Of a stretch of DNA of 64,000 nucleotides, positions 1 through 64,000 are shown in pieces. Numbering within the stretch: the stretch's first letter is position 1; each line of letters begins with the position of its first letter. The notes beneath the pieces were generated by a model. That model was not told the DNA's origin and searched no databases. It was given only the letters and a program-made list of their open reading frames with translations. The stretch covers positions 310,001 to 374,000 of the forward strand of contig NZ_LOKW01000001.1 in assembly GCF_002211305.1 (NCBI RefSeq), in the 5' to 3' direction. This DNA is from Rhizobium sp. R634. GTDB lineage: Bacteria > Pseudomonadota > Alphaproteobacteria > Rhizobiales > Rhizobiaceae. Both the position numbers and the translations under genes were made by a program.

Positions 1-155
1 ACGGCGGGATAGAAGTTGTTGACGCTCGAATGGTTCTGCGCGGCATAGGTGAATGTGGGAAGGTTGCGCCTGACCTGCGCGACGGCGAGATCGAGCGCGG
101 CGTTCACTTCCTTGTCGGTGATCGGCTGCGGGGCGACTGTTGAAACGGCATTCAT
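1..155 (-). CDS. GH88/GH105-like unsaturated glycuronyl hydrolase (partial, N-terminus only)
   Basis: Only the first 51 codons lie in the window; the gene runs off the left edge. It starts with ATG at 155, five bases after the stop of the upstream permease, with an AAGGG ribosome-binding site inside that junction, so it is the third gene of a minus-strand operon. The visible residues (ITDKEVNAALDLAV, then NHSSVNNFYPA) resemble the N-terminus of GH88-type unsaturated glucuronyl hydrolases, which remove the 4,5-unsaturated uronic acid left by polysaccharide lyases. No signal peptide is visible, so it would act in the cytoplasm. The match is from pattern memory on a short fragment. The heparinase-like lyase across the divergent promoter supports it, since a lyase would make the unsaturated ends this enzyme uses. 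Confidence 0.6.
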   Translation of the reverse strand, partial: MNAVSTVAPQPITDKEVNAALDLAVAQVRRNLPTFTYAAQNHSSVNNFYPA

Positions 156-159
156 GGCT

Positions 160-996
160 TTAACCCTTCAGTCCCGTCGAGGCGATGCCTTCGACAAAGA
201 AGCGCTGCAGAGCGAGGAAGACGACGAGAACGGGCACGAGGGCGACGACGGAGGCCGCCATGATCAGCCCGTACTCGGCCGAATATTGCGAGATGAACAT
301 GCGCAGGCCGATCTGGACGGTCTTCAGCTCGGTCTTGGTGAGATAGATCATCGGCCCGAGGAAATCGTTCCAGGTGCTGACGAAGGTGAAGATCGTCAGC
401 GTCGAGAGGGCGGGCTTGGAGAGCGGCAGCATGATGCGCGCCCAGATCTGATATTCGTTCATGCCGTCGATGCGCGCCGCCTCGCAAAGCTCGGTCGGGA
501 TCGACATGTAGAATTGCCGCATCAGGAAAACGCCGAAGGCGGTGAAGGCCTGCAGGCAGATCAGCGCAAGATGCGTGTTGTTGAGGCCGAACTCGCGCAT
601 CAGTAGGAATTGCGGCACCATATAAACCTGCCAGGGCATGGCGATGGTGGCGATATAGCCGAGGAACAGCGTGTTCTTGTAGGGGAAGTTCAGCTTGGCG
701 AAGGCGTAGGCGGCAAAGCTCGACGTCAGAAGCTGCAGCAGCGTGACGATGATCGTCAGCTTCGAGGTGTTGTAGATGAAGAGCGCAAGCGGGATCTTGG
801 TCCAGATATCGACGTAGTTATGCCATTGCGGCTGCGACGGTATCCACTCGATCGGGAAGGCGAAGACGTCACGGCTGAGCTTCAGCGACGCCGAGAGCAT
901 CCAGGCGAAGGGCATCAGCATCACCACAGTCACCGTGATGACGATCGCATAGAGGAGGACGGTTTTGACGGTGATCTTGCGTCCGGCGATCCTCAT
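160..996 (-). CDS. Carbohydrate ABC transporter permease (MalG type)
   Basis: A 278-residue integral membrane protein of the binding-protein-dependent transport permease family (MalG/UgpE type). It has an N-terminal membrane segment (VLLYAIVITVTVVMLMPFAWML), further hydrophobic segments, and the cytoplasmic EAA loop around residues 170-190 (EAARIDGMNEYQIWARIMLPL), which docks on the ATPase. It is one half of the transmembrane channel; the other half is the gene at 993-1949, which overlaps it by 4 bases, indicating translational coupling. The solute-binding protein and ATPase are not seen here and may lie left of the window. Given the flanking GH88-like and heparinase-like genes, the likely cargo is an acidic (uronate-containing) oligosaccharide; this is inference. 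Confidence 0.93.
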   Translation of the reverse strand: MRIAGRKITVKTVLLYAIVITVTVVMLMPFAWMLSASLKLSRDVFAFPIEWIPSQPQWHNYVDIWTKIPLALFIYNTSKLTIIVTLLQLLTSSFAAYAFAKLNFPYKNTLFLGYIATIAMPWQVYMVPQFLLMREFGLNNTHLALICLQAFTAFGVFLMRQFYMSIPTELCEAARIDGMNEYQIWARIMLPLSKPALSTLTIFTFVSTWNDFLGPMIYLTKTELKTVQIGLRMFISQYSAEYGLIMAASVVALVPVLVVFLALQRFFVEGIASTGLKG

Positions 997-1949
997 GCTT
1001 CGTCCTCCCTCTGGCGGTGGAACTGGAAGACCGTGACCGCGAGCACCAGGAAGAACAGTACAAGCGAAATCATGCTGGAATAGCCGAGATCCCAGGAAAT
1101 GAAGGCCTCGTTGTAGATGTGGTAGACGAGGACGAGCGTCGATGTGCCGGGGCCGCCCTGGGTGATCATGAAGATCTGATCGAAGACCTTGAAGGACTGG
1201 ATCGTCAGCATGACGGTGACGAAGAAGGTCGTCGGCCCGAGCTGCGGCACGGTGACGTGGATGAATTTCTGCCAGGAATTGGCGCCGTCGAGATCGGCAG
1301 CTTCATAGAGCTCGGCATTGATCCCCTGCAGGCCGGCCAGATAGATGACCATGTAATAGCCCATGTTCTTCCAGATGCCGAAAAGGATCACCGTCACCAT
1401 CGCCCAGTGGCGGTCGGCCGCCCATCCAGGCATGTTCTTCGGGTCAAGGCCGAGCGTGTAGAGGATCATGTTCACCGGTCCCATCTCGGGATTGAAGATC
1501 ATGTTCCAGACGACGGCGACGGCGACCAGCGAGGCGACATAGGGAAAGAACATCGCCGTGCGGAAGAAATTACGCCCCGCGATCTTCTGGTTGAGGAGGA
1601 CGGCGAGGCCGAGTGCGCAGAGCAGCGTCGCCGGCACCGAGGCGACCGTATAGATGATCGTGTTCCAAAAGGCCGCGACGAAGGCCTTGTCGTCGAACAG
1701 CCGCCAGAAATTGTCGAGCCCCGCGAATGTGATCGCATTCGAGCCGTCCCAGTGCATGAAGGCGAGCGCGAAGGCGAAGAGGATCGGACCGAGCGTGAAG
1801 ACGGCGAAACCGATGAAATTCGGCGCGATGAAGGAATAGGCGACGAGCGCGCTGCGAATCTTGCGCTGGCGCTTGGAGAGCGCCGTGACCTTCCGGCGCG
1901 GAGCTGCCGGGGCGCTATCCCTGGCGATGACCGAATTCGATATGGACAC
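993..1949 (-). CDS. Sugar ABC transporter permease (MalF/UgpA type)
   Basis: A roughly 318-residue permease of the MalF/UgpA type, first gene of the minus-strand operon. It has six predicted membrane segments and the EAA motif (ELYEAADLDGANSWQKFIHVTVPQL). An in-frame ATG exists at 1973, but a strong AGGAGG site at 1958-1963 sits 8 bases before a GTG at 1949 (residues VSISNSVIA), so I place the start there. The N-terminus is basic and soluble before the first membrane helix (ALVAYSFIAPNFIGF). It pairs with the MalG-type permease at 160-996. Cargo is inferred to be a uronic-acid oligosaccharide from the neighbouring hydrolase and lyase genes. Confidence 0.92.
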   Translation of the reverse strand: MSISNSVIARDSAPAAPRRKVTALSKRQRKIRSALVAYSFIAPNFIGFAVFTLGPILFAFALAFMHWDGSNAITFAGLDNFWRLFDDKAFVAAFWNTIIYTVASVPATLLCALGLAVLLNQKIAGRNFFRTAMFFPYVASLVAVAVVWNMIFNPEMGPVNMILYTLGLDPKNMPGWAADRHWAMVTVILFGIWKNMGYYMVIYLAGLQGINAELYEAADLDGANSWQKFIHVTVPQLGPTTFFVTVMLTIQSFKVFDQIFMITQGGPGTSTLVLVYHIYNEAFISWDLGYSSMISLVLFFLVLAVTVFQFHRQREDEA

Positions 1950-2079
1950 CGATGCTTCCTCCTGGTCGGGCATTCCGCTGGCGGCTTCCGGGCTTTTCTA
2001 ACCTAAATGCAGAGCCGTTCGGGCGGACGGGTGCCGCCTGTTCTTCCTCCTGCCAAGGACATAGCACATCTCCGGTATT

Positions 2080-2109
2080 GGTCAAACAAGTTCTGAATAG
2101 ATCATACAA
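2080..2109. promoter_or_regulatory. Tandem direct repeat in the divergent permease/lyase promoter region
   Basis: Two 10-base elements, GGTCAAACAA at 2080-2089 and GATCATACAA at 2100-2109, match at 8 of 10 positions with a period of exactly 20 bp, about two helical turns. They lie in the 244-bp gap between the divergent permease operon and the heparinase-like gene. This fits a regulator binding one DNA face with two dimers; no cognate regulator is visible in the window next to this locus. Inference only. Confidence 0.3.
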
Positions 2110-2193
2110 ATTTTATGGCGAGCGCCGAAAACATATGATAGGTGGAAATGGAGGCAGAGGCCCATCGATGCTTTTTCCGGTGTGGGGAGGGAC

Positions 2194-3987
2194 ATGTTCA
2201 GCGAGATTTCAGGCGCGTTGCCGCACGTCCTCGGCGATTTCACCCCGGAAGCCGTCTACTCCGACCGCGAGAGATGGAACGCGTTACCGCAGGCGGTGCG
2301 GGACGTGGTCGTGCACGACGCCGAGGCCACGCTTGCGCGAACATGGCCTCTGATCACGGCTTCGGATTACCGGGAATATACGACGACCGGCAATCGCTCG
2401 CGTTTCGAGGCGCTTTATTTCACGCGGCGGCGGATGCTCAACGATCTGGTGCTGGGCGAACTCGTCGAAGGGAGCGGGCGGTTCCTCCCCGGCATCGTCG
2501 ACGGCATCTTCCTGATCGCCGAGGAGAGCGGCTGGCAGCTTCCGGCGCATAATGCCTATGGGCGCGGCGGCCCGCGTCTGCCGCTTCCCGACAGTTCGCA
2601 GCCGGTCGTCGATCTCTTCGCCGCCGAAACGGCAGCCCTTCTGGCAACGATCGTCGCCTTGCTCGGCGATGCGCTCGACAGCATCAGCCCGGAGATCGCG
2701 GCGCGTGTGAAGCGCGAGATCGAGGCCCGCATCCTGACGCCCTATCTCGGCCGGCATTTCTGGTGGATGGGCAACGGCGCGGAGCGGATGAACAACTGGA
2801 CCGCCTGGATCACCCAGAACGTTCTGCTGACCGCCTTTTCGCTGAAGACCGATCAGCCGGCGCGCCGCGCCGTCACCGAAAAGGCGCTCGGCAGCCTCGA
2901 TGCCTTTCTGAAGGACTACGCCGAGGACGGCGCCTGCGAGGAAGGCGTGGTCTATTACCGCCATGCCGCACTCTGCCTGCACGGCGCGCTGACCGTGCTC
3001 GACAGCGTTGCGCCCAGCCTGTTCGACAGGATCTGGCGGCAGCCGAAGATCCGCAACATGGCCGAATATATCGCCCACATGCATGTGGCCGGCCGCCATT
3101 ATATCAACTTCGCGGATTCCTCCGCGGTGGTCGAACCCTGCAGCGCGCGCGAATATCTGTTCGGCAAGGCTGTTGGTTCCGAGATGCTGGCCGCCTTCGC
3201 GGCAGCCGACCGGGCGGCAGCCGAGAGCCCGCACCTGCCGGCGGAATGGAACCTCTGGTATCGCGTGCAGGAACTGCTGACCGGGCCGGCAATTCCAAAG
3301 ACCGAGCCGAATCCGGTGTCCGGGCGGGATATCTTCTATCCCGGCATCGGCCTGTTCGTCGCCCGCGACGGGCAGTTTTCGCTCGCGGTCAAGGGCGGCA
3401 ACAATGGCGAAGGCCACAATCACAACGATGTCGGCAGCGTGACGCTCTACAAGAACGGACGTCCTTTCCTGATCGATGTCGGCGTCGAGACCTATACCGC
3501 CAAGACCTTTTCGCCGCGGCGCTACGAGATCTGGACGATGCAGTCGGCCTATCACAACCTGCCGACTTTCTCCGGCGTCATGCAATCCGCCGGCGACGCC
3601 TTCGGCGCTAGCGACGTCGAGGTCGAATTCGGCGAGGCGCGCGCGCGCATATCGCTCGAAATTTCAGGCGCCTATCCTGAGGAAGCGCAACTGCGCAGCT
3701 ATCGGCGCACGGTCTCCCTGCTGCGTGGGCGCCATGTCGAGATCGTCGATGCCCATGACGGCGACCAGCCGGCGGTCCTGTCGCTGATGGCGTGCGTCAC
3801 GCCTGTTATCACCGAGAACAGGATCGATCTCGCCGATCTCGGCAGCATCTTTGTCGACGGCGCTGGCGAAATCGAAGTCGACGAGATCGAGGTGAATGAC
3901 GCCAGGCTGAGATCGGCCTGGCCGGAGAAGCTCTATCGGCTGCGCCTGCCGTTCGCCGGCAAGTGCCTGAGATTGCAGATAAATTGA
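2194..3987 (+). CDS. Heparinase II/III family protein (putative cytoplasmic polysaccharide lyase)
   Basis: A protein of about 597 residues in the heparinase II/III superfamily: an N-terminal alpha/alpha toroid (residues ~20-370) followed by a beta-sandwich domain (~380-597). Visible signatures are MNNW at 199-202 and EGVVYYRHA at 250-258 in the toroid, and GHNHND at 406-411 leading into LIDVG, the family's C-terminal block. Enzymes of this fold cleave uronate glycosidic bonds by beta-elimination, leaving 4,5-unsaturated sugars. There is no signal peptide, unlike periplasmic lyases, so it should act on imported oligosaccharides. A GTG at 2182 is also in frame, but it overlaps the GGGGAGG ribosome-binding site, so ATG 2194 is preferred. 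It is divergent from the permease operon and followed by a discoidin-like gene. Substrate is unknown. Confidence 0.85.
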   Translation: MFSEISGALPHVLGDFTPEAVYSDRERWNALPQAVRDVVVHDAEATLARTWPLITASDYREYTTTGNRSRFEALYFTRRRMLNDLVLGELVEGSGRFLPGIVDGIFLIAEESGWQLPAHNAYGRGGPRLPLPDSSQPVVDLFAAETAALLATIVALLGDALDSISPEIAARVKREIEARILTPYLGRHFWWMGNGAERMNNWTAWITQNVLLTAFSLKTDQPARRAVTEKALGSLDAFLKDYAEDGACEEGVVYYRHAALCLHGALTVLDSVAPSLFDRIWRQPKIRNMAEYIAHMHVAGRHYINFADSSAVVEPCSAREYLFGKAVGSEMLAAFAAADRAAAESPHLPAEWNLWYRVQELLTGPAIPKTEPNPVSGRDIFYPGIGLFVARDGQFSLAVKGGNNGEGHNHNDVGSVTLYKNGRPFLIDVGVETYTAKTFSPRRYEIWTMQSAYHNLPTFSGVMQSAGDAFGASDVEVEFGEARARISLEISGAYPEEAQLRSYRRTVSLLRGRHVEIVDAHDGDQPAVLSLMACVTPVITENRIDLADLGSIFVDGAGEIEVDEIEVNDARLRSAWPEKLYRLRLPFAGKCLRLQIN

Positions 3988-3994
3988 AAAGTTA

Positions 3995-4042
3995 GAGCAT
4001 GATGTTGTCCGAAAACCGCTTACAGTTTTCGGCATCATGCTC
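3995..4042. repeat. Palindromic intergenic repeat (rhizobial type)
   Basis: A 48-base element with outer arms GAGCATGATG (3995-4004) and CATCATGCTC (4033-4042) and inner arms CCGAAAAC (4009-4016) and GTTTTCGG (4025-4032) around an 8-base loop. Elements with these arms are, from general knowledge, widely scattered in Rhizobium and Sinorhizobium genomes. It sits between two co-directional genes, just before the ribosome-binding site (4044-4050) of the second, so in mRNA it could form a hairpin that affects stability or expression of the downstream gene. Confidence 0.75.
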
Positions 4043-4056
4043 CGAGGAGGCCGAAC

Positions 4057-4905
4057 ATGGAATTGACGCTGAAGATCGTGGATGCCGATGGGTTCGTGCT
4101 GGCAAGCGCCACCGGGCGGGACGAGACTTTTCTCGTCTATCGCCAGAACTATCGCGACGGCGACTGCGTCGTCGTCGAGGCTTCCGAGCCCGGCCATGTC
4201 TTCCTCGCGCTCGATAGCGCAATCCCTCCCGCTTTGGTCTATATCAGGGAAAGCGCCTATTCGCTCGCCGTGCCCTTCGGCGACAAGCGCAAGTCCTATT
4301 CGCCGAACGCCTTCAAGGGCGATATCCACCGACTTTCGGTGCGCAGCGCGCGGCCCGACGAACGCGCCCAACGGCGCAATCTCGCTTTGAACCCCTGGGA
4401 CGATCACGCCAACCGGGCGCTCTTTCCGCATGCCCGCGCCAATGTGGAAACCCGCGGCGAAGCGGTCTTTGCCGCGCGCAACGCCATCGACGGCGAAAAA
4501 GCCAACGACAACCACGGATTCTGGCCCTATACGAGCTGGGGCATCAATCGCGATCCCAAGGCCGCGCTGACGGTGGAATTCGGCCGGCCCGTTCGGATCG
4601 ACGAGATCGTCTTCTACATCAGGGCTGATTTCCCGCATGATTCCTGGTGGGAGCAGGCAAGCGTCACCTTTTCGAACGGTGAAACCGCCGCATTTCCGCT
4701 GGTGAAATCCGGTGCCGCGCAGCGTTTTCAGATAGAGCCTTGCACCGTCGAATGGGTGGAACTGCACGGGCTTATCAAGGCCGAGGACAGCTCGCCTTTT
4801 CCGGCGCTGACGCAGATTGAAATCTGGGGGACGGAGGCGCTCGGCGCTGCGGCCGTCGCTGCCGAAGATCAGGCCGGTCACGCCGCTCTTTCTCTTCCTC
4901 TATGA
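4057..4905 (+). CDS. Discoidin (F5/8C)-like carbohydrate-binding protein of unknown function
   Basis: A 282-residue protein whose start is set by GAGGAGG at 4044-4050, six bases before the ATG. Residues ~1-105 look like a beta-rich domain (ELTLKIVDADGFVLASATG); residues ~125-270 resemble an F5/8-type C (discoidin) sandwich, with NAIDGEKANDNHGFWPYTSWG, an alternating strand pattern (LTVEFGRPVRIDEIVFYIRADF) and a terminal strand ending in IEIWG. Such domains bind sugars. There is no signal peptide, which is unusual for a carbohydrate-binding domain and suggests that it works in the cytoplasm beside the heparinase-like enzyme, perhaps as an accessory subunit. Its last 6 bases overlap the end of the convergent regulator gene. 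No catalytic motif recognised. Confidence 0.7.
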   Translation: MELTLKIVDADGFVLASATGRDETFLVYRQNYRDGDCVVVEASEPGHVFLALDSAIPPALVYIRESAYSLAVPFGDKRKSYSPNAFKGDIHRLSVRSARPDERAQRRNLALNPWDDHANRALFPHARANVETRGEAVFAARNAIDGEKANDNHGFWPYTSWGINRDPKAALTVEFGRPVRIDEIVFYIRADFPHDSWWEQASVTFSNGETAAFPLVKSGAAQRFQIEPCTVEWVELHGLIKAEDSSPFPALTQIEIWGTEALGAAAVAAEDQAGHAALSLPL

Positions 4906-5910
4906 ACCCAATGCCGGCCTCGGCCGCGCCGCGCTCGGCGGGCTCTCATGCAGCCGGTTCCACGCGCGGCGCAACTGCCGGGCAGAGCCAAAGCCGGCGC
5001 GCATTGCCACGGCTTCCATATCCAGCCGCGAGCCAGCGAGCATCTCGCGGGCGAGAGCCACGCGCATGCGGTTGACGAAATCCGTGACGCTCATGCCGGT
5101 CTGCTCGTTGAACAGCCGCGAGAGGTTCCGCGGGCTGGCGCCGCTGAGGCGCGCCAGCGAGGCGACCGACCAGTCACGAGTGGGGTCGGCGGCCACCGCG
5201 TCCTGTGCACGATGAATGACAGGGTGGATATGGTTACGGCCTTCGAGCCAGGGCGAAAGCTGCGGGTCCGAGCCGCCGCGCCTGAGATAGACGACGAGAT
5301 ATCGCGCCACCGCTAGCGCGCAGGCATGCCCCGCCGCTTCGGCGACGATATGCAGCATGAGGTCTATGCCGGCGGTGATGCCGGCGCTCGTCAGACGCTC
5401 GCCGTCCTCGACATAGAGCCGGTTGTCCCGGATGCGGGCGGTGGGCGCGAGCCTCGCGAGATCCTCCATGCAGCCGTGATGCGTGGTGCATTCGCGGCCG
5501 TCGAGCATCCCGGCCTCGGCGGCGAGCAGGGCGCCGGAGCAGATCGAGACCAATCGAATCCCCGGACGGATGGCGCGCTTCAGCCACGCGACGATGGCGG
5601 CCTGCGCGGCGCGCTCCTGCTCGTCCCAGGGACGGTTGTTCTCCATCGGCGCGTCGGCGCTTCCGGCGATGACGACGAGCGCCTGATCGGGCAGGTGCTC
5701 CGGCAGGGCGGCGACGCCGGTGACGGCAAGGCCGATCGAGCTGCCGACCGTTGCCGACGGGCCGATATAGGCGACGCTGAAGCGCACCGCCCGCTGTTCG
5801 AGATTCGCCTTGCGCAGCACTTCGATCGGGCCGGCGACGTCGAGCAGCAGCACGCGCGGCGGCACGACGACGAAGACGGAGATATCGAAGGGCTGCGCGA
5901 CGTCCGTCAT
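4900..5910 (-). CDS. GlxA-family transcriptional regulator (DJ-1/PfpI domain plus AraC HTH)
   Basis: A 336-residue regulator with an N-terminal DJ-1/PfpI-like domain (~10-190) and a C-terminal AraC double helix-turn-helix (~230-325). The nucleophile-elbow cysteine is present at C124 (VSICSGALLA), followed by the usual TTHHGCMEDLA. The AraC part is clear (DWSVASLARLSGASPRNLSRLFNEQTG; MRAGFGSARQLRRAWNRLH). Related regulators include GlxA and the ArgR/CdhR group that control amine or amino-acid catabolism. It overlaps the upstream isochorismatase-fold gene by 4 bases, so the pair is one operon and the hydrolase is a likely target. The effector is unknown. Confidence 0.9.
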   Translation of the reverse strand: MTDVAQPFDISVFVVVPPRVLLLDVAGPIEVLRKANLEQRAVRFSVAYIGPSATVGSSIGLAVTGVAALPEHLPDQALVVIAGSADAPMENNRPWDEQERAAQAAIVAWLKRAIRPGIRLVSICSGALLAAEAGMLDGRECTTHHGCMEDLARLAPTARIRDNRLYVEDGERLTSAGITAGIDLMLHIVAEAAGHACALAVARYLVVYLRRGGSDPQLSPWLEGRNHIHPVIHRAQDAVAADPTRDWSVASLARLSGASPRNLSRLFNEQTGMSVTDFVNRMRVALAREMLAGSRLDMEAVAMRAGFGSARQLRRAWNRLHESPPSAARPRPALGS

Positions 5911-6473
5911 GCGGCGAGCTGCTCAGCACGCCCCGCCAGCGCCTGTTCGACGGTGGCGATCCTGGCGAAACGGCCCGACAGGACCAGTTCCGTGCGGCCG
6001 CGGATTTCACCGGCGCTCCATGTGCGTCCCGCCGCGTCGGTCATCGGAAAGGTCAGCGTCGCTTCGCCGACATAATCGACCTGGTAGCCGAGATCCGATG
6101 CGTGGCGGGTCGTGGTCTCGCAGCATTGTTCGGTGCGGATGCCTGAGACGATGATGCGACGCACGCCATTCTCGGTCAGCCAGACGTAGAGTCCGGAGTC
6201 GACGAGAGCGCTGTGACGGCTCTTCCTGAAAGTCGCGCCGGGGGCAATCCTGAGCGGGGCGAGCGTCCTGACGAAGCCCGAGCTTTCCGAAAACGGCCCG
6301 CTTCCATCGACATGGAAGATTTGAATGACGGGTATCCCGCGCGCCGCCGCGCCGTCGATCAGCGCCTGCTGACGATCGATATAGGCGGATGCGAGGCTTT
6401 CATCCCAATAATCGCGCTGACGGAAGGACTCCTGAGCGTCGATGACGAGAAGGACGGTATCATGGCCGGACAT
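5907..6473 (-). CDS. Isochorismatase-family cysteine hydrolase
   Basis: A 188-residue cytosolic hydrolase of the isochorismatase superfamily, about the usual length for a single-domain member. The catalytic triad is visible: D12 (VIDAQESF), K84 (FRKSRHSAL) and C117 (GIRTEQCCETT). Members hydrolyse amides or vinyl ethers such as nicotinamide, N-carbamoylsarcosine, peroxyureidoacrylate or isochorismate; the sequence does not tell which. It is first in a two-gene operon with a GlxA-type regulator (4-base overlap), which suggests a small inducible detoxification or amide-catabolism unit. Confidence 0.9.
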   Translation of the reverse strand: MSGHDTVLLVIDAQESFRQRDYWDESLASAYIDRQQALIDGAAARGIPVIQIFHVDGSGPFSESSGFVRTLAPLRIAPGATFRKSRHSALVDSGLYVWLTENGVRRIIVSGIRTEQCCETTTRHASDLGYQVDYVGEATLTFPMTDAAGRTWSAGEIRGRTELVLSGRFARIATVEQALAGRAEQLAA

Positions 6474-6679
6474 TTCTTGCTCCGTGGATGTTGATCATGA
6501 ACACCATATTCGGCGATCCCTGGACAGAGGAAAATGCATGCGCCGGACAAATAGCGGACACTTCGCGCCATTCATGGTGGAGAGCGGTCCGTTACCGCGA
6601 GCGGCGGGCGATAGCGAATGTTGTCGGCCACCCATGCGCCCGCTTCCGCGAGCCCCTCCGCACGTGCTAAGGGGATCGG

Positions 6680-7348
6680 ATGCGACTGCTTGTGGTGGAG
6701 GACAACAAGGATCTGGCGGCCTGGCTGGGCAAGGCCCTGCGGCAGGCGCAATATACGATCGACGTTGCCCATGACGGCGAAGACGCGGAACATCTGCTCA
6801 AGGTGGCGGAATATTCGGCGATGATCCTCGATCTTTCGCTGCCGAAGCTTGACGGATTGACGCTCCTGAAGCGGCTGAGACAATCGGGCAACAAGCTCCC
6901 GATCATCATCCTGACCGCCAATGCGAGCCTGGACGGCCGCGTGGCGGGGCTCGACAGCGGCGCCGACGATTATCTCGCCAAGCCCTTTGAAATCGCCGAA
7001 CTTGAAGCCAGGATCCGCGCGGTGGTGCGCCGCGGGCAGGACCGGGCATCGTCGGAGATCACCGTCGGCAACCTGCGTTTTTCCGGCGGCACGCGGCAGT
7101 TCTTCATCGAGGGCGAGCCGCTGCAATTGACGCCGCGCGAATATGCCGTTCTCGAGCAGCTGGTCATGAAGGTGGGCAACACGGTCTCGAAGGCCGCCCT
7201 TTCCGAAAGCGTTTTCGGTTTCGACGACGAGGCGGATCCGAGCGCCATCGAAATCTATGTCCACCGGCTTCGAAAGAAGCTCGAGGCCAGCTCCGTGCAG
7301 ATCGCGACGTTGCGCGGCCTCGGCTATCTCCTCAGACATGTTCAGTAG
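6680..7348 (+). CDS. OmpR-family response regulator (TctD-like)
   Basis: A 222-residue two-domain regulator: receiver domain (1-~115) with acidic pocket E7/D8, phosphoacceptor D51 (ILDLSLP), T79-type switch residue (IILTANA) and K of LAKPF; then a winged-helix DNA-binding domain (~125-220, LTPREYAVLEQLV). It reads like TctD-type regulators that control tricarboxylate uptake. Its last 11 bases overlap the start of the histidine kinase gene, so the two are translationally coupled. No tricarboxylate transporter (tctCBA) is seen beside it; the nearest transporter, at 8949-11769, is convergent, so the target is open. Confidence 0.95.
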   Translation: MRLLVVEDNKDLAAWLGKALRQAQYTIDVAHDGEDAEHLLKVAEYSAMILDLSLPKLDGLTLLKRLRQSGNKLPIIILTANASLDGRVAGLDSGADDYLAKPFEIAELEARIRAVVRRGQDRASSEITVGNLRFSGGTRQFFIEGEPLQLTPREYAVLEQLVMKVGNTVSKAALSESVFGFDDEADPSAIEIYVHRLRKKLEASSVQIATLRGLGYLLRHVQ

Positions 7349-8738
7349 CGCCTTCAGCAAGAGCGTCGCCGCCATCGGCCGGCTCAGCCAGAGCCTCAGG
7401 GTGCAGTTGCTTTCCCTGGTGCTGCTGACGCTGTTCGGCGCGATCGCCTTCAATCTCTACGACAGCTTCTGGTCGGCCGACGCGACGGCGAAACTGGTGA
7501 CGGACCGCACGCTCCTGGCTTCGGCCCGCGTCATTGCCGAGGCGGTGCGCGTCGACGAGGGAGGCAATGTCCAGGTCGATGTGCCGCCCGCAGCGCTCGA
7601 GATGTTCGATACGGGGTTCGGCGACCGCGTCTTTTACCAGGTGATCACCGCGTGGGGCAATCTGGTCAGCGGCTTTCCCGACCTGCCGCTGCCGACGGCC
7701 CAGCGCGTCGGCGAGGATCGCGCCTTCCACGGTGCCGACGTGCGCGTCCTGATGCTCGACCATCCCGTCGTCGGGCTTCCCGATGACGGCACGATCTCCG
7801 TGACCGTCGCGGTGACGCATAACAGCCAGTATGCGATGCGAAGGCAGCTGTGGCTTTCGGATTTTTCGAAGCAGTTCGTGCTGGTCTTTCTTGCAAGCCT
7901 GGTGACCATACTCGGGCTGCAGCGCGGCCTTGCGCCGGCTCTGAGGCTGCGGGACGCGGTGCGGGAGCGCGGCCGCAACCGTCTCGATCCGTTGCCGCCG
8001 GAGATGGTGCAGAGCGAGTTGCGCCCGCTCGTCCACGCGCTGAACGACCATATGGAGCGCGTGCAGAACCAGATGGCCGCACAGCGGCGGTTCGTATCGA
8101 ATGCGGCGCATCAGCTCAGAACGCCGCTGGCGCTGATTTCGACGCAGGCGAGCGTGGCGGCCCGCGAAGGCGATGTGGCGCGCCGCGACGAGGCGCTTGC
8201 CGCGCTTCGCACCAGCACCAGACAGATTTCGCGCCTCGCCGGTCAGCTCCTGACCTTGTCGCGGGCCGAGCCCGGGAGCCGGCGCCCGCGCAGCGACGTA
8301 ACCGATCTCAGCAAGGCCGCCCGCGAAATATTGGAAGCGCATGCCGAAGAGGCGCTGAAACGCAACATCGATGTCGGCCTGGAAGCGGACGGCCCCGTCA
8401 CCGTCGAGGGCGACGGCACCATGCTGCGCGAATTGCTGGTCAACCTCATCGACAACGCCATCCGCTACAGCGGTGCGGATGGACGGGTGACTGTCTCTGT
8501 CAGGCAGGCGGACGGAAGCGCGGTCGTGACCGTGGAGGACAGCGGTCCGGGCATTCCCGAAGGCGAGCGCGAACAGGTCTTCGAGCGCTTCTACCGGATC
8601 ATGGGAACCGAAAGCGAGGGAAGCGGCCTCGGTCTTGCGATCGTCCGCGAGGTCGTCGAAGGGGCCGGAGGTTCGGTATCGCTCGGCGATGCAAAGGGCG
8701 GCGGGCTCATCGTGACGGTGCGGCTGCCGCTTGCTTAG
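7338..8738 (+). CDS. Sensor histidine kinase (TctE-like)
   Basis: A roughly 466-residue inner-membrane kinase. The open frame extends to 7257, but ATG 7338 gives a proper N-terminus: a short cytoplasmic tail, first membrane helix at ~22-40 (VQLLSLVLLTLFGAIAF), a periplasmic sensor domain of about 140 residues, and a second helix near 180-195 (VLVFLASLVTILGL). Then come a HAMP-like linker, the H-box with H258 (FVSNAAHQLRTPLALI), N-box (ELLVNLIDNAIRY), G1 (VEDSGPGIP) and G2 (GSGLGLAIV). It should phosphorylate the regulator encoded just upstream. The periplasmic domain type is that of TctE-like kinases, so an organic-acid ligand is plausible but unproven. Confidence 0.94.
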   Translation: MFSSAFSKSVAAIGRLSQSLRVQLLSLVLLTLFGAIAFNLYDSFWSADATAKLVTDRTLLASARVIAEAVRVDEGGNVQVDVPPAALEMFDTGFGDRVFYQVITAWGNLVSGFPDLPLPTAQRVGEDRAFHGADVRVLMLDHPVVGLPDDGTISVTVAVTHNSQYAMRRQLWLSDFSKQFVLVFLASLVTILGLQRGLAPALRLRDAVRERGRNRLDPLPPEMVQSELRPLVHALNDHMERVQNQMAAQRRFVSNAAHQLRTPLALISTQASVAAREGDVARRDEALAALRTSTRQISRLAGQLLTLSRAEPGSRRPRSDVTDLSKAAREILEAHAEEALKRNIDVGLEADGPVTVEGDGTMLRELLVNLIDNAIRYSGADGRVTVSVRQADGSAVVTVEDSGPGIPEGEREQVFERFYRIMGTESEGSGLGLAIVREVVEGAGGSVSLGDAKGGGLIVTVRLPLA

Positions 8739-8812
8739 GCGAGGCGCCTCCATAAAAAGCGCTGGATCTGACGCCCAGGAACTGGCTTGATGGCACTCCT
8801 CACTCTACCCGG

Positions 8813-8856
8813 CGTCATCCTCGGCCTTGTGCCGAGGGACAAGCCCGAGCATGACG
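8813..8856. repeat. Palindromic intergenic repeat
   Basis: Outer arms CGTCAT (8813-8818) and ATGACG (8851-8856) enclose a tight hairpin with CCTCGGC (8819-8825) and GCCGAGG (8831-8837). The core resembles a repeat family common between genes in rhizobia and relatives. It lies downstream of the histidine kinase stop, in the gap between convergent genes. Confidence 0.6.
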
Positions 8857-8881
8857 AAAGGGAAGTTCGCTGACCTTGCGA

Positions 8882-8915
8882 TCAAAAGAAAAGGCCGGGC
8901 TTCGCGCCCGGCCTT
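8882..8915 (-). terminator. Rho-independent terminator of the NitT/TauT-type transporter operon
   Basis: A 10-bp perfect stem, AAGGCCGGGC at 8891-8900 and GCCCGGCCTT at 8906-8915 with a 5-base loop. Read on the minus strand it is followed by a T-rich tract (TTCTTTTGAT). It lies 33 bases past the permease stop at 8949 and also separates the convergent kinase gene. Confidence 0.85.
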
Positions 8916-8948
8916 CCCTCGATCTGCCTTGGGAGGAAGCAGATCCGA

Positions 8949-9830
8949 TTATTGCGCGTCGAGGTGCTGCTGCGGCCGCCACTTCGCCAGGCGGTTCTCG
9001 ATCAGCGTCATGATGTATTCGGCAACGAGTGTGACGACCATGACGAGGAGGATTGCCGCGAACATGCCGGCGGCGTCGAAGGTGCCCTTGGCGATCGAGA
9101 TTAGCTGGCCGATGCCGAAGCGGGCGCCGACGAATTCGCCGACGATGGCGCCGATGATCGCAAAGCCGAAGGAGACGTGGAGGCTCGCGAAGATCCAGCT
9201 CATCGCCGAGGGAATGACGACCGTGCGGGTTACCTGCCAGTCCGAGGCTCCGAGGATGCGGGCATTGGCGATCATGTTGCGGTCGGCTTCGCGCACGCCC
9301 TGGAAGGCGTTGGCAAAGACGACGAAGAACACCATGATGAAGGCGAGCGCCACCTTGGACGGCAGGCCGAGGCCCATGATCATGATGAAGATCGGCGCAA
9401 GCACCACGCGGGGGATCGAGTTGATTGCCTTGATGTAGACGGAGAAGATATCCGACAGGAAGCGGTTGCGGCCGAGGCCGATGCCTACGAAGACGCCGGT
9501 GATCGAGCCGGCGAAGAAGCCGATCAGCGCCTCCTCCATCGTCACCCAGAGATTATACCAGAGCGACCCTTCGGTGGTGCCCTCGGTTGCCCATTCGTAG
9601 AGGCGTTCAAGGACGCCGCTCGGGCTCGAATAGAAGAACGGATCGATCCAGTTCATGTTGGATGAGAGTTCCCACATGCCGATCACGAAGACCAGGATGG
9701 CGATCTGCCAGAAGCGCACCAGCATGTTGCGCCGGCGTATCGCCTTCATTGCGGAGGCTTCGATCTCGGCATCCGACGTGCCCGGGCGAAACAGGGTGGC
9801 CGAACCGGCCTCGAAAGTCGTGTTTGCCAT
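8949..9830 (-). CDS. ABC transporter permease, NitT/TauT (SsuC) type
   Basis: A 293-residue permease of the nitrate/sulfonate/taurine class. The N-terminal ~35 residues are soluble, followed by a first membrane segment (QIAILVFVIGMWEL) and the transport core with five more segments; the EAA-type loop is near residues 190-210 (READRNMIANARILGASDWQV). This class usually works as a homodimer with a single permease gene, which matches this locus. It is the third gene of the minus-strand set (binding protein, ATPase, permease), 13 bases after the ATPase stop-to-start junction. The cargo is not evident; sulfonates, nitrate, pyrimidine precursors or aromatic acids are all possible for this class. 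Confidence 0.93.
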   Translation of the reverse strand: MANTTFEAGSATLFRPGTSDAEIEASAMKAIRRRNMLVRFWQIAILVFVIGMWELSSNMNWIDPFFYSSPSGVLERLYEWATEGTTEGSLWYNLWVTMEEALIGFFAGSITGVFVGIGLGRNRFLSDIFSVYIKAINSIPRVVLAPIFIMIMGLGLPSKVALAFIMVFFVVFANAFQGVREADRNMIANARILGASDWQVTRTVVIPSAMSWIFASLHVSFGFAIIGAIVGEFVGARFGIGQLISIAKGTFDAAGMFAAILLVMVVTLVAEYIMTLIENRLAKWRPQQHLDAQ

Positions 9831-9843
9831 GATATCCTCCCCC

Positions 9844-10662
9844 TCAGGCCGCTTCGCTTGCGCGGCGGTAGCTGGTCTCGACCTCTTCGCGCAGGTCCTC
9901 CCAGATGGTCTTGCAATAGTCGATGAAGCTCTGCTCGTAACGGATCTCCGACACCACGCGCGGGCGCGGAAGATCGATCGGATAGACCGACTTGACCGTG
10001 GCCGGGCCGGCGGTCAGCACATAGACCTTGTCGGCAAGCGCGACGGCCTCTTCGAGATCGTGGGTGACGAAGACCACCGATGCCTTGCGCTCCGCCCAGA
10101 GCTTCAGCAGTTCCTCGTGCATGACGGTCCGGGTCTGCACGTCGAGTGCCGAGAAAGGCTCGTCCATCAGCAGGATCTCAGGTTCGTTGATGAAGGTCTG
10201 CGCCAGCGAGACGCGTTTGCGCATGCCGCCGGAGAGTTGATGCGGATAGTGATGCAGAAACTTCGACAGGCCGACGCGGGCCAGCCAGTCGCGGGCGCTC
10301 TGTTCCGCCTCGGCGCGCGACTTGCCGCGAAACAGCGGCCCGGCCATGACGTTGTCGATGACGTTCTTCCAGGGAAAGAGCGCATCAGTCTGGAAGGCGA
10401 AGCCGACACGCGGATCGATGCCGGTGATCGGCCCGCCCATCAGGCGGACTTCTCCGGCGGAGGGGCGTGCAAGGCCCGTCACGAGGTTGAGCGTCGTCGA
10501 CTTGCCGCATCCTGTGGGGCCGACGACGGCGACGAACTCGCCGCGGGCAACCGTCATGTTGAAATCGCGCAGCGCAGTGAGCGACTTGCCTGTGGGCGAG
10601 ACGAAGCGGCGGCTGACATTGATCAGCTCGATCGCCGGGACCTGTTTGTTGTCCTGTTGCAT
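9844..10662 (-). CDS. ABC transporter ATP-binding protein, NitT/TauT (SsuB) type
   Basis: A 272-residue cytoplasmic ATPase with Walker A at ~48-55 (GPTGCGKST), signature LSGGMRKRV, Walker B ILLMDEPFSALD and switch His (FVTHDLEEA). The M-R in place of Q-R in the signature is typical of the nitrate/taurine class. A GTG at 10695 is in frame, but ATG 10662 with an upstream AGGTATC site is the more natural start and fits the family's N-terminus. It powers the permease at 8949-9830, with the binding protein at 10756-11769. A strong hairpin separates it from the binding-protein gene. Confidence 0.94.
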   Translation of the reverse strand: MQQDNKQVPAIELINVSRRFVSPTGKSLTALRDFNMTVARGEFVAVVGPTGCGKSTTLNLVTGLARPSAGEVRLMGGPITGIDPRVGFAFQTDALFPWKNVIDNVMAGPLFRGKSRAEAEQSARDWLARVGLSKFLHHYPHQLSGGMRKRVSLAQTFINEPEILLMDEPFSALDVQTRTVMHEELLKLWAERKASVVFVTHDLEEAVALADKVYVLTAGPATVKSVYPIDLPRPRVVSEIRYEQSFIDYCKTIWEDLREEVETSYRRASEAA

Positions 10663-10717
10663 GGTGATACCTGAGGCGTGCTTGAGGGCGCGCACGCAAT
10701 GCCCATGATCGAACGGG

Positions 10718-10746
10718 GCCGCTCCCGCTTGGGAGCCGGGAGCGGC
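10718..10746 (-). other. Intercistronic hairpin between binding-protein and ATPase genes
   Basis: Perfect 10-bp arms GCCGCTCCCG (10718-10727) and CGGGAGCGGC (10737-10746) with a 9-base loop, located in the 93-base gap after the binding-protein stop. There is no T-run. Hairpins in this position commonly protect the upstream mRNA from 3' decay, or reduce read-through, and so give more binding protein than membrane components. That role here is inferred. Confidence 0.55.
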
Positions 10747-10755
10747 GCGGCTGAC

Positions 10756-11769
10756 TTACTGGACGTTCTTGACGAATTCCGTCGTGTAGGTCTTGGAAAG
10801 GTCGATCTGCTTGCCCTTGACGTTCTTGGAGAACTCCGAGAGCACGGCAAGCACGGTCTTCGGGCCGTCTTCCGGCATGACGCCATCGGCCGTGAACATG
10901 CCCTTGCCCTCTTCGAGAGCCTTGATGTAGCCGTCCTTGTCGCCGACGTAGAAATCCTTCGGCATCTTGTCGGCGATTTCGGCGGCCGAATGCGTGTTGA
11001 TGTATTTCAGCGTCTTGACGAAGGCGTTGGCGAGCTTCTGCGCCTCTTCCTTGTGCTCATCGACCCAGGAGGTTTCCATGTAGAGCGAGGCGGCCGGATA
11101 GGTGCCGCCGAGCGCCTGACGGGTCGCTTCAACAGTGCGCATGTCGACGAGAACGCTCGCTTCGCCTGTCTTGATCATGCGAGAGATCGTCGGCTCCGTC
11201 GTCATGCCGGCCTGGATCTGATCCTGCTGTATGGCGGCGATGAAGGTGCCGCCGGCGCCGACGGGAATGGTGACGACATCGCCGGGCTTCAGGCCGGCCT
11301 TGGAGGCCATGTAAAGGGTCAGGAAATTCGTCGAGGAGCCGAGACCGGTGACGCCGAGGCTCTTGCCCTTGAAATCGGCCGGCGACTTGATCTCCGGGTG
11401 TTTGCTCGAGACCATCTCGACCTCGCCCGGCGCCTGGCTGAACTGGACGATGGATTCGACGAACTTGCCCTTGGCCTGGAGATCCACACAGTGGTCGTAG
11501 AAGCCGACGACACCCTGGACAGCGCCAGCCAGCAACTGGTTTTCGGCATCGACGCCGGCGGCTTCGTTCAGAAGCTCGACATCGAGACCCTCGTCCTTGA
11601 AGTAGCCGAGGGATTCGGCGAGCTTGGCCGGCAGATAGATCTGCTTCTCATAGCCGCCGACCATGATGGTGATCTTGTCGGCCGCATGGGCGGCGCTGGT
11701 GGTCAGCGATGCTGCGGCCATGAGAGCGGAAAAAGCGGCGGTGTGAAAAAGGCTGCGTGAAGAACGCAT
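10756..11769 (-). CDS. ABC transporter substrate-binding protein (NMT1/SsuA type)
   Basis: A 337-residue periplasmic binding protein with a Sec signal peptide (~1-29, ending TSAAHA). The mature part begins with KITIMVGGYEKQIYLPAKLAESLGYF, the usual opening of NMT1/SsuA-type receptors, and has the class markers LLNEAAGVDAENQLLAGAV and GLGSSTNFLTLYMASKAG. It is first in the operon with the ATPase and permease, so it defines what is imported. The ligand cannot be read from sequence. The FCD-type GntR gene 249 bases upstream on the same strand is the likely regulator; such regulators often respond to small organic acids. Confidence 0.92.
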   Translation of the reverse strand: MRSSRSLFHTAAFSALMAAASLTTSAAHAADKITIMVGGYEKQIYLPAKLAESLGYFKDEGLDVELLNEAAGVDAENQLLAGAVQGVVGFYDHCVDLQAKGKFVESIVQFSQAPGEVEMVSSKHPEIKSPADFKGKSLGVTGLGSSTNFLTLYMASKAGLKPGDVVTIPVGAGGTFIAAIQQDQIQAGMTTEPTISRMIKTGEASVLVDMRTVEATRQALGGTYPAASLYMETSWVDEHKEEAQKLANAFVKTLKYINTHSAAEIADKMPKDFYVGDKDGYIKALEEGKGMFTADGVMPEDGPKTVLAVLSEFSKNVKGKQIDLSKTYTTEFVKNVQ

Positions 11770-12017
11770 GGAAAACTCCTCCTAGTGGTTTACCCGCATC
11801 GTCGTCTCGCCACCTTTGACCCGTGTCTCCTCCACGATGCTGCCCTTTCCTATGACGCCGAAGCTTTCAACTAGCTTTCAGCCGAAGGCGGGTGGACTGC
11901 CCGTCCATGCCGCATGCGGATAGGGCGCGCAGCAGCCCTACAATAGACGTGATGACGCAATCGGCCAGCTGATTCGCTTGCTGCGGCCGGATGAACTTGC
12001 GGCGCTTCCCGCCGTCC

Positions 12018-12767
12018 TTAGCTTGTAAAGCTGCGCAGATCCTTCAGCAGGTTGCGATATCGCGCCTGGCTGCCGACCAGATGCTCGCGCATGGCGTTGC
12101 GCGCCGCCTGATCGTCCCTGTCGGAGATCGCGACGATGATCGCTTCATGTTCGCGATGGATGAGCTTGCGGTAGGCGGTCTGCTCGGCGGTTCGGGTTTC
12201 CGGGACGAGCCTCGATTGCGGGATGATCGCCGAGCCCTGGGATTCCAGGAAGTGCTTGAACAGCGGATTGTTCGTCGCCTCGGCGATGGCGACATGCAGT
12301 TCCAGATCCGCCTCGCGGATGGATTGGTCTGTCTCGATGCAATGGAGGATTTTCCGGTGGCATTCGAAGATCGCCTCCTCCTGCGCCGGTGAACGGCGGA
12401 GCGCGGCAAGTCCGGCTGCCTCGATTTCGACGGGCGTGCGGATTTCAAGTACTTCGAGATCGGAAGCGACGCGCGCCTTGTCGACCTTCCGGCCCGACAG
12501 CGCCGGGTCGGGGCTGATCACGAAAATTCCGGCACCCTGGCGCACCTCAACCAGCCCGTCGGAGCGCAGCGCGGCGACCGCCTCGCGCACCACGGTTCGG
12601 CTGACGCTGTGGGTTTCGGTCAGTTCATGCTCACTCGGAAGCTTGTCGCCGGCCGCATATTGCCCGCTCAAAATGGCTTGCCGAAGGCTTTCGCCGACCC
12701 GTGAGACCAGCGACCCCGAGCCCCTGCCGCGATCCTTCCCCTGCATAGCCACGCCTTCACCCCGCAT
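12018..12767 (-). CDS. GntR-family transcriptional regulator, FadR/FCD subfamily
   Basis: A 249-residue regulator. The N-terminal winged helix (~20-85) has the GntR motif GDKLPSEHELTETHSVSRTVVREAVAALRSDGLV. The C-terminal all-helical FCD domain (~100-235) contains the usual metal/ligand histidines and acid (D at LELHVAIAEATNN, H at HREHEAII, H in MREHLVGS). These regulators act as dimers and are released by small carboxylic acids. It lies upstream of the NitT/TauT-type operon on the same strand. A palindrome 46-60 bases before its start (12813-12826) is a likely autoregulatory site. A second in-frame ATG at 12746 is possible as start. Confidence 0.93.
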   Translation of the reverse strand: MRGEGVAMQGKDRGRGSGSLVSRVGESLRQAILSGQYAAGDKLPSEHELTETHSVSRTVVREAVAALRSDGLVEVRQGAGIFVISPDPALSGRKVDKARVASDLEVLEIRTPVEIEAAGLAALRRSPAQEEAIFECHRKILHCIETDQSIREADLELHVAIAEATNNPLFKHFLESQGSAIIPQSRLVPETRTAEQTAYRKLIHREHEAIIVAISDRDDQAARNAMREHLVGSQARYRNLLKDLRSFTS

Positions 12768-12812
12768 CGGCCTTCATCCGGATGCCGGCGGCACTCCGAA
12801 ATTTACGATTCA

Positions 12813-12826
12813 TCACACATGTATGA
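12813..12826. promoter_or_regulatory. Putative operator of the FCD-type GntR regulator
   Basis: TCACACATGTATGA is an inverted repeat around a central ACATGT (12817-12822), with matching TCA/TGA ends. It sits just upstream of the regulator start and within the 96-bp gap to the next gene. Size and symmetry match GntR-family operators; binding is inferred. Confidence 0.4.
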
Positions 12827-12863
12827 CAAATTCTCGGATCTTTCAATGGTGAGCGGCAAGTCC

Positions 12864-13871
12864 TCACAGCCGCCTGGTCGACTCCCCCCGCACGAATCTC
12901 GGCGTCAGAATGAAATCCCGCGGCGGCTCGGCGGCGGCTTCGGGGCTTGCGATTTTTGCCAGCAGCCGCTGCGCCGCCAGTTCGCCGAGCTTCTGGGCAT
13001 CCTGCACCACCATGGTGATGCGCGGCGTGATGACGTTGCTCCAGGGCACGTCGTCGACCATCGCCAGCGACACGTCCTCAGGGCAGCGGAAACCCATTTC
13101 CTGCATCACCTGCAGCGTCGCGAGCCCCATCATGTTGTTGGCGCCGATGATGGCGGTCGGCCGGTCGCGGCGGGTGAGCAGGCGCATCGCCTGTGTGTGG
13201 CCGCCCGTCCTGGTATAGCCGCCTTCGGTGACCAGCGAGGGATCGACATCGACGCCGGCCGCCGCCATCGTATCCATGAAGCCCTTCAGGCGCTCGTCGG
13301 CGGTGTGCAGTCCGCCCGGGCCGGATATGAAGGCGATGCGCCGGTGGCCGAGCTGCAGCAGGTGCTCGGTCAGGATGGTCGTCGTCAGCGGATTGTCGGA
13401 GCCGACGAAATCGCGCTCGGCACCCTCCACCTTCTGGTCGAACATCACGATCGGCGTCTTGAAGTCACGCAGAAAGGCCGCGTATTCCTCGCCGTGGCCG
13501 TTTGTTGCCAGCGCTATGCCGGCAATCTTCTGGGCTTCCATCCGCTCCAACAGCGCCCGTTCGAGATCGGCCCTGCCGGAGGAGTCGGCGATCAGGACGA
13601 AATAGCCGTGGTCGAGCGCCTGGTGCTCGATCTCGCGGCGGATGTCGCCGAAGAACATGTTGCCGAGATTGGCGGACACGAAACCGATGAGCGAGCTGCG
13701 CCCGCGCGCCAGCGTCTGGGCCACCGGATCGATGCGGTAGCCGGTCGATTTGATCGCCTGCTGGATGCGGTTCAGCGTCTCGGCGCCGACCCGCTTCGGG
13801 CTGTTGAGCGCAAGCGAGACGGTCGAGATCGAAACCCCCGCCAGGCGCGCGACATCTCGTATGGTCGTCAT
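12864..13871 (-). CDS. LacI-family transcriptional regulator of the fucosidase locus
   Basis: A 335-residue LacI-type repressor: N-terminal helix-turn-helix (TTIRDVARLAGVSISTVSLALN, residues 2-23), hinge, then a periplasmic-binding-protein-like sensor domain (~60-330) with RSSLIGFVSANLGNMFFGDI and TAIIGANNMMGLATLQVMQEMG. It is divergent from the GH29 fucosidase gene. The 207-bp gap carries two identical copies of GAACCGGTTC, one just before this gene and one next to the fucosidase promoter. That arrangement implies negative control of both units, with a fucose-containing sugar as inducer. The inducer identity is inference. Confidence 0.95.
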   Translation of the reverse strand: MTTIRDVARLAGVSISTVSLALNSPKRVGAETLNRIQQAIKSTGYRIDPVAQTLARGRSSLIGFVSANLGNMFFGDIRREIEHQALDHGYFVLIADSSGRADLERALLERMEAQKIAGIALATNGHGEEYAAFLRDFKTPIVMFDQKVEGAERDFVGSDNPLTTTILTEHLLQLGHRRIAFISGPGGLHTADERLKGFMDTMAAAGVDVDPSLVTEGGYTRTGGHTQAMRLLTRRDRPTAIIGANNMMGLATLQVMQEMGFRCPEDVSLAMVDDVPWSNVITPRITMVVQDAQKLGELAAQRLLAKIASPEAAAEPPRDFILTPRFVRGESTRRL

Positions 13872-13878
13872 GTCTATC

Positions 13879-13888
13879 GAACCGGTTC
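13879..13888. promoter_or_regulatory. LacI-type operator, copy 1
   Basis: Perfect palindrome GAACCGGTTC, 8 bases upstream of the lacI-type start codon. The central CG is typical of LacI-family sites. An identical copy lies at 14031-14040, 152 bp away, so a tetramer or two dimers could loop or co-occupy the promoter region. Confidence 0.7.
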
Positions 13889-13993
13889 TAAAGCTTTCCT
13901 TTTGTCAGATTTCTTTCGTCTGCGCAACTTATCCTCCATGATTAGCCGGAACGTGTGCCCATACAACGGGTTTCACGATTTTCGAATTTCGGC

Positions 13994-14040
13994 TTGACAG
14001 GCATGGGATCAAGCAAGATGATCAGTCACCGAACCGGTTC
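13994..14040 (+). promoter_or_regulatory. Fucosidase operon promoter with overlapping LacI-type operator (copy 2)
   Basis: A consensus -35 TTGACA (13994-13999), a 17-base spacer and a weak -10 GATGAT (14017-14022) are followed by the perfect palindrome GAACCGGTTC at 14031-14040, which would cover the transcription start. This is the expected layout for repression by the adjacent LacI-type regulator. Promoter boxes are by eye. Confidence 0.6.
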
Positions 14041-14078
14041 GATATGATGTCGGGCCGGACAACAGGGAGGAGAAACCT

Positions 14079-15401
14079 GTGACAAGTTCGGAAGGCCAGC
14101 GGGAAAATCCTGTATCGGGAGGGGCGGGCAAGCACGCCTGGTTCAGCCATGATCGCCTTGGCATGTTCATCCATTGGGGCCTTTATGCGCTCGGGGCGCG
14201 GCATGAGTGGTTGAAGAACCGCGAAGAGCTGAACGACGACCATTACCAGCGCTATTTCGAGAATTTCGCCCCCGATCTCTACGATCCCAAGGCGTGGGCG
14301 CGCCGCGCCCGGCTCGCCGGCATGAAATATGTCGTGGTGACGACCAAGCATCATGAAGGCTTCTGCCTGTGGGACAGCAAGGTCACCGATTACAAGGCGC
14401 CGAACACGCCCTGCGGCAAGGATCTGCTGACGCCGCTGGTCGAGGCTTTCCGCGCCGAGGGGCTGAAGATCGGCTTCTACTATTCGCTGCTCGACTGGCA
14501 CCATCCCGACTTTCCGATCGACGTCCATCACCCCCTGCGCAACCATCCCGACGCCGAGGCGCTGAATTCAGGGCGCAACATCGCCAATTACGCCGCCTAT
14601 ATGCGCGAACAGGTGCGCGAGCTTCTGACCGGCTTCGGCCGCATCGACATCATCTGGTTCGATTTCAGCTATCCCGGCCGCGAATATCGCGGCCTGCCCG
14701 GCAAGGGGCGCGCCGACTGGGAGAGCGAACGGCTGCTGGAACTCGTGCGTGAGCTGCAGCCCGAAATCATCGTCAACAACCGCCTCGACCTGCCGCAGGG
14801 CAAGCTGCCCGACGTGACGACGCCGGAGCAGTATACGCCGCGCGTGGCGCCCGCCATCGCCAGCCAAGGTGTGCTCTGGGAAGCCTGCCACACCTTCAGC
14901 GGCTCCTGGGGGTATCACCGCGACGAGGACAGCTGGAAGAGCCCGGAGCAGATCATCCAGCTGCTGATCGATTCCGTCGCACTCGGCGGCAACCTCTTGA
15001 TGAACGTCGGCCCGACTGGCCGCGGCACTTTCGACGCCCGCGCCATCGCCGCGCTCGAGGTCTACCAGAACTGGATGGAGGTCAATGGACGCTCGATCTA
15101 CGGCGCCGGTCCCTCGGAATTTCCGGTGCCGGCCGGCTGCCGCTACACGCAGCGCGGCAACCGCCTCTATCTGCATGTCTACAACTGGCCCTACCGCCAC
15201 ATTCATATCGAGGGCCTCGCCGACAGGATCGCCTATGCGCAGTTCCTGCACGACGCCAGCGAAGTGCGCTGGCTCAGCCAGACGAAAGACGTGGATTCCA
15301 ATATCGGCGTGATGGTGCCGGAGGGCATGATCACGCTCGAACTGCCGGTCCGGCGACCCGACGTTACCGTCCCGGTGATCGAGATCGTCCTCAAGGCGTG
15401 A
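14079..15401 (+). CDS. Alpha-L-fucosidase (GH29)
   Basis: A 440-residue GH29 retaining alpha-L-fucosidase. The start is GTG, chosen because GGAGGAG at 14066-14072 lies six bases upstream. Family marks are WFSHDRLGMFIHWGLYA near the N-terminus, the tandem His of TKHHEGFCLWDS (H91-H92), YYSLLDWHHPDFP and the nucleophile Asp in IIWFDFSYPG (D195). The catalytic barrel fills ~15-340, with a short C-terminal beta domain to 440. No signal peptide is present, so the enzyme cuts fucosylated oligosaccharides after import. It is first in an operon with a binding protein and two permeases, 49 bases ahead of the binding-protein start. Plant xyloglucan or glycan-derived fucosides are plausible sources in a plant-associated bacterium. 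Confidence 0.95.
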   Translation: MTSSEGQRENPVSGGAGKHAWFSHDRLGMFIHWGLYALGARHEWLKNREELNDDHYQRYFENFAPDLYDPKAWARRARLAGMKYVVVTTKHHEGFCLWDSKVTDYKAPNTPCGKDLLTPLVEAFRAEGLKIGFYYSLLDWHHPDFPIDVHHPLRNHPDAEALNSGRNIANYAAYMREQVRELLTGFGRIDIIWFDFSYPGREYRGLPGKGRADWESERLLELVRELQPEIIVNNRLDLPQGKLPDVTTPEQYTPRVAPAIASQGVLWEACHTFSGSWGYHRDEDSWKSPEQIIQLLIDSVALGGNLLMNVGPTGRGTFDARAIAALEVYQNWMEVNGRSIYGAGPSEFPVPAGCRYTQRGNRLYLHVYNWPYRHIHIEGLADRIAYAQFLHDASEVRWLSQTKDVDSNIGVMVPEGMITLELPVRRPDVTVPVIEIVLKA

Positions 15402-15450
15402 ACTCGGTCGCACTCGCGTGTTCATTGCGTCATGGAGGGAGGAGAAACCC

Positions 15451-16671
15451 ATGAAGGTTCTGAAGAAAACGCTTTTGCTTGCCGCAATCGGCGGCAGCCT
15501 CTTTGCCACAACGGCATCGGCCGAGCAGATCAACCTGACCTGGCAGATGTGGACCGGTTCCGATGCCGACACCAAGGGCTGGCAGCACCTGGCCGACATG
15601 GTGACCGCCAAATATCCCGACATCAAGGTGACGCTGACGACGACCGGCTGGGTCGATTATTGGACCCGCCTGCCGGTGCTGGCGGCGTCGGGGCAGCTCG
15701 CCGACATCGTTTCCATGCAGTCGCTGCGCATGCCGAATTTCTATTCGCTGCTCGAGCCTCTGAACGACCGGATCGCGGCCGACAAGTTCGATGTCGGCGC
15801 CTTTACGCCCTCGATCATCGGCGGCATGTCCGTCGACAAGCAGCTCTACGGCCTGCCTTACGACGTCGGTCCATGGGTCATCTATTATAATCAGGATGCG
15901 CTGGAAGCCGCCGGCGTTCCGCTGCCGAAGCCGGGCTGGACGCTTGCGGAGTTCACCGACGCCGCCAAGAAGCTCACCAAGGACGGCAAATACGGCTTCG
16001 GCATCACGCCGCAGAACTATTCGGTTCTGGCCTCGGCCTGGGGCGATAAGTATCTCAATGACTCCGGGGAGCTTGACCTTACCAATCCGAGCGCCGTCGC
16101 CGCCGCCGACCGGGTGATCGGCTTTGCCGCCAAGGACAAGGTCGCGCCGCTGGTGCCGTCGAGCGCCGATGCCGGCACGGTCATCCAGGGTCGGTTCAAT
16201 TCGGGCAATGTCGCCATGTATGTCGATGGTCCCTGGTCGATCATCGGCATGAAGGACAAGGCGAAGTTCAAGATCGGCCTCACCACCCTGCCGCGCGCGG
16301 ACGGGGAGCTTACAGCCGTCACGGCGGGCTCCGGTTTCGGCATCGCCACGACCAGCAAGAACAAGGATGCGGCCTGGAAGGCGATCCAGGTGCTGACCAG
16401 TCCGGAGGCATTGCAATATCTCGCCGAACAGGGCCGCGCGCTGCCGGCACGAACGGCCTCGCAATCCTCCTGGTATAAGGTGGCGGCCAAGGACATCACC
16501 AATGGCGGCGAGGCGCTCGATTATTCCCTGGCGCATTCCGTCCCCTATGTGATCACCAACAACTGGGCGGCGGTGGAAAACCTGTTCAACCAGTATTTCC
16601 CGCCGGCCTTCGCCGGCAGCGCCGACGCCAAACAGACGATGGAGACCATCCAGAGCCTCGCGCAGCAATAG
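15451..16671 (+). CDS. Sugar ABC transporter substrate-binding protein (family 1)
   Basis: A 406-residue periplasmic binding protein of extracellular solute-binding family 1 (MalE-like). The reading frame opens at 15418, but ATG 15451 is preceded by GGAGGGAGGAG and begins a clean signal peptide (MKVLKKTLLLAAIGGSLFAT, cleaved after TASA). The mature protein has the usual hinge features (YGLPYDVGPWVIYYNQDALEAAGV; GRFNSGNVAMYVDGPWSI). Co-transcription with GH29 suggests that it binds a fucosylated oligosaccharide. It works with the permeases at 16738-17664 and 17654-18538. Confidence 0.95.
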   Translation: MKVLKKTLLLAAIGGSLFATTASAEQINLTWQMWTGSDADTKGWQHLADMVTAKYPDIKVTLTTTGWVDYWTRLPVLAASGQLADIVSMQSLRMPNFYSLLEPLNDRIAADKFDVGAFTPSIIGGMSVDKQLYGLPYDVGPWVIYYNQDALEAAGVPLPKPGWTLAEFTDAAKKLTKDGKYGFGITPQNYSVLASAWGDKYLNDSGELDLTNPSAVAAADRVIGFAAKDKVAPLVPSSADAGTVIQGRFNSGNVAMYVDGPWSIIGMKDKAKFKIGLTTLPRADGELTAVTAGSGFGIATTSKNKDAAWKAIQVLTSPEALQYLAEQGRALPARTASQSSWYKVAAKDITNGGEALDYSLAHSVPYVITNNWAAVENLFNQYFPPAFAGSADAKQTMETIQSLAQQ

Positions 16672-16737
16672 AGCCCGCGCGTCCTGGAGATGCGCAGGCG
16701 CCCGCCGCGGCAGGAATTGCCGCGCATGGAGGAAGAT

Positions 16738-17664
16738 ATGTCGGAAAGCGCCGTTGCCGAAATCAGCCTGCAGTCCGGTCAGCCACGGCGCTTCCTGAAG
16801 CCCGAGACGCAGACGGCCATGCTGTTCCTGTTGCCGAGCTTCCTCGGCTTCATGATCTTCATGGCCCTGCCGATCCTGGCGTCGCTGGCGCTCTCCTTCA
16901 CCAACTGGCAGCTGATTTCGACGCCGTCTTTCGTCGGCTTCCAGAATTACATCAAGCTCTTCACCGTCGATCCCGCCTTCTACACCATATTGAGAAACAC
17001 GCTGTTTTTCGCCGTCGAATATCTGGCGGTGAACATCATTGTCTCGCTGGTGCTTGCGGTGTGGATATCGAGCCTCAAGCGCGGCAAGGCGATCTTCCGG
17101 GTGATCTTCTTCCTGCCCACCTTCACCCCGACGATCGCAGCCTCCGTGGTGTGGCTGCTGATCTTCACGCCGGACGGGCTCGCCGACAGCATCATCCGGT
17201 CGCTCGGCCTCGGCCTGCCGAATTTCCTGCTGAGCTCCAACTGGGCGATGCAGGCGGTGGTGCTCGTCACCCTCTGGGCCAATGTCGGCTACAACGTCGT
17301 GATGTTCAACGCCGCGCTCGACCTGGTGCCGAAGCATTATCTCGAAGCGGCGATGATCGACGGCGCAGGGCCCTGGCGGCGCTTCTGGCGCATCCGCCTG
17401 CCGCTGATCTCGCCGACGGTCTTCTTCGCCACCGTCATGACGGCCATCACTTCGCTCCAGGTTTTCGACGAGATCTTCGCCATGACGCGCGGCGGCCCGG
17501 GCTCGGCGACGGCCACCCTCGGCTTCGCCATCTACCAGAAAGGCTTCACCAATTTCCAGATGGGCTATGCCTCAGCGCTTGCCTGGGTGATGTTCGTCAT
17601 GATCATGGGCCTCACCATCCTGCAGTTCCACATGCAGCGCAAATGGGTGCATTATGACGATTGA
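16738..17664 (+). CDS. Sugar ABC transporter permease (MalF/UgpA type)
   Basis: A 308-residue permease starting at ATG 16738, behind GGAGGA at 16728-16733; the frame is open further upstream but without a comparable site. After a ~30-residue soluble N-terminus come six membrane segments (first AMLFLLPSFLGFMIFMAL) and the EAA loop (YLEAAMIDGAGPWRRFWRIRLPLI). It pairs with the MalG-type permease whose start overlaps its last 11 bases. No ATPase gene follows; the operon ends with the second permease, so an ATPase must be supplied from elsewhere, for example the MsmK/UgpC-type gene at 37448-38554. Confidence 0.94.
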   Translation: MSESAVAEISLQSGQPRRFLKPETQTAMLFLLPSFLGFMIFMALPILASLALSFTNWQLISTPSFVGFQNYIKLFTVDPAFYTILRNTLFFAVEYLAVNIIVSLVLAVWISSLKRGKAIFRVIFFLPTFTPTIAASVVWLLIFTPDGLADSIIRSLGLGLPNFLLSSNWAMQAVVLVTLWANVGYNVVMFNAALDLVPKHYLEAAMIDGAGPWRRFWRIRLPLISPTVFFATVMTAITSLQVFDEIFAMTRGGPGSATATLGFAIYQKGFTNFQMGYASALAWVMFVMIMGLTILQFHMQRKWVHYDD

Positions 17665-18538
17665 CGCGACCTCCCGGCATCCGCATTCCGTGTCCCAAAA
17701 CCGGCACCGCATCCTGCGGCGGATCGGCACCTTCATCAGCTATGCCGGCCTTTCGCTGATTGCGCTGCTCTTCCTCTTTCCCTTCTTCTGGATGGTGTCG
17801 AACGCGGTGCGCTCCAATACCGAAGTGCTGGCCGTGCCGGTGCGTATCCTGCCTGAGGAATATCAGTGGGGCAATTTCGTCGAGGCGCTGGTTTCGCTGC
17901 CCTTCGGTACCTTCCTGATGAATTCCTTCATCGTCGCCTGCGGCGTGACCGCGATCGTACTCGTGGTCTCCTGCCTCTCGGCCTATGCTTTTGCCCGCCT
18001 GCGGTTTCCCGGAAGGGAAGGGCTGCTGCTCACCTATCTGAGCACGCTGATGATCCCGCAGGTGATGCTGGTCATCCCGCTCTTCCTCGTCGTCAGCAAG
18101 CTCGGCTGGATCAACACCTATCACGGCATGATCCTGCCGGTCGCCTTCTCGTCTTTCGGCACCTTCCTGCTGCGGCAGTTCATCCTCGGCATTCCCAAGG
18201 ATCTCGACGAGGCGGCGATGATGGACGGGGCGTCGCGCCTGCGCATCCTGGTCACCGTCATCGTGCCGCTCGCCATGCCGGCCATCGGCCTCTTGTCGCT
18301 CTTCACGTTCATCGCCCAGTGGAAGAGTTTCCTCTGGCCGCTGATCGCCACCAGCGGCCTCGACAAAGCCACGCTGCCGCTGGGGCTCACTCTGTTCCAG
18401 ACCCAGCAGGGCACCTCCTGGAACTACATCATGGCCGGCGCGACAATATCCATGGTGCCGGGCGTCATTCTCGCGATCGTGCTGCAGCGGGTGATCTACA
18501 AGGGCATCACCGTCGGCTCCGGCTTTGGCGGACGCTGA
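17654..18538 (+). CDS. Carbohydrate ABC transporter permease (MalG type)
   Basis: A 294-residue MalG-type permease, last gene of the fucosidase operon. It overlaps the previous permease by 11 bases, which implies coupled translation. Visible are the first membrane helix (YAGLSLIALLFLFPFFWMV), the conserved periplasmic NSFIVA segment and the EAA loop (DLDEAAMMDGASRLRILVTVIVPLA). It should form the channel heterodimer for the fucoside transporter. Confidence 0.94.
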   Translation: MTIDATSRHPHSVSQNRHRILRRIGTFISYAGLSLIALLFLFPFFWMVSNAVRSNTEVLAVPVRILPEEYQWGNFVEALVSLPFGTFLMNSFIVACGVTAIVLVVSCLSAYAFARLRFPGREGLLLTYLSTLMIPQVMLVIPLFLVVSKLGWINTYHGMILPVAFSSFGTFLLRQFILGIPKDLDEAAMMDGASRLRILVTVIVPLAMPAIGLLSLFTFIAQWKSFLWPLIATSGLDKATLPLGLTLFQTQQGTSWNYIMAGATISMVPGVILAIVLQRVIYKGITVGSGFGGR

Positions 18539-18715
18539 TATTTAAAAACAAAGACCTGCTGCCGTCACTTCAAATCCGGCTCCACCTGTTTCAAGCCGGC
18601 GGCGTGCCGCCGCAAGATTCCGATTGCCCGCGTTACTTCTCTCTTCCGCGCGCAAAGTAAAATTTAACCATGATTTGAAATAACGCAGTTCCATCCGAAT
18701 TGCGCAGGGGAATTC

Positions 18716-21804
<3,089 letters not shown>

Positions 21805-21806
<2 letters not shown>

Positions 21807-21920
21807 CCGCCGGAACTGGCGGTCATCCTCCCCGCCGGGCAAGGTCCGGCGGGGCGGCATCATCATCAAAGCCAGACGGCTCGATGCGATATTTTCCGGA
21901 GGCGGTTTCACGCCTCCGGA
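21805..21920. other. Cluster of three GC-rich hairpins between convergent genes
   Basis: Three perfect stem-loops lie in the 121-bp gap: GACCGCC/GGCGGTC (21805-21811 and 21818-21824), CCCCGCCGG/CCGGCGGGG (21830-21838 and 21846-21854) and TCCGGAGGC/GCCTCCGGA (21895-21903 and 21912-21920). None has a clear T-run. They probably end or protect the convergent transcripts of the chemoreceptor and the MDR oxidoreductase. Confidence 0.5.
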
Positions 21921-21927
21921 GATCACT

Positions 21928-23091
21928 TCAAAGCGTTCCGAACTGGACCTGCAGCTTCCCCGACCGGCCGGCGCGGTAAAGACCGGCGATGGCCTCGGGC
22001 AGCATCTCGAAACCCTCTACGAGGTTGGCGACAGGCTTCAGCCTTCCCGCGAACATCAGTCGCGAAAGATCGTCCTCCGCTTTCAGCCGTTCACGGAAGA
22101 AATCCGTGACCATCCAGGCTTCGGCCTTGATATTGCGCCGGCGCAAGATCTCTTCGACCTCTTCCGAAATGCCCATCATTCGGCGTATCGAAGGCGGCGG
22201 CGCGCCGGTTGCCGGACTTTCGCCGTAGAGTGAGGCCGCCGAGCCATAGGAGAACATGCGGCCATTCGTGTTCAGCCGCTTGAGAGCGGCCTCGCCGACG
22301 CGCCCGCCGACGCCGTCCGAGAAGAAGTCGATGCCTTGAGGGAAGCGGCTTTGCAGCTCGGCATCAAGATCATCGGCCGTGTAATCGATGCAGCCATCGA
22401 TCCCGAGTGTGTCGACCACCCAGCGGCATCGGTCTGCTCCGCCCGCGAAGCCGATGACCCGGGAGCCGGCGATTTTTGCGAGCTGCGCCGCGATCGACCC
22501 CACCGAACCGCTCGTTCCTGCCACGGCGACCTGATCGCGCGGCATCAGCGGCCCGCATTCACGCAGCCCGAAATAGGCCGTCAGCCCTGATGTGCCGAGC
22601 ACATCCATCAGGATGGAAGGCGACCACATCTTCACGAGGGCAGGCCGGAACGCATAGAGGAGCGGCGAGTTCGTGCCGTTCGCCGCCTTTACGATTTCGC
22701 TGACCGGGGGATAGCCGATCGCGGTCTCAGCACTTGAAACGAGCTGGTATTCCTGCCAGCCGGCCTGACAGTGGATCACATCGCCTTCCCGGAAGACCGG
22801 ATCGCGCGACTTGACGACGACGGCGCAAGCGAAATTGGTCTGGTCGGTGGCGCCGACTTTCGTACCGCCGGCAGCCATGCGTTTGCGCGTGGCGGAATGG
22901 ATGTTGGCGAGCAGGATGCGCACAAGCGCCTGCCCCGCTGCGGGCTCGGGCAGGGATATTTCGCGCAACGCGAAGTGATCCGGTTGCAGCGGTCCTTCGA
23001 GCGGTTTTGCGAGCACCCATTGGCGAAATGTCTTGGGCAAAGCTGATCTCTTTCGTTTCGCTTTGCTTGCGGCCGCAGGCACGCAAGTCAT
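21928..23091 (-). CDS. Zinc-independent MDR-family NAD(P)H oxidoreductase
   Basis: About 387 residues from ATG 23091; the frame is open to 23391 but the extension overlaps the divergent regulator and lacks family similarity. It belongs to the medium-chain dehydrogenase/reductase superfamily, close to the leukotriene B4 dehydrogenase/CurA/quinone-reductase group. Seen are TFRQWVLAKPLEGP and the nucleotide-binding motif with VAVAGTSGSVGSIAAQLAKI, preceded by GTSGLTAYFGLRECG. Structural zinc cysteines are not apparent. Such enzymes reduce alkenals, enones or quinones with NADPH. It is divergent from a LysR gene with only 39 bases between start codons, so that regulator very likely controls it. 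Confidence 0.85.
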   Translation of the reverse strand: MTCVPAAASKAKRKRSALPKTFRQWVLAKPLEGPLQPDHFALREISLPEPAAGQALVRILLANIHSATRKRMAAGGTKVGATDQTNFACAVVVKSRDPVFREGDVIHCQAGWQEYQLVSSAETAIGYPPVSEIVKAANGTNSPLLYAFRPALVKMWSPSILMDVLGTSGLTAYFGLRECGPLMPRDQVAVAGTSGSVGSIAAQLAKIAGSRVIGFAGGADRCRWVVDTLGIDGCIDYTADDLDAELQSRFPQGIDFFSDGVGGRVGEAALKRLNTNGRMFSYGSAASLYGESPATGAPPPSIRRMMGISEEVEEILRRRNIKAEAWMVTDFFRERLKAEDDLSRLMFAGRLKPVANLVEGFEMLPEAIAGLYRAGRSGKLQVQFGTL

Positions 23092-23130
23092 GGTGGAAGC
23101 ATAGTCAGTGCTATATTTTGCGTCTAATGA

Positions 23131-24075
23131 ATGATGCGGAAATCGGTTATTCAAAAAATGGATCTTCGCCATCTCGACCTGAACCACCTCATCGTGCTGC
23201 GCGTCCTGCTGGAAACGCGCAGCGTGACGTTGACCGCCAAGCGGCTCAATATGAGCCAGCCGGCTGTCAGCCGTGCGCTGGCGAGGCTTCGCATGCTGCT
23301 GGGCGACACGCTTTTGCTGAAGGGCAAATCCGAAATGGCGCCGACGGCGCGCGCGGAGGCTTTGATCGACCCGCTCGTCAGTCTGCTCCAACAGCTAGAA
23401 AGCTTCGTTGCGCCGTCCACGTTCGAGCCCGGCAAGACGCAGCGTGCGTTTCGCATCGCGATGACCGATCACGCCGCGATCGTGATGCTGCCCGGGTTAA
23501 TGCCCATGGTCGCACGAGAGGCGCCGGACGCGATCGTCGAGATCATGCCCTTCTCGAACGATACTTTCATGCAACTCGCAAACGGGCATCTCGATCTTGT
23601 TCTCTACACCGACCATCCCTTGCCGGATGGGCTGATGACCCGCTCGCTGTTTACGGAGAAGCTTGTCTGCCTGATGCGCACTGACCATCCGCTGCTTGCG
23701 GATAGGGGTGGATCGAAGGAGGGCCTGAATCTGCGGGAGTTCGTTGCCTATCCGCACGCCTTGGTCAGCGTTCCCGGGCTGCCGAGAAGCCATGTGGATG
23801 AGGTGCTCGCGGAGCATGGTCTCGAACGGCGCATCGCACTCAGGCTGCCTTACTTCGCCACCGCCGCCTTCGTCTGCGCAACCTCCAACCTGATCGTCAT
23901 GCTGCCGCGCCGCGTGGCATCCACTCTTGCGATCGGCAGAAACCTGGCACTCGTCGAGCCGCCGCTTGTCCTTCGAACCTTCGGTTACCGGATGGTCTGG
24001 CACCGCCGCAGCCATGAAGACCCTGGAGCGGTCTGGCTGCGAGATCTTGTCGCCGAAAGCAGCCGGGACTTGTGA
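23131..24075 (+). CDS. LysR-family transcriptional regulator
   Basis: A 314-residue LysR-type regulator. The N-terminal helix-turn-helix is clear (LNHLIVLRVLLETRSVTLTAKRLNMSQPAVSRALARLR), followed by the co-inducer domain with TQRAFRIAMTDHAAIVMLPGL. The start may be ATG 23131 or the ATG at 23158 (MDLRHLDLNHL), and neither has a strong ribosome-binding site. It is divergent from the MDR oxidoreductase with a very short shared promoter, the classic arrangement for a LysR regulator and its target. Its 3' end converges on the betB gene. Confidence 0.92.
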   Translation: MMRKSVIQKMDLRHLDLNHLIVLRVLLETRSVTLTAKRLNMSQPAVSRALARLRMLLGDTLLLKGKSEMAPTARAEALIDPLVSLLQQLESFVAPSTFEPGKTQRAFRIAMTDHAAIVMLPGLMPMVAREAPDAIVEIMPFSNDTFMQLANGHLDLVLYTDHPLPDGLMTRSLFTEKLVCLMRTDHPLLADRGGSKEGLNLREFVAYPHALVSVPGLPRSHVDEVLAEHGLERRIALRLPYFATAAFVCATSNLIVMLPRRVASTLAIGRNLALVEPPLVLRTFGYRMVWHRRSHEDPGAVWLRDLVAESSRDL

Positions 24076-24141
24076 TTTCTTTCGGCGACGGCCGTGATTT
24101 CGCTGTCTCGGGGCAGCGGTTTCCGGCCCGGGACTGGCCTG

Positions 24142-25611
24142 TCAATAAGGCGCCGCCACCGGCCCCATGCCGACATAGACCGTCTTCAGCTCCGAATAAT
24201 GCTCCAGCGCGGCCAGCGAATTCTCGCGGCCGAAGCCGGATTGTTTCGAGCCGCCGAAGGGGATTTCCACCGGGGCGAGGTTGTAGCTGTTGATCCACAG
24301 CGTGCCCGCCTCCAGCCGGTCGACGACGCGGTGGGCGCGGGTGAGGTCGGCGGTGAAGACGCCGCCGGAGAGGCCGAATTCGCTGGCATTGGCGCGGGTG
24401 ATGACCTCGTCCTCATCGTCGAAATCGAGCACCGACATCACGGGGCCGAAAATCTCTTCCCGGGCGATGGTCATGTCGTCGGTGACGTCGGCAAAGACCG
24501 TCGGCTGCACATAATAGCCTTCGCCGGAGACGTTGTTCGGAATGCCGCCGCCGGCAATCAGGGTGGCGCCCTCGGCCTTGCCCTTCTCGATATAAGAAAT
24601 CACTTTCTCGCGCTGCGCCCAGGAAACCATCGGGCCGATCTGCGTCGCCTCATCCAGCGGGTCGCCGATCAGCATCGCCTCGGTGCGCGCCTTCAGCCGC
24701 TTGAGGAACTCGGCCTTGATGCCCTTCTGCACGAAGACGCGGGTGCCGTTCGAGCAGACCTGGCCGGTGGAATAGAAATTGCCGAGCATGGCGCCGCCGA
24801 CCGCCGAATCGAGATCGGCATCGTCGAAGACGATGAGCGGCGACTTGCCGCCGAGCTCCATCGTCACATGCTTGAGGCTGCCGGCGGCGGCCGCCGCCAC
24901 CCGGCGCCCGGTCGGCACCGAGCCGGTCAGCGACACCTTGGCGACATCGGGATGGTTGACGAGCAGTGGCCCGGTGTCGCGGTCGCCCTGGATGACGTTG
25001 AAGAGCCCCTTCGGCAGCCCCGCCTCGTGCAGGATCTCGGCGATCTTCAGGGCGCCGAGCGGCGTGTTTTCCGAGGGCTTGAACACCATGGCGTTGCCTG
25101 CGATCAGCGCCGGCGCGCCCTTCCAGCAGGCGATCTGCTGCGGATAGTTCCAGGCACCGATGCCGACGCAGACGCCGAGCGGCACGCGCTTGGTATAGGC
25201 AAAATCCTGGCCGAGCGGGATATGCGAACCGTTGAGGCCGGCCGGTGCGACGCCGCCGAAGAATTCGAGGGCGTCGGCGCCGGAGGTCGGATCGGCGACG
25301 ATCGTCTCCTGGATCGGCTTGCCGGTATCGAGCGTTTCCAGTTCGGACAGTTCGCGGTTCCTCTCGCGCATGATCTCGGCGGCGCGTTTGAGGATGCGCC
25401 CGCGCGCCATCGGGCTCATCGCCGCCCATTCCGGCTGGGCGCGTTTGGCCGCCGCGATCGCCTTCTCGACGATCGCAGGCGTTGCCGCGTGCAGCCGGGC
25501 GATCACCTCGCCGGTGGCGGGATAGAGGCTCTCGATGACGGTGCCGTCGGTATCCTCGACATATTCGCCGTCGATGAAGTGCGAGGCTGTCGGCTGGGCT
25601 TTGAGCTCCAA
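24142..25611 (-). CDS. betB: Betaine aldehyde dehydrogenase
   Basis: A 489-residue NAD(P)-dependent aldehyde dehydrogenase that oxidises betaine aldehyde to glycine betaine in the cytoplasm. Catalytic E252 ([10 protein letters not shown]) and C286 ([10 protein letters not shown]) are in place, with the NAD-binding WNYP and GSVPTG motifs. The whole sequence reads like rhizobial BetB ([25 protein letters not shown] at the start; [12 protein letters not shown] at the end). It lies outside a standard betIBA operon: here it follows the GMC oxidoreductase and cupin genes, separated from them by a terminator-like hairpin, so it may have its own promoter. Substrate could be betaine aldehyde or a similar amino-aldehyde. 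Confidence 0.93.
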
Positions 25612-25665
25612 TTTGTCACTCCTTTTCGATGTTCAGAGTCGGTCGTGACCTTGTTGGAAGACGTG

Positions 25666-25694
25666 GAGAAAAGAGCCTGCCCTTGCGGGCAGGC
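25666..25694 (-). terminator. Terminator after the cupin gene
   Basis: GCCTGCCC (25675-25682) and GGGCAGGC (25687-25694) form a perfect 8-bp stem with a 4-base loop. On the minus strand it is followed by TCTTTTCTC. It lies 59 bases beyond the cupin stop and about 55 bases before betB, so it should separate the two transcripts, at least partly. Confidence 0.75.
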
Positions 25695-25752
25695 GAGTGC
25701 CGCTCTTGGGAACGAAATGAGCGGGAGAGGTTTCAACGCGAGGGCGCGTGAA

Positions 25753-26064
25753 TTACGCCGGCGATCCGGTGTCATGGTACACATAGAGGTTGGTGATCGG
25801 CTCCAGCACGGTCCAGACACCTTTGATGTCAGGCTTGATCGTCACGAAATCGTCTTTCTGGACGGCGAGCCTCGTGCCATCGGTGAAGGCAATTTCCGCC
25901 CGCCCCTCCTTGACGCAGAACGACACCGCGCGGTCATAATGGATCTCGAAGGGCTCCCTCGCATCCGCCTCCCATACCGTCCAGGATTCGACCTTCCTCT
26001 TAATTTCCGGCGTTGCGCGATCTCGCTGGATCCGATCCGTTTGAAAATTACGATCCGACTGCAT
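25753..26064 (-). CDS. Small cupin-domain protein
   Basis: A 103-residue single-domain cupin. ATG 26064 is chosen because AGGAC lies nine bases upstream; an ATG at 26109 would overlap the preceding gene by 62 bases. The pattern [31 protein letters not shown], then [15 protein letters not shown] and [13 protein letters not shown], fits the beta-barrel of the DUF861/EutQ-like cupins. The classic metal ligands are only partly present (H in EIHYD, E in KEGRAE), so metal use is uncertain. It overlaps the end of the GMC oxidoreductase gene by 17 bases, so it is co-translated. Role in the amine pathway is unknown. Confidence 0.75.
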
Positions 26065-27736
26065 GGTCACGATGTCCTTCCGTTGGGGCTTTGTAGTAGG
26101 CGACCTCATTTGCCGGCAGCGGCGTTCGGCCCCGGATGAGGTCGGATGCCTTTTCCGCGATCATGAAGGTCGTGGCGTTGATGTTAGCGCTCGGGATCGA
26201 AGGAATGATCGAGGCGTCGACGATACGCAGACCCTCCGCTCCAATGAGACGAAGTTCGAGATCGACGACCGAGCGGGAATCGCTTGTCCGGCCCATCCGG
26301 GCGGTTCCGCAGGGATGGAACGAACTCGTTACATCCTGCCGGATAAACGCCTCCAGCTCTGCATCGCTCCTGCTTTGTTCGCCCGGAGCATCCTCGCGCT
26401 TCCGGTAGGGTGCGAATGCCGGCTGGGCCAGGATCTCCCTGCCGAGCTTCAGGCCCTGGAGGGTTTCCTTCCTGTCCCGTTCGGTCGCCAGATAGTTCGG
26501 ATCGATCAGAGGCGGCTGTGCCGGGTCCGGTGATCGAAGGCGCAGCGAACCGCGGCTTTCCGGCCGCATCGGACCGACGCCGAGGCGATAGCCGCCGACG
26601 CGGGGGTCGGGGATCCAGTTCGGTCCGAAGAAGACCGGGAAAAAATGGATCTGCAGGTTCGGATGCGTCACGCTGCAGTCGCTCCGCATGAAAGCGCCGA
26701 CGTGACACTGGTTGACGGCCGCAACGCCACCCTTGAACGCGAACCACTGGATGCCGGCCAGCACCATCTTGTCGAGCCGGAGATACTGGTTAAGGCTGTA
26801 CTTGAGATCGCATTCGACCTGGATGTGGGTTTCGAAATGATCCTGAAGATTCTCTCCCAGCATCGGAACGTCGATCAGGGGCTCGATCCCCAGTCTTTTC
26901 AGATCGTCCGCAGGTCCGACTCCCGACAGCATCAGGATCTGGGGGCTGCCAAAGGCTCCCGAACTCATGACGACCTCCTGCGCGGCGAAAACATCGACCG
27001 TTTCCGATCCGCGGCGGACCTGGACGCCGATCGCCCGATTGCCCTTGAACAGGACTTTCAGAACCTGGCAGCCGGTGTGGATATGCAGGTTTCGCCGGGC
27101 CGGCTGCGCGTGGAGATAGGAGGTTGAGGAGCTCGAACGAATGCCCTGTCCGACGCTCATCTCGAAGCGGCCGACGCCTTCCTGGCGATAGCCGTTGAAG
27201 TCCGCGACCTCTTCATGGCCGGCCTGCTTGCCCGCCTCGAGAAAGGCCTGGTTCAAAGCGTCGAGATGCTCCTGGCGCTTGACCTGCACCGTGCCCTCGG
27301 CAGAGCGGAAGGGGCCTTGCGCACCCTCGAGGCGCTCGAACCGCTTGAAGTAGGGAAGGCAATCGGCGAACGACCAGCCTTCGCAGCCGTCCTCGTCGCG
27401 CCAGTCGTCGAAGTCGCGCGGATTGCCGCGCAGGAACGTCATGCCATTGATCGATGACGAGCCGCCAAGGACGCGGCCGCGCGGCTGGTCGATCTCGCGA
27501 TTGTCGAGATGGCGCTGCGGGGTCGTCTTGAACCAGTAATTATAGGTGCTGGTCGGCTTGAAAGCCGAACGAAGGCCGGCGGGCATTCGCAAGATCCAGC
27601 TGCGGTCCGAAGGGCCGGCCTCCAGAAGGAGAACCGAGGCGCTCTCGTCCTCGCTGAGCCGGCTGGCAAGCGTGCAGCCGGCCGTTCCTGCACCGACAAT
27701 GATGTAGTCGTATCCTTCAGCGCGAAATGTCGGCAC
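26048..27736 (-). CDS. GMC-family FAD oxidoreductase (choline dehydrogenase-like)
   Basis: A 562-residue flavoprotein of the glucose-methanol-choline family. The dinucleotide-binding motif is at the start ([20 protein letters not shown]15-G20), followed by the GMC signatures [13 protein letters not shown] and [16 protein letters not shown], and the C-terminal active-site region HPCGTARMG (about residue 475) with [21 protein letters not shown] at 27781 is in frame, but it falls inside a hairpin; GTG 27736 has a GGAG site seven bases upstream. With BetB nearby and a ProX-like binding protein upstream, choline or a related alcohol is the likely substrate, giving the aldehyde for BetB. It is not in the usual betIBA order. 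Confidence 0.9.
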
Positions 27737-27770
27737 GGAAGATCTCCAGGCAGCAAAGGTTTGGTATTGA

Positions 27771-27819
27771 GGGGCGGGCAAAGCCGCCCCTTTTCGAAGC
27801 CTCCGTCAGAGGGAGGCTT
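27771..27819 (-). other. Two intercistronic hairpins between the binding-protein and GMC genes
   Basis: GGGGCGG paired with CCGCCCC (within 27771-27790) and AAGCCTCC/GGAGGCTT (27797-27804 and 27812-27819) lie end to end at the 3' end of the binding-protein gene. The T-run is on the plus strand, where no gene runs into it, so mRNA stabilisation of the upstream cistron is more likely than termination. Confidence 0.45.
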
Positions 27820-28804
27820 TGATCTTTTCCGCGGCCTCGGGCGAAACCCACTTCGTCCAGATTTCCGGGTGCTCGGAGAGGAAATGGCGCGCGCCGTCTT
27901 CGCCGGTCGCCTGGTTCTCCGTCATCCACGCCATCAGCGCGTTCACGGTCTTGTTGTTCCAGCTGCGCGCCTTCAGGTAATCGACGGCGGCCGGATCGGT
28001 GCGCTCGATGAAGGACTTCGAAGCGAGCGTCAGGACGTTGTCCTTCGGGAAGGTGTTCGGCTTGGGGTCCGCACATGTATCGACGGAGGTGCAGCGCTTC
28101 CATTCGGCCGCATCATGCTGCACGCCGACATCCACCGGCACCATATCGTACATGCCGAGAAGCGAGGTCGGCTCCCAATAGAAGCCGAGCCAGGGCTCCT
28201 TGCGCTCATAGGCCTTGGCCATGGAGCTGTCGAGGGCAGCCGCGGAGCCGGTGTCGATGACCTCGAAACCCTTGCCCTTGACGTCGAAGGCTTTCGAAAG
28301 CTGGTTCGTGGCGATCGTGCCGCCCCAACCGGTCGGTCCATTGAAGATCGCCCCCTTGGACGGATCCTCCTGCGACGGGAAGGCTTCGGGATGAGCAAGT
28401 ATCTCGGCAATTTTGTTGATGTTCGGGTTCTTGTCGAGCATATAGCGTGGAATGAACCACCCGGCCTGGCCGCCATCGGTCAGCGAGGGCACGAGGGCGA
28501 CGACGCGGCCCTCGGCCAGCGGTCCCTTGACCAGCTCGGGAAACAGATCGACCCAGGCCTCCGGAATGATGTCGGGCTTGCCCTTCTCCACCTGCGAGGT
28601 GATGCCGGATGCCGCGTCGACCACGATGATGTCGGCGCTGCAGCCATACCCGTCGTTGAGAATGATCTTGTCGACGTTCGAAAGCACTTCCGCGCTCTGC
28701 CAGTTCATGCTGGCGATGGATACCTCACCGCAATCCGCCATGGCGGCGGGAGCAAATGCGACGAGCGGAAGTGCGATGGCCGCACCAAGAGCGATAGTTT
28801 TCAT
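27806..28804 (-). CDS. Glycine betaine/choline-type ABC substrate-binding protein (ProX/OpuAC)
   Basis: A 332-residue periplasmic binding protein with signal peptide ~1-23 (MKTIALGAAIALPLVAF, ending AMA). ATG 28804 is set by GGAGTAAGGA upstream; the frame extends 21 codons further without a site. The mature part DCGEVSIASMNWQSAEVLSNV is typical of OpuAC-type receptors for quaternary amines, which cage the ligand with Trp/Tyr residues (several Trp are conserved here, such as GGQAGWFIP and EPWLGFYWEP). No permease or ATPase gene is next to it, so it must use a transporter encoded elsewhere. It sits between an HIBADH-like dehydrogenase and a choline dehydrogenase-like gene. Confidence 0.92.
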   Translation of the reverse strand: MKTIALGAAIALPLVAFAPAAMADCGEVSIASMNWQSAEVLSNVDKIILNDGYGCSADIIVVDAASGITSQVEKGKPDIIPEAWVDLFPELVKGPLAEGRVVALVPSLTDGGQAGWFIPRYMLDKNPNINKIAEILAHPEAFPSQEDPSKGAIFNGPTGWGGTIATNQLSKAFDVKGKGFEVIDTGSAAALDSSMAKAYERKEPWLGFYWEPTSLLGMYDMVPVDVGVQHDAAEWKRCTSVDTCADPKPNTFPKDNVLTLASKSFIERTDPAAVDYLKARSWNNKTVNALMAWMTENQATGEDGARHFLSEHPEIWTKWVSPEAAEKIKASL

Positions 28805-28951
28805 GTTCCTTACTCCGTTGGTTTTTATGGTTCCCGGTGGGGAGGAGCAGCCATCGGATGTCGCCACCCGACAATTTCCTGCATGGTCGGACAGTGATGG
28901 CTGCCTTCTTGTCTGCTGCCATGACCATGGATCGGCCGCGTGAAACGGCGG

Positions 28952-29881
28952 CTATTCGGCGGCCTGGTGCGTGACCAGCCATGGCGCCACCCAATCGCCG
29001 TTGACGCGAAGCTCGATACCGGCGTCGTCCTCGACGACCTTGCACACCGTCATCTCGCCGGCATCAGGTCCGTAGCGTTCGGCCGCCTCGCGGAAACGCG
29101 CATGGCAGGCATCGAGGAGGTCGGATCGCGTGCTAGTGTCGTCAAGCAATTCCTTGATCAGCCCAAGGTCCTTGAGGCAGAGCTTGAGCGGGAATGAAGG
29201 ATCGTAATGGCCGGCAAAGATCGACGGGACATCGTGCTGCATCACGAAGCTGTCGGCCGCGCCGCCCTTCATCACGTTCCACCAGACATCCGGTTCGAGG
29301 CCCGCCTTCTTGGCGCAGACCATTGCCTCGCCGATCGCCGCGGCGTGAACCTTCCACAGCTGGTTGTTCACCAGCTTGGCGACGTAGCCGTTGCCGTACC
29401 GCCCGACCTTTCTCAGCTCGCCCATGGCTTCGATCACAGGACGAGCGGCCTCGACGTCGGCATCCGCGCCGCCGACGAACATCGGCATGTCGCCGCGGAT
29501 CGCTGCGTCGACCGACCCCGTGACGGGTGCATCGACGGGCCGGCCGCCGGCATCGACGAAGGGCTTTACCAGTTCGCGCATGAAGCGCGGCGACGACGTC
29601 GTCATGTCGATCCAGATCCTCCCCCGGCAATTGCCGCGGAGCAGCCCTTCCGGTCCGTTGAGAACGGCATCCAGATGCGGCGGGCCGAAGACCATCGAGA
29701 CCACGCAATCGACGCGGCTGACCATCTCGCCCGGGCTGCCGACCCAGGCGGCGCCCATCGCAACATGGTCGGCGGCCGCTTCGCGCCTGAGATCGAAGAC
29801 GCAAGTCTCGAACCCCGCGCGAATGATGTTCTTCGCGGCATTGCTGCCCATGGTTCCCAGCCCGATAAAGCCGACTTTCAT
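28952..29881 (-). CDS. NAD(P)-dependent oxidoreductase of the 3-hydroxyisobutyrate dehydrogenase family
   Basis: A 309-residue beta-hydroxyacid dehydrogenase. The Rossmann motif is at the N-terminus (VGFIGLGTMGSNAAKNIIRAG), the substrate-binding loop is DAPVTGSVDAAIRGDMPMFVGG, and the catalytic lysine is K169 (YVAKLVNNQLW). Family members oxidise 3-hydroxyisobutyrate, tartronate semialdehyde, sulfolactaldehyde or similar 3-hydroxy acids; the substrate is not evident here. It is the first gene of the minus-strand amine cluster, divergent from a LysR regulator with about 100 bp between start codons. Its place beside betaine genes suggests a role in processing a hydroxylated amine or its breakdown product. 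Confidence 0.9.
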   Translation of the reverse strand: MKVGFIGLGTMGSNAAKNIIRAGFETCVFDLRREAAADHVAMGAAWVGSPGEMVSRVDCVVSMVFGPPHLDAVLNGPEGLLRGNCRGRIWIDMTTSSPRFMRELVKPFVDAGGRPVDAPVTGSVDAAIRGDMPMFVGGADADVEAARPVIEAMGELRKVGRYGNGYVAKLVNNQLWKVHAAAIGEAMVCAKKAGLEPDVWWNVMKGGAADSFVMQHDVPSIFAGHYDPSFPLKLCLKDLGLIKELLDDTSTRSDLLDACHARFREAAERYGPDAGEMTVCKVVEDDAGIELRVNGDWVAPWLVTHQAAE

Positions 29882-29979
29882 CTAATCCTCCCGGATGCAT
29901 GTCCTCGGAAGAGACTAGACCGCAGCTTTGCTATTGGTAAAATGAGAAGTACCTATAGGTATGATTGGATATCTTAATA

Positions 29980-30861
29980 ATGATCGATCTCGATATGAGA
30001 CTGCTGCGGTCGTTCGTATCGGTCGCGACCGAGAGGAACTTTTCCCGCGCTGCCGAGCGGCTTGCATGCTCGCAGGCCACCGTGTCGCTGCGCATCAAGA
30101 GCCTGGAGGAGATTCTCGGGCGAAAGCTCTTCAACCGGAGCTATCATCTCGTCGAACTGAGCGTTGCGGGCAAGGAACTCCTGCCGCATGCGCAGATCAT
30201 CCTCGATCACCATGATGCTCTCTTCGACAAGATGAGGAGCGGGAAAGTGGCGGGAAGCGTTAGCCTCGGCATCGCCGAGGATTACGGCGAGCCGTTCCTG
30301 TCGCGTCTCATGCGGGTTATCGACAGTTCGTTCCCTGGTATCGAACTGAACGTGACATGCGCGATGAGCATCAGGCTTCAGAAATTGCTGGAGTCGCGGA
30401 AACTGGACCTGGCGATCGTCACATTGCCAAATCAGAAGGAGCGCTCGACGCTGCTGAGCCGTCCGAAGCTGGTCTGGGTTTCCTCAGGGGATTACGTCGT
30501 CGACAGAAAAAAGCCGTGGCCGATGGCGTTCTATTCCGAAGGCTGCGCATTTCGTGCGGCCGCGGAAGCGGCGCTGAAACGGGAAGGCCATGCCTATCGC
30601 GAGGTGCTGACCACGGGAAGCGGCGAGGCGATCAAGAGTGCGGTCAGCTCCGGCACCGCGATAACGGTCATGGCCGAAGGAATCGTGCCCTATGGTTTCT
30701 CCGTCCTGCAGAAGGAGGCCGGTCTTCCCGAGCTTCCCGAGAGCTGCATCCAACTGGTCGAACGGGAGGATGGCCTCTCCAAGGCGGCGCAGCAGGTGAA
30801 GGTTTCGATCATGAAGCTGCTCGGCGTATCCGCGGATCATCCGGCCGCTTATCAGGCCTGA
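29980..30861 (+). CDS. LysR-family transcriptional regulator of the amine cluster
   Basis: A roughly 293-residue LysR-type regulator. ATG 29980 is preferred over a TTG at 29965. The DNA-binding domain is clear (MRLLRSFVSVATERNFSRAAERLACSQATVSLRIKSLEEILG), followed by a substrate-binding-like effector domain with GSVSLGIAEDYGEPFLSRLMR. It is divergent from the HIBADH-like gene, so it probably activates the 29.9-24.1 kb catabolic cluster in response to an amine or acid substrate. Confidence 0.92.
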   Translation: MIDLDMRLLRSFVSVATERNFSRAAERLACSQATVSLRIKSLEEILGRKLFNRSYHLVELSVAGKELLPHAQIILDHHDALFDKMRSGKVAGSVSLGIAEDYGEPFLSRLMRVIDSSFPGIELNVTCAMSIRLQKLLESRKLDLAIVTLPNQKERSTLLSRPKLVWVSSGDYVVDRKKPWPMAFYSEGCAFRAAAEAALKREGHAYREVLTTGSGEAIKSAVSSGTAITVMAEGIVPYGFSVLQKEAGLPELPESCIQLVEREDGLSKAAQQVKVSIMKLLGVSADHPAAYQA

Positions 30862-30908
30862 GTTTCCGCTGCCGATCGAAGTGGCGGGTCGGCCGCCCGG
30901 ACAAGGGC

Positions 30909-30952
30909 CAAAAAAACGATCAGCCACGGCCTGTTGCGAGGTCGTGGCTGAT
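30909..30952 (-). terminator. Rho-independent terminator of the sugar-binding protein gene
   Basis: A 10-bp perfect stem, ATCAGCCACG (30919-30928) with CGTGGCTGAT (30943-30952). On the minus strand it is followed by CG and seven T residues. It lies 36 bases past the binding-protein stop at 30988, so the gene is likely transcribed alone. Confidence 0.9.
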
Positions 30953-30987
30953 GCAGCGCGCAATCTGTGGGAGACAGGCGCGGCCGG

Positions 30988-32274
30988 TTACTTGTTGGCG
31001 GCAAGCGCCACGTTGACCTTTTCGACGTCGGCGCTCATCGCCTTGAAGGTGTCTTCGAGGGAAAGCTCGCCGACGATCAGCTGGCTCATCCGCTGGACGA
31101 TGAGCTGATAGATGGCGGACGAGCCCTTGAGGCGTTCGAGATCGCGGGCTGCCTTCGGCGCGCTATTGCGGGCTGCGAGGAAGACCGACATGGCCTCCTT
31201 GGCGTTCTTGCTCTCGAGCTTGTACTGCGGATCCTTGATGTCGGCCCCGGTCAGGATGACGTAGTTTTCGGCGATTTCACGCTGGATCTTTTCCGAGCCG
31301 AGGAACTCGATGAAGGCGGCGACGGCTTCAGGATGCTTGGTGCGCTTGAAGCCGACGATCGCGGTGCCGCCCGGCATCGCGTAGCAGCCGGTATCGCCGC
31401 AGGGTGCGCTGATCGCCGTCCAGTCGAAGGCGTCGGCGATCTTCTTCTGGAACGGATTGACCATCCAGTTGCCGGCGAGATAGGTCACGACATTGCCGTT
31501 GACGAATTCGTCGCCCATGTTCTTGTACTGGGTTCCGCCGGCAGCACCCCACATTTCCTTCGGGAAGGAGCCGTCCTTCGTCCAGTTGTAGAGATCGGTG
31601 ATGTAGCGCTTGGCGGCATCGTCGGGGAAGGAGAACTTGCCGTCCTTGACGTAGTTCGAGCCGTAGGAGAAGGCCGCGCCGGAGAAGCGGTGGCCCGAGC
31701 GGTCCATCGTGAAGGGGATCTGGGCGCCGGTCGCCTTGGCAACGCGCGCGGAAGCTTCGACGATCTCCTTCAGCGTGGCGGTCGGCTTCGGAAGCGGTTC
31801 ATTCGCCTGTTCGAAGAGCGTCTTGTTGACGAAGGGCAGATTGAAGGTCTGCGACGCGACGTAGCCGTTGATCGAGTTCGGATCGTTGACGCCCGGGAAA
31901 CGAAGCGTGTTCAGGCTGTCGCCGTGCAGCTTGGCGAAGCCGTCCGGGTCTTTCATCAGCGGGCGCATGTCGAGGTAATAGGGGGCGAGCTGCCAGTCGG
32001 TGATCTTGGCGATATCAGGACCTTCGCCGATGGCAAGCTGTACCGGCAGCTGCTTGGCGACGGCATCATAACCCGAGGAGACGAAGTTCAACTTGATGTC
32101 GGGATGCGCGGTCTCGAATTCCTTGCTCAGCGCTTCCATCCGCTCGACATAAGCCTGGTCGTCGTCGGTGAAGAGAAAGGTGATCGTCTGGGTTTCGGCC
32201 ATGGCCACGCTGGACCAGGCGAAAGAAACGGTGGCCAGCGCCAGTGCGAAAGCCCCTGAGAGATAGGTTTTCAT
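30988..32274 (-). CDS. Sugar ABC transporter substrate-binding protein (family 1)
   Basis: A 428-residue periplasmic binding protein of family 1. Two ATGs are two codons apart; GGAGG (32281-32285) abuts the first, so only the second, at 32274, has workable spacing. The signal peptide is ~1-26 (ending SVAMA). Mature features are TITFLFTDDDQAYVERMEALSKEF and GNVVTYLAGNWMVNPFQKK. It has its own terminator and is divergent from the six-gene operon encoding pectinolytic-type enzymes, an ATPase and two permeases, so it is the likely receptor for that importer. Ligand inferred to be a galacturonate-containing oligosaccharide. A palindrome lies between its promoter region and its start. Confidence 0.93.
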   Translation of the reverse strand: MKTYLSGAFALALATVSFAWSSVAMAETQTITFLFTDDDQAYVERMEALSKEFETAHPDIKLNFVSSGYDAVAKQLPVQLAIGEGPDIAKITDWQLAPYYLDMRPLMKDPDGFAKLHGDSLNTLRFPGVNDPNSINGYVASQTFNLPFVNKTLFEQANEPLPKPTATLKEIVEASARVAKATGAQIPFTMDRSGHRFSGAAFSYGSNYVKDGKFSFPDDAAKRYITDLYNWTKDGSFPKEMWGAAGGTQYKNMGDEFVNGNVVTYLAGNWMVNPFQKKIADAFDWTAISAPCGDTGCYAMPGGTAIVGFKRTKHPEAVAAFIEFLGSEKIQREIAENYVILTGADIKDPQYKLESKNAKEAMSVFLAARNSAPKAARDLERLKGSSAIYQLIVQRMSQLIVGELSLEDTFKAMSADVEKVNVALAANK

Positions 32275-32286
32275 TTTCATCCTCCC

Positions 32287-32302
32287 ATGAAAACATTTTC
32301 AT
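32287..32302. promoter_or_regulatory. LacI-type operator near the binding-protein gene
   Basis: ATGAAAACATTTTCAT has 7-base perfect arms around a 2-base centre, and starts just behind the ribosome-binding site of the minus-strand gene. It resembles the TGAAA-N4-TTTCA class of LacI-family sites. A partner lies at 32428-32443. Confidence 0.65.
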
Positions 32303-32341
32303 CAATCGCGGCCTCAGCCATCGATAAGTGAATTTCATATA

Positions 32342-32371
32342 CTTGACATTCGTGCCGTCAAGCTGTTTTCT
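32342..32371. promoter_or_regulatory. Facing -35 elements in the divergent promoter region
   Basis: CTTGAC at 32342-32347 and GTCAAG at 32357-32362 form an inverted pair, giving a TTGACA-like -35 element on the plus strand and TTGACG on the minus strand. The plus-strand copy has a weak -10 (TTTTCT) 17 bases on. Back-to-back promoters for the binding protein and the operon are likely here; assignment is by eye. Confidence 0.35.
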
Positions 32372-32427
32372 AAGCGAATAGCGATGTTTTTGAGCATTTT
32401 TCAAAAATAACGCACTCAAATCACCTA

Positions 32428-32443
32428 ATGAAAATATTTTCAT
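32428..32443. promoter_or_regulatory. LacI-type operator near the pectin-oligosaccharide operon
   Basis: ATGAAAATATTTTCAT is a perfect 16-base palindrome, ending 7 bases before the GGAGGAGG ribosome-binding site of the operon's first gene. With the near-identical site at 32287-32302 (141 bp centre to centre) it forms a symmetrical pair around the divergent promoters. The LacI-type gene at 43199-44236 is a candidate regulator. Confidence 0.7.
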
Positions 32444-32464
32444 TGATTGCGGAGGAGGCGATCT

Positions 32465-34987
32465 GTGAAAACGGAAAGCATCAAGCAGCCGGACGACACG
32501 GCGCCAGCCTACAGCGTGGCCGAGGGGCAGACGATCACGGCATGGGCCGTTTCCGCCCTCATCGAGCGCTATTTTCCCGGCGAGCCGGCCCCGGCCGAAG
32601 ATCGCGTCAACTATCGTTTCATCAACGGTTTCGTCGATGTCGGCGACCTGCCGTGCCGCAAGGCCTTCTGGTCCACCATGGTCGGCCGCGATCTCGCCCC
32701 CGACACGTCCTGGCCGACCGAAAGCCTCTATCTTCCCGGCTCGAACCGCCGTGTCGAGTTCACCAGCTTCTGGCATGTGCCGACACATGTCAGCCGGTGG
32801 CTGAAGGGCACGTTCAGGACGGATGCTCCGCGCACGCTCAATCTCGCGCTCAAGACCTGCGGCGGCGTTCGCATATGGGTCAATGGCCAGGAGTCGGTGC
32901 GTTTCGAGCCGTTCAAGCGCAACACCGAGAGTGCAACCGAGATCGCGCTGCCGCTCGACGCCGGCGACAACGAGATTCTCGTCCATACCGAAGATCTCGC
33001 CGAGCGCGATACGACCTGGTTCTTCGAGCTCGAAATGCTGGACAAGGAGCCGCTTTCGGTTCTGCTGCCGGTCGCGCTCGATCAGGAGGAGGTGCGCGAA
33101 CTGGAAGCGCTTTCGCGCGGCGTGCGCCCGGCGCGAGACGTCTTCGTCAACCAGCCGCTGGAAATCGTCTTCGATACCGCGCCCGAGCGCGACCTGCCGG
33201 TGGAGATCAAGGTCGTCGGCCACGGCCATGAGCGGCCGGTTCTCGCCCATGCGAAACTGACCCTTCACGCCCATCAGGGCCTGCTGATCGCCGAGGATGT
33301 CCGCGGCATTGCCGACGGTTATCACGGCATCCACATGACGATCGGCTCCGGGCCCGGCTCCGTCACCCGTGTCATCGATGCCGCCTTCATGAGCAGCATC
33401 TCGCCATTGCCGGAAGAGGCATCGCTTGCCGCCCGCAAGCGCCAGGCGCTGGAATACAGCGCCCGCTTCGGCGCCAACCGCGCCGGGCGTCTCATCGCGA
33501 TGATGGAAACCGGCCATCACGACCCGGAAAGCTTCGACCGCATCGTCGATGCGACGCTCGCCTCCATCGATGCGCGCGAGGATTGCTCCGATTTCATCAT
33601 GGTGCCGCTCCTGTGGCTGCTCGGCGCCTATGGCGACCGGATGCCGGAGGCGACGGTCGAACGCATCCGCCATTCCGTCCTCTCCTACCGCTACTGGGTC
33701 GACGAGCCGGGCAATGACGCGATGTGGTTCTGGAGCGAGAACCATGTGCTTTGCTTCCATACCAGCCAGCTGCTGGCCGGGCTTTTCTTGCCGGACGCGG
33801 TGTTTTCGGCCTCCGGGCGGACGGGGCGGCAGCAGGCGGAACTCGCCGTGGAACGGCTCGGGCGCTGGTTCGACAGCGTCGAGGCCCATGGCCTGGCGGA
33901 GTGGAATTCGGCCGCCTATTACCCGATCGATTTCATCGGCCTGCTGGCGCTGGAGCGCTGGGCGGAAAGCGGGATCGCCGATCGCGCCCGCGGCCAGATC
34001 GACCTCATCTTCCGCATGATCGCCCTCCACACGCTCGCAGGCGTTCCCGCCGGCTCTCAGGGCCGCGCCTATGACAAGGAGCTGCGCGCCGGCCCGCTCA
34101 CCGAGCTTGCGCCCTTCGCTCAGGTCGCCTTCGGCACCGGCTGGCTGAACAACGGCGTTGCGGCGCTGACCATGTTCTGCGCCGGCGACTATGAGCCGCC
34201 GGCCGATCTCGCCGAGCTGGCGTCGCTGTTGCGGGGAAGAAGCGTCGAGGCGCGTTACAGCCAGGGGCTGGAGAGCGGAAAGCTCGTGCTCTTCAAGAAC
34301 GAGGCGGCGCAGCTTTCGACGGTCGTCGACCACAAGACCGGCCGGAAGGGGCACCAGCAGCACGTTCTGGATATTCGCCTCGCCGGTCATCCGATGGCGA
34401 GGCTGTGGGTCAACCATCCCGGCGAAGACGATCCGTGGGGCAATCAGAGACCGTCCTATTGGGCCGGAAACGGCATCCTGCCGCGTGTCGCCCAACATCG
34501 CGATGTCGCCCTGCTGATCGAGGACACGGGCGACGCACGGCACGCCTGGACGCATGCCTATATCGGCCGCGACGGACTCGACGACCTGATCGTCGAGGAC
34601 AAGTGGTTGATTGCCCGGTCGGGCAGGGGATTTGCCGCCCTCTGGGCGTCGAACGGCCTGGAGTTGGTCACCGACGGCCCGACGGCCGGCCGCGAGGCGC
34701 GCTCCTACGGACCACTCTGCGGCTGGGCGGCCATCGCGGCATGCGGCAATGGCGATGAGTTCAGGGCCTTCCTCGAGCGCCTGTCCCAGACGGCGGTTTC
34801 CTTCGATCCCGCGCTTCGGCGTCTTTCCCTGACGCCGCTGGGCGGCCCGGCGATCTCCCTCTCTTATGCCGATGGTCTTTCGATCGCCGGCAAGCCACGG
34901 CCGTTCACGCATGACCAGCCGCACCCGATCCTCACCCACGACAGCGCGGCTGCCACCGCTGCCGCTGACGGGCCGTTTTACTCCTGA
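32465..34987 (+). CDS. 840-residue uncharacterised protein, putative toroid-fold glycan-active enzyme
   Basis: I do not recognise a named family. The start is GTG 32465, six bases after GGAGGAGG. There is no signal peptide. Residues ~95-195 look like a galactose-binding/jelly-roll domain (GGVRIWVNGQESVRFEP, then DAGDNEILVHTEDL). Residues ~320-600 are alpha-helical with motifs that recall alpha/alpha-toroid lyases and hydrolases: FWSENH (422-427), FHTSQLLAG (431-439) and EWNSAAYY (479-486). The last ~230 residues are beta-rich. It is first in an operon with GH105-like, GH28-like and ABC transporter genes, so a cytoplasmic lyase or hydrolase acting on imported acidic oligosaccharides is the best guess. 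The next gene starts 17 bases after its stop. Confidence 0.8.
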   Translation: MKTESIKQPDDTAPAYSVAEGQTITAWAVSALIERYFPGEPAPAEDRVNYRFINGFVDVGDLPCRKAFWSTMVGRDLAPDTSWPTESLYLPGSNRRVEFTSFWHVPTHVSRWLKGTFRTDAPRTLNLALKTCGGVRIWVNGQESVRFEPFKRNTESATEIALPLDAGDNEILVHTEDLAERDTTWFFELEMLDKEPLSVLLPVALDQEEVRELEALSRGVRPARDVFVNQPLEIVFDTAPERDLPVEIKVVGHGHERPVLAHAKLTLHAHQGLLIAEDVRGIADGYHGIHMTIGSGPGSVTRVIDAAFMSSISPLPEEASLAARKRQALEYSARFGANRAGRLIAMMETGHHDPESFDRIVDATLASIDAREDCSDFIMVPLLWLLGAYGDRMPEATVERIRHSVLSYRYWVDEPGNDAMWFWSENHVLCFHTSQLLAGLFLPDAVFSASGRTGRQQAELAVERLGRWFDSVEAHGLAEWNSAAYYPIDFIGLLALERWAESGIADRARGQIDLIFRMIALHTLAGVPAGSQGRAYDKELRAGPLTELAPFAQVAFGTGWLNNGVAALTMFCAGDYEPPADLAELASLLRGRSVEARYSQGLESGKLVLFKNEAAQLSTVVDHKTGRKGHQQHVLDIRLAGHPMARLWVNHPGEDDPWGNQRPSYWAGNGILPRVAQHRDVALLIEDTGDARHAWTHAYIGRDGLDDLIVEDKWLIARSGRGFAALWASNGLELVTDGPTAGREARSYGPLCGWAAIAACGNGDEFRAFLERLSQTAVSFDPALRRLSLTPLGGPAISLSYADGLSIAGKPRPFTHDQPHPILTHDSAAATAAADGPFYS

Positions 34988-35004
34988 GAATATAGGATTT
35001 CAGC

Positions 35005-36099
35005 ATGAACACAGCATCTGTCGACAACGCCGCTCTACTGACGACGATCGATCGCGTGGCGACGGCTTTCAGCCGGCTCAGGGGCATCAAGGAAGGTCTC
35101 GTGACCGACAATGCCGCCTCGGGAATCCAGTTCGACGAATGGGACTGGGAAGTCGGCGTCGGCCTTTACGGCTTCCTGCGCCGTGCGATTTCCGCCAACG
35201 ACCAGAAGGCGCTGCAGGAACTCGTCGCCTGGTACGGCGCCCAGATCGACCGCGGCCTGCCGCCGCGCCAGATCAACAGCACGGCGCCGATGCTGCCGCT
35301 TGCGATCCTCGTCGAGCATGTCGACCGCCCGGATTTCCGCGCCCTCGTCGAGGATTGGGCCGAATGGCTCGTCAAGGAGCTGCCGAAGACCGAGGACGGC
35401 GGCTTCCAGCACGTCGTCAAGGAACGCCTCAACGACGGCGAATTGTGGGACGACACGCTGTTCATGGCCTGCCTGTTCCTCGCGCGCGCCGGCGTGCTCT
35501 GCAAGCGCAACGACTGGATCGACGAGGCCGTCTATCAGTTCGTTATCCACACCCGCTATCTCTCCGATCCGGTGAGCGGGCTCTGGTATCACGGCTGGAC
35601 CTTCAACGGCCGGCACAATTTCGCCAATGCCTTCTGGGCCCGCGGCAATGCCTGGATCACCGTCGCCATTCCCGAACTCTTCGACCTCGTGCCGACGCTC
35701 GGCGAAAAGGACCGGCGTTTCCTGTCGAACGTCCTCGTCAGCCAGGTGCGTTCCCTGAAAGCATATCAGCGGCCGGACGGCATGTTCACGACGCTGCTCG
35801 ACGATCCCTCTTCGCCGCTGGAAACCTCGGCCACGGCGGGCATCGCCTACGGCATCCTGCGCGCCATCGACGCCGGCATTCTCGGCGAGAGCGACAAGGT
35901 GCATGCGGAGCGCGCGCTGAAGGCCGTGCTCGCCCAGATCGACGAGGAAGGCGTCGTCCACGGCGTTTCGGACGGCACGCCGATGGGCCATGACCTCGAT
36001 TTCTACCGACGCATCCCGAACCTACCGACGCCTTACGGCCAGGCGCTGACCATGCTGCTGCTGACGGAAGTCTTCATCGAGAGCGGCCGACGCCAATGA
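35005..36099 (+). CDS. GH105/GH88-family unsaturated rhamnogalacturonyl hydrolase
   Basis: A 364-residue (alpha/alpha)6-barrel hydrolase. Family signs are EWDWEVGVGLYGF (~44-56), the acid-bearing LWDDTLFMACLFLARAG (~150-166) and WTFNGRHNFANAFWARGNAW (~199-218). GH105 enzymes hydrate the double bond of 4,5-unsaturated galacturonyl residues and release the neighbouring sugar, finishing the work of pectate or rhamnogalacturonan lyases. No signal peptide, so cytosolic. It overlaps the GH28-like gene by 4 bases and follows the 840-residue protein closely, in one operon. The need for an unsaturated substrate implies a lyase step upstream, perhaps by the 840-residue protein. Confidence 0.9.
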   Translation: MNTASVDNAALLTTIDRVATAFSRLRGIKEGLVTDNAASGIQFDEWDWEVGVGLYGFLRRAISANDQKALQELVAWYGAQIDRGLPPRQINSTAPMLPLAILVEHVDRPDFRALVEDWAEWLVKELPKTEDGGFQHVVKERLNDGELWDDTLFMACLFLARAGVLCKRNDWIDEAVYQFVIHTRYLSDPVSGLWYHGWTFNGRHNFANAFWARGNAWITVAIPELFDLVPTLGEKDRRFLSNVLVSQVRSLKAYQRPDGMFTTLLDDPSSPLETSATAGIAYGILRAIDAGILGESDKVHAERALKAVLAQIDEEGVVHGVSDGTPMGHDLDFYRRIPNLPTPYGQALTMLLLTEVFIESGRRQ

Positions 36100-37460
36100 G
36101 TGGCACCTCCCGCGTCGTGATCGAGGCGTTTGACGGCGATAATACCGATCGCCTGCAGACGGCGATCGACACTCTTTCGGCTTCCGGCGGCGGACGCCTG
36201 GAACTCCTGGCGGGCATCCACCTTTGCCAGGGGCTCCGGCTGCGCTCCGGCGTCGATCTGCACCTGGCCGCCGGCGCGATCCTGCGTCCCATCCCCGACT
36301 ATGCGGCCTATGCGCATACGACGGTTTCGGTGATCGCCGAAAAATCCGATCGCGGCATGATCGTCGCCAAGGGCGCGCGGCGGATCGGGCTGACGGGGGA
36401 GGGGCGCATCGAAGCCGGCTGCGAGAGCTTCATCATCGGGGACGACGAGAGCGTCGGCACCTTCATCCCGGCCGAATTCCGTCCGCGCGTGGTCGTCTTC
36501 GAAGGCTGCGACGAGGTCGAGATCAGTGCCATCACCATCAGCCGCTCGCCGATGTGGACGCTGCACTTCGTCGACTGCACCGATCTTGCGGTCCGCAACG
36601 TCACGATCGAAAACGACCGCCGCCTTCCCAATACCGATGGCATCGTGCTCGACGCCTGCCGCGGCGCCGTCATCGAGGATTGCAGCATATCGACGGCCGA
36701 CGACGGCATATGCCTGAAGACGAGCATCGGTCCCGACGGTGTGGCCATCGGGCGATGCGAAAACATTCTCGTGCGCCGCTGCGCTGTTCAGAGCCTCAGC
36801 TGCGCGCTGAAGATCGGCACGGAAACGCATGGCGATGTCAGCAACGTCGTGTTCGAGGATTGCAGCGTTTCCTCTTCCAACAGGGCGCTCGGTATATTCT
36901 CCCGCGATGGCGGCCGGATATCGAATGTGAGGTTCTCCAGGATTGCCGTAGAGTGCCGCGAGACGCCGGATGGTTTCTGGGGCTCGGGCGAGGCGTTGAC
37001 CGTCAATGTCGTCGACCGTATCGCCGAACGGCCTGCGGGCGCCGTTGAAAATCTTATCGTCGAGGACGTGACCGGCCGCATGGAGGGAGCGATCACTGTC
37101 ATCGCGGCCGCGCCGGCGGGTATCCGCAACGTGTCGCTCGCCCGGATCACCATCGATCAGCAGCCCGGGCAGCTTGGCACCGGGCGGAGCTATGACTTGC
37201 GCCCGACCAATGCCGATCTCGCGCCGAAGGCCGATGGCGGCGGCCGCGCCAATGCCTGGACCCGCGGCGCGGACGGCCGGGTGATCGGCCTGCAGGACTA
37301 TCCCGGCGGAATGCCGGCCGCCTATGTGGCCGGCATCGCCGGGATCACGATGAACGAGGTGCGGATTACGAGACCGGCACCGTTGCCGCAAGGCTGGAAC
37401 GAAAACGACGTCGTCATGGAAACGGCGGCACCTGATGGGAGTGGGGCATGGCAGAACTGA
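36096..37460 (+). CDS. GH28-family polygalacturonase-like glycoside hydrolase
   Basis: A 454-residue right-handed beta-helix protein. GH28 motifs are NTDG (179-182) and ADDG (201-204), plus LKIGTETHGDVSNV in the position of the G-H-G region; the usual RIK triplet is not obvious. The repeating FEGCDEVEISAITI / FVDCTDLAVRNVTI pattern shows the beta-helix coils. Members hydrolyse galacturonan or rhamnogalacturonan. There is no signal peptide, so it should work on imported oligosaccharides. Start overlaps the GH105-like stop by 4 bases, and its end overlaps the ATPase start by 13 bases. Confidence 0.9.
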   Translation: MSGTSRVVIEAFDGDNTDRLQTAIDTLSASGGGRLELLAGIHLCQGLRLRSGVDLHLAAGAILRPIPDYAAYAHTTVSVIAEKSDRGMIVAKGARRIGLTGEGRIEAGCESFIIGDDESVGTFIPAEFRPRVVVFEGCDEVEISAITISRSPMWTLHFVDCTDLAVRNVTIENDRRLPNTDGIVLDACRGAVIEDCSISTADDGICLKTSIGPDGVAIGRCENILVRRCAVQSLSCALKIGTETHGDVSNVVFEDCSVSSSNRALGIFSRDGGRISNVRFSRIAVECRETPDGFWGSGEALTVNVVDRIAERPAGAVENLIVEDVTGRMEGAITVIAAAPAGIRNVSLARITIDQQPGQLGTGRSYDLRPTNADLAPKADGGGRANAWTRGADGRVIGLQDYPGGMPAAYVAGIAGITMNEVRITRPAPLPQGWNENDVVMETAAPDGSGAWQN

Positions 37461-38554
37461 AACTTTCCACCGTCAACAAGGCGTATGGCACGGTCAAAGT
37501 CCTGCATGACGTCGAACTCGACATCAAGGACGGTGAATTCGTCGTCTTCGTCGGTCCATCCGGATGCGGCAAGTCGACCCTCTTGCGCGTCATCGCCGGC
37601 CTCGAAGAGGTCACGGCGGGCACGATTGCGATCGGCGGGCGCGACGTCAGCGCGCTCTCGCCGGCCGAGCGCAAGATCGCCATGGTCTTCCAGTCCTATG
37701 CGCTCTATCCGCATATGAGCGTGCGCAAGAACCTCGCCTTCGGCCTTGAGAACCTGAAGTTCAAGCGCGCCGAGATCGAGGCGCGGATCGCCGAGGCTGC
37801 CAGGATGCTGGCAATCGAACCCTATCTCGACCGGCGTCCGAAGCAGCTTTCCGGCGGCCAGCGCCAGCGCGTGGCGATCGGCCGGGCGATCGTGCGCGAG
37901 CCCGACATCTTCCTCTTCGACGAGCCGCTGTCCAACCTCGATGCGGCGCTGCGCGTCCAGACCCGCGCCGAGATCACCAAGCTCCATCGCGAGATCAAGA
38001 CGACGATGATCTACGTCACCCACGACCAGGTCGAGGCGATGACCATGGCCGACAAGATCGTCGTGCTGCGCGCCGGCCGCGTCGAGCAGGTCGGGGCGCC
38101 GCTGAAACTGTTCGACCACCCACGCAACCTCTTCGTCGCCGGCTTCCTCGGCTCACCGCGGATGAACATCATCAAGGGCAAGGTCGCCGCCATCACCGAA
38201 AGCGGCATCGCCATCGATGTCGCCAACGGCGGCCGGATCGTCAGCGATGTCGAGCCCAACGGCATTTCGGTGGGGCAGGAGGTTCTCGCCGGCATAAGGC
38301 CCGCGCATTTCTCCCGCTCCAGCGAAAACGGCCTGCCGTTCATCGTCCAGTATCACGAAGGCCTCGGCACCGAGACCTATGTCTACGGCAATCTTGCCGG
38401 GCAGGACGAACAGATCATCATCCATGAAGCCGGCCATTTCGCGCCCGTTCAGGGCGATCGGATCATGATCGATGCCGATCCGGCGCGCGTTCATCTGTTC
38501 GATCCCGAAAGCGGCCTGGCTTTCGCCCGCCGCTCCGGGCAGGGGAGGCGCTGA
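37448..38554 (+). CDS. Sugar ABC transporter ATP-binding protein (MsmK/UgpC type)
   Basis: A 368-residue ATPase of the MalK/UgpC/MsmK group. Walker A is at 36-43 (GPSGCGKST), signature LSGGQRQRV, Walker B IFLFDEPLSNLD, switch His YVTHDQVEA. The C-terminal ~130 residues form the OB-like regulatory domain (FLGSPRMNIIKGKV; AGIRPAHFS) typical of this group. The start overlaps the GH28-like gene by 13 bases. It energises the permeases encoded directly downstream. Because MsmK-type ATPases can serve several permease pairs, it may also power the fucoside transporter at 15451-18538, which lacks one. Confidence 0.95.
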   Translation: MAELKLSTVNKAYGTVKVLHDVELDIKDGEFVVFVGPSGCGKSTLLRVIAGLEEVTAGTIAIGGRDVSALSPAERKIAMVFQSYALYPHMSVRKNLAFGLENLKFKRAEIEARIAEAARMLAIEPYLDRRPKQLSGGQRQRVAIGRAIVREPDIFLFDEPLSNLDAALRVQTRAEITKLHREIKTTMIYVTHDQVEAMTMADKIVVLRAGRVEQVGAPLKLFDHPRNLFVAGFLGSPRMNIIKGKVAAITESGIAIDVANGGRIVSDVEPNGISVGQEVLAGIRPAHFSRSSENGLPFIVQYHEGLGTETYVYGNLAGQDEQIIIHEAGHFAPVQGDRIMIDADPARVHLFDPESGLAFARRSGQGRR

Positions 38555-38556
38555 CC

Positions 38557-39543
38557 ATGGCTGCTGCTGCATTGCTCTCCCAGGCGGGCGACACGGCGAT
38601 GAAGGTGGTCGAGGCTCCAATGAATGCGTTCGAGCGTCTCTTCGGCCGCAAGCGCATGCCCTGGCTGTTCCTGGCGCCGAACCTCGTTCTCTTCGCCATC
38701 TTTACTTTCCTTCCGATCGCGATCGCGGTCGGTTACGCCTTCACCGGCGGCACCAATCTCTTCGTCTCGGAGCGGCCCTTCGTCGGCTTCGACAACTTCC
38801 GCGCCCTGCTTTCCTGCGGCAATTATCTGCAGCCGGGAACCTGCCAGGAATCACTGTTCTGGACGGCGGTGTGGAACACGCTCTGGTTCGTCGCATTGAA
38901 CGTCACCGCCACCTTGCTGGTGGCGCTGATCACGGCGCTGATCCTCAACCGGGCGATCTTTGCGCGCGGCTTCTTCCGGGCGATGTTCTTCTATCCCGTT
39001 CTGCTGTCGCCCGTCGTCATCGGCCTGATCTGGAAATGGTTCCTCGATCGCAACGGACTGCTGAACGCCTTCTTCCAGATGATCGGCGTTCCCCCTGAGA
39101 TCTTCCTGCTCGACGTCGGCTGGTCGCGCTTCTTCGTGGTCGTGGTCTCGGTCTGGTTCCACATGGGTTTCTACACCCTCATCCTGCTTGCCGGCCTCCA
39201 GGCGATCCCGAAGGAACTCTATGAGGCCGCCTCCATCGACGCCGCTTCGCCGCGCCGCACGCTGTTCAGGATCACGCTGCCGCTGCTTGCGCCGAACCTG
39301 CTCGTCGTATTCATTCTGCTGATGATCAAGTCCGTGCAGATCTTTGACGAGGCTTGGGTTTTGACGAATGGCGGCGGTCCGGGCACGGCCAACAGCTTCA
39401 TCGTCCAATATATCTATCAGATGGCCTTCAGCAGCGATCTTCGCCTCTTCGGCCTTGCCTCGGCCGCCTCGGTGCTGATGGGGCTGGTGCTTCTGGTTCT
39501 CACCCTCATCCAGCTGCGCCTCGGCAAGCGAATGGAGTCCTGA
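38557..39543 (+). CDS. Sugar ABC transporter permease (MalF/UgpA type)
   Basis: A 328-residue permease; ATG 38557 follows GGGAGG with suitable spacing and lies 2 bases after the ATPase stop. Internal ATGs at 38599 and 38620 are possible alternatives. It has six membrane segments (first PWLFLAPNLVLFAIFTFLP) and the EAA loop ELYEAASIDAASPRRTLFRITLPLL. An insertion with two Cys (LLSCGNYLQPGTCQ) in the first periplasmic loop is a little unusual and could form a disulfide. It pairs with the permease at 39545-40603. Confidence 0.95.
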   Translation: MAAAALLSQAGDTAMKVVEAPMNAFERLFGRKRMPWLFLAPNLVLFAIFTFLPIAIAVGYAFTGGTNLFVSERPFVGFDNFRALLSCGNYLQPGTCQESLFWTAVWNTLWFVALNVTATLLVALITALILNRAIFARGFFRAMFFYPVLLSPVVIGLIWKWFLDRNGLLNAFFQMIGVPPEIFLLDVGWSRFFVVVVSVWFHMGFYTLILLAGLQAIPKELYEAASIDAASPRRTLFRITLPLLAPNLLVVFILLMIKSVQIFDEAWVLTNGGGPGTANSFIVQYIYQMAFSSDLRLFGLASAASVLMGLVLLVLTLIQLRLGKRMES

Positions 39544-39544
39544 G

Positions 39545-40603
39545 ATGAACAGCTCTATAAACCCGATCCGCTTCATGACGCGCACGCGCCGAGCCGGACG
39601 CATCGACATCACCGACATTCTGTCATGGGTCTGGCTGATCGGCGGCACGCTCGCCGTGCTCGTTCCCGTGCTCTGGGCCGGCCTCTCCTCGCTGAAGCCG
39701 GCGGCCGAAATCACCCGCTTTCCGCCGACGCTGCTGCCGCGCGCCGCAGTGGAGCAGACCGTGCCCGGCTTCGACAAGCCGCTCAGCCTGTGGCAGGTCA
39801 CGATCGATGGCCAACAGCGTGAGATGGCCATGGTTCGGCGCATCGGCCTCAAGGCGCAGATGGTCGATCCCGCCAATCCGGGACAGCCGGTCAGCGTCGA
39901 CGTGAAGGGGATCACCCCGGTGCAGCACATGACCGTTGCCACCGAAAACTACACCGATCCGCTGACGCGCTTCAACTTCCTGACCTTCCTCAAGAATTCG
40001 GTGTTCGTCACCGTCGTTGCGACGCTTTTGACGTTGATCGTCAACGCCATGGCGGCCTTTGCCCTGTCGAAGTACAAATTTCGCGGCGACACGACGGTTT
40101 TCGTCATCATCATCTCGACGCTGATGATCCCGCTCGCCGTCGTCATGGTGCCGGCCTATCTCGTCATCGTCGGCGTCGGGCTTGCCGACAATCTCTGGGG
40201 CGTCATCCTGCCGACCATCGCTTCGCCCACAGCCGTCTTCCTGCTGCGGCAATATATGCTGACCATTCCCGACGAGCTGATCGAGGCGGCGCGCGTCGAC
40301 GCCGCGAGCGAATTCTGCATCTTCTGGCGCATCATCCTGCCGCTGACGGCGCCGGCTCTCGCGGTTCTCGCGATCTTCTCCGTGCTCTGGCGCTGGAACG
40401 ACTTCCTCTGGCCACTGATCGTCCTCAACAGCCGCGAGAATTTCACGCTGCAGGTGGGCCTCAACGCATTCCAGGGCGAGTTCTCGGTGCAGTGGCACTA
40501 TATCCTGGCGATGACCTTCCTCAGCCTGCTGCCTGTCACCGTCGTCTTCCTGTTCCTGCAGAAATACATCACGACGGGCATTGCCGGAACGGGGATGAAA
40601 TAA
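39545..40603 (+). CDS. Carbohydrate ABC transporter permease (MalG type) with long periplasmic insert
   Basis: A 352-residue MalG-type permease, about 70 residues longer than usual for the class. The extra length is a periplasmic insert after the first membrane helix (roughly residues 55-135, including FPPTLLPRAAVEQTVPGFDK and VDVKGITPVQHMTVATENYT). The C-terminal part is normal, with the EAA loop (LIEAARVDAASEFCIFWRIILPLT). It is the last gene of the operon and starts one base after the previous stop. The insert may contact the binding protein or a bulky substrate. Confidence 0.94.
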   Translation: MNSSINPIRFMTRTRRAGRIDITDILSWVWLIGGTLAVLVPVLWAGLSSLKPAAEITRFPPTLLPRAAVEQTVPGFDKPLSLWQVTIDGQQREMAMVRRIGLKAQMVDPANPGQPVSVDVKGITPVQHMTVATENYTDPLTRFNFLTFLKNSVFVTVVATLLTLIVNAMAAFALSKYKFRGDTTVFVIIISTLMIPLAVVMVPAYLVIVGVGLADNLWGVILPTIASPTAVFLLRQYMLTIPDELIEAARVDAASEFCIFWRIILPLTAPALAVLAIFSVLWRWNDFLWPLIVLNSRENFTLQVGLNAFQGEFSVQWHYILAMTFLSLLPVTVVFLFLQKYITTGIAGTGMK

Positions 40604-41172
40604 ACCAACCTGGCGCATGATCCCGGGAGATCGGGGTCGAGACGTGGAAAGCCCTCCCGGCGTTGCAAACAGCGTCCACGTTTACTGCGCCGGCAGAGCG
40701 CGCCGCATCGGAGCTGATCCGTGCGGCGCGCTTCGGCTGCATGGCTTGTGGGATCGGTGCCTGTTTTCTGGGCGGAATCGTCGGCTCTTTCTGTACAATT
40801 TCGACATGACTATCCGAAATGCGCAGAATTGCGCGCGACCGTGGCAGCGTGATTGTATCGTTTACACCATCTTAATTTCCGCGTGCAATTTCTTGCGTGA
40901 GGCGGAAACAATAATAATCCGGCCATGATGGGTCGAAACAATTCCGTCATTTTCCCGAAGTCGTAAGTATAGATTCTCGGATTGCTGGGACGGCGAGTGT
41001 TTTTCATGGCAGCGCCCGAGATTTGACGTTCTGATATTTCAAGAATTTGCCGGTGTATTAATTGGCGCGCCAATTCGCATTTCCGAATGGCTGTCCGAAG
41101 CGTCAGAACGAGAAGAAGATACGATTCCGAATTTCATTTCAAATTCGAAAGCACATTAGGCTGGAACAATAC
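40604..41172. other. 569-bp intergenic region, no gene seen
   Basis: Open frames here are short, lack ribosome-binding sites and give unlikely proteins. The stretch is more AT-rich from about 40790 onward. It should contain the end of the permease operon transcript and the promoter of the chemoreceptor gene. The one clear structure is the palindrome at 41060-41075. Confidence 0.6.
41060..41075. promoter_or_regulatory. Perfect 16-base palindrome upstream of a chemoreceptor gene
   Basis: AATTGGCGCGCCAATT is fully self-complementary and lies 97 bases before the chemoreceptor start. It may be a regulator binding site. No second copy was noticed in the window. Confidence 0.45.
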
Positions 41173-43095
41173 ATGATCTCTCTGAAATCTCTCAAAATAG
41201 GCCCGAAACTGCTGGGATTGACGGTTTTCACCGTCGTCGTCGGGGTCAGCGTCAGCGTCTATGTCTCCACGAAGCTGCGCTCGATCGACGACACCTACAG
41301 CGCGCTGCTGGAAATGGATGCGAGCGGGACGAACAAGCTTGCCGAAATCACCGGCAATTCCGACTCGATCGGCCGCGTTCTCTTTCGCCTCATCGCCGAG
41401 CCGGACGTGGACAGCGTGAAGAAATCGGAAACCGAGCTGGCGCAGGTGTTTGATGAAACTGAGGGCTTCATCGATGATGCGGCAAGCCGCTACCCCGGTG
41501 AAAAGACACGATTCGATCAGCTCAAATCGGATCTGCGCGCCTTGCAGGCGACGACGCCGCCCATCGTGAAGGCATCCATGGCGAGTGACAATGTCACGGC
41601 TCTGCATCTGGCAAGCGACGGCTTTAAGACCGCCAGAATGAAGTTCGACGGCGATGCAACCGAGCTTTACAGCTGGGCAAAAGCGGAGCTGCAGCGAAAG
41701 AACGATGCTGCGAGCGTCGTCACCAACGCGACGATCTCCACGAGCTATATCGTGCTCGTGATCGCCGCGCTCGGCTCCCTGGCGATCGCGGCCGCTGTCA
41801 GCCTCGGGCAAATCGTCCGGCCGATCCGCCGCCTGACCGAAACCATGGGCGCCATCGCCGGCGGCAACCTCGCCCTCGATATTCCCGGAGCCCACCGCCA
41901 CGATGAAATCGGCGAAATGTCGGCCGCCGTCGAAGTCTTCCGTGCCAATGCGCTCGCCAACAAGCGGCTGGAGGAAGAGGCCGCCGCCAACCGCAACATG
42001 ACCGAAGAAGAGCGCCGCCAGAAAGCGGAGGCCGAGAGGCTGCGCGCCGAGCACATGGCGCAGGCGACGTCAGGCCTTGCCGATGGCCTGAAGCATCTTG
42101 CCGGCGGCGATCTCGGCTATCAGCTGACCCAGTCTTTCGCGCCGGATTTCGAGAGCCTGAGGGGCGACTTCAACGCTGCCGTCAACCAGCTTCAGCAGAC
42201 GCTGAGAGCCGTCGCGCAATCGACCGGTCAGATCGACAGCGGCACGCGTGAGATCAGCATGAGCGCCCAGGATCTCGCCAAGCGGACCGAGCAGCAGGCT
42301 GCCTCTCTCGAGGAGACCGCCGCCGCGCTCGACCAGATCACCGCCAATGTCTCGAACTCCTCGAAGCGCGCCGATGAGGCCCGCGCCGTGGCCGTCCAGG
42401 CCAATGCCAGCGCGGTTCAATCCGGCAAGGTGGTCGCCGATGCGGTCCATGCCATGCAGAAGATCGAGCAGTCCTCGAACCAGGTGTCCAACATCATCGG
42501 CGTGATCGACGAGATCGCCTTCCAGACCAACCTCCTGGCGCTCAATGCCGGCGTGGAAGCCGCACGCGCCGGCGATGCCGGCAAGGGCTTTGCCGTCGTC
42601 GCGCAGGAAGTGCGCGAACTCGCCCAGCGCTCGGCGCAGGCCGCCAAGGCGATCAAGGACCTCATCCGCAACTCCTCCGTCGAGGTGGAGAGCGGCGTCC
42701 GGCTCGTCAGCGAAACCGGCGAGGCGCTGAAGACGATCGAGAACTACATCGTCACGGTCAACCAGCACATGGATGCGATCGCCACATCCGCCAAGGAGCA
42801 GTCCCTCGGCCTCTCGGAGGTCAACACCGCCGTCAACCAGATGGACCAGGTGACCCAGCAGAACGCGGCGATGGTCGAGGAAAGCAACGCCGCAAGCGCC
42901 ACGCTCGCCGGCGAGGCCGGCCGCCTTCGCGACCTGATCGGCCGCTTCCAGCTCGGAGACAACAACGCCTCCCAGGCCGCCGCCCTGCGCAAGACCGCGA
43001 CGGCCATGGCATCGCCCCCGCGCAGCACCGGTGCCAGCCGCCCCGCCGCCCGCGGCAATCTGGCTGTGAAGCAGGACGAGTGGTCCGAGTTCTGA
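41173..43095 (+). CDS. Methyl-accepting chemotaxis protein
   Basis: A roughly 640-residue chemoreceptor starting at ATG 41173; the frame is open upstream to 41062 but that part lacks protein character. It has an N-terminal membrane helix (KLLGLTVFTVVVGVSVSVYV), a ~165-residue periplasmic four-helix-type sensor, a second helix near 195-215 (TSYIVLVIAALGSLAIAAAV), a HAMP domain, and the signalling hairpin with tip [21 protein letters not shown]. No C-terminal CheR tether. It follows the pectin-oligosaccharide operon but has its own promoter region. A rho-independent terminator at 43141-43176 ends it. Ligand unknown. Confidence 0.95.
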   Translation: MISLKSLKIGPKLLGLTVFTVVVGVSVSVYVSTKLRSIDDTYSALLEMDASGTNKLAEITGNSDSIGRVLFRLIAEPDVDSVKKSETELAQVFDETEGFIDDAASRYPGEKTRFDQLKSDLRALQATTPPIVKASMASDNVTALHLASDGFKTARMKFDGDATELYSWAKAELQRKNDAASVVTNATISTSYIVLVIAALGSLAIAAAVSLGQIVRPIRRLTETMGAIAGGNLALDIPGAHRHDEIGEMSAAVEVFRANALANKRLEEEAAANRNMTEEERRQKAEAERLRAEHMAQATSGLADGLKHLAGGDLGYQLTQSFAPDFESLRGDFNAAVNQLQQTLRAVAQSTGQIDSGTREISMSAQDLAKRTEQQAASLEETAAALDQITANVSNSSKRADEARAVAVQANASAVQSGKVVADAVHAMQKIEQSSNQVSNIIGVIDEIAFQTNLLALNAGVEAARAGDAGKGFAVVAQEVRELAQRSAQAAKAIKDLIRNSSVEVESGVRLVSETGEALKTIENYIVTVNQHMDAIATSAKEQSLGLSEVNTAVNQMDQVTQQNAAMVEESNAASATLAGEAGRLRDLIGRFQLGDNNASQAAALRKTATAMASPPRSTGASRPAARGNLAVKQDEWSEF

Positions 43096-43140
43096 TCTCG
43101 GTATGCAGAGCGGAGGGCTTGGCCTTCCTGCTTTGAGAAG

Positions 43141-43176
43141 AAGCGGTTCAGGCTTGATCGCCGGAACCGCTTTTTT
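43141..43176 (+). terminator. Rho-independent terminator after the chemoreceptor gene
   Basis: AAGCGGTTC (43141-43149) pairs with GAACCGCTT (43164-43172) and is followed by a run of T residues to 43176. It lies 45 bases past the stop, between convergent genes. Confidence 0.9.
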
Positions 43177-43198
43177 GTTTCATGCAAGGACCGGATGT

Positions 43199-44236
43199 TT
43201 AACGCGGCGGCGCGATGCTGCCCCGCAGCACGAGGTGGCAGCCGAGTTCCAGGCGGTGGGCCGGGCGCTGCGGGTCGTTGGCGATCAGGCGTTGTTCGAT
43301 GAGGGCGAGTGCGGCGGCGCCGAGTTTGTCGGTTGGGACGCTGACCGTCGAAAGCGGCGGGCGGCTGAATTCGCCGGGGACGATGTCGTCGAAGCCGAGG
43401 ACGGAGATTGCATCAGGCACGCGGATGTCGCGGTCGGCCAGCGCCTTGAGGCAGCCGAGGGCGAGGTTGTCGGCGGCGCAGAAGACGGCGGTGGCACCTT
43501 TCAGCGTCGGGTCGCGGTCGAGCAGCGCGTTGATGGCGGCCTCGCCATGTCTCGGCTCATATCCTTCGGCCGCGATGATCATGTCTTTGGGCACGGGAAG
43601 CCGGGCGGCGAGATAGGCGTCGGAGAAACCGTCATATCGCCGCTGGATCGTCGTGCGGCCCTTCCAGGTCAGGTGCAGGATGCGGCGATGGCCGAGCGCC
43701 AGCAGGTGCTCGATGCCGAGGCGTGCGCCGAAGCGGTTTTCGGGCGTCACCGTATCGACCAACATGGCCGGATCCTCGCCATTGACGATGACGACGGGCA
43801 TGTCTGATGAGGCGAGGCTGCGGATGAGTTCCGGCTGATCGTCGTTCAACACCACGATGCCGTCGGCGCGCTCGGAGATCGCGATCTGGCGGACCTCGGC
43901 GCCGTCGATGCGCCGGCCGGTGCTGACGTAAGGCACGATGCGGATGCCGCGGCGCTCGCATTCCCGGCGCAGGCCGTTGAGGATCGTCCAGCTCACCAGG
44001 TTGAGGTCGCTCTCCGGCGCGGCGTCGTCGGGAATGGCGAGAAGCAGCACGCGCAGTGCCGCGATCGTCGCCTTCTTGCGGCGGCGGTCGAGGTAGCCGA
44101 GCCGTCTGGCCGAATCGAGAACCCTTTCGCGCACCTCGATCGTCAACGGCGCGGTTCCGTTCAGCGCGTGCGAAGCCGTGCTCAGCGACACGTCCGCATC
44201 GCGTGCGACATCCTTGAGATTGACTTTGCGTTCCAC
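43199..44236 (-). CDS. LacI-family transcriptional regulator
   Basis: A 345-residue LacI-type regulator: helix-turn-helix VNLKDVARDADVSLSTASHALN (residues 5-26), then the sensor domain with RVLLLAIPDDAAPESDLNLVSW and TAVFCAADNLALGCLKALADR. It is convergent with the chemoreceptor and lies 3' of the pectin-oligosaccharide operon, which has no other nearby regulator. It is therefore the best local candidate for binding the paired palindromes at 32287-32302 and 32428-32443. I found no copy of that palindrome in front of this gene, so the link is only by position. Confidence 0.94.
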   Translation of the reverse strand: MERKVNLKDVARDADVSLSTASHALNGTAPLTIEVRERVLDSARRLGYLDRRRKKATIAALRVLLLAIPDDAAPESDLNLVSWTILNGLRRECERRGIRIVPYVSTGRRIDGAEVRQIAISERADGIVVLNDDQPELIRSLASSDMPVVIVNGEDPAMLVDTVTPENRFGARLGIEHLLALGHRRILHLTWKGRTTIQRRYDGFSDAYLAARLPVPKDMIIAAEGYEPRHGEAAINALLDRDPTLKGATAVFCAADNLALGCLKALADRDIRVPDAISVLGFDDIVPGEFSRPPLSTVSVPTDKLGAAALALIEQRLIANDPQRPAHRLELGCHLVLRGSIAPPR

Positions 44237-44657
44237 TTTAATCCGTCACGAGTTGAGGCCACGCCTTCGAAGGCTGAGCTAACTCGATGTTTTCACATAA
44301 AGAGTCGAAAAAATCCATGTGCGGCCGCGGTATTTTTCCTCATTCCGCCGAAACGGGGCCTACCGAGCGGCAAGCGGCGAAGAACACCATCGAATTTTCG
44401 TGGCAGAGCCCGCATCGGCTCTGCGAAAACGATCGGCAAAATCCCTGAAAAATCGGGTCCTTAAAAACCTCTTCGTCACTGAATCCATATGAATTCAATA
44501 TGTTAAGAGTGACAAAGGGGTTTTTAAGAGAGGTCAACATTTTAAAAAATGGATGGCGCGGCCGACGTTTGCGCATTTTTAAAAATGTTGGGCCTCCTTA
44601 AAAACGTCCTTCCAAACCTCCATGGCGGAAAAATCGGCCGCGCGAAACCTTCTGCAA
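44237..44657. other. 421-bp noncoding region with stacked inverted repeats
   Basis: Between the LacI-type start (44236) and the TetR-type stop (44658) no credible gene is visible. Three inverted repeats follow each other. (1) GCAGAGCC/GGCTCTGC at 44403-44410 and 44417-44424, extended by TTTTC/GAAAA. (2) 21-base arms at 44460-44480 and 44508-44528 with two mismatches. (3) 17-base arms at 44535-44551 and 44574-44590 with one mismatch. The motif TCCTTAAAAAC also recurs as a direct repeat near 44458 and 44596. The part from ~44440 to 44610 is much richer in A and T than its surroundings. It could be a structured RNA, a multi-part terminator or a decayed mobile element. Confidence 0.6.
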
Positions 44658-45290
44658 TCAGTGAGGTTTGGCGAGCAGGCCATTGATCAGCAAGTCGAAA
44701 TAGGCCTTGAGGAAGGCCTCCTTGTTGGGGGGAGGCTCGCGGCGATCGTCGAATATCAGCCGCAGGACCGTCCTCGTCAGGATGGGCGCGACGACGAGGT
44801 CGGAGAATTCCACGGGAATTTTTCGAAACTCTCCCGACTCGACGCCTTCCAGAATGAGAGCGTCGATCTTGGCGATAATCGGCGCGATGAACTCATCATG
44901 ATGGCGATCGATCAGGTCGGGGAAACGCTGTCCCTCGGCAATGACGAGACGAATCAGTTCGCGGGTCGTGCGATCCTCGGCGATCTGTTCATAGAGCAGG
45001 CTCAGAAGGGAAGGCAGCCTGTCGGCGGCCTTGCCGCTCAGCCCACCGGCCACCTCCAGCAGTTCGTGGAACGGCACGGAGAAGTGGTTGATCATGGCTT
45101 CGAAAAGCTTTTCCTTGGTTTCGAAGTAGACATAGACCGTACCCTTGGTGACGCCGACCCTGTCGGCGATGTCTTCGACGCGCGTGCCCGCGAAGCCGCA
45201 TCTGACGAATTCCTCGAAGGCGGCATCCAGGATCTGGATGGGGCGCAGCGCTTTCTGTTCCGCGCGCGTAAGCTTCTTCATTGCTGCCAT
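44658..45290 (-). CDS. TetR-family transcriptional repressor of the RND efflux operon
   Basis: About 210 residues from ATG 45290, which follows an AGGAAGAA site; an upstream in-frame ATG at 45335 would encroach on the operator. The N-terminal helix-turn-helix is typical (RPIQILDAAFEEFVRCGFAGTRVEDIADRVGVTKGTVYVYFETKEKLF). The C-terminal domain is the ligand-binding part. It is divergent from the efflux operon, and an inverted repeat at 45344-45365 overlaps that operon's promoter, as expected for a repressor released by the drug or a metabolite. Confidence 0.94.
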   Translation of the reverse strand: MAAMKKLTRAEQKALRPIQILDAAFEEFVRCGFAGTRVEDIADRVGVTKGTVYVYFETKEKLFEAMINHFSVPFHELLEVAGGLSGKAADRLPSLLSLLYEQIAEDRTTRELIRLVIAEGQRFPDLIDRHHDEFIAPIIAKIDALILEGVESGEFRKIPVEFSDLVVAPILTRTVLRLIFDDRREPPPNKEAFLKAYFDLLINGLLAKPH

Positions 45291-45343
45291 TTCTTCCTCG
45301 CCTCCCTGTCGTGCCGGCCTCGTTCCCCGCGGCACAAAGTTTC

Positions 45344-45373
45344 ATTGACTAATGCGTCAGTCAATTATATAGG
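45344..45373 (+). promoter_or_regulatory. TetR-type operator overlapping the efflux promoter
   Basis: ATTGACT (45344-45350) and AGTCAAT (45359-45365) form a perfect inverted repeat with an 8-base spacer. The left arm contains a -35-like TTGACT, and a -10-like TATAGG lies 17 bases on (45368-45373), so bound repressor would block the promoter. Start of the first efflux gene is 45402. Confidence 0.65.
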
Positions 45374-45401
45374 AGCTGCCGTTGAGAGCAAGAGGTCAAC
45401 T

Positions 45402-46475
45402 ATGAGAACCATTCTGGTCGCCACGGCGATCCTATGCGCCATCGGTCTGGGATCATGCAGCGACACGGGCGGGCCGACCGAGCCGACTGCGCGGGAAGTC
45501 GGCGTCGTCACGGCCAAGTCCGAGCCGTTGGCTGAGGGCGGCGCGCTGACAGGAGAAGTCCGCGCCCGCATCCAGACCGATCTTTCCTTCCGTGTCAGCG
45601 GCAAGATCATCGAACGGCTCGTCGAGGTCGGCCAGTCCGTCAAGGCGGGGCAGGTCCTGGCGCGCATCGATCCGGAAGAGCAGAAGGCCGATGTGGATGT
45701 GGCGGCCGCCAATCTTCAGTCGGCTGAAGCGCAGCAGACCCAGGCGCAGCTTGCATTCGACCGCCAGCAGAGCCTGTTTCGAACGCAGGTGACAACGCGC
45801 GCCGCGCTCGACCAGGCGCAGGAGGCGCTTCTGACCGCGCAGGCATCGACGAAGTCGGCGCAGGCGCTGCTGGAGACTGCCCAGGACACGCTGTCCTATA
45901 CGGAGTTGAAGGCGGATGCCGATGGCGTGATCACCGCCCGCAATGCCGAAGTGGGGCAGGTGGCGCAGGCTGCCCAGGTCGTCTTCACCCTTGCCCATGA
46001 CGGCGACCGGGATGCCGTGTTCGACGTGGTCGAAAGCGCCTTCCTGCGTCCGGTCGACGGCGACGGCACCGTGACCCTGCTGTCGGACCCCACGCAGAAG
46101 ATCACGGCGAAGGTTCGCGAGATTTCGCCGACGATCGATTCCTCCACCGGCACCATCAAGGTGAAGCTCGCCATATCGAGCGACGCGCCCATTCCGCTCG
46201 GCGCTCCCGTCGTCGGGCGCTTCACCTACGTCCCGCAGGACGTCATCCAGCTGCCCTGGTCGGCAATGACATCCAAGGACGGCAAGCCGGCCGTCTGGAT
46301 CGTCGACCCCGCCACATCGGCGGTTTCGGTCAGGGCGGTCGAGATCGCCGGTTACGAGACCGGCAGCTTCATCGTCAAATCGGGTGTGACGACAGGAGAG
46401 GTCGTAGTGACCGACGGAACCAAGTTCCTCAGGCCCGGTGAAATCGTGTCTTATCTCAAGGAAGCTTCCAAGTGA
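45402..46475 (+). CDS. RND efflux periplasmic adaptor (lipoprotein), first of two
   Basis: A 357-residue membrane-fusion protein of the HlyD/AcrA family. ATG 45402 follows AGAGG; the frame opens far upstream but that part is antisense to the TetR gene. The lipoprotein signal ends in LGSC (C19). Then come the barrel-sandwich lipoyl halves (SFRVSGKIIERLVEVGQSVKAGQVLARIDP and LKADADGVITARNAEVGQVAQA), a coiled-coil hairpin between (~70-130) and the beta-barrel/membrane-proximal part. It overlaps the second adaptor gene by 4 bases. Two adaptors with one pump recalls the TriABC pump of Pseudomonas. Confidence 0.93.
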   Translation: MRTILVATAILCAIGLGSCSDTGGPTEPTAREVGVVTAKSEPLAEGGALTGEVRARIQTDLSFRVSGKIIERLVEVGQSVKAGQVLARIDPEEQKADVDVAAANLQSAEAQQTQAQLAFDRQQSLFRTQVTTRAALDQAQEALLTAQASTKSAQALLETAQDTLSYTELKADADGVITARNAEVGQVAQAAQVVFTLAHDGDRDAVFDVVESAFLRPVDGDGTVTLLSDPTQKITAKVREISPTIDSSTGTIKVKLAISSDAPIPLGAPVVGRFTYVPQDVIQLPWSAMTSKDGKPAVWIVDPATSAVSVRAVEIAGYETGSFIVKSGVTTGEVVVTDGTKFLRPGEIVSYLKEASK

Positions 46476-47560
46476 GTATTCGTCTCAAGATAGCCGCACT
46501 GATGCTGGGCACCGCCCTGGTTTCCTCCTGCTCGCCGAAGGCTGAAGAGAGCGGGGAGGAAGCGCCGCGTCCGGTGCTGTCGATGACGGTCAAGCAGACG
46601 CCGGCTTCGAGCCTCAGCCTGACCGGCACCATCGAGCCCACGATCGAGACCGATCTCGGCTTTCGGATTCTCGGGCGGATGATCGCCCGCAACGTCAATG
46701 TCGGTGATATCGTCAAGAAGGGTGACGTGGTCGCCGCCATCGATCCCGTGGCGCTGGAGCTTGCCGTGCGCAACGCGCAGTCCGACGTGGAAAATAGCGA
46801 CGCCCAGCTCAGAAACGCGGTGACCACGGAGCAGCGCCAGCGGGCGCTCGTGGAGTCGCGCTCGGGCACCGAGGCCTCGCTCGAAGAGGCCGAGCAGGCA
46901 AGACGCACGGCTGCCGCCGCCGTCGCCAAGGCGCAGGCCAATCTCGACAAGGCCAGGGAGCAGCTCGGCTACGCCCAGCTTCGGGCGGAATTCGACGGGG
47001 TGGTGACGGCGGCCTCGGCCGAGGTCGGGCAGGTCGTATCGGCGGGCCAGACGGTGGTGACCATCGCGCGGCCGGACAAGCGCGACGCCGTGGTCGACAT
47101 TCCGCAGGCCGCCGCCCAGAAGCTGAAGATCGGCGCGCCCTTCGAAGTGACGCTGCAGCTCGATCCGACGATTCGCACATCTGGCGTCGTGCGTGAGATC
47201 GCGCCCGAGGCCGAGACGGCCACCCGCACGAGCCGGACCAAGATCGCGCTGAGCGATCCGCCCGAAGCCTTCAGGCTCGGCGCCGTCATCACGGCCGCGG
47301 CAACCATCGCCGCCGATCCCGAGATCCTGCTGCCGTCTTCGGCCATCCTCGCCGGCACCGACGAGACGAGCGTCTGGATCGTCGACGTGCCCGGCAAGAA
47401 AGTCTCGTTCCGCCGCGTGAAGATCGACGGCGACCTCGCCGACGGCGGCACTGTCCGCGTCACAGAAGGGCTTGCCCCCGGAGACAGGGTGGTCGTGGCC
47501 GGCGTGCATAAACTTGAAGATGGCCAGGCCATCAGGATCGACCAGGAGATCAGCCAGTGA
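46472..47560 (+). CDS. RND efflux periplasmic adaptor (lipoprotein), second of two
   Basis: A 362-residue adaptor starting with GTG inside the GTGA overlap with the first adaptor. The lipoprotein signal ends VSSC (C20). Lipoyl halves (FRILGRMIARNVNVGDIVKKGDVVAAIDP and LRAEFDGVVTAASAEVGQVVSAGQ) flank a coiled coil rich in Ala, Glu and Arg (~85-150). It differs clearly from the first adaptor, so it is not a recent duplicate. The two may form a hetero-oligomer around the pump. Its end overlaps the pump start by 4 bases. Confidence 0.93.
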   Translation: MSIRLKIAALMLGTALVSSCSPKAEESGEEAPRPVLSMTVKQTPASSLSLTGTIEPTIETDLGFRILGRMIARNVNVGDIVKKGDVVAAIDPVALELAVRNAQSDVENSDAQLRNAVTTEQRQRALVESRSGTEASLEEAEQARRTAAAAVAKAQANLDKAREQLGYAQLRAEFDGVVTAASAEVGQVVSAGQTVVTIARPDKRDAVVDIPQAAAQKLKIGAPFEVTLQLDPTIRTSGVVREIAPEAETATRTSRTKIALSDPPEAFRLGAVITAAATIAADPEILLPSSAILAGTDETSVWIVDVPGKKVSFRRVKIDGDLADGGTVRVTEGLAPGDRVVVAGVHKLEDGQAIRIDQEISQ

Positions 47561-50500
47561 AGTCCTTCAATCTCTCCGACTGGGCGCTCGAACACCGTTC
47601 GCTCGTCTGGTACTTCATGATCGTCTTCATTCTCGCAGGCGCCTTCTCCTACCTGAATCTCGGCCGCGAGGAAGACCCGAACTTCACGATCAAGACGATG
47701 GTGATCACCGCCCAGTGGCCCGGCGCTTCCGCTGAGGAGGTGACGCGGCAGGTGACCGACCGCATCGAGAAGAAGCTCCAGGAGCTGGAATCTCTCGACT
47801 ACACCAAGAGCCAGACCGTTGCCGGCCAGACGACCGTCTTCGTCGAACTGCTGCCGACGACCAAAGCGAAAGATGTCGCGCCGACCTGGCTGCGCATCCG
47901 CAACATGATCGCCGATATCAAGGGCGATTTCCCGAGCGGTGTCGTCGGTCCCTTCTACAACGATCGCTTCGGCGACGTGTTCGGCAACATCTATGCCTTC
48001 ACCAGCGACGGGCTGACCCAGCGCCAGCTTCGCGATCTCGTCGAAAACGCCCGCTCCGAAGTTCTGACCGTGCCCGATGTCGGCAAGGTCGACGTGATCG
48101 GCGCCCAGGACGAGGCGATTTATCTCGAATTCTCCACCCGCCAGATCGCGGCGCTCGGCATCGACCAGCAGTCTGTCATCCAGACCCTGCAGGCCCAGAA
48201 TGCCGTGACCCAATCCGGCTTCGTCGATGCCGGGCCGGAACGCATCGCGCTCAGGGTAAGCGGGCAGTTCACCTCCGAGGAAAGCCTGCGGTCAATCAAC
48301 CTTCGCATCAACGACCGCTTCTTCCCGCTGACCGACGTCGCCACCATCAAGCGCGGCTATGTCGATCCGCCCTCGGCGCTGTTCCGCTTCAATGGCCAGC
48401 CGGCGATCGGGCTTGCGATCGGCATGAAGCAGGGCGCCAACCTGCTGCACTTCGGCGAAGCGCTCGACACGCAGATGAAACGCGTTGTCGCCGATCTTCC
48501 GATCGGTGTGGATGTCCACCGCGTATCCGACCAGCCGCATGTCGTCGACGAGGCCGTCTCGGGCTTTACTCGCGCGCTCTTCGAAGCGATCGTCATCGTG
48601 CTCGTCATCAGCTTCATCAGCCTCGGCCTTCGCGCCGGCATGGTGGTGGCGATCTCCATTCCTCTCGTGCTCGCCATCACCTTCGTGGTGATGGAATATT
48701 CCGGCATCTCGCTGCAGCGCATTTCGCTCGGCGCGCTGATCATCGCGCTCGGGCTGCTCGTCGACGACGCCATGATCGCCGTCGAGATGATGGTCGCGCG
48801 CCTGGAGGCGGGCGACGATCTGAAGAAGGCCGCGACATATGTCTACACGTCGACGGCCTTCCCGATGCTGACGGGAACGCTCGTCACCGTCGCGGGCTTC
48901 ATTCCCGTTGGTCTCAACAGCAGCGCGGCCGGCGAATTCACCTTCACGCTTTTCGTGGTCATCGCGGTGTCGCTCATCGTTTCCTGGATCGTGGCGGTGC
49001 TGTTCACGCCGCTTCTCGGCGTCACCATCCTGCCGAAGACCATGAAATCGCATCACGAGAAGAAGGGGCGCTTCGCCTCCATCTTCTCCTGGCTTCTGGG
49101 GCTGGCGATGCGCTGGCGCTGGATCACCATCATTCTGACCGTCGGCGTCTTCGGCCTTTCTGTCGGCGGCATGGGGCTGGTGCAGCAGCAGTTCTTCCCC
49201 AATTCGGACAGAACCGAGCTCATCATCGACTGGAACCTGCCGCACAACAGCTCGATCGCCGAGACCAATAGGCAGATGGCCAAGTTCGAAAAGGAGATGC
49301 TGGCCGGCAACAAGGATATCGACCACTGGACGACCTATGTCGGCCAGGGCGCGCCGCGCTTCATCCTCTCCTTCGACGTGCAGACGCCGGATGTTTCGTT
49401 CGGACAGACGGTGGTCGTCACCAAGGGGCTGGAGGTGCGCGACAAGGTGCGGGCGGACCTGCAGACCTATCTGACGAAGACCTTCCCCGGCACCGACGCC
49501 TTCGTGAAGCTTCTCGATATCGGCCCGCCGGTGGGCAAGCCGGTGCAGTACCGGATCAGCGGCCCCGACATCCAGAAGGTGCGAGACGTCTCCCAGCAGT
49601 TTGCCGGCATCGTCGGCGCGCATCCGCTGCTGTCGAACATGGTGCTGGACTGGAACGAGCCCTCGCGCGTGGTCAAGGTCGATGTGCTGCAGGACAAGGC
49701 GCGCCAGCTCGGCATCTCCTCGGAGGATATCGCCACCGCCCTCAACGGCATCGTCGAAGGTTCGACGGCGACGCAGATCCGTGACGACATCTACCTGGTC
49801 AACGTCATCGGCCGCGCCAAGGCATCGGAGCGCGATTCCATCCAGACGCTCGAGAATCTGCAGCTCTCCAGCTCCAGCGGTAAGGTCATGCCGCTCTCGG
49901 CGGTGGCGAATTTCCGCTACGAGCTCGAGCAGCCGACGATCTGGCGGCGCGACCGGCAGCCGACCATCACGCTGAAGGCCGCCGTCATCGGTTCGACGCA
50001 GCCGGCGACGATCGTCGACCAGCTGAAGCCGAAGGTCGAGGAATTCCAGAAGACCCTGCCTGTGGGATACAAGGTGGAAGTGGGCGGCGCCGTCGAATCC
50101 AGCGCCGACGCCCAGGGGCCGATCGCCGCCGTCGCGCCGCTGATGCTGTTCACGATGGCGACGATCCTGATGATCCAGCTGCAGAGCTTCAGCCGCCTCT
50201 TCCTGGTCTTCGCGGTGGCCCCGACGGCGCTGATCGGCGTGGTCACGGCGCTCTTGCTGAGCAACGCGCCGATGGGCTTCGTCGCCATCCTCGGCGTGCT
50301 GGCGCTGATCGGCATCCTGATCCGAAACTCCGTCATCCTGGTCGTGCAGATCGAGCATCTGCGCGCCGAAGGTGTCGCGCCCTGGCAGGCCGTCATCGAG
50401 GCGACCGAGCACCGCATGCGGCCGATCATGCTGACGGCGGCGGCGGCAACCCTCGCGCTGATCCCGATCTCGCGCGAGATCTTCTGGGGGCCGATGGCCT

Positions 50501-50628
50501 ACGCCATGATGGGCGGCATCGTCGTCGGAACCGCGCTCACCCTGCTGTTCCTGCCGGCGCTCTACGTCGCATGGTTCAGGATTCCGAGGGATGAAGGCGT
50601 CCGGGCCGAGGCCACGGCAGAGGCGTGA
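47557..50628 (+). CDS. RND-family multidrug efflux transporter
   Basis: A 1023-residue inner-membrane proton antiporter of the hydrophobe/amphiphile efflux (AcrB/TriC) class with 12 membrane segments and two large periplasmic domains. The first segment is near 15-32 (SLVWYFMIVFILAGAFSYL). The TM4 proton-relay pair is present (GLLVDDAMIAVEMM); the TM10 position, usually Lys, appears as Arg (GILIRNSVILVVQIEH). It is third in the tightly overlapping adaptor-adaptor-pump operon controlled by the divergent TetR gene. No outer-membrane channel gene follows, so a TolC-type protein from elsewhere is needed. Substrates not evident. Confidence 0.95.
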   Translation: MKSFNLSDWALEHRSLVWYFMIVFILAGAFSYLNLGREEDPNFTIKTMVITAQWPGASAEEVTRQVTDRIEKKLQELESLDYTKSQTVAGQTTVFVELLPTTKAKDVAPTWLRIRNMIADIKGDFPSGVVGPFYNDRFGDVFGNIYAFTSDGLTQRQLRDLVENARSEVLTVPDVGKVDVIGAQDEAIYLEFSTRQIAALGIDQQSVIQTLQAQNAVTQSGFVDAGPERIALRVSGQFTSEESLRSINLRINDRFFPLTDVATIKRGYVDPPSALFRFNGQPAIGLAIGMKQGANLLHFGEALDTQMKRVVADLPIGVDVHRVSDQPHVVDEAVSGFTRALFEAIVIVLVISFISLGLRAGMVVAISIPLVLAITFVVMEYSGISLQRISLGALIIALGLLVDDAMIAVEMMVARLEAGDDLKKAATYVYTSTAFPMLTGTLVTVAGFIPVGLNSSAAGEFTFTLFVVIAVSLIVSWIVAVLFTPLLGVTILPKTMKSHHEKKGRFASIFSWLLGLAMRWRWITIILTVGVFGLSVGGMGLVQQQFFPNSDRTELIIDWNLPHNSSIAETNRQMAKFEKEMLAGNKDIDHWTTYVGQGAPRFILSFDVQTPDVSFGQTVVVTKGLEVRDKVRADLQTYLTKTFPGTDAFVKLLDIGPPVGKPVQYRISGPDIQKVRDVSQQFAGIVGAHPLLSNMVLDWNEPSRVVKVDVLQDKARQLGISSEDIATALNGIVEGSTATQIRDDIYLVNVIGRAKASERDSIQTLENLQLSSSSGKVMPLSAVANFRYELEQPTIWRRDRQPTITLKAAVIGSTQPATIVDQLKPKVEEFQKTLPVGYKVEVGGAVESSADAQGPIAAVAPLMLFTMATILMIQLQSFSRLFLVFAVAPTALIGVVTALLLSNAPMGFVAILGVLALIGILIRNSVILVVQIEHLRAEGVAPWQAVIEATEHRMRPIMLTAAAATLALIPISREIFWGPMAYAMMGGIVVGTALTLLFLPALYVAWFRIPRDEGVRAEATAEA

Positions 50629-50699
50629 GGACAGCCTTCGACGGCCATCGCCTACGGCCGCCGCGGCGGCCGCTGCAACACGGGCCGCGACGAAATGGG

Positions 50700-50726
50700 T
50701 GGGATGGCGCAGGCGATGCCATCCCA
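50700..50726. other. Hairpin downstream of the efflux operon
   Basis: TGGGATGGC (50700-50708) and GCCATCCCA (50718-50726) form a perfect 9-bp stem with a 9-base loop, in the 129-bp gap after the pump gene. No T-run; possible transcript-end structure. Confidence 0.45.
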
Positions 50727-50757
50727 CAGCACGCGTATTCTTGAGGGAAAAAGACCG

Positions 50758-51936
50758 ATGGCTGAACGATATTCCCGAGGCCTGCCGAAGGCTGCTGCCC
50801 GGCGCCTGCCAAAGCCGACCACTGCAATCCTCGTCTTGGCCGGCTTGGCGATGCTTGCCGGCTGCACCACGAGGCCGTCGCCCGAGGTCTTGACGCCCGT
50901 CCGTCTGAGCGAGGCGGTCCATTCCGAAACGAGCCCGGATAGGATGAGCGTGCTCGCTGCGACCAACAGAACCCCCGATAGCGTGCGGGGCGGCTTCGGC
51001 AGTGCGTGGGCCGAGAAGCTCACCTACGAGCAATATACGTTTTCGGTCCCTCCCGGCAGGAAGGATACAGCCATCACCTATCCCACGGCAAAGCCCGATC
51101 CGGAGCGGCAATTTGCCGTCGTCGAACGCAAGCAACTGCCGAAGGACGTTTTCGTGCAGCAAGCGCTCGCCTCGGTCCAGCCCGACGGCACCGTCGGCAT
51201 TTTCGTCCACGGCTATAATTACAGCTATCAGGAGGCGCTTTATCGCACCGCCCAGATCGCCGCGGACGCGAAAATTCCCGGCGCCCCGATCCTGTTCTCC
51301 TGGCCTTCGGCCGCTTCCGTCGCCGGATATGTCGCCGACCGTGACGCCGCGCTCTCCTCGCGCAGCGAGCTCGATGGCCTCGTCACGTCGCTCTCGGCAT
51401 CGGGCAGGGTGAAGCGCATCATTCTCTTCGGGCACAGCATGGGCGGCTTCCTGGTGATGGAAACGGTGCGGGAACTCAGGCTGCAGCATCGCGACGCCGT
51501 CATCGGCAAGCTGGCGGTGGTGCTCGCCGCCCCCGATATCGATGTGGATGTCTTCCGGTCTCAGCTGAAGGATATCGGGCCAATGCCGATGCCGATCTCG
51601 CTCCTGGTTTCCAAGGACGACCGGGCGCTGGTGGCCTCCAGTTTCATCGCCGGAGAGCGGCCGCGCGTCGGGCGGCTCGATATCGACGATCCCGTCATCG
51701 AGGAGGCTGCCTTGAAGGCGAGGCTCCGGGTCATCGACATCACGTCGATCAAGACATCCGACGGGCTGGGTCACGATCGCTATGCATCGCTCGCCAAGTT
51801 CGGCGCCCAGCTTGCCTCCTTCGAGAGCGGCAGGCGCTCGAGCGCCGGCGATGTCGGCGCCTTCGTTTTCGATGCTGCCGGTGCTGCGGTCGCAAGTCCG
51901 TTTCGCCTGGCCGGGCGTGTCGTTCGCTCGCAATAG
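50758..51936 (+). CDS. Lipoprotein alpha/beta hydrolase (DUF900 type)
   Basis: A 392-residue protein from ATG 50758, with a GAGGG site upstream; an ATG at 50695 would add residues encoded across the hairpin. It has a lipoprotein signal (LVLAGLAMLAGC, C36) and an alpha/beta-hydrolase domain of the DUF900 group: GIFVHGYNYSYQEALYRTAQIA (oxyanion region), FSWPSAASVAGYVADRDAA, nucleophile elbow FGHSMGGFLVME, acid in LAAPDIDVDVF. Substrate unknown; esterase or lipase-like activity at the membrane is likely. It follows the efflux operon on the same strand but after 129 bp, so it may be independent. Confidence 0.88.
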   Translation: MAERYSRGLPKAAARRLPKPTTAILVLAGLAMLAGCTTRPSPEVLTPVRLSEAVHSETSPDRMSVLAATNRTPDSVRGGFGSAWAEKLTYEQYTFSVPPGRKDTAITYPTAKPDPERQFAVVERKQLPKDVFVQQALASVQPDGTVGIFVHGYNYSYQEALYRTAQIAADAKIPGAPILFSWPSAASVAGYVADRDAALSSRSELDGLVTSLSASGRVKRIILFGHSMGGFLVMETVRELRLQHRDAVIGKLAVVLAAPDIDVDVFRSQLKDIGPMPMPISLLVSKDDRALVASSFIAGERPRVGRLDIDDPVIEEAALKARLRVIDITSIKTSDGLGHDRYASLAKFGAQLASFESGRRSSAGDVGAFVFDAAGAAVASPFRLAGRVVRSQ

Positions 51937-51975
51937 GCCGGACTCTGTACATCCGGGCATTCAAGATTGCCTACA

Positions 51976-51998
51976 ATATGACTATTAAATTGTCATAT
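51976..51998. promoter_or_regulatory. Inverted repeat upstream of the NCS1 permease gene
   Basis: ATATGAC (51976-51982) and GTCATAT (51992-51998) are perfect arms around 9 AT-rich bases, 65 bases before the permease start. Position and size fit a regulator site, for example for a GntR-type protein; none is encoded next to it. Confidence 0.4.
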
Positions 51999-52063
51999 GC
52001 CTAAATGAAGAGCACACTTCCGTCCGTGGCCGAGTCGGCCACTGGGGATATGGGAGGGCATTC

Positions 52064-53515
52064 ATGAGCATACGAAATCCGTCTCCCTCGTTATATAACG
52101 AGGATCTTGCACCCGCCGAAGAACGCAAATGGGGTGCATTCAGCATCTTCAACGTCTGGACGTCGGACGTTCACAGCCTATGGGGCTATTATCTGGCGGC
52201 GAGCCTGTTCCTGCTCTGCGGCAGCTTCGTGAATTTCGTCATCGCCATCGGCATCGGCTCCCTCGTCATCTTCGTCCTGATGAGCCTGGTCGGCAATGCC
52301 GGCGTGCGCACGGGCGTCCCCTTTCCGGTGCTGGCACGCGCCTCCTTCGGCACCTTCGGCGCCAACGTTCCGGCCCTGGTCCGGGCAGTGGTCGCCTGCT
52401 TCTGGTACGGCGCGCAGACCGCCGCCGCATCCGGCGCCATCGTCGCCCTGCTGATCCGCAACGAGAGCCTGCTCGCCTTTCACCAGAACAGCCACATGCT
52501 CGGCCATTCGACGCTGGAGCTGATCTGCTACGTCATCGTCTGGGCACTGCAGCTGCTGATCATCCAGCGCGGCATGGAAACGGTCCGCAAGTTCCAGGAT
52601 TGGGCGGGGCCGGCCGTCTGGATCATGATGCTGATCCTCGCAGTCTACCTGGTCGTTAAATCAGGCACTTTCTCTTTCGGTTCGGAAATCCCGCGTGACG
52701 TCCTGATCGAAAAAACCAAGGATGCCGGCGTACCGGGCGAACCCGGCTCGATCGCAGCGCTTGCCGCCGTCGCCGCCACCTGGATCACTTACTTCGCTGC
52801 GCTCTACCTGAACTTCTGCGATTTCTCTCGTTACGCGACGAGCGAAAAAGCGCTCAGAAAAGGCAATCTCTGGGGCCTGCCGATCAATCTTCTGGCCTTC
52901 TGCCTCGTTGCAGGTGTCACGACCACGGCTGCCTTCACCGTTTACGGCGAGGTGCTGCTGCATCCGGAAATGATCTCGGCGAAATTCGATAGCTGGTTCC
53001 TGGCGCTGCTTGCCGCACTGACATTCGCGGTCGCCACGCTCGGCATCAACGTCGTGGCGAACTTCGTCTCGCCCGCCTTCGACTTCGCCAACGTCTTCCC
53101 GCGCCAGATCAACTTCAAGCGCGGCGGATATATCGCCGCGCTGATCGCTCTCGTGCTCTATCCGTTTGCGCCCTGGGAAACGGGTGCGGCGCATTTCGTC
53201 AACTTCATCGGTTCGACGATGGGGCCGATCTTCGGCATCATGATGGTGGACTATTACCTCATCAGGAAGAGCCAGCTGAACGTCGAGGCGCTCTATTACG
53301 AGAATGGCGAGTTCCGCTTCCAGAACGGATGGCACGGCAATGCCTTCATCGCATTCGCGGTGGGCGCGCTCTTCTCCTCGATCCTGCCGACCTTCACCTC
53401 GATCCTGCCGGACTGGTGGGGCACCTACGGCTGGTTCTTCGGCGTTGCCATCGGTGGAGCGATCTATTTCGTGCTGAGAATGGGCGCCCGGCGCAATCCA
53501 GCCTTCGCGTCCTGA
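52064..53515 (+). CDS. NCS1-family nucleobase:cation symporter
   Basis: A 483-residue membrane transporter with about 12 helices. The N-terminal signature is NVWTSDVHSLWGYYLAASLFLLCG, and further family parts are RASFGTFGANVPALVRAVVACFWYGAQTA and YFAALYLNFCDFSRY. ATG 52064 follows GGGAGGG. NCS1 proteins import cytosine, uracil, purines, allantoin or hydantoins with H+ or Na+. No nucleobase-degrading gene is adjacent, so the substrate is open. A cognate regulator is not seen, but an inverted repeat lies upstream. Confidence 0.92.
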   Translation: MSIRNPSPSLYNEDLAPAEERKWGAFSIFNVWTSDVHSLWGYYLAASLFLLCGSFVNFVIAIGIGSLVIFVLMSLVGNAGVRTGVPFPVLARASFGTFGANVPALVRAVVACFWYGAQTAAASGAIVALLIRNESLLAFHQNSHMLGHSTLELICYVIVWALQLLIIQRGMETVRKFQDWAGPAVWIMMLILAVYLVVKSGTFSFGSEIPRDVLIEKTKDAGVPGEPGSIAALAAVAATWITYFAALYLNFCDFSRYATSEKALRKGNLWGLPINLLAFCLVAGVTTTAAFTVYGEVLLHPEMISAKFDSWFLALLAALTFAVATLGINVVANFVSPAFDFANVFPRQINFKRGGYIAALIALVLYPFAPWETGAAHFVNFIGSTMGPIFGIMMVDYYLIRKSQLNVEALYYENGEFRFQNGWHGNAFIAFAVGALFSSILPTFTSILPDWWGTYGWFFGVAIGGAIYFVLRMGARRNPAFAS

Positions 53516-53548
53516 CAAACGCGAAGGCCCGGCATGACCGACGACTGC

Positions 53549-53579
53549 CCCTCCCCACTTGTGACCCTGGTGGGGAGGG
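53549..53579. terminator. Bidirectional hairpin between convergent genes
   Basis: CCCTCCCCAC (53549-53558) and GTGGGGAGGG (53570-53579) form a perfect 10-bp stem with an 11-base loop, midway between the NCS1 permease stop and the end of the fused SerC/SerA-like gene. No T-run, so termination is only probable; similar G/C-rich repeats are common in rhizobia. Confidence 0.5.
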
Positions 53580-53612
53580 ATCTTGGGCTCGGTACGAGCC
53601 CGTCGAAGAGTC

Positions 53613-56588
53613 TTACCCCTGCGCCGGCCCGTAGAGGCCGAGCTGCTCGAGAAGCGCGCGCTGCCGGTCGGCATTTTCGACCAGCAGGCTGGTATAACGC
53701 TCGACGATCCGGTCGCGGTGATCCTGGTCGGAAACGGCCGAGAGCGCACCGGTGATCGCCGCGATCTTTTCTGAAGTCTGGCGCAGTTCTTCCAGAAGCT
53801 CCGACTTGCGGCCGGCTTCCGCGACCACCTGCTTCGTCACCTTGCCGATGCCGGCCGGCGTGCGGCTGCCGCCGGACACGTAGCCTTCCGGCAGGTCGCC
53901 CTTGAGATTGACGACCGACTTGAGGCGGATGACGTCGAAGATCTGGTCGACCGCCTGCCTGGCGCCGGTCACCCGCGAGGGGTGGTCGGTGTCGGCGGCG
54001 GCATGCGGCAGGAGTTCCAGCTTGCCCTTGTGGCGCGCTTCGAGCGGCAGGTAAGGCAGCATCGGCCCGCTGAGTGCACCGGTCGCGGCATCCCTGAAGA
54101 GATCGGCGTCGATCGCGGCATGGGCGATCTTGCCGGAGGCAAGCGCTGCATCGAGCGCATCGGCATCGACGACTTCGCCGCGGTCGTAATTGACCAGCAC
54201 CGCGCCGTCCTTCATGGCGCCGAGCACCTTCGCATCGACGGTCCCGGCATTGGAGTAGGTGCCCGTCGATGCGTCCAGGCGGCCGAGGCCGATATGGACA
54301 GAGAGAACGTCGGCGCCGCTAGCCGCTTCGACCGGGCTTGCGGCATAGTCGAAGCCCTCAGCCTCGATCCAGCGCTTGTGATGCTCGCGGGCATAGATCG
54401 CCACCTTCATGCCGAAGGCCTTGGCGAGCTTGGCGACTTCGCGCCCGATATTGCCGTAGCCGAGAACGGCAAGCTTGCGGCCCTCGAGCTTCGCCGTCGG
54501 AAAATCCTTCAGCTGGCGGCCGGTATCGAAATCGCCGCCGGCGACCATCCAGTGAAGCCGGTCGACCGGCAAGTCGGGCACGACCTTCAGGATCGCTTTC
54601 ACAGCCATCTGGGCGGTCGCGCGGCTGTTGATGCCGGGCGTGTTCATCAGGGGCGCATCGCCACCCTCGCCATTGCCGCCGCCCCAGGAGGCCGAGCCCA
54701 TATTGCCGGTGCCGGCGCCGATGCGCACGCCGCCGAGCGGGAAGACCGAGCCCTTCGGAATGAAGGTCGCCGCCGCAATCAGCGCGTCATACTGGCCCTT
54801 GTCGGTCTGCGGCAGGATCTCCGCCTCGGTGCTGAGGTTCGGCTGATAGAAGAAATGGATGCGGCCCTTTTCGAGCGCCGAACGATCACCGAGCGGGCCG
54901 AGATGGAAGCTGCCGCCCTTCTCCTCGATATAGGCCTTGACCTCGCTATAGTCGGGCTCGCCGTCGGCGCCGAAGCGCAGGCCCACCAGATCGGCGATCA
55001 GCACCGTATAGGCGCGGTTCGGGTCGTCCTTGCGCACGGCGCCATCGGCCTTGACGGGGGCCTCGAAGGTCACGCCCTGTTTTGCGAGCTCCTCTTCGAG
55101 CACGACGATCTTGGCGCGCAGATAAGCATATTGCAGGTTTTCCAGGAGTGCCACGACATCTTCGGGCTCGCGGATGCCGCCGACCCAGGCGCGGTAGTCG
55201 CCGGGAGTGCCGGGGAAGGCGTTGACATAGCGGGCCGCATCGAGGCCGGGCTCGTATTCGCCATTCGGATGGGTGATGCCCTCATAACCGAGCAACTGCT
55301 TGGAACGGGCGATGATGCGGGCGTGGATGCCGGCATCGGTGATGCCGTCGTCCTCGACCTTCAGCAGCGTCACGGCGGCGCCACGGCGCTCGGCATCGGT
55401 GACGGTCAGCGACAGCAGCGGATGCGACTTGACCCATTCGTCGATCACGGCGCGGTTGGCGGCGGAGCGGCGGTTGAGATCGACGACGGAGCCGACCCGG
55501 GCTTCCGACTGCAGCAGGCCGAAGGTGGTCTCGGCAAAGGCGAGCGCGCTGTAGGTGTTGATGACGCCGCCGAGCATGCGGTCTTCGCCGGCATCGTAGA
55601 ACGGACCGGCATCGACCGAGCGCTTGGCCGAAAACGGCTGCCGCGGATCGATCGGCGGGGCGATCTTCAGCTGGCGCGGGATCGCCCAGGCCGGATCCTG
55701 CTGGTTCTTCTCGATCAGCGTCAAGGCATGCGGCGTGAAGGAGGCGACGAAATAGCCTGAAATGCCGCCGATCGCCTTCTGGAACGGCATGAACAGGCAG
55801 CACTTCGCCATCACGGCGCTGACCAGTTCAGGTTCCCACGGCATGGCGCCGAGCATCGAGGTGGCGTCGAACACGGCATGGCGGTTTGCCGGATTGCCGT
55901 CGAGCCAGTTCAGGAGTTCGTGGATCTCGGCGCTGGTATAGGCATTGGCCCCCGTCGTCTCGTGGCCGACGCCGACGAAGATCGACACGCCGAGGCTGGA
56001 CAGTTCGGCCGCCGTCGGGATCACGCCCTCGGAGGCGGCGAAATGGATGCGGCTCTCGCAGCCCTTTTCGGCGAAGCGTTGCATCTCGATCAGCTGGGTC
56101 GCCCACGACTGGCGGAAGAAGCCGGCCGCCTTGGACGGATCGCTCTCCGGCCGCGGCGTATCGACATAGACGCGCTGGCCGGCGTCGTTGGCATTCATCA
56201 GGTGCTGGATGCAGACGGTGAAACCGCTATGGCCGCCGCCGAGACCGACCGCCATGCGGTTCTCCTTCGGGAAGCCGAAATAACGATGGATCGCCCGCAT
56301 CATGTCGGTCAGGATCTTGTCGGCCGGATAGCCGCGATGCATGCTGCGGGAAATCTCGGCCGTGGTGAAGCCGCCGATATCGTTGCCCCGGTCGTCGAAC
56401 TTGCGATAGGTCTTCTCGATCCAGGCGTCGAAGGCGATGCGCCGCAGGCGGCTATCCACTTCGTCGGTCGTCGCATCGGTGATCGGCCCGACGCCGAAGA
56501 ACGGGTTGGACGGCAGTTTCGGCGCGCCCGACGCGGTCTGTCGAAGGGCGTTCAATCGCTGTTCCTGCATCTGCGCGATATCTGTCAT
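53613..56588 (-). CDS. Fused SerC-like aminotransferase / SerA-like 2-hydroxyacid dehydrogenase
   Basis: A ~991-residue two-enzyme fusion from ATG 56588 (frame opens to 56690). Residues ~1-480 are a class-V, PLP-dependent aminotransferase of the phosphoserine aminotransferase type: GLGGGHSGF (115-123), HETTGANAYTS, D241 (VFDATSMLGAMPW) and the Schiff-base lysine K271 (FMPFQKAIGG). Residues ~525-890 are a D-3-phosphoglycerate dehydrogenase-like domain: NTPGINSRATAQMAV (648-662), NAD motif GYGNIG (709-714), R802 (NYDRGEVV) and H861 (LLPHAAADT). The usual active-site Glu of the DVFE segment is not evident (IDADLFRDAATG). A ~90-residue helical tail follows. In serine synthesis the two steps are consecutive. 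This could be a bifunctional serine enzyme or act on another 2-keto acid. Confidence 0.85.
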   Translation of the reverse strand: MTDIAQMQEQRLNALRQTASGAPKLPSNPFFGVGPITDATTDEVDSRLRRIAFDAWIEKTYRKFDDRGNDIGGFTTAEISRSMHRGYPADKILTDMMRAIHRYFGFPKENRMAVGLGGGHSGFTVCIQHLMNANDAGQRVYVDTPRPESDPSKAAGFFRQSWATQLIEMQRFAEKGCESRIHFAASEGVIPTAAELSSLGVSIFVGVGHETTGANAYTSAEIHELLNWLDGNPANRHAVFDATSMLGAMPWEPELVSAVMAKCCLFMPFQKAIGGISGYFVASFTPHALTLIEKNQQDPAWAIPRQLKIAPPIDPRQPFSAKRSVDAGPFYDAGEDRMLGGVINTYSALAFAETTFGLLQSEARVGSVVDLNRRSAANRAVIDEWVKSHPLLSLTVTDAERRGAAVTLLKVEDDGITDAGIHARIIARSKQLLGYEGITHPNGEYEPGLDAARYVNAFPGTPGDYRAWVGGIREPEDVVALLENLQYAYLRAKIVVLEEELAKQGVTFEAPVKADGAVRKDDPNRAYTVLIADLVGLRFGADGEPDYSEVKAYIEEKGGSFHLGPLGDRSALEKGRIHFFYQPNLSTEAEILPQTDKGQYDALIAAATFIPKGSVFPLGGVRIGAGTGNMGSASWGGGNGEGGDAPLMNTPGINSRATAQMAVKAILKVVPDLPVDRLHWMVAGGDFDTGRQLKDFPTAKLEGRKLAVLGYGNIGREVAKLAKAFGMKVAIYAREHHKRWIEAEGFDYAASPVEAASGADVLSVHIGLGRLDASTGTYSNAGTVDAKVLGAMKDGAVLVNYDRGEVVDADALDAALASGKIAHAAIDADLFRDAATGALSGPMLPYLPLEARHKGKLELLPHAAADTDHPSRVTGARQAVDQIFDVIRLKSVVNLKGDLPEGYVSGGSRTPAGIGKVTKQVVAEAGRKSELLEELRQTSEKIAAITGALSAVSDQDHRDRIVERYTSLLVENADRQRALLEQLGLYGPAQG

Positions 56589-56788
56589 AGCCTGCCTGTC
56601 TGTTTGCGGAGCTGAAATCGCTTTTATGGTGAAGCGAGTGCTCCGGCGAGACAACCTCATATGCGCCGAACGACAGGCGAAACGCGCCATCGGTGTTCGT
56701 GATGGCGCGATTGGCAGCGGCCGGACGCGTCCTATCGTCCGGCAGAATGTGCGACGAGCTTGTCCCGGGGGACCGGGGGAGGTGTCCC

Positions 56789-58672
56789 TCAGCCGCGTGC
56801 GGCAACCGCATGGATGGCGGCGCGAGCCGCCGGCTGCGCCATCGATCGCGCCGAGGCACGAAGCGCTGCCGATTGGCCGGAAGCGGCATCGTCAAGGCGG
56901 AACTGGCTGACGAGTTCGCGAAGCTTCTGGGCTTCCTGGGCCAGCGAGTCCGATGCCGCCGTCGATTGCTGCACCATGTGCGCGTTCTGCTGCGTGGTCT
57001 GGTCCATCCGGTTGACCGCGCCGTTGACTTCGCTGAGGCCGATCGACTGTTCCTTCGCCGAGGTTGCGATCGAATCCATGTGCTGATTGATCTCGGTGAT
57101 GAAGCCGCCGATGGTCTTCAGCGCCTGGCCGGTATCGCGCACCAGCTTGACGCCGCCTTCCACTTCTTTCGAAGAATTCTGGATCAGGCTCTTGATTTCC
57201 TTGGCAGCGCTTGCCGAGCGCTGGGCAAGTTCGCGCACTTCCTGGGCGACCACCGCAAAGCCCTTGCCGGCCTCGCCGGCCCTGGCCGCTTCCACGCCGG
57301 CATTGAGCGCGAGAAGGTTGGTCTGGAACGCGATCTCATCGATGACGCTGATGATGTTGGAAATCTGCTGCGACGAGGTCTCGATGCGCTCCATCGCCTC
57401 TTCGGCATGGGACACGACGTCGGCGGAGCTGACGGCGCTGCGGTTTGCCTCGGTGGCGACCTTGCGCGTCTCCTCGGTCCGCTTGGTGGAGTTCGATACG
57501 TTGGCGGTGATCTCTTCCAGGGCGGCGGCCGTTTCCTCCAGCGAAGCGGCCTGCTGCTCAGTGCGCCTGGAAAGGTCGCTCGCGCCCGAGGAGATTTCCC
57601 GCGTGCCCTCGTCGATCGTGCCGATGCTCTCGGAAATCGCTCTCAGCGTCGCGCCGAGCTGGGTGACGGACTGGTTGAAGTCATGGCGCAATGCCTCGAA
57701 ATCGGGGGCGAAGGCCTCGTTGAGCTGGAAGGCGAGGTCGCCCCCGGCGAGCCGCTTCAAGCCGCCGGCAAGGCCTGACGTGGCGATGCGCAGCCGCTCC
57801 GAGGCTTCGGCTTCCGCTTGCGCTTGGGCGGCAAGGCGGTCGGCCTCTGCCCGGTTGCGATTTTCCTCTGCTTCCATCGCCATGCGCTTGTTGGTGATTG
57901 CAGCCTGGCGGAAGATCTCCACCGCTCCCGCCATCGAGCCGATTTCGTCTGCACGGTCGGAGAAGGGAATTTCCGCGCCGGTGTCTCCCTCGGCGAGCCG
58001 CCGCATTGCCGCGGTGATACCGGTAATCGGATTGGCGATGCCCTTCAGCACGAAGACGACGGCGCCGAGAACGAGCAGTCCGGCAAAGCCGATTGCGGCA
58101 AGCAGATAGAATTCGATCGAGGCGAAGGTCGTCTTGCTGAGCTCCGCGGCCTCCCTGCTGCCCTCCACGTCAAGTGCGACCAGGGCTGTCGTGGCTTCCT
58201 TGAGCGTGTCCGAATAGGAGCGCATATCGGCGCCCAGATATTGTCCCGCTTCCTCGGTCTTGTTGGCACGGGACAGAGCGAGCAACTGGGCGCTGCTGGC
58301 GATGTAGCCGCCGACGCTCTCTTTTATCGATTTGATCAAATCACGCTCGTGGTCGGAAACGGCCAGCGAGAGATAGGTATCCACCGATTTGCGGACCTTG
58401 TCTTCGGCGGCTGTAATGGCCTCTTCCCGGGTTTTCTTTTCCGCTTCCGATTGCGCGATGATGTGATCGCGATAGGCGAGGCGCAAATTGGTCATATCGA
58501 GGTTGATCGCCTGCGATGCCTGCACGCTCGGCAGCCAGTGGTTTGCGATTTCTTCCGTCGAGCCGTTCGTCTTTCGGAGCCCGTCGACCGCGAGATAGGC
58601 GACGAGGCCGAAGAGAATAGCGATGCCGCTGAAAATCAACAGCAAACTGGACTTGATGTTTGGACGGTGCAT
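56789..58672 (-). CDS. Methyl-accepting chemotaxis protein
   Basis: A 627-residue chemoreceptor. First membrane helix ~9-30 ([20 protein letters not shown]), a helical periplasmic domain of ~155 residues of the four-helix-bundle type ([34 protein letters not shown]), second helix near 190-212, HAMP, and the signalling hairpin with tip [24 protein letters not shown]. No CheR-binding tail. It is divergent from a DUF4272 gene. The fused SerC/SerA-like gene is downstream on the same strand after 200 bp, which suggests separate transcripts. Confidence 0.95.
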
Positions 58673-58756
58673 GAAAAGCCCTCAATCGAGCGCCGGCGGC
58701 AGACCGGGCTGGCCAAGGTATTTTGTAGCGAAAAAAATTTAACGATTTGTTCCGTG

Positions 58757-58774
58757 GGTAAAGGCGCGTTTACC
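58757..58774. promoter_or_regulatory. Inverted repeat in the divergent chemoreceptor/DUF4272 promoter region
   Basis: GGTAAA (58757-58762) and TTTACC (58769-58774) flank GGCGCG in the 198-bp divergent gap. It could be a small operator; no regulator is encoded here. Confidence 0.3.
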
Positions 58775-58870
58775 AAATCCGCCAAAAGCCGCCCTTGTTT
58801 TCGGGCCGCCAATCCCGCTGATACGGAAAAATGCCTATTGGTCGCGTTGCCGCGACGACAGGAGCCAGAC

Positions 58871-59581
58871 ATGATGAAGCGCATATTCTCCACTCTTCTC
58901 GCACTGGTCATTCCGGTGCAGGCCGCCGTTTCTCAAACCCCCGATGAGGCGCAGGCGCGCAAGGCCCGGTCTGTCGCCTTGCTTCAATCGGAAGGCGTTC
59001 CAACCATCGATCACCTGCCGACGATCGAGCCCGAGCGCGCGAGTACACGGCGGAATACCAAGGCGGTGGTTCAGCGCGCCATCGCGCTGGCGATCGTCGC
59101 CGTGAAAGGCGAGACCGGCGACCATACGATGGGCCAGGCCCTCATCCGGCAGTTCGACGCCGCGAGTTTCTTCACTCCGGACGAGCGCGCCTTCATGGAC
59201 GACCCCGATCCTTCCGATCAGGACCGGACCAATTTCACCTGGCGTTACGAAGGCGCATACGTCATGCTGTGGGCGCTCGGCATCACGCCGGAGCTCGAAC
59301 GACCCGACCATATCTGCGACGTGCCGTTCATCGCCAACACGCTGCGCGAACTGGGTACGGACGGCTTGATGCGCCGCGCCAAGCTGCGCCCGCAGGCCGA
59401 ACTGCTCGACGCCGCCGACCTGATCTACCGCTACGATTGGGCCGCCGTGAACGCCAGGCTGAAGGGCGAAGAGCCGCCCGCCGGATTGGACAAAGGCGTG
59501 GTCTTTGAACGCCACTACGCTCTCAACTGGCTGATCGGCTACATGGATCAGGACTGGGACGATATTTCCACGGATACGTGA
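58871..59581 (+). CDS. DUF4272 domain-containing protein, probably exported
   Basis: A 236-residue protein from ATG 58871 behind a GGAG site; the long upstream frame is antisense to the chemoreceptor. The N-terminus looks like a signal peptide (MKRIFSTLLALVIPVQAAVS). The rest matches the DUF4272 pattern: ARSVALLQSEGVPTIDHLP, RAIALAIVAVKGE, FTWRYEGAYVMLWALGI and VFERHYALNWLIGYMDQDWDDISTDT at the end. Function of the family is unknown; some members are immunity-like or cytosolic. A signal peptide on such a protein is notable. It is divergent from the chemoreceptor gene. Confidence 0.85.
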   Translation: MMKRIFSTLLALVIPVQAAVSQTPDEAQARKARSVALLQSEGVPTIDHLPTIEPERASTRRNTKAVVQRAIALAIVAVKGETGDHTMGQALIRQFDAASFFTPDERAFMDDPDPSDQDRTNFTWRYEGAYVMLWALGITPELERPDHICDVPFIANTLRELGTDGLMRRAKLRPQAELLDAADLIYRYDWAAVNARLKGEEPPAGLDKGVVFERHYALNWLIGYMDQDWDDISTDT

Positions 59582-59617
59582 TGACGGGTCTGCTCGCTCG
59601 GTATGCAGGCCTATCGC

Positions 59618-59649
59618 ATGTATTGCGTTTCGCGTTACATTGCTATATC
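59618..59649 (+). promoter_or_regulatory. Putative promoter/operator of the toxin-antitoxin pair
   Basis: ATGTA (59618-59622) and TACAT (59636-59640) flank GCG-TTT-CGC, an inverted repeat suited to a ribbon-helix-helix dimer pair. A -10-like TATATC follows at 59644-59649. The antitoxin start is 59678. This layout fits autorepression by the antitoxin or toxin-antitoxin complex. Confidence 0.5.
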
Positions 59650-59677
59650 ACTGCTTCATTAACCTCATGAGGAAATC

Positions 59678-59962
59678 ATGACAAACGCTGCTCCCCGTAA
59701 GGAAATACCGATATCGATGCGTTTTCGCGACGATGATCTGGCAATCATTGATCGCGGTGCCGCGCTTACTGGCCTTTCCCGCACTGAGTTTATGCGGCGC
59801 GCTGCCCTGCATGAGGCGCAGACAGCGATCCTGAATGAAAGTGTCATCCGTCTCTCTCCCGATGCCTTTGATGCCTTTGTCGCTGCGATCGAGGCTGCGC
59901 CCACCGCGCCACCTCCGAAGGTGGCAGAACGCTTGCAGCGCAAGACGCCATGGGAAAACTGA
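59678..59962 (+). CDS. DUF1778-family (TacA-like) antitoxin
   Basis: A 94-residue protein with an N-terminal ribbon-helix-helix (KEIPISMRFRDDDLAIIDRGAALTGLSRTEFMRRAALHEA, ~8-48) and a variable C-terminal tail (~50-94, ending RKTPWEN) that in this family wraps the toxin. It precedes a GNAT-fold gene by 3 bases, the standard order of TacA-TacT/AtaR-AtaT type II systems. It should neutralise the toxin and, together with it, repress its own promoter, where an inverted repeat is visible. Length is normal for the family. Confidence 0.9.
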   Translation: MTNAAPRKEIPISMRFRDDDLAIIDRGAALTGLSRTEFMRRAALHEAQTAILNESVIRLSPDAFDAFVAAIEAAPTAPPPKVAERLQRKTPWEN

Positions 59963-59965
59963 TCG

Positions 59966-60475
59966 GTGGCCCTGTCGAATGTCGAACTTCTCGATGGGCG
60001 TCACAGGCTTGAGGGGTTCACCTGCGGCAAGCCGCCTTTGGATTTCTGGCTGCAGAATTTTGCCGGCTCGAACCAGCAGCGTGGATTTACCCGCACGTTC
60101 GTCGTTTGCGACGGCGACAAAGTGGTTGGCTACTACGGTCTCGCGCCGACCGTCATCGAACCTAATGCCGTATCGCGCAGAATTAGAACCGGGCGCCCGC
60201 CTGATCCGATCCCCTGCCTGTTGATCGGGCAACTGGCCGTTGATAACCGCTATAAAGGTAAAGGCATCGGATCGGCGCTCGTGAAGGACGCCTTTCTTCG
60301 CTGTATTGCCGGCGCCGATATCGTCGGTGGGCGCGCCGTCATCGTTCGGGCTATCGATGAAGAGGCCGAGCAGTTTTGGCAAAGCTGGGCTTTCATACCA
60401 TCGCATAATAATTCCTCGATCCTCGTTCGCTCCCTGGAAGATATCCGCGCGTGGCTCTCAGGTCCTGGCGGATAG
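59966..60475 (+). CDS. GNAT-family toxin (TacT-like) with Trp at the expected catalytic Tyr
   Basis: A 169-residue GNAT acetyltransferase starting with GTG, three bases after the antitoxin stop. TacT-type toxins acetylate aminoacyl-tRNA and stop translation. Visible: N-terminal strand LLDGRHRLEGFTCGKPPLDFWLQ, VGYYGLAPTVIE, and the acetyl-CoA loop LAVDNRYKGKGIGSALVKDAFLR. In the segment that normally reads A-x-x-F-Y-x-x-x-G-F, this protein has AEQFWQSWAFIP: Trp (W138) replaces the catalytic Tyr and Ala replaces the Gly. The reading was checked in the DNA (TTT TGG CAA). Activity may therefore be reduced or changed. Family membership is strong from the antitoxin context. Confidence 0.88.
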   Translation: MALSNVELLDGRHRLEGFTCGKPPLDFWLQNFAGSNQQRGFTRTFVVCDGDKVVGYYGLAPTVIEPNAVSRRIRTGRPPDPIPCLLIGQLAVDNRYKGKGIGSALVKDAFLRCIAGADIVGGRAVIVRAIDEEAEQFWQSWAFIPSHNNSSILVRSLEDIRAWLSGPGG

Positions 60476-60613
60476 CGAGCCGCGTCGTCCTTTCGACGTC
60501 AGGCGTTCGATTGCCGGGCAGAGGGCAGGCCGGCACCGCACCGAGACGGATGCATGTTTTGCGAAATGGCATTATGATCGGCTTAACGCCTGGCCGGCGT
60601 TGGGTGCGGATGC

Positions 60614-61687
60614 ATGGTCCGCGGGAGTGGGAGGACGGCAGGATTGGAACGGCTGAAGGATCTGGAGAATGTTTCCGCGCCCGCCGGCAGCGGTTCGGCA
60701 TCGCAGCCGCATGAGCGGCGCGGTGTCGTCGCCGCCGCCGTCTACCAGCATGGGCAGCGCATTCGCGACATCAGGATCGAGGAGGCGGGCGAATGGCGAA
60801 ACCGCGAGAATGCCATCGTCTGGATCGGCCTGCACGAGCCGGATGAAGTGCTGCTGCATCAGATCCAGGCGGAGTTCAATCTCCATCCGCTGGCGATCGA
60901 GGATGCGGCGCAGCCGCACCAGCGGCCGAAGCTGGAGATCTATGGGGAGGCGATGTTCATCGTCGCCCGCACCGCCCATATGAAGGATGGCGAGATCATC
61001 TTCGGCGAAACGCATCTGTTCGTCGGCCGCGGTTATGTCGTCTCCGTTCGCCACGGAGAATCCTCTTCCTATCTGGCAGTCAGGCAGCGCTGCGAGGCGA
61101 CGCCCGCCGCTCTTGCGCACGGGGAGAACTACATCCTCTATTCGATCCTCGATTTCATCGTCGACAACTACATGCCTGTCATCGAGGTGGTGCAGGAAGA
61201 GGTCGAGAAGCTTGAGGATCTGGTGCTGCGCGAACAGCTGGGCAAGTCCGATATCGAGCGGCTTTATCTGCTGCGCCGCAAGCTGTTGCGGCTGCGCAAT
61301 GCCGTGGTGCCGCTCGTCGACGTCTGCCGGCGCTACGAACATATCGATCTGCCCGGGATGGATCCGACGCTGCAGTCGCTGTTTCGCGATGTGACCGATC
61401 ACGTGCGCCGGGTTCAGGAAGATATCGACGCGCTGCGCGAAGTGCTCGCCTTCGCCTTCGAGGCGAGTGTCATGATCGGCCAGACGGAGCAGACGGCGAT
61501 CGCCCGCAAGCTTGCCGCCTGGGCAGCGATCCTCGCCGTTCCCACCGCCATTGCCGGCATCTACGGCATGAATTTCGACGATATGCCGGAGCTGAAATTC
61601 CAGTACGGTTATTTCGTCGTGCTCGGCATCATCGGTGTCCTTTGCCTCGGCCTTTTCACCTTCTTCCGCCGGCGGAAGTGGCTTTAG
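60614..61687 (+). CDS. corA: CorA-family magnesium/cobalt transporter
   Basis: A 357-residue inner-membrane divalent-cation channel. The long cytoplasmic funnel domain (~1-295) includes FNLHPLAIEDAAQPHQRPKLEIYGEAMFIV, and the stalk helix has REVLAFAFEASVMIGQTEQ. Two C-terminal membrane helices are joined by the selectivity motif IYGMNFDDMPEL (GMN about residue 318). The basic tail RRRKWL is typical. ATG 60614 is used; a TTG at 60644 behind a GGGAGG sequence is an alternative. No M-box or other riboswitch was noticed in the 138-bp upstream gap. Its stop is directly next to the stop of the convergent phosphotransferase gene, with no base between. Confidence 0.93.
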   Translation: MVRGSGRTAGLERLKDLENVSAPAGSGSASQPHERRGVVAAAVYQHGQRIRDIRIEEAGEWRNRENAIVWIGLHEPDEVLLHQIQAEFNLHPLAIEDAAQPHQRPKLEIYGEAMFIVARTAHMKDGEIIFGETHLFVGRGYVVSVRHGESSSYLAVRQRCEATPAALAHGENYILYSILDFIVDNYMPVIEVVQEEVEKLEDLVLREQLGKSDIERLYLLRRKLLRLRNAVVPLVDVCRRYEHIDLPGMDPTLQSLFRDVTDHVRRVQEDIDALREVLAFAFEASVMIGQTEQTAIARKLAAWAAILAVPTAIAGIYGMNFDDMPELKFQYGYFVVLGIIGVLCLGLFTFFRRRKWL

Positions 61688-62461
61688 TCAGGAGAGCGCC
61701 TTCAGTAGCGGATCCCGGTGCATGCCGACATAGCCGATGTCGTTCAGATATAGGCGTGCGTCTCCCGCCGAGACATCCTCGACGAAGGTCTCGTCTCCGG
61801 CTGCTGCACTTGCCAGCATGAAGGCGACGAGGGCTTGAAGCCGCCTGCAGATCATCTCGGGAAGCTGGCGCCGTTCTTCGGCCGTCGCTCCATAAGCGGT
61901 GCAGAAGATTTCCGTCCGCCGCAGCTGCTCGTCGAGATCGAAGGTGACAGCCGGATTGGCGGGATCGGAGAGGGGCGCCCAGCGATAAACCGCATAGGCG
62001 AGATCCCACAGGCGCGGCGCGGGATGAGCGGTGTCGAAGTCGATGATCCCGACAGCCTCGTGATCTATCGTGGCGACGTTATAGGGCGCAAAGTCCGCGT
62101 GGCAGACGATCTCCCGCGGCTCCTGCGGCGGCAGCATCCATGTTTTGATCTCACCATCCGCTTCCAGAAAGCCTTCGGAGGCCGAGTGAAAATCGCGCAG
62201 AAGCCTCGCTGCCGAGATCAGCATGCGATCCGATCCGACGAAGGGATCGCCGAGGTTTTCGCAGACGCGCCCGGCGACGTAGCCGACGACCTCCTGTCCT
62301 TCGGCCGATATTGCGATGGGCTCCGGTGCGGCGCGGAAGCCTCTACCACGAAGATGCTGCAAAAAGCGATGCACCGTCGGCGTCCAAGCGCCCGATGGTC
62401 TGATCACGCTGTTGCCGTCGCGCCAGATCTGCCCGGTTCGCCCGCCCTCCAACTGTTTCAC
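61688..62461 (-). CDS. Aminoglycoside phosphotransferase (APH)-family protein
   Basis: A 257-residue kinase-like protein. GTG 62461 follows GGGGAGG at good spacing. The APH catalytic loop is present (H121-x-D123, VCHADFAPYNV with N128) and the metal-binding IDFDTA (D141, D143), followed by LWDLAYAVYRWAPL. Family members phosphorylate antibiotics, choline, homoserine or other small alcohols; the overall sequence is not close enough to a known resistance enzyme to name a substrate. It shares strand and neighbourhood with the metallo-beta-lactamase-fold gene (25 bases upstream), so the two may be co-transcribed. Confidence 0.88.
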   Translation of the reverse strand: MKQLEGGRTGQIWRDGNSVIRPSGAWTPTVHRFLQHLRGRGFRAAPEPIAISAEGQEVVGYVAGRVCENLGDPFVGSDRMLISAARLLRDFHSASEGFLEADGEIKTWMLPPQEPREIVCHADFAPYNVATIDHEAVGIIDFDTAHPAPRLWDLAYAVYRWAPLSDPANPAVTFDLDEQLRRTEIFCTAYGATAEERRQLPEMICRRLQALVAFMLASAAAGDETFVEDVSAGDARLYLNDIGYVGMHRDPLLKALS

Positions 62462-62486
62462 GTCATGCCTCCCCAGTGCGACAGCT

Positions 62487-63386
62487 CTATGCGGATTTCA
62501 GCTTTTCGCCATGCGCCTCAACCGTGGCGCCCAGATTTGTCTCATGGCAGTTCCGGTAGAACGCCAATGTATCCGAAGGCATGTCTTCGGGAATGGCAAT
62601 GAAGTCTTCGAGCCTGAACCCGCTTGCACTGCCGAGGTGCGGGTCCGTAAGCCGGCTCTCGCTCAAATGACCGACGCGATAGGCCAGAGCTTCGAAATAG
62701 GCGAGGTTTTCAACGACCGTCGAAGGAGAGCACGTCCTGCCATGTGCAGGGATGACCAGCTTCGCATCAAGGTCGCGGATACGCTCCAGCGAGGAGCGGA
62801 TCAGGCGAAGATCATCCGCACTTCTGCTCCAGACCTCAGGAACGGGATATTCGACGGCGTCGACGGCGAGGCAGACGCGCAGTTCCGGAATCCAGACGGA
62901 GAGATGGTCGGGCGTGTGCCCCGGCGTATGAATGAGTTCGAGCGTCAGATCGCCGCCGTTCAGAACCATCGAGCCAAAGAAGGTGATGTCGGGGCCGATA
63001 AGCTCCACACCGCGAAACCGCGCTTCCTCGCCCGCCTTGTCCCGCAGGATCTGCCGTGTCGCGGGATCGCGCAGGCGGTCGAGGGCCGCGGCATGCGCAA
63101 TGATCGGAGCACGCCCTGCAATGGCGGCATTTCCCCAGAAATGATCCCAATCCATATGAGAGTTCACGACGATCAGCGGGCGATCCTCTGCCTTTCCCTC
63201 CAGCAGATCCAAGGCTGTCCGGCATAGCTCGGGCGTGCCGAGCGTATCGATCAGCACGTTGAACCTTTCGGTCCTGACAAACACGGCATCCACTTCGTCT
63301 CCCGCCCTGACGATCACGATCCGTTCGTCGAGTCCGGGATAGGAGCACAATTCTATCGATGGATTCACGTCCGGTGGCCTTTGCAT
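62487..63386 (-). CDS. Metallo-beta-lactamase-fold hydrolase
   Basis: A 299-residue protein with the MBL fold. The first metal motif reads SHMDWDH (H77, D79, D81, H82), so Asp stands at the second ligand position of the classic H-x-H-x-D-H; the rest is normal with GHTPDH (155-160), AVDAVEY (D175) and IPAHGRTC. Such proteins include glyoxalase II-like thioesterases, quorum-sensing lactonases and other hydrolases. No signal peptide. It lies upstream of the APH-type gene with a 25-base gap, same strand. The substrate is not evident. Confidence 0.9.
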   Translation of the reverse strand: MQRPPDVNPSIELCSYPGLDERIVIVRAGDEVDAVFVRTERFNVLIDTLGTPELCRTALDLLEGKAEDRPLIVVNSHMDWDHFWGNAAIAGRAPIIAHAAALDRLRDPATRQILRDKAGEEARFRGVELIGPDITFFGSMVLNGGDLTLELIHTPGHTPDHLSVWIPELRVCLAVDAVEYPVPEVWSRSADDLRLIRSSLERIRDLDAKLVIPAHGRTCSPSTVVENLAYFEALAYRVGHLSESRLTDPHLGSASGFRLEDFIAIPEDMPSDTLAFYRNCHETNLGATVEAHGEKLKSA

Positions 63387-63417
63387 AATTGCGAGAATTT
63401 CATCAATATCTCAAATT

Positions 63418-63555
63418 TCAGTCTGCTTCCTCTACGGACGGGCAGGTTTCCGCTCCGCCGGTACATGCACATCCCACCGCCTCATCGACGCTCCAGGAGG
63501 CGAGGCACGCGACGCAGACCGGCAGGGTCGTTATGAAGAATATCGGTCGAAGCAT
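63418..63555 (-). CDS. Possible small Cys-rich secreted peptide (45 residues)
   Basis: A short frame not overlapping any other gene. ATG 63555 has GGAG eight bases upstream. The peptide starts with a hydrophobic stretch (MLRPIFFITTLPVCVACLA) and continues with CAC-TGGAETC, five Cys in 45 residues. It ends 31 bases before the metallo-hydrolase start on the same strand. It could be a small exported or membrane peptide, or chance. No homologue known to me. Confidence 0.25.
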   Translation of the reverse strand: MLRPIFFITTLPVCVACLASWSVDEAVGCACTGGAETCPSVEEAD

Positions 63556-63733
63556 TGCCGGCTCTCCAGCGCTCGAAAATTCCGGATCGGAAGAGTCAGA
63601 GGATCTTTTATCGTATGGCGAGAATATCGCTACCGGCAAATCAGGCGGCATCAGTGCGGTTGAGCAGGCTCGCGCTAGATGCTGCCCGCGATGCCCATGC
63701 AGCCGTGAATTGACGGGTTGAGTGGAACAACCT

Positions 63734-63773
63734 CCGCCAAAGGAAGTTTGCCTGAAAAGCAAACTCGAGGCGG
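63734..63773. other. Hairpin upstream of the GH13 gene
   Basis: AGTTTGC (63745-63751) and GCAAACT (63759-63765) form a perfect inner stem, extended by CCGCC (63734-63738) and GGCGG (63769-63773). It ends 33 bases before the GTG start of the last gene. It may be a leader structure or a terminator-like element; the rest of the 63556-63806 gap shows nothing clear. Confidence 0.4.
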
Positions 63774-63806
63774 CGGCCGATGTTATTATCTGCGAAGCAG
63801 GGTGCG

Positions 63807-64000
63807 GTGAGCACCCCACCCAGGATCTATTATGTCAATCCGCTGCTTCTCCAGGGCATCGATGCATGGCGCGAGGTATTCGACCATGCCGCCGATACCG
63901 GTTTCGACCATGTGCTGACGGCGCCCCTGTTCGACCGGGGTAGGGAATGCAGCATCTTTTCCTCTCAAGACTTCGATCGCCTCGATCCTGAACTGCAGCT
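63807..64000 (+). CDS. GH13-like alpha-glucan enzyme, possibly GlgE-type maltosyltransferase (partial)
   Basis: The last gene runs off the right edge; 64 codons are visible from GTG 63807. The residues PRIYYVNPLLLQGIDAWREV, then AADTGFDHVLTAPLFDRGRE and DFDRLDPEL, resemble the first beta-strand/helix of the catalytic barrel of GH13 proteins in the maltosyltransferase/alpha-amylase group found in alphaproteobacteria. The family call is from pattern memory on a short fragment, and the precise activity cannot be told. Preceded by a hairpin at 63734-63773. Confidence 0.6.
   Translation, partial: MSTPPRIYYVNPLLLQGIDAWREVFDHAADTGFDHVLTAPLFDRGRECSIFSSQDFDRLDPELQ

Follow-up and report, generated by a model that had tools for sequence, protein, structure and literature searches.

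We determined that a single gene of Rhizobium sp. R634 encodes a SerC-like aminotransferase fused to a SerA-like dehydrogenase, and we hold, with slightly better than even confidence, that the product is a bifunctional catabolic enzyme that turns an amino acid (L-serine most likely) into hydroxypyruvate and then into D-glycerate. With PLP on Lys271, the N-terminal half (N-half) would transaminate this amino acid and release hydroxypyruvate, which the C-terminal half (C-half) would reduce to D-glycerate at the expense of NAD(P)H, the cofactor probably being NADPH. The source genome encodes a class II glycerate kinase at another place, and this enzyme would then yield phosphoglycerate. The module would therefore be a serine-cycle-like conversion of serine to glycerate, as opposed to the two opening steps of serine biosynthesis. 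The substrate, the cofactor, the direction and the transfer of the intermediate between the two sites are what we infer here.

The gene lies in the window, the 64,000-nucleotide stretch of DNA that was analyzed, as a single unbroken frame of 991 codons and a stop that runs on the minus strand from 56588 to 53613 (window coordinates); the plus strand contains stop codons across 53613-56588. The gene and its parts are as follows.

53613 to 56588, minus strand: whole fused gene, 991 codons and a stop; ATG start at 56588 (MTDIAQMQEQ), kept among relatives
55065 to 56588, minus strand: N-half, aa 1-508, SerC-like class V PLP aminotransferase; Lys271, Asp241, Gln270, His84-Arg85 and Arg466 kept
53616 to 55028, minus strand: C-half, aa 521-991, SerA-like D-2-hydroxyacid dehydrogenase family and tail; GYGNIG 710-715, Ala733-Arg734, Arg803, His862
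53616 to 53840, minus strand: helical tail, aa ~917-991, replaced by a kinase in the glycerate-kinase-fused form

A sequence-only reading had described one uninterrupted frame of ~991 residues, with FQKAIGG in a SerC-type half and GYGNIG, NYDRG and LLPH in a SerA-type half. The frame was confirmed and placed on the minus strand, which that reading had left unstated, and all four motifs were found in the 991-residue translation. The two assignments also held, the first by a predicted class V fold (Z 25.5 to 2fyf) and the second by a match to PF02826 (E 1.2e-28) together with a 2HADH fold. The aminotransferase domain extends over aa ~20-497 (structure matches ~19-497) and the dehydrogenase domain over aa ~525-906. 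A model of the whole protein gave a pLDDT of 81.7 and a pTM of 0.60 (41 sequences), and because of this pTM the predicted placement of the two halves relative to each other is unsure. Matches to both halves were present in all 80 relatives that were kept out of 135, at 58-98% identity. The match begins at residue 7 or earlier in 77 of the 80 and at residue 28 in L086, and two relatives (L036 and L085) are truncated where their contigs end. A frameshift or misassembly joining two genes is ruled out, since all 80 fetched relatives carry the N-half and the C-half. Compared with six close relatives, most codon changes are silent in the N-half and the C-half alike, suggesting that selection acts on both. 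Scanning for promoters and terminators gave no site on the minus strand, which carries the fused gene. Plasmid records that name the full-length fusion call it only 'NAD(P)-dependent oxidoreductase'.

The 80 relatives come from Rhizobium, Sinorhizobium, Mesorhizobium, Shinella, Paracoccus, Labrys, Kiloniella, Aestuariivirga, Oceanospirillaceae and others, and the spread is patchy: the full protein was found in 6 of 24 same-genus genomes and a separate C-half only in one more. The fusion is plasmid-borne in several rhizobia (e.g. pRL9). Additionally, a truncated N-part (aa 3-583) occurs on three Ensifer adhaerens plasmid records; the one inspected (L120:11998-13746) is annotated as a hypothetical protein and contains nothing of the fusion beyond this part. 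The C-half was found in 57 of 394 genomes of the family, at 61 places, and in 3 of 385 genomes sampled from the class. Of the open frames at these 61 places, 26 reach 967 codons or more (among them G643, which has no N-half match, and G577, which has an internal stop), 7 have 820-834 codons and 28 are shorter. In a tree of the C-half (90 rows after near-copies were dropped from 131, plus four outgroups with saturated branches) the kinase-fused rows form one group and the aminotransferase-fused rows need five label changes.

Predicted folds were used for the N-half, as its profile found nothing among PDB sequences at E 0.01. Modeled alone (pLDDT 83.3, pTM 0.83, 33 sequences), it has a class V aminotransferase fold whose best structural match is the M. 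tuberculosis PSAT 2fyf (rmsd 3.0, 351 aligned), also ranked first by Foldseek. The next matches are alanine:glyoxylate aminotransferases (Z about 24), and the Sulfolobus serine:pyruvate aminotransferase reaches Z 22.4. The Pfam Aminotran_5 model does not match the N-half. NCBIfam gives a weak phosphoserine-transaminase match (aa 267-493, E 2e-13) that misses the equivalog cut-off, with 37.6 and 52.7 bits vs 448 or 477, and phosphoserine-transaminase families are the only ones matched by sequence in 33 of 33 members. The Schiff-base Lys (K271) and the PLP Asp (D241) are invariant across 33 rows. The N-half and the genome's own SerC align with an hhalign probability of 96% at about 24% identity and have H84-R85, D241, Q270, K271 and R466 in common; at this 24% identity the HYR of SerC falls on AFP within an insertion of the N-half. 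We take the catalytic and PLP roles of Lys271, Asp241, Gln270, His84-Arg85 and Arg466 to be those of SerC, in which the His-Arg and HYR pairs presumably serve the phosphate side. The N-half is thus like SerC (TIGR01365, NF002841) in its class V fold, Schiff-base Lys and PLP residues but larger (508 vs about 373-390 residues), with scores of 38-53 bits and no apparent alignment at the presumed phosphate-side HYR. It also differs in its occurrence: N-half matches were found in 4 of 398 phylum genomes (E 1e-15), the source genome included, always in a long fused frame and never unfused.

The C-half contains the only confident Pfam domain of the protein, the NAD domain at aa 687-827, and the Pfam list has no ACT domain. 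NCBIfam indicates a likeness to phosphoglycerate dehydrogenase at aa 648-888 (E 7e-20). The best scores are 76.3 bits for PGDH and, just behind it, 74.1 bits for glyoxylate reductase, and the SerA equivalog cut-off (TIGR01327) is missed with 71 bits vs 454. The structural matches are PGDH and glyoxylate/hydroxypyruvate reductases (Z about 24-25). The Arg of SerA that precedes SAT (IRSAT), which we take to bind the substrate, is lost, with Ala in 25, Thr in one and Val in one of 27 C-half sequences. R803, H862 and the Rossmann GYGNIG are kept, as expected of a D-2-hydroxyacid dehydrogenase. The catalytic triad of 2HADH enzymes is described in the available part of PMC6303947. No conserved Glu was found at aa 827-839 in the 27 sequences, and for this reason the activity of the C-half is presumed; D827 and D829 are invariant in this segment, and one might guess that either substitutes for the triad Glu. 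PMC6303947 also reports that SERA and other NAD-preferring 2HADH groups keep an Asp in the cofactor loop. This NAD-selecting Asp is absent in 27 of 27 C-halves and is replaced by A733-R734, invariant in 41 fusions and the 27 C-halves, and this replacement suggests that the C-half prefers NADPH. The C-half is therefore like SerA in its 2HADH fold, GxGNIG and the Arg and His of the triad, and unlike it in having no NAD Asp, no Arg before SAT, no conserved Glu and another C-terminal tail. It is like the GHRA, GHRB and GHRC types of reductase in fold, in the Arg of the cofactor loop and in its probable reaction, but it forms its own divergent family (18-24% identity to the listed structures) with a Gly-rich loop inserted at aa ~632-645 and without the Glu.

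We infer that the C-half reduces hydroxypyruvate to D-glycerate from its links to glycerate kinase. In Pseudochrobactrum (L116:11953-14454) one frame of 834 codons encodes a relative of the C-half followed by DUF4147 and MOFRL, a class II glycerate kinase. The seven frames of 820-834 codons all belong to one genus, and the kinase was confirmed in the three that were fetched (L183, L184, L185). Among the 29 stand-alone C-half loci fetched with long flanks, eight have a glycerate kinase match, five of them forming one near-identical cluster (kinase 96-100% identical to the query, which itself comes from L117); L180 and L181 (kinase 70%) and L182 (57%, at a distance of some 740 nt) represent other types. 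The stand-alone C-half ends 3 nt before the kinase gene in L117 and L118 (Paracoccus versutus and Aminobacter), where the clusters also contain a class II aldolase and a TRAP transporter. For the window-type fusion, a full glycerate kinase gene begins 3 nt downstream, by its called start, in L031, and L018 has a partial match downstream. Within the fetched stretches no glycerate kinase was found in 78 of the 80 fused loci, in any of 12 additional fused loci (which in part come from those records too) or in 21 of the 29 stand-alone loci. The source genome has one MOFRL glycerate kinase, elsewhere than the fused gene. Characterized class II glycerate kinases favor D-glycerate, according to the available part of PMC2063504, which fits the isomer that a D-2-hydroxyacid dehydrogenase is expected to yield. 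Fusion or adjacency thus connects the aminotransferase with the reductase and the reductase with the kinase, as would be expected of a path from amino acid to keto acid, hydroxy acid and phospho-hydroxy acid, and the simplest members of such a path are serine, hydroxypyruvate and glycerate. Tartronate semialdehyde as the reduced substrate would also fit the aldolases that adjoin some stand-alone C-halves.

In Sinorhizobium/Ensifer the fusion is found beside a BCCT (betaine-type) transporter (10 of the 80 fused loci, all ten from this group), malate-CoA ligase subunits (9/80) and malyl-CoA-lyase-like and SGAT/BhcA-type genes (8/80), mostly with GlxA-type regulators as well. The earlier statement that no other serine genes are near agrees with the surroundings of the fused gene in the window, but these copies adjoin serine-cycle-type genes. 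The ligase beta subunit scores 725 bits, above its cut-off of 604. The best NCBIfam match of the aminotransferase is BhcA at 603 bits, below the cut-off of 650, and the lyase-like gene is also under its equivalog cut-off, which leaves 'serine cycle' a reasonable name for the cluster without making it certain. A second 2HADH was not found in the ten loci or in the examined part of 34 kb of one genome (L201-L202), which makes the fusion the candidate hydroxypyruvate reductase of the cluster. The probable chemistry is like that of the serine-cycle segment of SGAT, hydroxypyruvate reductase and glycerate kinase, as are these neighbors, but the fusion joins two steps in one polypeptide and its aminotransferase is SerC-type and not SGAT-type. 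The fusions of L045 (S. fredii, 1668-10970) and L015 (1602-10976) occupy the same slot and are only 71% identical while the lyase, ligase and aminotransferase genes are 93-96% identical, as if one version of the fusion had replaced the other in place. The available part of a study of rhizobia (PMC12628762) describes three strains, one of them a Sinorhizobium, without mtkA and mcl, from which the Sinorhizobium loci analyzed here differ.

Three other explanations have to be weighed against the conversion of serine to glycerate. The same two steps might act on another amino acid and 2-keto acid (e.g. glycine/glyoxylate/glycolate, or an amino acid that is larger or comes from plants), with a C-half family that reduces a broad range of 2-keto acids. 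The varied neighbors of the C-half (DAO-type FAD oxidoreductases and RidA in L119, aldolases, serine-cycle-type genes), the fact that most fused loci have no glycerate kinase, and the frequent promiscuity of 2HADH enzymes noted in the available part of PMC6303947 are consistent with this. However, the kinase links occur in several unlike lineages, a fusion among them, and point toward glycerate as the product, so we consider another substrate unlikely. Because an SGAT/BhcA-type aminotransferase already adjoins the fusion in Sinorhizobium, a second serine aminotransferase looks redundant in those copies, which counts against the serine reading itself.

The identical chemistry could also run in reverse, with the C-half oxidizing D-glycerate to hydroxypyruvate and the N-half transaminating it to serine in a non-phosphorylated synthesis. 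SerC enzymes generally run toward the amino acid, and the N-half retains both the PLP residues and the class V fold; still, the NADPH-type loop favors reduction, the linked kinases would use up glycerate and a true serC and serA are present in the genome, which leaves this direction improbable. A separate search, as proposed earlier, found both genes adjacent to each other on another contig (serC 704 bits, serA 676 bits), and the fusion as the sole enzyme of serine synthesis is ruled out by them. The same pair counts against a genuine phosphoserine-pathway fusion that converts 3-phosphoglycerate to phosphoserine. Such a fusion would agree with the top NCBIfam matches (PSAT for the N-half and PGDH, barely above glyoxylate reductase, for the C-half), with the alignment of H84-R85 to the His-Arg of SerC and with the oomycete PGDH-PSAT fusion, in reverse order, of PMC2705460 (in its available part). 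Against it, the PSAT and PGDH models score 36-76 bits vs cut-offs of 404-477, none of the 27 sequences keeps the SerA Arg (Ala, Thr or Val instead), the NAD Asp and a Pfam ACT domain are absent and the SerC HYR is not kept in the alignment (24% identity). We regard this reading as very improbable. Of the two possibilities that the sequence-only reading had offered, a SerC-SerA channeling enzyme for serine biosynthesis is not supported, in view of the cofactor site, the lost SerA Arg and the glycerate kinase links. The other possibility, two repurposed enzymes with a different 2-keto/amino acid as substrate, gains support from the true serC and serA elsewhere and from the lack of a conserved Glu at the canonical site.

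With confidence a little short of even, we tentatively propose a previously unrecognized serine-to-phosphoglycerate module whose hub is one family of NADPH-dependent hydroxypyruvate reductases, fused upstream to a SerC-derived serine aminotransferase in one lineage and downstream to glycerate kinase in another. If so, any two successive steps can be combined in a single polypeptide, and having both kinds of fusion renders the order of the pathway directly testable. If the conversion of serine to glycerate is correct, a SerC-type scaffold has been recruited from making serine to breaking it down, and rhizobia and some marine bacteria have a compact way of bringing serine into central carbon. 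A likeness to SerA and SerC is, as a caution, insufficient to assign serine biosynthesis. The superfamilies of both halves were already known; the fusion, its family and the kinase fusion were not recognized in the open-licence literature searched, in which only the oomycete PGDH-PSAT paper was recognized as describing a comparable fusion. As far as the available part of PMC2705460 describes it, that enzyme fuses the same two superfamilies but is eukaryotic, has the opposite domain order and is proposed for serine synthesis.

The neighbors in the window are uninformative, as the NCS1 permease, the RND pump and the chemotaxis receptor were matched in one, two and one of the 80 fused loci, each from the close relative L010 with an extra 40% RND match in L072. 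The NCS1 permease (52064-53515, plus strand) is convergent with the fused gene and allantoin-permease-like, at 228 of 620 bits and under the cut-off. On the Ti plasmid of Agrobacterium larrymoorei (L119:7212-13383) a stand-alone C-half follows RidA and three FAD oxidoreductases (two DAO-type, one GMC-type), as if oxidative deamination were used in place of the aminotransferase.
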